The notes below the pieces were generated by a model. It worked only from the letters and a program-made list of their open reading frames with translations. It made no database searches and was not told the origin of the DNA. Positions 1 through 64,000 of a DNA stretch of 64,000 nt are shown here, piece after piece. Each line of letters opens with the position of its first letter. Within the stretch, counting starts at the first letter, position 1. The position numbers and the translations under genes are program-made. The stretch is from Cristatella mucedo (Eukaryota > Bryozoa > Phylactolaemata > Cristatellidae), in NCBI GenBank assembly GCA_009760855.2, contig WPIO01000019.1:3793501-3857500 (forward strand), written 5' to 3'.

Positions 1-275
1 AAAAGCACACCTGTTTGTAACATAATTTAGTGGGTACTCGTGGTTTGTCATTTGTGTGCTCGTGAGTGCTGACACTGTGTCCGCTGCTACTAACCATATC
101 TACACGTTGCCCTATGCATTTCTCATGTAACAATGTTATGTTTGATGGCATTGCGAACGTTACCACTAATCATTTGGTCATGGTTTCTTTACAGCATCTG
201 TAAAGTGCCTAGAAAGAGATTGTGTTTTCTGAGGGCGCTCTACAAATGTATTACAATTATTATAGGTATTATAGG
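1..275 (+). mobile_element. LINE-B 3' end, cut by window edge
   Basis: This is the 3' untranslated part of the LINE-B family. It matches the better copy at 48150-48420: a diverged block ending in the stem-loop tail (AAAGAGATT, then a loop, then a CTGAGGGCGCT-like arm) and a short ATT-rich end. The 5' side lies outside the window. It has no coding capacity. Confidence 0.75.
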
Positions 276-296
276 CAGGGCGCTAAACTGGGTGCA

Positions 297-560
297 GTTA
301 AGGAGATGCTTAGTGGTAGACATTTTTGGGTTGAGCATATGTGATTCAACAATATTTTTATAGAAGCTATAGACTTTGCCTTGTCTAGGATATATTGGTA
401 CAATTTACAGTGGTCCTCGCCAGCCTCTCGATGGACAATCAGTCCCGATCTTCTGCATACTTTCTCAAGCTTTCGCTCGGTAGACTGTAGCTGTTTTGAT
501 GTCTGCAGTAAACCACGGGCTTCTGGGTGATGCCTCACAGTGTCAAAGTTCAGCACCGAT
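297..560 (-). mobile_element. LINE-B fragment from the pre-RT region
   Basis: The stretch at 297-413 is clearly similar to 12940-13060, the segment upstream of the reverse-transcriptase domain in the long LINE-B copy, and to the reverse complement of 14090-14160. The remainder is diverged. The 95-codon minus frame here is a relic without a recognisable domain. Confidence 0.5.
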
Positions 561-1047
561 CAGGAATTCCCTTGCATTCGATTAAGCGCCCGAGCGCTCG
601 TTAACTCGCTAGGGTTTGGCAGAAGATTTTCATGAACGTTCCATTTTGGCAGACCAAGCAGCCTTTTCAGCTCTTAGGCATTCAATTCATTGAATAGTGT
701 ATCTCTCTTGAATCCGTCAGGATTTAAACGTATACTTTAACTACAATGCTTACCAATACAGTCTCACACAAAGAAACTACCACAGGGTGACGAAGGGTCA
801 TATGCAACTACCTGACACTTCTTACACCAAATATTACGAAAGGGTTTTTGCGGCTCCGGAATGGTAGTCATTTCCCACAAAAAGCGCACGAAACAAGCGC
901 TAGTACATACCAATGCCTGACGAATACTGGCTGAGCAGGCGTCTAGAAGCGTAACGAATGATTACGAGTTGCTGCACCAATACGTCCCGATGGAAACAGA
1001 GCACTGATGAGCGGCTGTACCTCAATATAACAGTCCATGTTGTCAAC
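561..1047. other. Stretch without recognisable feature
   Basis: I see no gene, RNA or repeat that I can name here. The composition is like the surrounding repeat-derived DNA. Confidence 0.5.
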
Positions 1048-1165
1048 ATAATAATAATAATCACACACTTGATAAAGCGCCTTTAGAGAATTCAATCTCT
1101 TTCTAGACGCTTTATATTTGCTGCAAAGAAAACCCGATCGAATAATTAGTGGTAGCATGCTCACG
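1048..1165 (-). mobile_element. LINE-B 3' tail
   Basis: An AATAATAATAAT microsatellite is followed by the inverted LINE-B tail (GATAAAGCGCC, TCAATCTCTTTCTAG, TTTGCTGCAAAG) and the start of its 3' untranslated region. It is a strongly 5'-truncated copy in minus orientation. Confidence 0.8.
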
Positions 1166-1974
1166 CAGAGTCGTCCACTCGACAGCCTCAAAGGGTCGCA
1201 TCGGAAATTTGAGTAGGGCACTTTTAACCGTGTAAAAATAGGTTATTTCATATTCTGTTCATAATTATTGTGAATTCACGAGCAACTTATAATCTTTAGA
1301 GTTGGTGTAGCATGCCAGCATTCAAAACACGCGGCGACATCCTAAAATGACGAAGTGCTAGATCGGTCAGATTATAACTGGTGAAATAATATTCCCTAAC
1401 GATAATGAGTAGGAAGCAGTGACGCTATAACCCATGGTTATGCGGCATAAAAGTCAAGGTAATGAACTCGGCAGTCAGTTTTGCTACAGGCTTTTGGCCA
1501 GGCAAAAGTTAAGCTCTACGATTTACTTGGAGGTGTATTCAGGGCAGTCGGCAGTTAAGTGATGCTCTTGGTGCCAAACGCGAATTCTTTTAAGCTAAGG
1601 CTGACGGCGAAAGTTTGCATCCGTCTGAATACCGTCAGCGTGCATTGGCGCTGCAGCTACAACGCACTAGCCACACTACAAGGCTGCAAAGGGCGTAGCC
1701 AGTATTCGCTTCATGTGTCGGCAAGGACAAGCTCCGGTACGAGTGCTTCGCTCGTGGCCTGAGGAGGAAATTAGTGCAGAGCACCACGTTGACACGGCGT
1801 TGGTAACGATTCAGAAATAGCACTACTTTCTACTAGATGAAGTGTGCCTCGAATCGCTTGCTAAGCAGGTACTTCGCCGGTAATGTAGTTCAAATTGCGA
1901 TATTGTTTTGTCTGCTAAGTCGCACACCCTGTGCGTGGGGTGAAGCGTGCAGGTTTGGTAACCGCGTCTCGCCT
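1166..1974. other. Stretch without recognisable feature
   Basis: No convincing exon or repeat is visible. The short open frames at 1559-1823 lie on both strands in opposition and show no conserved motif. Confidence 0.4.
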
Positions 1975-2142
1975 ACCTCTTCACCCAGGAGGTAATGTGC
2001 TCGCTGTTCACAACCCAGATCGTGGGTTCGAGTACTGTAGTGGGCGATCCTCCATTGTCCACTGCAAGCGGCGGCGGTGACTGCCGCAAAGGCTCTTCTG
2101 CCGCTAGACAAATGAAGGTGCTAACTCAGCTAACCTTGTAGG
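1975..2142 (+). mobile_element. SINE-B copy
   Basis: This is a tRNA-derived short element. The RNA polymerase III B-box-like sequence GTGGGTTCGAGTACTG is followed by the family body (GGGCGATCC, a CCACTGCAAGCG-like block, GCCGCAAAGGCTCTTCTG) and ends near AACTCAGCTAAC. It matches copies at 2912 and 11459. The A-box side is diverged. Confidence 0.65.
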
Positions 2143-2804
2143 TAAAATTCATCGCCGATGCTTTAATCGATTACTGCACTTTAGATAGATATTGAATGTT
2201 AGTTAATTTATCGTCCTTATTGAACCTGGAGCTGATAGCATTGCAATGAACATTAGAGCCTCTCCGTCTGTAACTCCACAAAGACCAAGTGGGTGTTACG
2301 TAGGAGAGTTTTATGTAGCGCCCTCAAAGCCTAAGCGACTTTCGGTACTCATGCGGTAGCCAACAGACTTCATCTCAAGCAAAAAAATAGAAAGTGACAG
2401 GCATAGTTGAGTCAGTAGGGCATTCGAAGAAGTGAGTAGTATGGAAGTAGCAGCTCAAGACGGCAGGAAAGAATATGCTGTAGGCGGCACCAGAAGAATA
2501 GATGTCGCTGGCTGCGTCAGTAGAGAGGAAGTTAGCTCCGCCGGCTAGGACCTGCAGAGTTCCACAGTCTAGGACATGCAGAGCAAAAGCTTCTGTCGCC
2601 AACGGTCTTTAAGCGGAGGAATGGAACAGCTAATGCATTGTCTACACAGGACCTGAGGGCGCGAAGAGGCTGAAACTGATGCAGCAGTTCAGCTAGGTAC
2701 GAAGGAGCCGTGGCGGGCCTTTCGGGTCAGCGTAAGCGAACTTCGCTCTGTATCCATTCATCAACCGGCAGCCATCCCAACCATTCTAGTTGACCAACCG
2801 GGAG

Positions 2805-2909
2805 CAGTGGCGTACCGAAGAGGGCAGCTGAGGCATATGTCATCGGGTGCTGGATCTCGGGGGGGGGGGAGGGTTGGGGTGCTGAAACAGTATCTTAGGA
2901 ACGCCACTG
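2805..2909. mobile_element. 105-bp hAT-like miniature element
   Basis: The ends are CAGTGGCGTACC and GGAACGCCACTG, an 11 of 12 terminal inverted repeat of the kind common in hAT transposons. The flanking octamers ACCGGGAG and ATCGTGAG agree at 6 of 8 positions, weak support for an 8-bp target duplication, and a SINE-B starts inside the right one. A G-run and a G-rich stretch lie in the interior. It has no coding capacity. Confidence 0.5.
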
Positions 2910-2911
2910 AT

Positions 2912-3095
2912 CGTGAGCCGTGGTGGAACACTTAGTAAGGTGGCTGCTGTTCCCGACCTCGGTTCCGAGGTCGTGGGCTCGAATCCTGTGATGGGCGATC
3001 CTTTATTACCGTTGCTTGCAAGCATTAGTGATAGCCGTAAAGGCTTTTCTGTCGCTGTGCTAGAGAGACAGTTAAATCAGCTAGTATTTAGCAGA
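2912..3095 (+). mobile_element. SINE-B copy, best preserved
   Basis: It begins GTGAGCCGTGGTGG and carries an A-box-like segment, then the B-box GTGGGCTCGAATCC. The family body follows, with GGGCGATCCTTTATT and GCCGTAAAGGC, and the end is near AAATCAGCTAG. It interrupts LINE-A directly beside the 105-bp hAT-like element. The tRNA-like head identifies it as a polymerase III SINE. Confidence 0.75.
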
Positions 3096-3639
3096 AGGGA
3101 CAAACGGCTGATCCTCTGAGATTTTTAAGTAGCCTTGCTGCCATATTCATCACCAGCTGCAGTTGCCTAGTGGCCTTTTCAGTAGCCAAAAAGTGGCCCA
3201 GCAAAAACGGAATTTAAATAATCCAGCCTAGACAGAACTAGTGAGTTAGCTAAATCTTTTGCCACCCAACGTTCTAGACAGCTCCGATTCTTAGATCGGG
3301 ATCGGACGTGATGGCTAGCTGTGGAGGCAGTCTTCTTAATGAAACTTTCAAAGTTTATGTGCAGTTTTCAAAGACAACACCTGAATTCCCAGCGAGGTGA
3401 GGGTCGGGCAACAACATCACTTATTATAAGAGCAAAGTCTCCTTGTCCAGCCGCACGCTTGGTTTGTCCTATGAGTGGGGGGTTCGGTTTTATCGTCGTT
3501 TAGTTCGCTGCAGTATATTCCGGCGGTTTACACGAGTCCCACAGCTATCGTCAGGACAGAAACGTTTTCGTCCCGATCGCGGCCCCTCATCGGATTTCCG
3601 TTGAAAATGTCGAGGCCTAGACGACGGAGACCCCCCCCC

Positions 3640-3802
3640 CCGGGCCTTAACCCAGGGGTAAGATACTCGCACTTAGTGAGCTAGGTCGTGGGTTCGACTC
3701 CAGCAGCAGCCAATTCGTCATTGCCGTTCGCAAGTAGGCTGTAGTAGCTGCCAAGGCTCGCTTGCGGAAATTCAAACGAGGCCCTTGAATCAGCCGGCCT
3801 TT
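3640..3802 (+). mobile_element. SINE-B copy
   Basis: The B-box GTGGGTTCGACTCC is followed by diverged SINE-B body (CCGTTCGCAAG, TGCCAAGGCTCG) and an end resembling AATCAGC before a T-run. A C-run of about 10 lies just upstream, near 3630. Confidence 0.55.
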
Positions 3803-4002
3803 TTTGCGTCAGGACGCAAGTGGCTTGAGCAACTACGCAGGAGATATACAAGCGAGCATAGCGGTACCAGCAAGAGTAGTGGCCATCCACACTGCTCATC
3901 TCCTCAGCGGTTCGCCTAACTTTGGCCACCCACATTTTTTGGGCGAGACAAGCAAGCAAAATAGGTGATGTAAGGGGAGTGTCGGTAGAGCTCAGGATAA
4001 GT

Positions 4003-4140
4003 TTATAATAATAATAATAATGCACTTGATAAAGCGCCCTCAGAGAACTTAATCTCTCTCTAGGCGCTTTACATTTGCTGCAAAGGAAAATGCAATTGAA
4101 TGGTGAGTAAAATCATGCTTGATAAACAAACAAAATGAAT
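4003..4140 (-). mobile_element. LINE-B 3' tail
   Basis: An AAT microsatellite and the LINE-B stem-loop tail in minus orientation are followed by about 60 bp of 3' untranslated sequence, with AATTGAATGGTGAG and ATCATGCTTGATAAAC. It is nearly identical over this part to copies at 14505 and 42757, which suggests fairly recent activity. Confidence 0.85.
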
Positions 4141-5070
4141 AACTCACAAGCGTGTAGCTAGTTACAAGGTAAGACTTTCCTTAAGATCATCTAAGATCCT
4201 TCCAAGGTCGTTTGCCTTTGCAGCCTACACTAGAAACGAACATTATTGCGACTCAAAATTGCAATCCCTTCCCTGCCAATACTTGTGTCAGGTTGAACTA
4301 TGGGAGATGTTCGGAAGCTAGCTCATCTAAGCCGAGAAAGTTCGGGCAGATCTTGACCACCGGCCTGCACACATGACAGAAGACAGGGGCTTAGGGGAAC
4401 TCAGCATGAGCCAGTAGACATCCGCGATCGGACCAAATGACGGGCGTGACGCCTACATGAGACCGTACAGCAGACTTGTACATTGGCTCGTTAACAGTGG
4501 CTGCTTTAACTGCTTATCGTTAGTCAAGAAAGTGTTTGTACTACATATATCGGCGTTGTGTCTGCTTCATTTTTGCCACAGAAATAGCAGACAGATAATC
4601 CAGTAGTGGCAGGGGCCTACCCCCACCCCGCGAAGACAGCAGCAGCGCCCGGAAAGCACTCTGTGGTTGTGCCGCACACTAGCAAGATGGCGGCGGCAGG
4701 AAGGTGTATTCTGTAACTAACGTGCTGTAGCAGGTCCTGAGCTGGAGACCTTTGCCACAAGCGCAACGAGTGTACACAATGGCGCTGGTCTCTGCAGATG
4801 CATGGCCGATACTTGTGAAGCTAGTGCCTTGCAGCACGGCTGACCGGTCGTAAATGGCGAACCCGTAAACACCGGTATGGCGACTGCAGCACAGTACGAC
4901 AGCATTCAAAAGCATCCATAGCCTAGCATGACAAGTCTTCGTCCTTGCATAGATCCTTGCGTTATCTCGAAGAAGCCCAAGAGGTTATGCGTGTACCGCA
5001 CCAGCTACAGTGCGTGCAGCTCACTAGCTCGAAGCTCAGCAAGTAAAGCCAAGTAATGACGGTCATTACA
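4141..5070. other. Stretch without recognisable feature
   Basis: I see no exon chain or repeat family. The overlapping minus-strand frames at 4679-4915 are in two registers and lack known motifs. Confidence 0.4.
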
Positions 5071-5071
5071 G

Positions 5072-6686
5072 ATGTAATGTAATGTAATGTATCTCCGTCA
5101 GTAACTCCATGAAGTCATAAAGACCATGTGGGTGTTACGCAGGAGAGTTTTGTATAGCGCACTCACAGCCTAAGCGGCTTTCGGTACGCATTCGGTAGCC
5201 AACAGACTTCGTCTCACGCAACAAAGAGAAAGTGGGAGGCATAGCAGAGTCAGGAGAGCAGTTGAGGTAGTGAGTAGCATAGAAGTAGCAGTTCAGGACC
5301 GCTGAAAAAGATGTGCCACAGTCGGCAGTTGGAGAGTAGATGTCGTTGCGTAAGAATTGTGGAAGCGAGTTCCACAGTCTAGGACCTGCAGAGCTAAAGC
5401 TTCTGTCGCCAACTGTCTTTAAGCGGAGGAATGGGACAGCTAATTTATTGTCCACACAGGACCTGAGGGCGCGAACAGGCTGAAGCTTATGCAGCAGTTC
5501 AGCTAGGTATGAAGGAGCCAAGCCGTGGCGGGCCTTGTGGGTCAGCATAAGAACTTTGCTCTGTATCCTTCGCTCAACCGGCAACCATCCCAGCTCTTCC
5601 AGCAAAGGTGACACGTGCTCAAACCGCTGGGACTTGAAGACCAGCCTTGCAGCCATATTCATAGTCCGCTGTAGTGGCATAATGGCTTTCTTTGGTAGCC
5701 CAGCCAAAAGGGAATTACAATAATCAAGCCGAGACAGAACTAAAGAGCTAGTTAAACTTTTTACAAGCCACTGTGGGAGACAGCTTCTAATCTTGGATAG
5801 GGATCGGATGTGATGGCTAGCTGTAGAGGCAGTCTTCTGAAGGAAGCTTTTGAAATCGAGGCAGCTGTCGAACACGACACCTAGATTACGAGCACGTGGT
5901 GAAGGTCGCACAATAGCATCACCTATTAGAACAGCAAAGCCTTTTAGTCCAGCCACACGCTTAGGGTGTCCTATGAGAAGCAGTTCGGTTTTATCGTCAT
6001 TTAATTTCAGGAAGTTTTCCGTCATCCAGGATCGAATATCAGCAAGGCAAGCATTCAGTTTCTCAGTTGCTGCAGCAGATTCCGACGGTTTAAATGACAA
6101 ATACAACTGAGTATCGTCAGCATAGAAGTGATATCCTATTCCATGGGCCTTAATCACTTTTCCCAGAGGTTGCGTATAAATGGAGAACAGCAAGGGACCA
6201 AGTACAGACCCTTGAGGGACTCCACAGGTGACCCTTCTCATGTCTGAGACCTGACCCCCACACGACACGGAATGAACACGATCAGACAAGTATGATTTAA
6301 ACCACGCTAGTGCTTCGTCTGCCAGACCGATCGTTGTTCTCAGTCGTTCAAGCAGAACTTCGTGATCAATGGTGTCGAAGGCAGCAGACAGATCTAGCAG
6401 AGCTAAGGCAGTGACATTCCCGTCGTCGTTGCCACGTAGAATGTCATTTTTAACACGGAGGAGAGCAGTTTCAGTAGAGTGCTGCCTCTTGAACCCTGAT
6501 TGAAATGTTTCTGACATTCCATTATTTTCAATATGTTCAACAAGCTGCTTAGCAACAATTTTTTCAAGAATCTTTGATAAGAATGGAAGAAGGGAAACTG
6601 GACGATAGTTTGCTAGGACCTCTGTGTCTAATCCAGGCTTTTTAAGAATAGGTCTAACGATTGCCGATGCCCAGTTAAATTCGGTC
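5072..6686 (-). mobile_element. LINE-A element, 5'-truncated with intact RT frame
   Basis: This is the best LINE-A copy. Its 3' end, at the low coordinates, carries a pentameric ATGTA tail. A 3' untranslated region and a long reverse-transcriptase frame follow, and the copy stops at about 6686, where the frame meets TAG within unrelated DNA. The frame can be read upstream of its first methionine to about 6683, covering the RT N-terminal region with ILKKPG and NYRPVSLLP. The endonuclease and 5' region are missing. Such 5' truncation is the normal outcome of target-primed reverse transcription. Confidence 0.9.
5135..6517 (-). CDS. Non-LTR retrotransposon reverse transcriptase, C-terminal part
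   Basis: This 460-codon frame belongs to LINE-A. RT motifs run in order: LLDLSAAFDTID at residues 40-51 (catalytic Asp), GVPQGSVLGPLL at 99-110, and YADDTQLYLS at 132-141 with the catalytic Asp pair. The thumb region and the C-terminal segment (SFSSAGPRLWNSLP) typical of L2/CR1-like elements follow. The first Met is not the true start, because the same frame continues upstream to about 6683. The product would copy LINE RNA into DNA at a nicked target. It has no endonuclease and no 5' promoter, so this copy is unlikely to move by itself. The lack of stops over 460 codons suggests a young insertion. Clade assignment is from motif style only. Confidence 0.88.
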   Translation of the reverse strand: MSETFQSGFKRQHSTETALLRVKNDILRGNDDGNVTALALLDLSAAFDTIDHEVLLERLRTTIGLADEALAWFKSYLSDRVHSVSCGGQVSDMRRVTCGVPQGSVLGPLLFSIYTQPLGKVIKAHGIGYHFYADDTQLYLSFKPSESAAATEKLNACLADIRSWMTENFLKLNDDKTELLLIGHPKRVAGLKGFAVLIGDAIVRPSPRARNLGVVFDSCLDFKSFLQKTASTASHHIRSLSKIRSCLPQWLVKSLTSSLVLSRLDYCNSLLAGLPKKAIMPLQRTMNMAARLVFKSQRFEHVSPLLEELGWLPVERRIQSKVLMLTHKARHGLAPSYLAELLHKLQPVRALRSCVDNKLAVPFLRLKTVGDRSFSSAGPRLWNSLPQFLRNDIYSPTADCGTSFSAVLNCYFYATHYLNCSPDSAMPPTFSLLRETKSVGYRMRTESRLGCECAIQNSPA

Positions 6687-6689
6687 TAA

Positions 6690-7400
6690 GACATAGATTA
6701 TTCCATATCTGGTTCCTAACGCTTATAAATCAGAAACCACTAATAATCCCAAGTACTGCTATTAACTGATCAATTTAGCACGGGCACATTTAAATTCTGT
6801 ATAAGCAACTATGCATACGAAAGGTTAATGTGAATGTTCGCGAGCCAATGCGGGTGCATGTTAGTCAATATAAGATGTAGCAATCTGTTACTTTTGCGCT
6901 GGCTTTTTCTAGGCGACCACAAGCACTGGAGCAATGCTCATAGTTCCTTCATCCTAAATCCTTTTATCGCATCTTACTAAGAAACCCGCTTTGGATTAAA
7001 GGCTTCAAGTCATTGCATCAGCTCAGGCTAAACTTTCGGCCGTCGAACGCCTAGACGAAAACGCTGGCCTACTGGAGACCGGGAGAGTTATCGCTGAGGT
7101 TTGTGGGATTATAGCTAATCTTTAAGCTCGGAGGCTTGCCAGCCTCAACTTGGAGCTGCCGCCCCAGGCGCTCCTGCTGCACACAAATCTACTGCGGCAG
7201 AATGAGCCTGAAAATATGGTAGCATCTTAGAGGGATAAAGATTATGCATTTATTTTTTTAAATTTATAAAATGATTAAACTATTTTTGGAATCTCCATAG
7301 TTAAAACTTATCTATTCTCTTAACAAAGATTTGGCAGCAGCAATATCTCCAGATTGCCTTGTCGGGGAATTTTTGGTTCTGTAGTTTGGTTCGAACATCG
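6690..7400. other. Stretch without recognisable feature
   Basis: Low-complexity AT-rich and mixed sequence. I recognise no exon, RNA or repeat family. Confidence 0.4.
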
Positions 7401-7695
7401 GAGAGCCAGCCGATGAACAACGCCAACCATGTATTTTACTACTCACAGAGCAGAGGGAGCACGACTTCACTCACCCGTCTCTCCCACTCTAGTCCCCTCT
7501 CCTTGACTACGGCTGTGCCTTGGCCGACCCCGATGGTGAATCGACCATCTGTTCACCAGCGGGTTATCGGCCTGTGTCAACGCCTCATTAGAAGCGGACC
7601 ACAACTATGCACAGGCCCCTCTCGAGGATGCTCCCACCAGCTGTTGAGGATAGGAGCGGTACCAGCCTGCATGCAATCGAACTACAGGTTCTACA
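7400..7695. repeat. Dispersed repeat family C, copy 1
   Basis: The stretch 7508-7690 closely matches 12243-12415, sharing TTGGCCGACCCCGATGGTGA, CAACGCCTCATTAGAAGC and GATGCTCCCAC. The left parts (CGCCAACCATGTATTTTACT here, ACTGACAGTTTATTACCAACG in copy 2) are diverged. On the minus strand copy 2 has AATAAA near one end, so this could be a solo LTR or other polyadenylated element. The 122-codon frame at 7359 is an accident of the repeat. Confidence 0.6.
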
Positions 7696-7699
7696 TTTA

Positions 7700-8555
7700 T
7701 TTTGGTTCTACATCGTCGCGGAGATAGTTTTCCTGGTACTGTGAGGTTGGTCTATTCTTACGTTCAGCTGGATTGAGATGGACGATTTATTTTATGTCAG
7801 CATGCATGCAAATGCTTTTTCTGCGATCTGAACTAATGGTGATAGGGCATCTGTAGTATAGTGGCCGAGCAGGCGCCGAGGGGCTGCGTTGCTACGTGCT
7901 TCCAGTATCGTCAACTCTCCACGAGGGCCAGCCGTCGAGATGCTGTGTAGGCACAAAAGCGCGGCAGTGCCTTTCCATACAAGGAAATTGACTAGTGTGG
8001 CTTGTAGAAATCGCTGTCACGCCTACCCAAGAGCCAGTTCAGAGATGTACCGTAGCCCCCCTAAGTAACTCCTGGGTACATCAAAAAGGATATTACCGTG
8101 CAGGCTGTGTGAAGACATTTGAAACTTAAGCAAGTACCGAGGTCGAGCAGCAGATATCTCTAGCTGCGCCTCGCCCTAAATAACCTCTCTCACAGTGGGG
8201 TAGCATTATTTCGTTTCTAAGACTCAGGTACAGTTACAATGCTCGACCTTTCGACACCTGAGTAACTACGAGCATCGGCCGCTTAACTAATAGCGTTTAT
8301 AGTGACCTCGTTTCCCCCTCCCATCGAGGCTTGCCTCTTCCAAGCTAGTTCGGGCACCTTGCCGGCAGGAGAGACTTAAGGCGTCGCAGTCATAGCCGAT
8401 GTTGCTTGAGAAAACTACTGAGGAATTAAACTTCATCAATAGCAGCTATTAATCTGTATGTCTCAATGGTGTTTTATGCACAGGTGTTTAAAACAGCCAC
8501 ATAAAATCATTTATACTGTACACTTCGATACCTCTGCGTACTGACTGCTGAGTAG
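7700..8555. other. Stretch without recognisable feature
   Basis: I see nothing I can name here. Confidence 0.35.
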
Positions 8556-8813
8556 TCGGGGACTCCTTTGTGGCTTGATGGCCACGTTCATAGCCGCGTC
8601 ATGAACTGTCTGGGTCGATGCAAGGTAGAACAAGGCGAAGCCGTTGTATTCAATGGAACGCAACTCCATCGAACGATGACGGTTACCCGAGATGAGCCCT
8701 TCCTGAATCAGTTGGTCAACATTGACAAACCGAAGAATATCATTGACGCAGAAGAGCAGGACGAGAAAGAGTTGGTGTTAATGATGCCTATGTGGCTGAT
8801 TTCGATAAAGTAA
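8556..8813 (+). CDS. Unassigned open frame, possible exon or relic
   Basis: About 85 codons are open after TAG at 8553, with ordinary amino-acid composition and an acidic C-terminal third (AEEQDEKE). The frame ends AAG TAA, and the same bases form a consensus 5' splice site (AAA|GTAAGTG), so it could be an internal or terminal exon. A weak acceptor (GAGTAG) precedes it. I do not recognise the protein and found no phase-matched neighbour. It could be a transposon relic. Confidence 0.25.
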   Translation, partial: SGTPLWLDGHVHSRVMNCLGRCKVEQGEAVVFNGTQLHRTMTVTRDEPFLNQLVNIDKPKNIIDAEEQDEKELVLMMPMWLISIK

Positions 8814-8819
8814 GTGACA

Positions 8820-10568
8820 TATACGAGGAATAAGTGCAGGATGAAGGCGAAGTGATGCTCAATGATTAAATGCAACTAATTTCAATGATTACTTAATGCT
8901 TTCTGTCAAGTTGAAAGAAAAATACAGTTGAATTATATATACAGAGCAATTTCGGGGCTCCGTCAAGCGAACTGGTCCCTGAGAAGTGAGACTCGGACGC
9001 TACCGCAGAGCGGAGAACCATGCACTTCCGGTGCAGCTGCCTCTCCCTGCTCGAGGCCCAGCTGGATTTAGCCGAATTTCCGAGTGTACAAGCTCCTACT
9101 ACTGACGCACCAACATACATTGCCAACAGAATGCATCTACATAATTAAAATTAAAATAGAGCCGAAGACAAAACTAAGGAAAATTAAAAAGTAATTATAA
9201 GAGGTCGCTTTTACAGAATTCTATGAGAACTAAAGCTCTGTCAAGGGGCTTTACTGCTCGAAGCCCGAGAATCATTAACTAAGGGTTAATGACTTGCACG
9301 CATCATTCTCAGATCACCATGCAAAAGCTCTCGTGTATCGTGCTTTGGCCAGAATGCTAAAGCGCTCAAGAAGACAGTTAAAGCCCCGATTACTAGGAAC
9401 TCGGGCTATTGACATAAATTATAGACAGGTAAGCAGGCAGAACACAGAAACAAAAAAAGACGAGTTCGCCGGGGCGCCGAGAAAGCTGACCTGAATAGGT
9501 GCGTCTGTATCTGAGGCTAAAATGGTGCAATGCCATGGCAGGTTGTCCCCGTTGCCTTCAATGTCTAGACTTTCGATGCATTAGAGCTGAAGGCTCGATC
9601 ACCAAAAGATTTTAATTTAGCGTGAGGGATGGCCAGATGACTAGGTGTTGAGGAGCCGGTGGTGTGAGGAGCACACTGGACTAGCAAGAAGGTCGGCAGG
9701 TAGCTAGGTTAGTGCAAGCCAGCGAAGCGACCTGTAAGCCAGACTGGAGATCTTAAAATCAATTCGATTCTTGATACAAGCCAGTGAAGCTCCGGTAGAA
9801 AGCGGCGTGATGCGGCAGATACACTGCTAATCGCAGACCAGGCTAGCCGCCGAGTTGTTCACCTGTTTCAGGCAATTAAGGGCACTGGCCAGAAGTAATA
9901 AATGAAGGTAATGATGACGTGTCACTAAGGAGTGAACTAGTTTGGCTGCTGTACTCTTGTCTAACCGTCACGAGGTCCCGGGCACCAAATTGAAAACTTT
10001 TGGTGATTCAGCTCGAATTTACACTCACATCCACGTTACTACCCACACTCTCTTGCGTCGTAAAAGTCTAAGCTAAAGACGAATCCGCTCTGCCGATTGC
10101 TTTCCCTTTACCCCAGCGAGCTTGTCCTTCTTGCTCCAGCTTTGCAAGTCCTGTGCATGATTCAGTGCATGATTCACCGTCTAAGCTCTTACTGGATGGT
10201 GGTCACGGGTGTCTACATGTTTGTTTAGTATGCTGGCACAAGCATGATACTTTCGTGCTTGTTTGTTGATTCTCATGCAGCCACTTGTACCTGGATAGTG
10301 ATAGTTTTTTTTTAAGATGCCTTGCATGGCATATCATTATTACTATCATTATTATAATACTAATTATTATAGAGACTGGCATTAGCTATTGCAACTCAGC
10401 CACTAATACATATAATAAGTAGTATAATTACTAATGGCTATAATTACTAATGGCACTGCAAACAGCTCTTGATCTCAAAATCACTTCCCAAGTTCTACTA
10501 AGTGCAGCGACCAAAAAAGCCAAGTGCACAGTATAAACACATTTAGATAAGTAATTTACTGCCTTATT
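8820..10568. other. Stretch without recognisable feature
   Basis: Mixed AT-rich DNA. ATT/AAT-rich patches near 10330-10460 may be decayed LINE-B tails. I found no credible exon. Confidence 0.35.
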
Positions 10569-11458
10569 TCCTTGATACTAATAATAATACAATTGTATAG
10601 CACCCTCAGAGAACTTAATCTCTTTTGAACTTTAAAACTTTCTTACATGAAGTATTTGTAATATTTATAAAATATGCAAAATTATGTAAAATTTTTGAAT
10701 ACATGAAGTATTTGTAAGGTATGCTGAAAAAGAAGCATAATTGAATGGTTAGTGGTAGCATGCTCACTGTCAACAAGCATAACATGGTCAGAGGTGACAT
10801 GCAAAGGGTCTACATGCAGATAGGGTTAGTGGTAGCATGCACAGTCTCAGCACGAATGAGCACAAAAAGGACGAATCACACAGACCCACTGTGGCAAGCA
10901 GATGCATTTTTAGCTTCTTTATAAATGCCTTCAAGTTAAGGGATGTCATGACGTCAGTCGAGAGTGAGTTCTAGTCTTTGGGAGCATTACGAATTAAAGG
11001 CACGTGTCTCCAAAAGATTTGAGGTTCGTACGAGGTGTAGCTTAACAATTAGATTCAGAAAAGCAGGTGTTGCGATGCTTTGCCTGGTGGGGAGAATAGA
11101 TTGGATAGGTAGGGCTGAAGCCAACGAATGACGGAACCTAAAAGTAAGTTAAAGAACCTTGAAGTCGATGCGATGCTTGACTTGGAGCCAGTGCAGATCG
11201 GCTGGAAAAGGTGTGATGTGGCAACTTCCATGCTCAGGACCGACCAGCCTGGCTGCAGAGTTTAGCAGCAACTGCAAACGCCTGATTGCATGTAGCTGGT
11301 ACACCAGCAAGCAGTGAGTTACAAAAGTCGTAACAGGATGTCACAAACGAATGTACCAGTTAATTCATATGTAGCATCCCGAATATAAGCAAGCCCGAAT
11401 TCTAGCCATATTACGTAGCTGAATGTAGGCAGACGACTGCGGAGCTGATGTGGTCATT

Positions 11459-11628
11459 GGTGAGCCGTGATGGCACACTAGGTAAGGCGGTTGCTTTCAC
11501 GACCCGAGGTCGTGAGTTCGAATCCTGCGATGGGTGATTCTTTATCGCCACTGCAAGCGATGGTGATAGCCCTAAAAGGCCCTTCTGTCGCAATACAAAA
11601 AGAGGCTGTTTAATCAGCTAGGATTTTT
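11459..11628 (+). mobile_element. SINE-B copy inside LINE-B
   Basis: It starts GTGAGCCGTGATGGCAC like the copy at 2912. It carries the B-box GTGAGTTCGAATCC, the body GGGTGATTCTTTATCGCC and GCCCTAAAAGGCCC, and ends AATCAGCTAGG plus a T-run. The orthologous stretch of the LINE-B at 38930-38960 lacks it. Confidence 0.75.
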
Positions 11629-12137
11629 TTTAAAGGTCACTTTTGAACAGGACATGGATTGCCTACAGATGCCACAGGAGATATGCTAGCAGAGCCGAGT
11701 TTGAGCGTTAGCATTTTCAATTTCTGAAGCACACTTGGTTTGCCCATAACTAGTGAGTTGGTTTTATCTTCATTCAATTGAAGAAGTTCACTGCCATCCA
11801 AGTGTGGTGTCATAAATACATGCAGCAAGGAAATTGAGAGAATTCGACGTGCTCAAGGGCTGGAACAATCAAAGCTAAGGTACAACTGAGTGTCATCTGC
11901 ATAGAAATGAAAGCCTAGATTGTGCTTGGCGATCACATTGGCAAGAGGGAGAGCAGAAACTGTGAAAAGAAGCAGGTCAAGCCCAGAGCTCTGAGGTAAC
12001 CCCATTCCAATTCTTCAGTAGTTCTCCTGATGACCTCTGTCTGCTTACATCAATGCTCTGGAGTCTCCCACGAGATTTTATCTGAAACACTGCATTGCAG
12101 TGCCAGTGATGCCCAGGCGAGATGAGAGGCACTCGAG

Positions 12138-12418
12138 ATGCCCAACACTGACAGTTTATTACCAACGCACGGAGCCGAAGAGCGCACGGCTCCACTCGGC
12201 CCCTACTCTCGCTCGACTGTCCTCCTCAACCCTGGCTGTCCCTTGGCCGACCCCGATGGTGAATCCACCATCTTTTCAGCAGCGAGTTATCTGCCTGTGT
12301 CAACGCCTCATTAGAAGCTGACCACAGCTGTGCACAGGCCCCTCTCGGGGATGCTCCCACTAGGGTCGAGGAAAGGAGCCGTACCAACCTGCATGCAAGC
12401 GAACTACAGAACTTACTA
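12138..12418. repeat. Dispersed repeat family C, copy 2
   Basis: This interrupts the LINE-B copy after GAGAGGCACTCG. Comparison with 39930-39960 shows the uninterrupted sequence. It shares about 180 bp with 7508-7690. On the minus strand GGTAATAAACTGTCAG near one end supplies an AATAAA signal. The class (LTR-like or other) is unresolved. Confidence 0.6.
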
Positions 12419-13500
12419 GATAGATTTGAAGTTTCGAAAGTAAGGTTCAACTGGTCTTCAACAATTCGTTAGAGTGTCTTTGATAGGATAGATGTCTTTG
12501 ATAGCTGGATGGAGACTGGGAGGAAGTTGCTCAAGTTCTCTTGGTCTAATGTGGCTTTTTTGAATAGTGGCCTGACTATAGCCTTTTTGAAAGGTGCTGG
12601 GAATGACCTGAAGCTAATGACATATTTATGATGTTAGTTATGCATGGAAGCAGCAGATCTATGCATCTTAGAAGCAGAACAGTGGCAATAGGTCCAAAGG
12701 ACGAGTTTTCTTCTTTGGTGGTTGGGATATGAACTTCAGGACGAGGTTACAAGTGACCACGTTGAATGTAGACATTGAGATGCTGCACGAAATTAAGGGA
12801 CATCATTCCCGGAGAGATGCTGCCATCTTAGGGATGGACTCCCTGATCTTGTCTATCTTGTTGACAAGGAAGCTAGAGAAGCGATCAGCTTGATCATCGC
12901 AGGGATCATTAGGTAAGTAGCTAACCTGGGAGCGGTTGTGGAGATGGTTGTTCGTCGATATCAGCATTTTTGGATTGTGCACCTGTGATTCAACAATGCT
13001 TTTATAGAAGCTAGACTTGGCCTTTGCTAAGATCGATTGGTATGATCTGCTTTTGAACTCAAGCCTACTTTTTGTAAATTTTGATAGCTTCCATGGAGCT
13101 TGAAGTCGAGCAAATTCATTTATCAGTCCATTTTCTGCTTTTTAAGGGCAGATTATAAAAAAGTAGAGCAAATTGATCGCAGTTTCTCTGTCTTCATACT
13201 AAAATACGACGGGTTCTTAATTTCACTTAATCTCTTTTGAATCATTATATTTCTTTAGCAATCAGTATTTTTAGGCGCTTCTCATTCGTTCAGGTTATTT
13301 AATTGGTGAATTATATCTATGCAATTAACGTATAATTCGGTAAGGGCAATCATATTACGACCTCCTTCTGAATCAATGACATGCACAGCATGCTGATAAT
13401 AAAGCTGCATTTACATGATCTAATCTTTTTATTCCCATCTGTGGAAGTAAGATTATTGCAGCAATTTGACTCAAATAAGATAATCAAATAGCATCATGAT

Positions 13501-13650
13501 CAAGCTGGTTTGGTCCTGCGGTTAAGGTGCTCGCCCCGAAAGGTCTGGCTGAGGTCGTGGGCTCAAGCCCCGTGGCATATGTGAAGCGCCCGAATAGAGA
13601 TTGAATTCTCTTGGGGGCAATACAAATAAATTATTTATTTTGTTTTATCT
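13501..13650 (+). mobile_element. SINE-A copy
   Basis: The tRNA-like head has an A-box region GGTCCTGCGGTTAAGGTGC and a B-box region GTGGGCTCAAGCCC. A short body follows, then the tail GAAGCGCCCGAATAGAGATT with its pairing arm. Eight further copies of the same element lie in this window. Confidence 0.85.
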
Positions 13651-14219
13651 GAGGAATTTGAGCAATGGAACAATTGGGATCGTATAAATTTGTCTTTACA
13701 CGAGTTATGAAAATATCTTTAATAAGAAAGATCATCATGAATAAACTGTATTAATCTACTTTTGGTGCACACACAAACCTGTTTAGGAATATTCCATTGA
13801 GCACAATTATGTGAGCTCACTTGACATTGGATAAGGCCCGTTCGTTATATTTAGCTCCCCTGAATGAATGTTAGGGTCACGGTATAGGCACGCCCTTGAT
13901 GACATGCTTAATGAGTTGGCACCTCGGACTAAGCGAAGTGTGCACCCTCGCCCAGATGTCTATGGTTTATCGCAGACATTAAAATAGCTAGATCTACTAC
14001 GCCGAATCTTGAGAAAGCATACAGAAGGTCAGGACTAACTGTCAGGCATACGAAGACTCCGGTAGATCACACCAATCGATGCTAGCAAAGGCCATGTCTA
14101 GCTTCTGTAAAGATATTATTGAATCACAGGTACACAATCCAAAAATGTCTACCATCAACCATCTCCTTAACCGCTCACAGGTTAGCTCTTTACCTAATGA
14201 TCCTTGTGAGGATCTAACC

Positions 14220-14405
14220 GAGCGGTTCTCAACCTGTGGGTCGCGATCCCTTTGGGGGTCAAACGACCCTTTCACAGGGGTCCCCCAAGACCATCGGAAA
14301 ACACGCATTTTCACATTTTGCACACAATAATTTTATGTTTGGGGTCACCACAACATTAGAAATTGTATTAAAGGGTCGCGGCATTCGGAAGGTTGAGAAC
14401 CACTG
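14220..14405. mobile_element. SPIN-like hAT miniature transposon
   Basis: This 186-bp element is flanked by a perfect 8-bp target duplication, ATCTAACC, at 14212-14219 and 14406-14413. Its ends are GAGCGGTTCTCAACC and GGTTGAGAACCACTG. Subterminal blocks include TGGGTCGCGA, GGGGGTCAAACGACCCTTTC, AAGACCATCGGAAAACAC, GGGTCACCACAACATTAG and TTAAAGGGTCGCGGCATT. These match, from memory, the hAT family SPIN (Space Invaders), known for horizontal transfer between distant animals. It has no transposase and sits inside an older, decayed LINE-B. Confidence 0.9.
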
Positions 14406-14504
14406 ATCTAACCGATCGCTTCTCTAGCTTCTTTGTCAAGAAGATTGACAAGATCCTTCATTCGTTAGCTCCAGCCAATCTGAACTACTCCTCCAGGCTA
14501 GGCA

Positions 14505-14650
14505 TAATAATAATAATGCACTGATAAAGCGCCCTCAGAGAACTTAATCTCTCTCTAGTCGCTTTACATTTGCTGAAAGGGAAGTGCAATTGAATTGAGA
14601 GTAAAATCATGCTTGATAAACAAACAAAATGAATAACATGGTTAGGGGTG
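14505..14650 (-). mobile_element. LINE-B 3' tail nested in a LINE-B copy
   Basis: An AATAATAATAAT microsatellite and the inverted LINE-B tail plus early 3' untranslated region sit between CCAGGCTAGGCAT and GCCGCCCGCTTTCC, which are adjacent in uninterrupted LINE-B copies. It is a 5'-truncated later insertion. Confidence 0.8.
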
Positions 14651-14870
14651 ATCGCGCCGCCCGCTTTCCTGACTCCAATTGCTCAGCTGTACAATCTCAA
14701 ATCCTTTGGAGATCGTGCCTTTAGTTCGTATGCTCCAAAAGCCTCGAACTCACTCCCGACTGAAGTCGCGACATCATCTGACTTGACGATATTTAGAAAG
14801 AAGCTTATAACACATCTGTCTATCGTGACATTTAGTGGGACCTTGTGATTTGTCCTTTGTGTTTGTATCC

Positions 14871-15739
14871 TAAAACTATAAACGGCACTGCACGTGAAAT
14901 AAGGATCAGCTGGTAAAGAAATTTCCTTTTGATGTAGTGGCGATAGAGCTTTGACGGCTGTCAACACAGCTCGAAGTGGGCAATAAATGATTGCCCACTG
15001 CAGAACTTTAGCCCACCCGCTAGGTCTTAAAGTGGAAGCGCACGAGTTACAACCCAGGGCAAAAGCCAGAAGCAGAGATAAAGGTGAAGCTAAGAGCTAG
15101 TTATGCAGACGTTGAACGGCATCTTACTTATAAAAAGCTAGTATTTCATTTTTCTCCCTTAATATGCCGTGACGCATTACACATCCCTAGCACATACTTG
15201 CAAGTTAATCGTATTAACCGCGTTTTAGCGGCTGTAGCTCTCATCCAATAACATAATTGATAAATCTCGGGATTAAAATAAATTATAAGTTTAGGACTCG
15301 AAAAATAGGACTTAGTAAACCGAATTTCTTCGCAGAGAAATTCTCTATCGATTACGACCGATCCTCATCTACTCTACTTATTAAGAGTAGGCTCAAATCA
15401 CGAGATTCAAGGACAGACGCAACAGTGACTACTCGACTTGTAAAGTCATAAGAAATATAACTCTGCGACCACAACCTAGTTTTGGCTTAAATGTGGGTAC
15501 AGTACTTCGTAATTTACTAGCGGTCCAGCTTTTTTTTTGGGCCGGATTGCCAATATCTCACAACCTAAGTCCAAAAGTTTGAGTGAGTCCTAGTCCTAGT
15601 CTCTCTCTCTTTTTTATTTCTCCTCCTCTTCTGTCCTCCCCTCTCCGTATCGCTCACTCGTTGACATTTTTGCTCCCTTTCAACCTAAAGCTCCATCTAA
15701 CATTCTTTCTCCCTCAGTCGCTCTCTCCATCTCTTCATT
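14871..15739. other. Stretch without recognisable feature
   Basis: AT-rich, with a pyrimidine-rich block at 15590-15730. I found no exon with a phase partner. Confidence 0.35.
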
Positions 15740-16690
15740 AACCCGCCCCGCCCCCTCTCACAGGCCGGCTCGGACGTCCTGGCGGTGTCAACAGACCCCG
15801 ACGAGACGGAGCGCTCGTTCGTGCCTGGCGCCGCCATTTCCAAACTGCTGGAGTTGGCCAGGTTGGCTGAAGGCCGGGTTTGGGCGGTCCGGCCCGCTCA
15901 GGGCAGGGTCAGCCGTTGCCCGGCCACGGACAAGTTCGCGACCCACAGACCACGGGTCTCGGCCTGTCGTTCCGGGCCTGGTGATTCGTTCACCGTGCAC
16001 GCCTGGACGTGCTGCCGGTGGGAAGGCCGCAAGGAGCCGGTCATACCCCCGAACGGCCACCAGCTGCCGATTTTACCGCACTGACGCTGAGACCGTCTGC
16101 CACGTTCTAAGACACTGCTGGCAGATGCTGCAAGCAATAACGGCTCGCCGCAACCTGGTTCTGGGTCGCCTAATTGGGGCTCTTCCGGCCACCGCTATCC
16201 TGCCTCTCGGCAGGTTGCGCCTTCCCCCCATCCGGGGGTCCGGCTCTCAAGCCCGACCTGGTCATCGACAACGGCACCGACGCGGTCATAGACGAAGGAA
16301 AGTCGCTGCCGTTTAATGGCAGCGATGACGCTCCGGCGGTGGCGGCCTGGGAAAAGGTCGATAAGGAGGACATTGCCAGGTATTTCACGAGCGCTGGCTA
16401 CCGTACGGCAGTGGTGAGACCCTTCGTGGTCGGCGCCCTGGGCAGCCGGTGGCCAGATAACGAAGCCTACCTAGCGTACATCAGCATTGCGCGCTCGGAC
16501 CGAATGACATTGCGGCGGCTGTGCGTTTCGGAGTCATTTCTGGGTCGGAAGACGTCCTAGTTCCTAAACCAGGAGTAGCGAGTCGCGGGCAGCCCCGCGG
16601 CCCGGCAGGGCAGGGCTCCTCCGACTAATGTAATTTACTACATTCTAATAATTAAAAATAAATCTTTCATATACATAAATAAATAAAACT
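15740..16690 (+). mobile_element. 3' end of an R2-like (RLE-type) LINE
   Basis: This is GC-rich coding-like sequence unlike its surroundings. One frame holds a zinc-knuckle-like piece (AETVCHVLRHC) near 16090-16122. A second, frameshifted, runs 16249-16560: KPDLVIDNG, VIDEGKSLPF, WEKVDKEDIARYF, GYRTAVVRPFVVGALGSRW, ending in TAG. This resembles the C-terminal cysteine/histidine motif and restriction-like endonuclease region of R2-type elements. A short 3' untranslated region with AATAAA-rich sequence follows, ending about 190 bp before the shootin-like start codon. The frameshift indicates a dead copy. Confidence 0.6.
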
Positions 16691-16876
16691 GCACCGGTGA
16701 CCGAAGGATCCGTAGTGGGCGTGACCTGCCAATTGATTGGCCTATAACCCGAAAGAGAGCGACCGGAAAACAATCGGAATCGTATCGCTGGTCAACTAAC
16801 TACTCGTGGCTGGCGGTTACTTCCTGGACTTTCGGCCGGCTGCATCTTCGCTGACTGTGAAGACTGAAGATTAGAA
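16691..16876 (+). promoter_or_regulatory. Putative promoter and 5' leader of the shootin-like gene
   Basis: A direct CCAAT (16729-16733) and an inverted one (ATTGG, 16736-16740) lie about 140 bp before the start codon. An ETS-type ACTTCCTG follows at 16819-16826. There is no obvious TATA box. An in-frame TGA at 16865-16867 precedes the ATG, supporting 16877 as the first possible start in this exon. The transcription start is not visible. Confidence 0.45.
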
Positions 16877-40632
<23,756 letters not shown>

Positions 40633-41085
40633 TCGCCTCCATTTCCAGCTGGCGATTCCGACAGAAGCTGACGACATCGCTCGTGCAGGCTCAGACTGGA
40701 GACCGCCTGTGTGATGGAGGTCACGTGGGCTGTCACTTTCTTTCTGAATGCTAGTCCTGCTGTAAGCTGTCGTAATTTGCTTGACAGAGACCCTGTGGAC
40801 ATGCCTGAGCGCTGCGATGCAAGGTCTGTCTCTGTCAAGTGGAGTGATTGCAGCTTGGTAGAGCTGCCGTCCAGGCACAAGGCCTTGATTCCCTTCGGAC
40901 TTGTAACTGCTTCGGCCAGCACTACTTCATTGCATTCCTAGATCGGGCTCTCAACTTCTGATATCATGTGTAAGCCGTAGTAGTAGGTAGGCGGCACCTG
41001 CACTTGTGCTTCCCTTCTTACCCACCTGTGTAGTTCGTGCTCGGTTCACTGGCATTGGGCAGTAAGAAAATAAAATAAACGTGAA
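40633..41085 (+). other. 3' untranslated region of the shootin-like gene
   Basis: No frame continues. Two overlapping AATAAA signals lie near its end. Confidence 0.55.
41069..41079 (+). terminator. Polyadenylation signals, AATAAAATAAA
   Basis: Two overlapping AATAAA hexamers (41069-41074 and 41074-41079), 437 bp after the stop codon, are the best candidate 3' end of the shootin-like mRNA. Confidence 0.55.
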
Positions 41086-41162
41086 GGTTAACGTTCTGCT
41101 GCAATGGCTGCAATGTATTCCTTCGTCTGTCATGAGCAGCTGCCTTCGTGGCACGTTCCTCT

Positions 41163-41252
41163 TCACACTCCTTCATCGCTTCACACTCCTTCATCGCTTC
41201 ACACTCCTTCATCGCTTCACACTCCTTCATCGCTTCACACTCCTTCATCGCT
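41163..41252. repeat. 18-bp minisatellite, about 5 units
   Basis: The unit CTTCACACTCCTTCATCG is repeated five times almost perfectly. Because 18 is a multiple of 3, open frames persist through it, but no gene context supports translation. Confidence 0.9.
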
Positions 41253-41361
41253 TCACCAAACTCGCTCATCGGTGCCAGCGTTTTGTCCGCTTGCTGCTAA
41301 AAGGAAAGAGCTTGTTAAACTTTTTAAAGTCTTCCAGCCGTACTCACGCCAGTCTGTGTGC

Positions 41362-41883
<522 letters not shown>

Positions 41884-42756
41884 GTGCGTGTGTGTGGTGC
41901 TGCTGCTGCTGCCGCCTTGCTTCGGTGCCCTTTCTTGGCCGTCGGGAAATTTTTCATTTTTTCTTTGGCATGCCAGAAGTTGGCCGAGTTAGGAAGAGGA
42001 AGAGGATCGAGGCAGGAAGTGTAGGACAAAGGATGAAAGGAAGAGTAGGACGGTGAGATTGCCAGTCGAGCTCCACCGGACTCGAGTCCGACACTCTGTT
42101 CGACTTCCGGGGCAGCCAGGCGCCGGCTTAACGTTCGGCGAAGACGTTCGTCCTGACTATAATGGAGGTCAGCAAATAAGGTTATGTAAAGGATTGAGAC
42201 CTCCTCACCTTCTCATTCTCTTTAGGATGGCTTCACGTGTAAACCTGATTTCAAGTCAGCACGGGTACACCGAGGCATTAATGACAAAAAGATCAGAACC
42301 ATAAACTTTGTAGCAGCTGCCGGCAGCTTTGCTAGCTGTGCCGTCTGTTTGATCGGCAAGCCGTGCTGCCATCGGCTGCTTTAGCGGAGAGAAGATTCGG
42401 GAAATATTCGGCAATGCTACTAGCCACCGATGTTGTCGCTAGGCAAAACTGCAAAATCAACCAGCGTGGACTCGCCAGTATTTCCTGTGTGATTCTCAAA
42501 GTACAACTGGCTTTTATTACAGATGTACCGTTTATATGATCTGAACTTTGACTAAAGCACATCCAGTCCCCAATTATTGTATTTCAGAAACGGCCAAAAT
42601 CCCTTTGCCACTCATAATTTGGCCGGGTTAGCACACCAACGTTTCACTGCCCATACCTTCAATTAAGGCCTCCTGGGCTGGACCAATAAAAGATGTCCTA
42701 CATAGCCTCTATTGTAGGTATCGACGTTTGGCTTTGCTACCTCATCAGGTTCCAAG

Positions 42757-43325
42757 ATAATAATAATAATAATGTGCTTGATAAAGCGCCCTCAGAGAAC
42801 TCAATCTCTTTCTAGGCACTTTACGTTTGCCGCAAAGGGAAACGCAATTGAATGGTGAGTAATATCATGCTTGATAAACAACATGAATGACATGATTAGG
42901 GGTGACATGCACAGGGTCAGCATGCGAATGTGGTTAGTGGCAGCATGCACGGTGTCAGCACGCATAAGCACGTGAAGGACGAATCACAGGGACCCAGTAA
43001 ATGCTGTCATAAATAGGTGTGTTTTTAAGTTCTTTTTAAATGTAGTCAAGTCAGGGGATGTCGTGATGCAAGTCGATAGCGAGTTCCAGGCTTTGGGAGC
43101 ATACGAACTAAATGCATGGTCTCCAAAGGATTTGAGGTTTGTATGAGGTATTGGTAAACTGTTAGATTCCGAAAAGCAGGTGGTACGATGCTTGGCCTGG
43201 TGGGGGAGTAGATCTGATAGGTAGGCCCGAGCCAAAGAATGGAGGGACCTAAAAGTCAGCGACAACACCTTGAAGTCGATTCGTTGCTTGACTGGGGGAG
43301 CCAGTGCATGTTGGCGAGAAGTAAA
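42757..43325 (-). mobile_element. LINE-B 3' copy, well preserved
   Basis: AAT tail, complete 3' untranslated region and about 95 C-terminal codons (SLHSLARAYLSDLL, NLKSFGDHAFSSYAPKAWNS, THLFMTAFTGSL and stop at 42984). 5'-truncated near 43325. This is the cleanest example of the LINE-B C-terminus on the minus strand. Confidence 0.9.
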
Positions 43326-44488
43326 TTACTACCGAAGATTTTCACTCCTTCTTTGCAGCTGTCCTTGTCGGGTATTGTCTTAGTCTTTATCACCGACGGC
43401 TCTCGAAGTATTGTGCTGTGCATCGACGTGTCTCCTGAACGGACGATCTGGCTTTCCTGAAAAATTTAGTTTCCCAGCCCTCGGCTGGAGACAGCCACGC
43501 ATCCTTTACATTCAATTCCTATGCCTGAAACATTCTCACAACATTCTAACATGAATGGTGAGCACAATACGAGGAGGAGGACGCTCCTACCTGTCATCCA
43601 GTCTTTTCTGCATACCACTCAAGACAGTCGTGGGAAAACGTGTGCAACATCCGGCAGATTTCACGGTAATCGAACACCCACCGCAATACTTTCGAAGCAC
43701 ATACAGCGAATAATCCAAGTTAATGCGAATCTGAGCAGAAAGTAAAATTCATTTGCTTTTATGATACGACGACTCGGCAACCGTAACACGGTCCTAAACA
43801 TAAGAAAATTGCTGTAATGCAGGGACATGAAGATCGCGGAATTCCATAAACTAAGTTGAAATATCGACGATAACCGCCGATGATGTCAAGCATACATTGC
43901 GACAGCCTAACGAAGATGCTTCCGAAAGTCGGAAAATGCCATGATTAGTCGTCCAAGCGAAGGCAGCGTGAAATGAACGAGCATTCTACTCCGCCTCGGT
44001 AATGCATTGATTGGCACGTGGTATTAACAGGTAGCAATGTCATCGCAGTGAACATTGCCAAACTATGGTTCCTCATCAATCAGTTTACAAGTGCTCTCAA
44101 CCGTACCCTGTCTTGCAGACCCCCATCAGGAGCTCGATCGCAGATTATTCAGACAGATTACTATCATGAGACCAGTAGTTCATCACATTCGTAGTGTGTG
44201 CAGTGGCAGACTCGAAGCAAATTACGACGGCCACAGGCTCCACAGTGGCAGTAACTGGCACAGGAAGAACGATCAATTACTTTGCAGTATCTTTATTCAA
44301 GCCTCTGATACCAAACACGTGTACATCACCCGAAAACAGTTCCGGGCTCTCAAGCAAAATCATAATTTTGTCTTCCCAAGCCCTACATCTGTTATTCCGA
44401 TTTCACCACTCGGATCGTCAATCACGATCTGTACCTGTCCTCAATTAGTCACTTATGGCTGTTGTATGACAGTGGCTCCGACAGCGGC
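43326..44488. other. Stretch without recognisable feature
   Basis: A 181-codon frame at 44055-44600 overlaps an 84-codon frame in another register. Neither shows a domain or phase-matched splice partners, so I do not call a gene. Confidence 0.35.
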
Positions 44489-44747
44489 TGTTTTTAGCGA
44501 GTCTCACGGAGACACAGCGCGGACGTGGGAGGTGAACGAGACTCGATCTTTATTTCTCTCAGAGGGTACATATACGAGCTGGCTGACTCACCACAGATAG
44601 GGGAGTGCATCTGTGGTGGGCCACATGCTTAGGCTGCTGCAGCTGCACCGAGTCAATTGCCCAACCACCTGCTGCAGATGGGGCATACATCAGTGGCCGA
44701 TGCTGCTGCTCTAATTACAATAGCAAAAGCAGCAGGCTCACACAACA
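44489..44747 (-). mobile_element. Candidate solo LTR
   Basis: Read on the minus strand, this begins TGTTGTGTGAGCC, has a TATATGTA-like box about 20 bp before GAGAGAAATAAAGATCG (polyadenylation signal), and ends GAGACTCGCTAAAAACA. TG...CA ends plus promoter and poly(A) signal fit an LTR. The flanking pentamers do not match, so it is a proposal only. Confidence 0.4.
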
Positions 44748-44944
44748 TAGCCTTTGACATATATTGAACATAGCAGGTTCGTATCTGCTACCTTTCTTAG
44801 AACACTAAAACTCCTGCTCTCAATAAGAGATCTATTTGTATAGATATCAAGAGGGAACCTTAAAGTATGGATTACCCCTGAGAGATATGCTGTCCTTTCC
44901 CTTTCACCCCTCATACTCTTCCTCTTACCAATGTAATTTACCAA

Positions 44945-45385
44945 ACACAGCTTATTCGTTTGCTCGTATGCCTATGATGCACAGCTGCACCTGTTCTTTG
45001 ATTCTTTCCTGCATGTCGAACGCCTCTCAGCTCCCTTGCAGCATATAAGGCTGACATTCGCACTTAGAGGGCGCAAAATCCTCAGGTTGGATGACAACAA
45101 AACCAACTTTTTGTCATTCGCAAACCCGTGCTGCTCAGAAATTGAATATCTTAACCCTCACAATTAGCGCAGCTAGCACAACCCATGTAGCTTCTGCATC
45201 CAATCTGAGCATGTTGCTGCTCCAAAATGACCATTCACTAAATGACCATGTCAGCTGTACAGTCAAGTCTCCATAATCATAATTTTAGCTCCTTAATGCT
45301 CAACAAACTTGGGCTCACTGAGATAAGAATATCCCTGCTAAGCTGCTCCGTGCATCTGTGGCATTCCACCGCGGAACTCAAAGAA
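44945..45385 (+). mobile_element. Decayed LINE-B RT fragment
   Basis: Pieces of the RT domain are recognisable by comparison with 47340-47640: a YAYDAQLHLFFDS remnant of the YADD region, LRLDDNKTNFL, and CTAAATGACCATGTCAGCTG. Many stops. Confidence 0.6.
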
Positions 45386-47335
45386 AGCGTGATCGTTAAC
45401 AAAATCAGCAGCAGCAAGGGACTAATAAAGGACTCCAGGAACATCGAACCTTCAAAGTTCAAGTAATGCGCTATTTTGTCAACAAAGTTTTGGAAGACTA
45501 GAGGTTTTTCATCGAAAGCAGAATGAGGTAATGAGGTCCGTAGCTGCGGCTAAATGAACATTGAGACCAGCGTTGTCCATCTAAATCCTGCTGCTACTGC
45601 TGCCTCTGCATCTGCTGCTGCTTCTGCTATAGAGGAATTCCGTGACAACGAATTCAAACATCGTTGTCACAAAGGAGCTATTCGTCGAGAACAGCAGAAT
45701 GATTCACAGCAGCAGTTCTCTCGACTCTTGCCGGAGCTGCCACAGCTTCAGCTCTTTTCCATGCAGCTGTCACAGCTTCCGCTTTATTCACTCTCCTCAG
45801 CCATTCGCTTCAATCGGGAGCTCAGGTCGATCACGTGGCTGAAAACGACCATACTGCATCGAAATATATATTGCGGATCCTTAATCATCACCGAACGCAT
45901 TGCGTGCATCAAGTTTAAGGTGATAAAGTAAACTAGCTTATGTAGAATATTTTGAAATTTTTCTTCGTGTTTTCCTCCAGACAAGATAGAGCTAAATTAA
46001 GAAAGAACTGCAACAGTGCCCGATAGTAGGGTCAGCTCGCCGGCTAGGTCAGAGGACACTAGGGCCAGGCCCAACTTCCAAATCAAAGATGGTTTTCATG
46101 ATTTCTTTCCGAGTGTGGGCCAGACAGCACATGAAAGACTACTTGCGTGGGATGAAGAAACTGATGGGAAGAACTTCAACAGACTGCAAAGCTCTCTGGT
46201 GGGGACTCGAAATAAGAACTTCCTGTACGACCTATTGTATCCCTGTAAAATGTACCGAGAACATTCTTAGTAGGTTTAGTCAATAACTATTGTTATTACT
46301 TTATCCAAAGCCATGCTTAAATACTACATCTACATTACATATAAAGTCTAGTAAACTGGGTGCACTTTGATTTAAGAATATCCTCTCACGGCTTGTTAAA
46401 CTGCAAGGACAGTGAAGTAGTTGTTTGCCGCCATCACAGATCTGGCATCTTGCTACTACGGCCACTTTCGAGGTCAAGGTTTAGCCCCCTACAAATTTCT
46501 ATCTATGGGCCTGCTTATTTAATTAATTTGTTAGTTTGCTAGTGAACTCAGCCTCTTTAGAAGCTTTCTCCGTTTGAACAGGCAGAGATCGTGGTCTGGC
46601 TTTGGCGACGATGGCCTGAGTAGGGGTACTGAAGTGCATGCAACTTAGCTGACGTGCATGCAACTTAGCTACTGAACGCACAACAGAGTTATCCCGTTTG
46701 GCCCGTTGCTGGCGAAAAGGAGTAGACAGACTTCTTCGGACCGCGAAGGTAAGATTGGCGAGGAAATGAAATGAAAAGGATTCTTCCGCGCATCATCAGT
46801 CAGAGGACTCTCGGAAGGGAGTAAAATATTGACAGCAAAGGTCAAGCAACGTGTACGTAAGGGGACCGGAAAAAAGCGCCCCAAGGTCGCAAGGGAAACC
46901 GAATGACCCGCCGGCTGCAATTGATAATTGAGGAGGTCAAGAAAAATAAACCCTAAACCTTGCCAAGACATGAACTATGTCAATCAGCGACAGCAATATG
47001 TCAATCGCCGCGTCTCTCTTTTTTAGTCACACTTTGACGGCATGCTGCTGACCTTGCAGTATGCCTAGTCTAGTAGGACATATATTAACTACAATTGGTC
47101 CTTCGAAGGCGCCCCTGAGAGAACCAAATTTCCCGAGGGAGGTTTGGTTCTCTCAGGAACCTGTGTGCTTTACTATTTCTGAGGAGAAAGCAGTAACGAA
47201 GAGTCAGTCACACGAAAGGTGTCATGCTTGGAAAAAGCATACAAGAAGCACACAAGTATCATTCTTGAACAAGCATGCATGCAAAAGCGAGCAAGTAGAA
47301 CCCTCGGGTCGTGAACTAGTGTACCTTTGCTTTGA
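45386..47335. other. Stretch without recognisable feature
   Basis: Frames of 60-125 codons (for example 45554-45931 and 46016-46270) overlap others in alternative registers and carry no motif I know. They may be decayed transposon ORFs. Confidence 0.35.
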
Positions 47336-47339
47336 TCCC

Positions 47340-48425
47340 TCCCAGCCTTCGAGCACCTCAAATTCTCTCAACTCACTTGCTGCATGTATCGATGACATCC
47401 GCACATGGATGGCTCAAATTTTCTAAAACTAAATGATGATAAAAATAACTTACTAGTTAAGGGAAAACCCAGTGTGATTCGCAAATTGGACAGGCTGACG
47501 TTCAAAAATGGCTCTGTCAGCATATCTCCCGTGGAATCAGCTCAAAATCTAGGTGTCATATTCCAAAGCGACCTCTCATTAGATGACCATATCAGCTCCA
47601 CAGTCAAATCTGCCTAATTTCAGCTTCATAACATTGCTAAAATTCGGGCTTGTTTAGATAAGGATACCACGTCAAAGCTGGTCCATGCATTCGTGACATC
47701 CCGTCTCGACTTCAGCAACTCACTGCTTACTGGCCTACCAGCATGTGCAATCAGGCGATTGCAGCTGGTGCAAAACTCTGCAGCTAGGCTTGTCTGTCGT
47801 GAGCTTCGCAGTTGTCACATTACACCACTTCTCGCCGACCTGCACTGGCTACCAGTCAAGCAAGGGATTGATTTCAAGATTTTGTCGCTCACTTTTAGGT
47901 CACTTCATTCTTTGGCTCCAGCCTATCTCTCAGATCTACTCCCCAACCAGGACGAGCATCGTACCACCCGCTTTTCGGAATCCAACAGTCTACAAATACC
48001 TCGTACAAACCTCAAATCCTTTGGAGACCGTGCATTTAGTTCGTATGCTCCCAAAGCCTGGAACTCCCTCCCGACCTGCGTTGCGTCAGAACATCCCTGA
48101 CCTGACCACGTTTAAAAGGAACTTAAAAACACACCTATTTATGACAGCATATAGTGGGTCCCTGTGATTTGTCCTTCATGTGCTTGTGCGTGCTGACACT
48201 GTGCGTGCTGCCACTAACCACATTTGCATACTGACCCTGTGCATGTCACCCCTAACCATATTATTCATTGTGTTTGTTTTTCAAGCATGATTTTACTTAC
48301 CATTCAATTGCATTTCCCTTCGCAGCAAATGTAAAGCGCCTAGAAAGAGATTAAGTTCTCTGAGGGTGCTTTATCAAGTGCCTTATTATTATGTTTATTA
48401 TTATTATTATTATTATTATTAAGAC
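47340..48425 (+). mobile_element. LINE-B 3' copy, C-terminal RT to ATT tail
   Basis: The reference copy for LINE-B used here. RT palm end and thumb from 47340 (NFLKLNDDKNNLLV, GVIFQSDLSLDDHISS), then LVHAFVTSRLDFSNSLL, LQLVQNSAARLVCREL, LHWLPVKQGIDFKILSLTFR, APAYLSDLL and KSFGDRAFSSYAPKAWNSLP. A one-base shift near 48090 separates the last part, THLFMTAYSGSL and stop at 48167. The 3' untranslated region, stem-loop tail and (TTA)n follow. One stop at 47616 and the frameshift kill it. Confidence 0.9.
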
Positions 48426-48429
48426 GCCT

Positions 48430-48879
48430 AGCTAGTAACATTGACCGAATCGTGCATAAGGTAAGTGCGAAAAGCACGTAAGAAAAAACCAGCGGCAGTT
48501 TCTAAAGGCACGTTTTTGTGCATTAGAATTGAAGTTAAGGTCTTCTAAGGGTTTTCGACATCTTAATTAAAGGCACAGCTAAAATACCCTAGTCAGGGGG
48601 AGCCGGTGGAACGAGGGTGGTCGTGTGAAGTCAGTATTTCAGACAAGTACAGGACAAGTGCCGGAGCGAGTGGAATGAAGCGAACGAAACGTGAGAGCCA
48701 TGACTTTGAACTCTATGCATTGTTTTACGAGAGCCACTTCAGGTCTGGTAGAAGTTGTGTAATATGTCAATTGCGGCGATCGCGAGAGATGGATCCTCGA
48801 TGTCCAGCTGCACCATCAGCTCGAGTCTCATCATGCAGGCAAGAGCAGATCAAACAAGGGTCCCAGAGGTCTAGACAGG
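48430..48879. other. Stretch without recognisable feature
   Basis: Part of a 190-codon open frame (48606-49178), whose second half overlaps a decayed LINE-B. No domain is visible in the first half. Confidence 0.35.
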
Positions 48880-49190
48880 ATGTCCCAAAGGCATATAATA
48901 TCTCGTCGCGGTATCCATATTTTACGTACGCCCGTAATTTTTTTCTACATAATGTAGCTGAAAGTAGGCAGACTCGAGATCGGGGCGGTCATCTAGCGAA
49001 CGTTCATTTTGGAATAGGTCACCCACACACAGCACCGTCTCTGCCTAGGATGTGCTGGTTGAACCAAACTCGAGGTCAAGGCTTTCCAATTTCTATAGTA
49101 ATACTAGGCTTTAGCGAAGCCTTTAGGTCGCTCCTACTGACAATCGAATCGAGTATGTTAGCCTCATTCAAAAGCTAAATTGATAGTGCA
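48880..49190 (-). mobile_element. Highly decayed LINE-B fragment
   Basis: TAATGTAGCTGAAAGTAGGC and GAACGTTCATTTTGGAATAGG match 11405-11425 and 11636-11655 of the long LINE-B copy at low identity. Confidence 0.4.
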
Positions 49191-49339
49191 AGCCGCTAGC
49201 GAAATGAGGGAACTTGAAATGCTGGAATGAAGGGAGGGATCAACGCGCAAGTCAAGGCCATTGACTACCGTCCGTATGTGTGCATGTTTACATGCTCAAA
49301 CCGTTAACATAAATTTGGGAGCTGCTATTCGAAAACACT

Positions 49340-50070
49340 ACGCTACCGGGCCATCTATCGCCGGATGGAGATGCCGAGTCTTGCCGACCAATCAAAACAA
49401 GGTCACGTGCCGCGGGATTTAAAGCTTCCGTCTGCCGTGCTGCGGAGCCCGACCTGCTGCTGGCGGAATAGATTTTCACGTCCATTCCGCGGGCGCAAGG
49501 GGTGAGGTAAGATCTGCAACTCGAGCTATTGGCTTGAAGAGTCTATTTGGTTATACGCGGTGCCGCTCTCGCTCTCTCTGACTGCCTACCTGCGTGTGCC
49601 CCCCCCCCGGCGGCGCCTACTCGTAGCTTACCGCATGGGCTGCTGATGTGTCAATGTGAACACGGCCATGTAAATCAAGGTGCCTCACTACTCCGGTGCT
49701 TTTAGGCCTCTTGTGCAGCAGCACGCAGCTTCCAGAACTGTCGCGTTTCCTGTCATAGCTATACCGGTTCGACGGCTCACCGACTGCGTTGCCCCGCGTT
49801 AAGAGAAGTCTCCGGAAGCGTTTTCTCTGGCAGCCGCGGAATACAGCTGAAGCGAATAGTTTACGTATGTGTCGAAGGCGCGCTCTGTATTGCTTCTTGT
49901 ATTAAGCGGCCCGTCGGCCCGTCGGTGCTCCTCTGTGGCGCTCGCGAGACATCGGCGAGTCTGAGAGGTGCTGCCGTTGGCGCGTTCGCCGCTGTTAGCG
50001 TGCTCCCTGCAGCACGAACTGGGTGCTTCTTCTTACACGCGTCGGGCACGACTGATAACTCCGATACTGA
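49340..50070 (+). promoter_or_regulatory. CpG-rich region, putative promoter and first exon of the ZGLP1-like gene
   Basis: ACCAATCA (49387-49394), an E-box CACGTG (49404-49409) and a TTTAAA stretch (49417-49422) precede a GC-rich stretch that ends at a good donor, GGTGAG|GTAAGA (49506/49507). This fits a short noncoding first exon. CpG-rich sequence continues to about 50070. The link to the gene downstream is inferred from position and strand. Confidence 0.35.
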
Positions 50071-50744
50071 AAGGCTTTAGCGAGTGCCTACAAGTGCGGA
50101 TTCTGGGGAAGAAGGGCAGTGGTATCACTATTTCATCCGCTAGCTTCTTTAGCGAGGGCAATTCGCCAACCCCAATGGAAACCAACGAATGCCATCTCAC
50201 CGTTCGCAAAGCTCGTCACTGCTCCGAATAGATTACCACAGTGCTCCGCGCAGGAGCTTACCTACTTCAACTACCAGCGACAAGGGCGCGTAACGTGCTA
50301 CCATTTCTGACTGAGCCTCGTTCTGGCTATTATTCTTTCCCCGAAAATACCTCAGTCACGCCAAATGTATTGCATGCAAACCGTGTTTTGAGTGCACTTT
50401 GGCTTGTAAGTAATCTGATGCATCACAAACAGCAGAGGTTGACTGGCATGCCATCAATGATGCTTAGTAATTAACAACGGTTGCTCACAGTGTGAAACTA
50501 GTCCTAGCTGGGACTAGTCTAGAGCTAATCAGAACAATTCAATTAGTGTGCTTTTTAAAGATCTCTCTCTGCTACATGCAGATTTCTTGTCACAACATGG
50601 CCAATAAAAAAAGTGGGCACTTATTTTTTTGAGTCAGAGTCAGCTGAGGAGCTAAGCTGAACTCATGGAAAGTCAAATTACCTGCCACAGTTATTAGAAA
50701 CGGAAAGAATGATCTAGATTCCACATGGAAAGCCTTATTTAAAA

Positions 50745-50870
50745 ATATATAATCCATTTGTATAGCGCCCCAAGAGAACTTAATCTCTATTCAGGCGCCT
50801 CACATATGCCTGCGGGCTTGAGCCCACGACCTCATCAAGGCCTTGGTCGTGGCAAGCACCTTAACCGCTT
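50745..50870 (-). mobile_element. SINE-A copy
   Basis: Tail AATCCATTTGTATAGCGCCC, then GGCTTGAGCCCACGACC and CACCTTAACCGCTTG. It ends against an A-run. Confidence 0.8.
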
Positions 50871-50924
50871 GAAAAAAACATTATTAGTCAACTCTGTCAA
50901 CAGATTTACATGGCTAAAATTATT

Positions 50925-51305
50925 TTGTCAACAATTATTGGTCATCTTGTAGCAGCGATAGACAAACTTAGATCATTTTTTTTACAGAAGAGCCTCCACA
51001 TGTAATTTTATTTGCCGAAAGTGAAGAGCATGTAGCCTGTGAGAGATGGAGATTCTATCACGAGAACTCGTGAGAAAAATCTGTACTGGTATTACAAATC
51101 TGTAGACGCTATGGCAAGTGTCGTACGTGAAATTTTGTATTGCAGGTTTGCAGTGCAGCTTTGTGTAGATTAGTAGAATAATACTCGTTGCTGCGCTCTT
51201 GCTCGTTTGCCTTTGGCTGATTAGAGGATTGGAGCATTGGAGCTCAATCTCTGATGTTAGACTTAACCCATGGAGGATGTAAGCAGTTGAACGGCTGGCA
51301 TCGAA
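50925..51305. repeat. Local duplication, copy 1 (uninterrupted)
   Basis: This matches 52240-53035 once a LINE-A insertion is removed. Shared blocks include TTGTAGCAGCGATAGACAA, CACGAGAACTCGTGAGAAA, CAGTGCAGCTTTGTGTAGAT and ACTCGTTGCTGCGCTCTTG. The two copies are about 1.3 kb apart in the same orientation. Confidence 0.85.
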
Positions 51306-51693
51306 TTCAGGATAAACCATGTGGCAGATTAGCACAGAGTTTTGAATCGGAATGCTAGAACTTGTCTACTACGTGCACTAATGGTGCATAATTGATAGAG
51401 GGTGGTGGGGTTTGGGATTATGATCTTCTTTATTTGCTCTTCGAATCACGATCTGCATAGTTTTCAAACGAACCCTAAGCTGGTCATTGAATGGAAATAA
51501 CTATGCTTTCGATGTTGCCAGGCTTGTGCAGAAAAGCAAATTCTTAATTCATACCGAGCTAGCCATTATTTTTTGCATTCAGTCACTAGGCAATTGTTAC
51601 TTTCCCGACTGCTTATCGTTCAGTTCATTTAAAGTGTCTTTTTGACGTTGTCTTTGGATTTCTGCAATGGTTCTCGGCACTACTGTCTTTTAA

Positions 51694-51893
51694 GGGGCAA
51701 GCTGGTCTTGCTCAAGCCGAAAAGTAGAAGCTCATCAAATGAGTATGACGTCTTCGAGACGGGAGTCAGGTGTGTTTTTTCCGACGACAGAGCCCGATCA
51801 CGCAGAAGATGATGTGGCTGCTGCAGAGAGCCTCCTTTTGCTCTTGAAGCAGGCACCAGGCAGTAGGGGCGGAGCAGCCGAAGTTCCAGCGAA
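51694..51893 (+). CDS. Candidate upstream coding exon of the ZGLP1-like gene
   Basis: The frame is open from TAA at 51691 to the strong donor GCGAA|GTAAGT, ending in phase 2, exactly the phase needed by the exon at 57192. Its last 37 codons are coding-like: EPDHAEDDVAAAESLLLLLK, an acidic stretch and a leucine-rich helix, then QAPGSRGGAAEVPAK. No in-frame ATG exists in the exon, so the start must lie upstream. The acceptor is uncertain, perhaps near 51716 or later. The ATGs at 51740 and 51746 are in another frame that soon stops. Confidence 0.45.
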
Positions 51894-51999
51894 GTAAGTC
51901 AGTTCTTATATGTCAATCAGCCACTGATTGTAATATCTGATTGGTTATCACTTATCGATTGCAAACATTCAGGTGTGATCAGACATGGTTACCACAACC

Positions 52000-52150
52000 A
52001 AATTAGATCATGAATTGTGATTACATCTAGACTCCTAGCTTTATTGTATAGGCCTTCCTGCCTGTGCAATAAGACACTACCAACGATGCAAAACCCGGCA
52101 GCTGGGCTTGTTTTCATGAACTTTGAAACCACCAGATTATAGCTCTTCTG
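52000..52150 (+). mobile_element. Decayed LINE-B fragment
   Basis: GATTACATCTAGACTCC, GGCCTTCCTGCCTGTGCAAT and AACCCGGCAGCTGGGCTTGT correspond to 47695-47800 of the reference copy. Confidence 0.6.
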
Positions 52151-52239
52151 TCTTAGCCGATTTAACAGCCTCATTTGTATTCCAAATAGCAAGCCTTCAT
52201 AGTAGAGCTGTGTCTACAGATTTAAAAACATATAATTAT

Positions 52240-53035
52240 TTTATCAACAATTACCTGTCAGCTTGTAGCAGCGATAGACAAGCGTAGATAACTTTTCCTA
52301 CAGAAGAGCCCGGACCAGTAATTATGTTTGCCGAAAATTTGCAGCCTGTGAGAGTGGAACTGCTGCACCAGTTTCAGCTTGTTCGCACCCTCAGGTCCTG
52401 TGTGGACAATAAGTTAGCTGTTCCATTCCTCCGCTTAAAGACCGTTGGCAACAGAAGCTTTAGCTCTGCAGGTCCTAGACTGTGGAACTCGCTTCTGTAA
52501 TTCTTACGCAGCGGCAACTACTCTCCTACTGCCGACTATGGCTCATCCTTTTCAGTGGTCCTGAGCTGCTACTTCCATGCTACTCACTACCTCAACTGCT
52601 CTCCTGACTCTGCTATGCTTCCCACTTTCTCTTTGTTGCGTGAGACGAAGTTTGTTGGCTACCTAATTCGTACCGAAAGCCGCTTAGGCTGTGAGTGCAC
52701 TATACAAAACTCTCCTGCGTAACACCCACATGGTCTATATGACTTTGTGAAGTTACAGACGGAGATACATTACATTACATTACGTGACATTTCTATCACG
52801 AGAACTCGTGAGAAAAATCTATACTGGTATTGCAAATCAGTAGATGCTAGGGCAAGTGTGATTTTACATGGAAGTTTATATTGTATGTTTGCAGTGCAGC
52901 TTTGTGTAGATTAGAAGAATAATACTCGTTGCTGCGCTCTTGCCTTTGGCTGATTAGAGGATAAGAATTGGAGCTCAATCTCTTATGTTAGGTTTAACTC
53001 ATGCAGGACGTAAGCGGTTGAACGGATGGCATCGA
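52240..53035. repeat. Local duplication, copy 2 (interrupted by LINE-A)
   Basis: Second copy of the 50925-51305 sequence. It is split at 52356-52788 by a LINE-A 3' insertion and followed at about 53040 by a SINE-B. Confidence 0.85.
52356..52788 (+). mobile_element. LINE-A 3' insertion with known empty site
   Basis: It begins GAACTGCTGCACCAGTTTCAG and runs through the C-terminus and 3' untranslated region to a TACATTACATTACATTACGT tail. Comparison with the uninterrupted duplicate (GCCTGTGAGAGATGGAGATT followed by CTATCACGAGAAC) places both boundaries to within a few bases. Confidence 0.9.
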
Positions 53036-53124
53036 ATGTACATTGCAGTTGGCAATAGAGGATCGTCCACTTCAGTACTAGAACCCACGAATTCGGTCGT
53101 GAAGAGCGAGCACCTTACCTTCTG
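53036..53124 (-). mobile_element. SINE-B fragment
   Basis: GTTGGCAATAGAGGATCGTCC, AGAACCCACGAATTCGGTCG and GCGAGCACCTTACC are the complement of the SINE-B body, B-box and head. Confidence 0.55.
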
Positions 53125-53455
53125 GGATATTGCGGCCTCTTACCTGCACCGATTCCCCATCAAGCACCGCATTTACCTTGAGGTCCTGCCACTCACTGTT
53201 TAATTTCTCCATTCTCTTGCTGTCCCTTTACCTATCTGAACTACTCAGTCCTCGGGTGTCTCATTGCACGACCAGCCCCGCAGACCCGGGTCATTTTGCT
53301 GTGCCACTCACCAACCTCAAATTGATCTATTGAAGACCCTGCCTTTAGTTCCTGTGCTCGTGAAATTCTCTGCCAATTGACGCCGAGATATCCCCAGACT
53401 TCGTGACAATTAAAGCTAAACAACAAATTAATTTGCCCCTGATTGCATGTACTTC
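53125..53455 (+). mobile_element. Decayed LINE-B C-terminal fragment
   Basis: The translation keeps LHRFPIKHRIYLEVLPLTV, corresponding to LHWLPVKQGIDFKILSLTF, and later traces of the KSFGDRAFS region. Many stops. Confidence 0.6.
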
Positions 53456-54120
53456 AACCTGTACGAATCACATTTTATATTATTTGCTTCCACTCGGGCA
53501 TGTCCTAATCAGTTAATAAGATTTCTTATCTTTTGATTACCTAGAAAAATTTAGCTGTCACAAGGTGCTATAACTGTTGTATTAATATTGTTATTGTTAT
53601 TACAGCATATCTTTTTGCAGGCACGTTTATTCTTGGCCTACATTAACTCATTAGCAATGACCAAGGGCTGTATGTTGTCTCGAAATTACTCGAAAGTACT
53701 ATTAGTTGAACATAGACCTGGTGTAGGCTCACATCCGAGGAGCCTTGTTGGACAGCATGAGTGAACGTCGGTTTTTGCATCAGATATTAATTGCATAACG
53801 ATGATCACTTACTGATGATTAAATATTATAGACGATCGTGCATCGGCATATGCTCCCATGTATGTGTACTGTATAGGTAGAGATCGAGTCCAATTTTGCA
53901 GAGGCAGTTCCATTTCGAGTAATCAGGCCATATGAATTCATTATCAGCTGGTTGCACAGGGCAATGTTTTCACCGCCGTGCAGCTGCACCTCGAGCGGCT
54001 GAGGCTGGCAGTCGGTGACTTTGAGCGGACAGTAAGCACTGGGCTGTAAGCAGTCATGCAACGAAGAATAGGGACAGGAGACTTTCATGTAAAAGCACCA
54101 CAAGTATTACTACGATTGCG
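53456..54120. other. Intronic or intergenic stretch without recognisable feature
   Basis: AT-rich. The 94-codon minus frame at 53819-54103 carries no known motif. Confidence 0.35.
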
Positions 54121-54281
54121 CCAAGCTGGTTTGGTCCAGCGGTTAAGGTGCTCACCCCGACCAAGGTCTGGCTGACGTCGTTGGCTCGAGCCCGGAGGCA
54201 TATGTGAAGCGCCTAAATAGAGATTAAGTTCTCTTCGGGCGCAATACAAATGAACTATGTTATATTATTATTATTATTATT
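54121..54281 (+). mobile_element. SINE-A copy
   Basis: CCAAGCTGGTTTGGTCCAGC, GGTTAAGGTGC, B-box TTGGCTCGAGCCC, tail GAAGCGCCTAAATAGAGATT, then (TTA)n. Confidence 0.9.
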
Positions 54282-54319
54282 GCAATCTTTTAGCATGCCA
54301 ATAGTTACGGTTGTATCTG

Positions 54320-54738
54320 CAATGTAATGTATCTCCTTCTGTAACTCCACAAAGCCATAAAGACTATGTGGGTGTTAGACGGGAGAATTTTCTTTAGCGC
54401 ACTCACAGCCTATGCGGCTTTCATGATGCATTCGGTAGCCAATAGACTTCATCTCATACAAAAAAGGAGAAAATGAGAAGGATTGCTGAGTCGGGATAGC
54501 AGTCGAGATTGTGAGTAGCATGGAAGTAACAGCTCAGGATGGCTGGAAAGGATTTGCCTCAGCCGATAGGACGAGAATCTATATCATTAAATAAGAATTG
54601 TGGAAGTGATTTTCACAGTATAGGATATGCATGGCAAAAACTTACAACGATCTTAAAGCGTAGAAATTGGACCACTGATTTATTGTCCGTGAAGGACCTG
54701 TGGGCACGATGAGGCTGAAACTGGCACAGTAGTTCAGA
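54320..54738 (-). mobile_element. LINE-A 3' copy
   Basis: Tail AATGTAATGTATCTCC, then the 3' untranslated region and about 60 diverged C-terminal codons. At 54738 it abuts a LINE-B tail. Confidence 0.75.
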
Positions 54739-54825
54739 TAATAATAATAATGATAATGCACTTGATAAAGTGCCCTCAGAGAACTCAATCTCTTTGTAGG
54801 CGCTTTACATTTGTTGTGGTCGTAA
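54738..54825 (-). mobile_element. LINE-B 3' tail
   Basis: ATAATAATAATGATAATGCA followed by the LINE-B stem-loop tail and CGCTTTACATTTGTTG. Only about 85 bp long. Confidence 0.8.
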
Positions 54826-54884
54826 GCTATGTAATGAATAAAAGATGCGATTAGAGCTACTTTGTCGTGAACAATCATATTAAT

Positions 54885-55480
54885 AATAGTACATTCTCAT
54901 GTAGCACCCTCAGAGAACTCAATCTCTTTCTAGGTAGTCTACATTTACTGTAAAGGAAACATGACCATTTGGTTATTGGTAGCCTGCACGATGTCAACAT
55001 ACATGAAATAGTTGATAGTAACATGCACAGCGTCAGCTTGCAAATATAGTTAGTGGCAGCATGCATAGTGTGGACACACTTAAGCACGCAAACAATAAAT
55101 CACAATACCCAGCAAATGCTGTGAGGAATAGGTAAGTTTTTAGCTTCTTTTAAAGTATCGTCAAGTCAGGGGATGTCACGATGTCAGTCGGGAGTGAGCT
55201 CCAGGCTTTGGGAGCGTGCAAGCTAAAGGCGCTGTCTCCAAAGGATTTTAGTCTGGCTGTGCAAAACTGCTTGATTCGGAAGAACCGATTGTACGAGCCT
55301 AGCCTGATTTGCGAGTAGCTCCGGCAGATCAGCTGGAGCCAGAGAAGGAAGGGGCCTAAAAGTGAGTGACAAGACCTTGATGTCGATGGGCTGCTTGATT
55401 TGGAGCTAGTGCAGGTCGGCGAGAATTGGTGTAATGTGGCAACTTCGACACTCACGACAAGACTAACTTAGCTGTCGAGT
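54885..55480 (-). mobile_element. LINE-B 3' copy
   Basis: Diverged tail, 3' untranslated region (54890-55150) and about 100 C-terminal codons, including KSFGDSAFSLHAPKAWSSLP near 55190-55250. Confidence 0.8.
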
Positions 55481-55989
55481 TTTTCACTAACTCCGCACTC
55501 CTATATCATTCGATGTTAGTGCATCGTAATTGTAAATATTTTGTCTATATCTATTCTTCTCTTTTTGCTTTTAAAATCTGAGCTTGTAAATGTGCCCCTA
55601 AATGTGAATTGTCAAAGATTAGAACATCATTCAGTTAGTTATTTACTCGTCTCTGAATGGCTGTGTTTGTTCGTGAGCACCCTTGAAGTAGAACTTGTAT
55701 TAACTACTTTCAGATGGTGGCTTAATTTCAGACGGTTGATTGTTTATTTCCTTTGATAGATGTTTCACTACAACTTTCAGCAAGGAATTCCATCACCATA
55801 ACAAAACGGCATGCCGTAGAATGCAAAACTTGATGCTGTTCTCAAGCAGGCAATAATAATTATAATAGTGAGACTAAAGCTTCTCCCGGGTTGGCAATTA
55901 CCACGAGTATTATTGTATCTTGGAGTAAAAACAAGTAAAAAACTAAGTAAGGATAGGTTTATAACCAGTAGTCTTTCCTGTGTAGCAAC

Positions 55990-56100
55990 AAGGAGGCCTT
56001 AGTGCCTACCATCCCATTGCAGTAAGCAATAAAGGATTGGCTGCTGCAGGACGCAAATCCACGACCTGGGCTGGGAAAAGGGTGAAGCTTACCGCAGGGT
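55990..56100 (-). mobile_element. Probable SINE-B copy, diverged
   Basis: CATTGCAGTAAGCAATAAAGG, GCTGCAGGACGCAAATCCAC and GACCTGGGCTGG parallel the complement of the SINE-B body and B-box. Confidence 0.4.
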
Positions 56101-56324
56101 GTAGACCCAGCTCTGTTTCACACTATGCACACAAGACCCCATAAGTTTCAGTAACTCTCGGAATTGCTCATTCAAGTTCAAGCTTCAAATGACGTCGTGT
56201 GTGCTGTTAAAACAATTGGGTTTTCTAATGCCTTTACCGATGTTGATCTTGGTTAATCTATATTTACTTGTACTCTAAATACATTTAAAGGTTATCAGAT
56301 TAAAACAGCCTCATCTGTGTAGCC

Positions 56325-56447
56325 GCACAGGAGCCTTAACTGCTATCTCCGTCGCTTGCAATGGGCAGTAGAGAATCGCCAACTGAAGGACTCGAATCCA
56401 CGACCTCGGTCGTGAAGATCGAGCCGCTTACCCCCCCCCCGGCTAAG
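56325..56447 (-). mobile_element. SINE-B copy
   Basis: Complement of SINE-B: end AACAGCCTC, body CGCTTGCAATGGGCAGTAGA and ATCGCC, B-box GGACTCGAATCCACGACCTC, head GATCGAGCCGCTTACC, then a C-run. Confidence 0.6.
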
Positions 56448-56706
56448 ACCCAAGTGGAGATTTACAGCACTTTGGGAACAGTTAGTCTAAATCGGTTACA
56501 TTAGCCATTGGACCAAATGCAGCTGCTTCGTCATAAAGCCACCTATACAAAATGATTGTATAGTAAAACACTTAAATGAGAGAAGGCGTGCAACAGCAGC
56601 CTTCAGTTTAAAGTCATAAGCACAAAGAGATCGTATGTTAAGATAATCGGTGGAAAATGAGTGCCACCAATTAAGAACCATGCCTCTATTTAATTTACAT
56701 AACAGT

Positions 56707-56836
56707 AATAATATAATAAATAATTTGTATAGCGTTCTAATAGAACTTAATCTCTATTCAGGAGCTTTGCATTTGCCATGCGGCTCGAGTCCACGATCTT
56801 GCAAGCACCTTAACCACTGGGCCAAACCAGCTCATG
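56707..56836 (-). mobile_element. SINE-A copy, partly deleted
   Basis: TAATTTGTATAGCGTTCTAA, ATCTCTATTCAGGAGCTT, GGCTCGAGTCCACGATC, then a gap relative to other copies before GCACCTTAACCACTGGGCCA. Confidence 0.8.
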
Positions 56837-57191
56837 CCGCCCAAATTTTGTATGATAACGCAAATACGTACTCAGCTCGTAGCTGGAAAATATCAGGACT
56901 TCGAGATGGAGTAGGAATGCAAAGATTTCGTCCTCGATACCGGCTGTGCACTTGGAAATTTTTCAGCAAGCAGCTTACTAGCACATCATCACCTTGCTAG
57001 TTACATGGCTCAACAAAGGCTGTAGCATTTTCGTTTAGAAGCGCTGTCTCACTTGACAGCAAAGTCTAACTCGCCCTTCTTAATTATTCACAAAAAATGC
57101 TATTAAGGATGGTTGTATGTGGAGCTAATCAGGTTGCAATCGCAGACTCGTGCATTTAATGTTGATAAATTGAGCACGATACATTTCCCAG

Positions 57192-57367
57192 AAAATCGAG
57201 AAAGGGAACGGCCAGGAAGAGTGTGACTACCTCCAAGCATTCCTCAACTGCTGCTGCCACCGCCGCCATCAGCAGGAGCTTCTTCCGCCCACCACCAGCC
57301 ACCCCTACCGCAGGAAGCAGCCGCGACTCGGCTTCAAGAGTTGCTGTGCCGGCGCCGCAGCGTCCAG
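57192..57367 (+). CDS. ZGLP1-like exon with basic and Ser/Ala/Pro linker
   Basis: 176 nt, acceptor ACATTTCCCAG, donor GTCCAG|GTGAGC, phase 2 to 1. The frame upstream hits TAA at 57166 with no ATG, so this is not a first exon. Confidence 0.65.
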
Positions 57368-58535
57368 GTGAGCAGGCCAGCGGCTGGTCTGAAATGCATG
57401 TGCTTCAGAAGCCCGTTGACGAAGCCTCAGCGCTGAATGCCGTCGCAACGGGCTTACGCTAAGCGAAGGCAGTGCTTATGCTGTTCGCTTTTAGTCAGCA
57501 ATCAAGCCGGAGGCACCTTGACGTCACCATTCGAATGCCCATCTTGCGGTACTCGGAAGACGCCATTGCAGCGGTCGGCTCAGATCGGTGCAAAGAAGGT
57601 CGTATTGTGCAATGCCTGCGGCATTAGGTAGGCTACCGACATGTACGCTTGCACGTGCGCTTCACCAGACAGAGTTCGCTGCCGAGGAGCAGCGAAGCAG
57701 CAGCAGACATGTCAGCGAAACGTCACCCTCCGGCCTGCTACCTAGCGGGCAGCTGCAGCTCGACTAACGCCAGCTCCACAAGAGTGGCCCACCCAGTTTT
57801 CCCACCGTTGCCGCCTCCGAGGATCAGTTGCGGCTCCGGTCACTGTCGGCACTGTGTCAGCTGCAGCAAATGCTCGCCTGGCTCACATTTTACATTTTCA
57901 GACCGATCAAGCAGCAGTTTCGCTTCCCGGGCAAAAATCGCTTACGAAGGGGAATTTCGTCCGCTGGCCAAAAGCATAGGGAAAGACGAAATGAAGATGT
58001 AGTGTTGTGCATCTTACTCTGTGCGACTGCTCCACCCATAGTTCTGCATGCACAATCGCAAATGTGACTAACCAGCTAGAAATTAGACTGTTTAGGTACC
58101 ACGAGTTAGGCCTCAGTGTAGCAAGCAAGCGATACAAAAAAAGAAGTAGATCATGCTAGTTATTCGTGCTGCCTGCTATAGCTACACTCCGTTCGGATGA
58201 AAGGGTCCACTTTCGTTGTACGGTTTTCTGGGCCACAGCAACGTGTTTAGTATCACTGTCGATTATGCAATAAATTTCAGGCGAAAGAATAAAGTATGGC
58301 TGCAAAGCTTTGTGGATCATTCCATATTAAACATCATAGCATCATGATGCCTGTGCAAAGAAATATGCAGGTCAACAGACTTTGTGTACTCTTATATTTC
58401 AGGTGTAACAAGCACAGGATCTATTGTCAGACCTGCTTCTATGTGCCTAAGATGGAGAAGCGACACGAAGGATGCCCGCGGTGTAAAATGCATCTGAAGA
58501 ATGCTGGTCGTTCTTCGAAGCGATCAAGCTCATAG
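57192..58535 (+). CDS. ZGLP1-like GATA zinc-finger protein, last three exons
   Basis: Three exons join in phase (57192-57367, 57495-57627, 58403-58535). Sequence order: basic stretch KKSRKGTARK (possible nuclear signal), a Ser/Ala/Pro-rich linker, a GATA-type finger CPSC-x20-CNAC ending NACGIR, and after the splice a second cluster CQTC-x12-CPRC inside HRIYCQTCFYVPKMEK and HEGCPRCKMHLK. It ends SSKRSSS. ZGLP1 has the same NACGIRY, then a CxxCWxVPRK-type and a CxxC segment at its very C-terminus. That protein is a nuclear GATA-like regulator of germ-cell (oogenic) programmes in mammals. Oddities: the finger loop is 20 residues rather than 17, and PLWR is PLQR. The N-terminal part probably lies at or before 51694-51893. 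DNA binding is not proven by sequence. Confidence 0.75.
57495..57627 (+). CDS. ZGLP1-like exon with the GATA finger
   Basis: 133 nt, acceptor TGTTCGCTTTTAG, donor CATTAG|GTAGGC, phase 1 to 2. It encodes VSNQAGGTLTSPFECPSCG, TRKTPLQRSAQIGAKKVVL and CNACGI, then part of an Arg codon. Confidence 0.85.
58403..58535 (+). CDS. ZGLP1-like last exon with second Cys cluster
   Basis: 133 nt, acceptor CTTATATTTCAG, starting by completing an Arg codon, ending TAG. It encodes CNKHRIYCQTCFYVPK, MEKRHEGCPRCKMHLK and a Ser/Lys/Arg tail. Confidence 0.85.
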
Positions 58536-59915
58536 GGCGATACCTTCATATTTAAGTAATTTATTATCGACGTGGAGCTGCTTTCCTAGTTTCTGCATAG
58601 CTAATGCGTTTGGGGGTTCTTGTGCTGTCCAGCTTCAGCTGCCGTCCTTAGCTGACCTCGTGTCGTATCGGTTTGCCGTTCGATGTGAGCAGCTAATAAT
58701 TAGTGCAAGTGCTGTGCGGCCTGATCTGCCGAATAATATGCAACTTGTGATAAAGCTGCTGTTGATGCCAGGTATATCATCTGTCTTCTATAGTTAGCAA
58801 TCTCACTTGAGCAAGGACATTGCGTTTGGCTGTAAGGGGTTATTTATCATACTTGAGTAGATTACATTGACATGGGTTGCTTTAATGCAATTCTCTTTAC
58901 TATAGAACCTGTTGACAAGATAAGTACCCAATCTCGTTATCTTATCGGCTGGCTTTGCAAGCAGAAGCCAGATATGGTTTTTTACGTGCATGACCCACAT
59001 GCTTGTTTTTGTTGTAACTAAAGTTCTGTGCACCATCTGCAGTGTATATGCAAGCCTGACTGTATTATGCTTTTGATCTTTGGGAGATGTAAACACACAA
59101 TTTAGTGCCAAACTTTAAGCAATATTATTTATGCATCTACATACCTGTATCAATCTTCAATAACTCTGCCAATATGCTCAGATTAAGGTTATGTTATTTT
59201 GGCAAATGAAATGCTACACAGCTTGCAAATGTCTTTACGGTTTTAGACAATATTTTTTAACCATCAAAGTTCTTCTCACTCAGCTAAGCTTATAAAAAAT
59301 GTAGGACATAATTAAAGTAAGTCATCTGATGAAGAAGTGGGTAACGGAGAAGCAATAGAAAGTCAGTCACGAAGTCAGACTGAGTTTCTCTTTTAAGGCA
59401 ACTAACCTTGATCATTTATTAAGTAGAGGCAAGCGATTCATTTGTATGCTCGTAAAAAGCCCAATCTCTTGGGTAACTTTACCATTGTTGCAAATAAATC
59501 AAGTACCTGCTCGAATTCCTTGGCTATAAAGACGAGGACCGAGTCGGACAGTGATCCCCTGTGTGTGCCCACGTCGGCATGCCGACACAATAGGGCTTGC
59601 TTTATCGCGAGTATCTTAGTCCCTACAAAGATTAGCAACTAATGGAAATTTCAAGTCTCTCCCGTCCATTTAGCTTAACCGGCAGCCGTATTTGTAAGTC
59701 GCTATAACACAAAAAATTGATATAAAAAAGCACTAAAAAGGAATAAGAATATGCCGTGTCGCCATCTGTAATTGAACTCAAGACCGACACTAAAGGCCAG
59801 AGTCTGGGCAACTCACCACTTTCGATCAAGAACCGTAGCTTAATCCTGCGTGTACACCTGGTTGCATAGTTTACCGTTTATTCAAATCAAATGGATCGGG
59901 ACTGTCAGTGCCTGG
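58536..59915. other. 3' flank of the ZGLP1-like gene and AT-rich DNA
   Basis: I see no clear AATAAA close to the stop codon. Short frames here lack motifs. The 59440-59640 frames on both strands are mirror shadows. Confidence 0.4.
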
Positions 59916-59917
59916 TG

Positions 59918-60001
<84 letters not shown>
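59918..60001. repeat. (AT)n microsatellite at a SINE-A tail
   Basis: About 80 bp of pure AT directly joined to the 3' end of the minus-strand SINE-A, probably grown from its AT-rich tail. Confidence 0.97.
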
Positions 60002-60003
<2 letters not shown>

Positions 60004-60136
60004 CATTTATATAGTGCCCCAAGAGAACTTAATCTCTATTCAGGCGCTTCACATATGCCTCGGGGCTCGAGCCCACGACCTCAGTCAGACCTTGGTCGGG
60101 GCGAGCACCTTAACCGCTAGACCAGACCAGCTCGGC
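60001..60136 (-). mobile_element. SINE-A copy
   Basis: Tail ATTCATTTATATAGTGCCCC, then GGGCTCGAGCCCACGACC, GTCGGGGCGAGCACCTTAAC, CGCTAGACCAGACCAGCTC. Intact head. Confidence 0.9.
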
Positions 60137-60905
60137 TACCCATTAAGAGTAACCTTTGCGAGTGAGCAAGCTAGCTCACAAGCTCTGACGTGTCAATCAA
60201 AAGTGCCAGGGTAGAGAACAGGCTCGAATCGCAGTCACTTTTCAATGAGCTCGAAATGATAATAGGGCTAGCTCATGTCCTGAAATTCGAAAGGGGTACC
60301 ACTTAGTATCACCTGTACCCAGCTTAGTAACGCCTGCTCCCGCTGTCTTTGGTGGTCTGTTGAGCCAGGGCGCACCAATTTCGAACCTTTGATATGCTCG
60401 AAGCCTATTACAGTCATGAGCTCGGCGCGAGTCACGCTCAATTATGATTACAGAAGATCTTGATTTAAGTATTGCCTTCTCTGATTAGGCACGATAAATG
60501 CAAATAGGCATCAAACATAATAACATCTTATTCGATTTTTCGCACTGCTGTATAAATTGGTTTGAGGTTACCATCTGAAAATCTCGCCAATAACGCAAAC
60601 GTGCAAGCTAGTCGATCGACTTTGCAGTGATCCTTATCATCTTACTTTCGGAAGATGCAGGCCCTGCCTAAGATTTAATTCAACTGGATTCGATTCAACT
60701 ATACAGGTCAACAAATTTTGGCAAAAGTCATGCTACTGAAATACAATAAGTCATTTCTTATAAACTTGTATGTGCTCAACACGAATATGACAGTCAAATT
60801 GCAAAATTGGCTGTACTATTTGTTTAATCTGCAATAAATTAATGTATACATCATGACACATGCCAATAGTAGTAGGCCTACGGTTAATACTTGTAAAAAA
60901 TGAAG
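60137..60905. other. Stretch without recognisable feature
   Basis: AT-rich, no coding signal. Confidence 0.4.
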
Positions 60906-60909
60906 TCAT

Positions 60910-62215
60910 AGACTACTTCTTAGATTTCTTCGCCTGTCTTGTAAAGCTGTTTGGGAGCATCTCTGGTGGGTGTCCAGCAATAGTCAGCCATCATTGTAGT
61001 GGACCATTTTTCCTGGTGTCTTTGTTCTATTGCTGCCATATCTTTATGAAAACGTTCGCCACGTTCATCACTAACTATTCCACAGTTGTCAGGGAGGAAA
61101 TCCAAATAGGAATGAAGAAAGTTGATCTTTAGAGACACATGGCAGCCAAGTTTCTGATACTGCATCAGCATGCCCTCTACTAGTTCCTCGTAGTTTTCTG
61201 ATCTAAAATTCACGAGAAAGTTTGTAGAGACACTTGGTGAAAAGGAATTCCATGGTTGTTTCGCAAGCACCCTACAGCAAGTTGTTGAGCCGGTCATCTT
61301 AGGAGAGCTCTCTAATCTGAGGACCCACAAAACTCCCCTCTTTAATCATTGCTTCACTGAGTCGAGGGAATTTTTCATGCAGTTATCGGAAAGCTGGCGA
61401 AGTCCGGTCCACGGCTTCACGAAGTTCTTCATCAAACCTAGTTTGATGAGAAGGGTGGTAGCAGAATTTTGCGAGCATCGACCAGAGCTGGGTGTTGGAT
61501 ATTCTTCTCTCCGACTGCTACACTTTGTTTGTCCATTCCTTCCGCAATTAGTGTCATTCCCTTACTCGGCTATCACATCCACTAAGAATCACATGTATTT
61601 TGCATATCTCTGCTGCAGTCCCATAAAAAGGGTAACTACCTTCAAATCAGCACAGAGGTGCCAGCTGTACTAGTTATACTCAATAGAATTCAGTAGCTTC
61701 ATTAGGTTATCCTATGTAACTTTCATGTGGACAGCATACGCTACTAGGATAGATGAAGACGATTTCCATTGTGCATAAGCACAGCCTTGAGAATCAGGTT
61801 TCGAATAGTCTGCAAATAGTCTCTATTCTTGTGGGTCGTGAAAGATTTTTAAGGCTTTCATGAGGCCCTCAATGTCGGAACAGAATGCCAGGTTGCTTTC
61901 CTTTCTGAAGTGCCGAGCTGGTTTGGTCTAGCGGTTAAGGTGCTCGCCCCGACCAAGGTCTGACTGAGGTCGTGGGCTCGAGCCCCGAGGCACATGTGAA
62001 GCGCCTGAATAGAGATTAAGTTCTCTTGGGTGCTATATAAATGAATTATATTATTATATTAAGAAAGGCTCTAAGTGCTCGTGGAGCTTTTGATATAAAG
62101 TAATTGTGATATCCTCTTCAAGAAGACTCCGTTGCTGGAGTCTAGATCCCAGCAACTCTGCCTTACTCTTGCATAAGTCCAAATCACGAACCAGGTCATT
62201 TATTTCCTCGTGTTA
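60910..62215 (-). pseudogene. Decayed copy of a multicopy animal protein family of unknown function
   Basis: Read on the minus strand from about 62215, pieces in order are NDLVRDLDLCKSKAELLGSR, a SINE-A insertion, LAFCSDIEGLMKALKIFHDP, AVHMKVT, WHLCADLKVVTLFMGLQQRY, ELREAVDRTSPAFR, KFPRLSEAMIKE and VLRLESSPK, then an open 136-codon part with KLGCHVSLKINFLHSYLDFL, DERGERFHKDM and MMADYCWTPTRD (60920-61330). I recognise these motifs from memory as a family present in many copies in arthropod, cnidarian and other genomes. It behaves like a mobile element, but I do not know its function or class. Several in-frame stops and frameshifts show this copy is dead. Confidence 0.65.
61913..62060 (+). mobile_element. 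SINE-A copy inside the pseudogene
   Basis: CCGAGCTGGTTTGGTCTAGC, GGTTAAGGTGC, B-box GTGGGCTCGAGCCCC, tail GAAGCGCCTGAATAGAGATT and GGGTGCTATATAAATGAATT. One of the most intact copies. It splits the minus-strand pseudogene. Confidence 0.92.
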
Positions 62216-62223
62216 TTCTGTAT

Positions 62224-62525
62224 CAATAATAATAATGATAATAATAATACTTTTGATAAAGCGTCCTCAGATAGCTCAATCTCTTTCTAGGTCCTTTACA
62301 TTTGCTGCAAAAGAAGCACGATCGAATGGTTAGTGGTAGCATCCTCGATAAACAACAAGAATAACATGGTTAGGGTGAAGTGTACAGGGTCAGCATTCAA
62401 GTACGGGTGGTGGCAGCATGCACCGTGTCAGAACGCATAAGCACATAAAGGACGAATCACAAGGACCCACTAAATGCTGTGATAAATAAGTGCGTTATTA
62501 GTTTCTTTGTAAATATTTGATTAAG
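62224..62525 (-). mobile_element. LINE-B 3' copy
   Basis: AATAATAATGATAATAAT tail, stem-loop tail and about 230 bp of 3' untranslated region, ending at the start of the coding part. Confidence 0.85.
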
Positions 62526-63745
62526 AAGTCAATCGCCATATGAAACTGGTCTCAATTCAGGTGGTATGTTTGCGTAGACTATTCTAGAATTGGTTTTTGC
62601 TTCTTTATTCCACCGGAAAGAGGAGGAACCAAGCAGAATTAACAGTCATGTACGTGGTTGCTTGGCTCTCTCCCCACCTATGGAACTGTAAACGTCATTG
62701 ATGGTCTATTACCATTCAATCATACTTCAATACTTTGAAAGCTGTGTTGTACATGTAGCACAGCAGATATGTGGGTCCAAGTCTCGGTCACTAACCTTGC
62801 ATCCGAAGTTAAAATGATTTACCTTCTTCACTTGAGAAGTGACACTTTTCTTCTGGTTGGCAAATGTCACTTCCCACAAATATAGCGACAAAGGCTCGCG
62901 GTATTAACGCATTTTTAAGCATTACTGTTTTGTCCTGTATTTCAATGGATAAAATAATAACATTTTCATGTAGCAGTAGCTTAAACTGTTAGCTTAAATG
63001 TTAAATGTTAAATGTTAACTGTTAGCTTAAATGTTAGCTTAAACTGTTTCGCACAAAGTCTGAAATATTTAAAATGCTCAACTTTCCGACTTGGCTTTAT
63101 CAAGTCAGCTTACAGCAGCAGCCTGGCTTTAGTATTGCATTGTGTCGGAAAATAATTAAATCAACTCTGGATGATTTGTACGTGACGTTATTATGCAATG
63201 CGATGCAATATTAAGATCAGACTAGGCTTATTTAAGATGTTGTCGCAGTCTTACTGCAAAAGTTTGCATGGCGAAAAATAGAAAATTAACTGCTTTAAGT
63301 ATCTTCAAAACGATAATCAATAAAAAAAATATGGTTATACTCATGTTCAGTATACCTAACAATGTTGACCGGTGCTATCATGAACCTAGTACAGACGGTT
63401 CGTACTAGTAAGCTTTTATCTGACCTTAGCAATAACCATTTCTAAGGTAATTTCGAGATCACAAAACAGATGACAACCCGAAAGCGTACAGCATTAATTA
63501 TTTCAAATGACATTCTTTTATTAATCCTGGTATTGAAAAAAATAAGCAGTACGACTAATTAGCTTACAAAATCAGCATGACTGTACATGTTTTAGAGTCA
63601 ATAATAAATTAAGAAAATTGTGCAATGTTTTGAGTTGTGTCAAAGACATCCCAAGCAGTTATGCTACCCCAAAATTTAAAGGCCTCGAAATTGAGTTTCG
63701 AACAAAGTACGGTGCAACGAAAACAGTAAATGAAGTAAGCGTTCA
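62526..63745. other. AT-rich stretch without recognisable gene
   Basis: It contains a small imperfect tandem array of TTAAATGTTA-type units near 62985-63050. Otherwise nothing I can name. Confidence 0.4.
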
Positions 63746-64000
63746 ATTAATAATAATAATAAATATATATTTGATATAGCGCCCGAAGACAACTCAATCT
63801 CTTTCTGGGCGCTTTAAATTTGCTGCAAAGTAAGCATGATCGCACGGCTAATGGTAGCATGCTCAATGACAACGGACAACAAGCATAACATGGTTAAAGA
63901 TGACATGCATAGGGTTAGCATGTAAATAAGGTTAGTGGCAGCATGCAGTGTCAGCAAGCATAAGCACATAAAGGACGAATCACATGGACCCGCTAAATGC
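63746..64000 (-). mobile_element. LINE-B 3' copy, cut by window edge
   Basis: TTAATAATAATAATAAAT, tail GATATAGCGCCC and TCAATCTCTTTCTGGGCGC, then 3' untranslated region (GGACGAATCACATGGACCCG) up to the window end. Confidence 0.85.

Follow-up and report, generated by a model that had tools for sequence, protein, structure and literature searches.

The window, i.e. the whole 64-kb stretch of DNA that was analyzed, contains a 186-bp element (positions 14220–14405) lying inside a LINE. The terminal repeats of the element, compared within the window, match at 14 of 16 positions, and the sequence ATCTAACC flanks both ends with 8/8 identity (positions 14212–14219 and 14406–14413). The features of the locus are listed in Table 1. 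The element is non-coding and carries no gene, and most likely it has no function for the host. No further copy of it was found within the 64-kb window.

Table 1. Features of the element, its insertion site and the interrupted LINE (positions are those of the window).
Feature	Position	Strand	Basis
Interrupted LINE, left part	14064–14211	+	extent of paralogue alignment
Target-site duplication, left copy, ATCTAACC	14212–14219	.	identical to 14406–14413
SPIN-type miniature element, short form, 186 bp (consensus 187 bp)	14220–14405	+	ends, genome copies, consensus
Left terminal repeat	14220–14235	+	14/16 match to right repeat
Right terminal repeat, CAGTGGTTCTCAACCT	14390–14405	-	sequence read at element end
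Target-site duplication, right copy, ATCTAACC	14406–14413	.	identity to left copy
Interrupted LINE, right part	14414–14455	+	extent of paralogue alignment
Uninterrupted LINE paralogue (paralogous empty site)	12845–13048	-	84% over 204 columns across insertion point

When the two flanks are joined with one copy of the duplication kept, they give an unbroken alignment (84% over 204 columns) to the LINE copy at positions 13048–12845; with the element left in place, the match to this LINE is split in two. The paralogue that represents the empty site lies about 1 kb from the element. An earlier note on this DNA had described a 186-bp element with SPIN-type ends and a perfect 8-bp duplication, and this description is confirmed by the terminal repeats (14/16), the duplication (8/8), the paralogous empty site and the copies found elsewhere in the genome. 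The same note had the element well preserved within a decayed LINE. The window copy diverges by 6.5% from a consensus of 40 copies and the interrupted LINE by ~16% from its paralogue; the contrast in age is smaller than was implied, because the ~16% is a pairwise figure. The window copy begins with G, whereas C is the first base in 37 of 40 aligned copies; 35 of the 40 start with CAG.

Other repeats are present in the window. A long open reading frame on the minus strand (positions 5138–6685) displays a reverse transcriptase domain (RVT_1, E-value = 6.1e-35) and is probably an L2/CR1-type LINE. Repeats with a common tail like GCCCTCAGAGAACTTAATCTCT are abundant, e.g. at positions 4003–4122, 14498–14617, 26773–26910 and 60018–60136, and some of these have a tRNA-like head, as judged by eye. 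They are probably host SINEs and LINE tails.

The host assembly consists of 572 Mb in 688 contigs. A search with the element gave 2224 first-look candidates; the 40 places that were scored all match the element, and the 39 besides the window copy are 89–92% identical to it over nearly the full length. The copies are spread over many contigs. An 18-mer from an inner block of the element occurs exactly 289 times in the genome, and the reversed word used as a control does not occur (0). These matches exceed chance. Since the 18-mer is intact in 13 of the 39 ranked copies fetched, the 289 exact sites suggest a genome total of very roughly 900 copies, a figure that comes from a biased sample. A sequence without other copies in its genome, which was a concern of the earlier note, is thus not what is found: there are hundreds of copies (40/40 scored places and 289 exact 18-mers).

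The consensus of the 40 best-ranked copies, termed here the short form, is 187 bp. These copies are 3.2%–7.5% from the consensus (mean 5.4%), values that are biased low as only best-ranked copies are included. A second sample was drawn from sites of the 18-mer: 100 of the 289 counted were listed, and the first 42 of these, minus two already in the first sample, give 40 places. A single match spans the element in 28 of these, and the 28 short copies are 5.4%–13.5% from the consensus with a mean of 8.5%. At the other 12 places the copy is a long form, truncated or broken in some other way, and does not enter the mean; this sample is also biased low, as every copy in it has the 18-mer intact. Target-site duplications with at least 7/8 identity are present around 23 of 40 copies of the first sample and 18 of 28 of the second, compared with 47 of 6300 control pairs from the window (simple repeats included). 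A clear duplication is absent at the tested boundary in the remaining 17/40 and 10/28 copies.

Three of the 40 places in the second sample (L120, L134 and L141) share both ends with the short form but have a longer middle. A search with this middle yielded 79 candidates, and all 40 that were scored match. A long consensus was built from 15 copies, i.e. the three already in hand and 12 of the 40 fetched; it has 322 letters, and the long form is put at 321 bp because the first letter is assigned to the flank. Two of the 15 copies are more than 20% from the long consensus, perhaps an effect of extrapolation in placing their ends. The short and long consensuses are identical over the first 93 and the last 81 bp, and for this reason an internal deletion in the 321-bp form is the simplest and probable origin of the 187-bp form, a derivation read from the consensuses. 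High-copy non-autonomous derivatives are a feature of SPIN, and the short and long forms provide them here.

Short terminal inverted repeats and 8-bp target-site duplications define the hAT superfamily (PMC11008031). Both are present in the window element (14/16 and 8/8) and its genome copies. The 23 first-sample duplications with at least 7/8 identity have a T at position 4 in 20 cases and an A at position 5 in 22, and thus display the Buster-group consensus nnnTAnnn. This is the target duplication of TcBuster, and SPIN belongs to the Buster family (PMC3499496).

Inner blocks in common with vertebrate copies, a further SPIN feature, were detected by means of published mouse oligonucleotides. 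The mouse Ate1 primers R1 and R2 are reverse primers of one arm (PMC2767504 and PMC2837401, with the same primers in both). R1 was found through its 12-base end word; R2 was not chosen for likeness. R2 matches an inner block of the window element at 17 of 20 positions, in the same orientation as R1, and the consensus at 18 of 20. As controls, the best of 300 shuffles reaches 16 and the best of 299 other pieces of the window 14. A mouse Scd1 primer has 17 consecutive bases in common with the element, of which 15 were the search word (PMC9482360), and a mouse Drc1 primer matches the long form at 17/20, 16 of these being the search word, with shuffles at 15/20 or less in 300 (PMC8522639); these two oligonucleotides were found by searching with most of the matching letters. 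A Rosa26 guide, sg2540, found through its end word, shows 14/18 against 12 or less in shuffles (PMC11247941). Guide sg2541, both donor arms and the last piece from the same source (PMC11247941) are at or below the controls when compared with the element. The accessible text of the mouse papers does not describe these oligonucleotides as lying in SPIN. A rabbit GGTA1 primer was considered as a SPIN match and is attributed to chance (13/20, a single 12-mer in common).

SPIN (SPACE INVADERS) elements are non-autonomous elements of tetrapods, and mouse sequences of this type are known as URR1. The comparison along the whole length was made with an uncurated SPIN/URR1-type text, composed after three long copies had been read. 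This text agrees with the short consensus in 180 of 187 columns, with the window copy in 169 of 186, and with the long consensus in 295 of 304; 12 of the 15 copies behind the long consensus had been fetched and were as yet unread when the text was aligned. Against two single long copies, with somewhat different gap costs, it gives 265/292 and 255/290 columns. An uncurated text that fits the consensuses better than the single copies tried is strong support for SPIN, as distinct from a database test. The earlier note had allowed for a SPIN likeness confined to the terminal 15 bp; the mouse oligonucleotides match inner blocks and the uncurated text matches along the length. The combined evidence supports assignment of the element as a putative miniature, non-coding member of SPIN (hAT superfamily, Buster group), its near-identity to SPIN being measured on the uncurated text. 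No relatives were found in viral contigs (two patterns), in phages, in plasmids or in prokaryote genome contigs (one pattern), where animal DNA is not expected.

The family resembles tetrapod SPIN/URR1 in its terminal repeats, inner blocks and 8-bp duplications, as well as in the agreement with the uncurated text (295/304 for the long form, 180/187 for the short). The long form differs from this text by an extra block of ~17 bases and by the lack of a few bases of the text; in the short form, most of the middle is missing. Unlike tetrapod SPIN, the family has an invertebrate host. Lymnaea stagnalis is an invertebrate SPIN host as well. In the snail Biomphalaria glabrata, a hAT element of ~1,000 copies has significant identity to SPIN (PMC5440852), a copy number of similar order to the rough estimate given above, and SPIN is present in Rhodnius prolixus (PMC11614815). 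The likeness to these two, a SPIN-type hAT in an invertebrate, is one of description rather than of sequence. The target duplication nnnTAnnn is common to the family and to TcBuster (PMC3499496), which in contrast is a complete transposon encoding its own transposase. The element itself is of a known kind, and the host is a new record for it. Among the titles listed in the literature searches, which covered few subscription papers, none on SPIN in a further spiralian was seen.

An autonomous partner was sought in the host genome. Two transposase-family searches gave 138 and 46 matches, and SPIN ends were not found at the 30 + 30 loci examined from them; these loci extend ~1.5 kb on each side, which makes a weak test for decayed loci. 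A Buster-type protein used as a query gave 77 matches from the 74 of 1098 candidates that were scored. One group from this query was read to its ends at seven loci (ends for six) and in the flanks of one further match. The ends are CAGGGGTGTCCAAC or close variants, and the group is therefore another hAT family. Of the checks that the earlier note had proposed, those on copy number and divergence were carried through, with hundreds of copies found and divergence measured, and that on the transposase yielded no autonomous SPIN in a partial search of the host genome.

Two hAT groups from these searches were considered further. An abundant hAT-type transposase (L048–L077), of Ac type as judged by eye, has many copies with open frames and similar scores for the dimerisation domain. 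With frames of up to ~640 aa it was considered as a power source for the element and rejected, as none of the 30 loci read has SPIN ends. The group with ends near CAGGGGTGTCCAAC (L106, L108–L113) is a 2.7-kb hAT, 91%–97% alike, and its protein is presumably GTF2IRD2/Charlie8-like; it too was rejected as a power source, since no SPIN ends were found. BLAST comparison of the SPIN consensuses with these loci gave matches of 10–21 bases with E-values of at least 0.56.

Evidence on the host comes from 20,000 bases read out of the 21,008 bp of a mitochondrial contig (C688). The cox1 frame has 15 TGA and 11 AGA/AGG codons within the gene, and two each of AAA and AAG; AGR reads as serine. AGR codons inside cox1 are incompatible with the vertebrate code. 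The genes nad1, nad6, cob, nad4L, nad4 and nad5 follow each other in this order on one strand; cox3, atp6, cox1 and nad3 are on that strand too, and nad2 and cox2 are on the opposite strand. The gene names were given by eye from translations, with a family match for cox1 only. The nad1–nad5 run on one strand fits a lophotrochozoan (chiton-like) pattern and not that of vertebrates or arthropods. Searches of the host genome for molluscan haemocyanin (PF14830) and hemerythrin (PF01814) gave no match; exon splitting weakens both searches, and haemocyanin was not matched in the control genomes either. The host is not a vertebrate. The mitochondrial contig also shows three copies of a ~2-kb stretch, one of them inverted (L082 ~2035–4006; L083 ~991–2950 and ~3106–5066, as read from repeated translations); such an inverted copy could have led to inversions of blocks of genes.

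The explanation that best fits these observations, and which is held with high confidence, is that the element is a SPIN miniature that was horizontally transferred to an invertebrate lineage and passed through a burst followed by decay. A SPIN transposase made elsewhere would have bound the ends of the element, excised it and inserted it into a target cut with an 8-bp stagger. The family would have entered the invertebrate lineage by horizontal transfer, the 321-bp form would have given rise to the 187-bp form through internal deletion, and the copies would have multiplied in a past burst and decayed since. Non-coding DNA is not expected to be ~96%–97% alike after more than 500 million years of common descent. 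Horizontal transfer is inferred because such a likeness is not expected since the vertebrate/protostome split, where the mammalian side of the ~96%–97% is the uncurated family text. A series of such transfers has been dated to ~45 to 15 million years ago (PMC3621081).

Ends like GGTTCTCAACC recur in several hAT families, and a different invertebrate hAT of the Buster/Charlie kind, inherited vertically, might have only such end motifs in common with SPIN. The use of an uncurated text in place of a curated sequence leaves some room for this reading, which is nevertheless made unlikely by the inner-block matches of mouse oligonucleotides and by the agreement of that text with the long form over its length (295/304 columns). 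It is highly improbable that the family is still active in the host through a full-length SPIN that has yet to be seen: the 40 best-ranked copies average 5.4% from their consensus, with none below 3.2%, the short copies of the second sample are 5%–14% away (mean 8.5%, n = 28 of 40), and at the transposase loci examined the ends are of another kind or SPIN ends are lacking. Points in its favor are the long open frames of other hAT families in the genome and the small part of the Buster-type candidates that was scored (74/1098).

Contamination of the assembly or the window, with the element as a vertebrate copy, had been raised in the earlier note. SPIN is best known from tetrapods, which would suit this reading, as would the vertebrate sources given for Rhodnius SPIN copies (PMC11614815). 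The mitochondrial contig, its cox1 included, is non-vertebrate, copies are found on many contigs, and six of 79 copy loci carry the repeat tail that is abundant in the window; vertebrate contamination is therefore very unlikely. The window copy is in addition placed inside a LINE that recurs in the window.

Within the preferred explanation of a horizontally transferred SPIN miniature, a more specific proposal is that SPIN invaded a spiralian phylum for which it has no earlier report, and that a mammal-like long form, nearly unchanged, founded both the long and the shortened families. This is put forward tentatively and is somewhat doubtful. If true, a spiralian invasion adds another phylum to the SPIN wave. 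SPIN ranks with the most familiar examples of DNA that has moved between animals of very distant lineages. Its presence as a multi-copy family of two forms, in an invertebrate whose genome is well assembled, would lengthen the list of hosts, provide copies for dating the arrival, and bear on which animals carried SPIN.

Two other features of the window may be mentioned. Coiled-coil-like exon pieces are present on the plus strand between positions 20472 and 37724, with frames at 20472–20771, 26147–26572, 31868–32383 and 36990–37724. The four pieces gave no Pfam match above the cut-offs; they presumably resemble shootin-1. A 141-aa open reading frame on the minus strand (positions 60923–61345), for which Pfam gave no match, is presumably a piece of a protein that is repeated across many invertebrate genomes.
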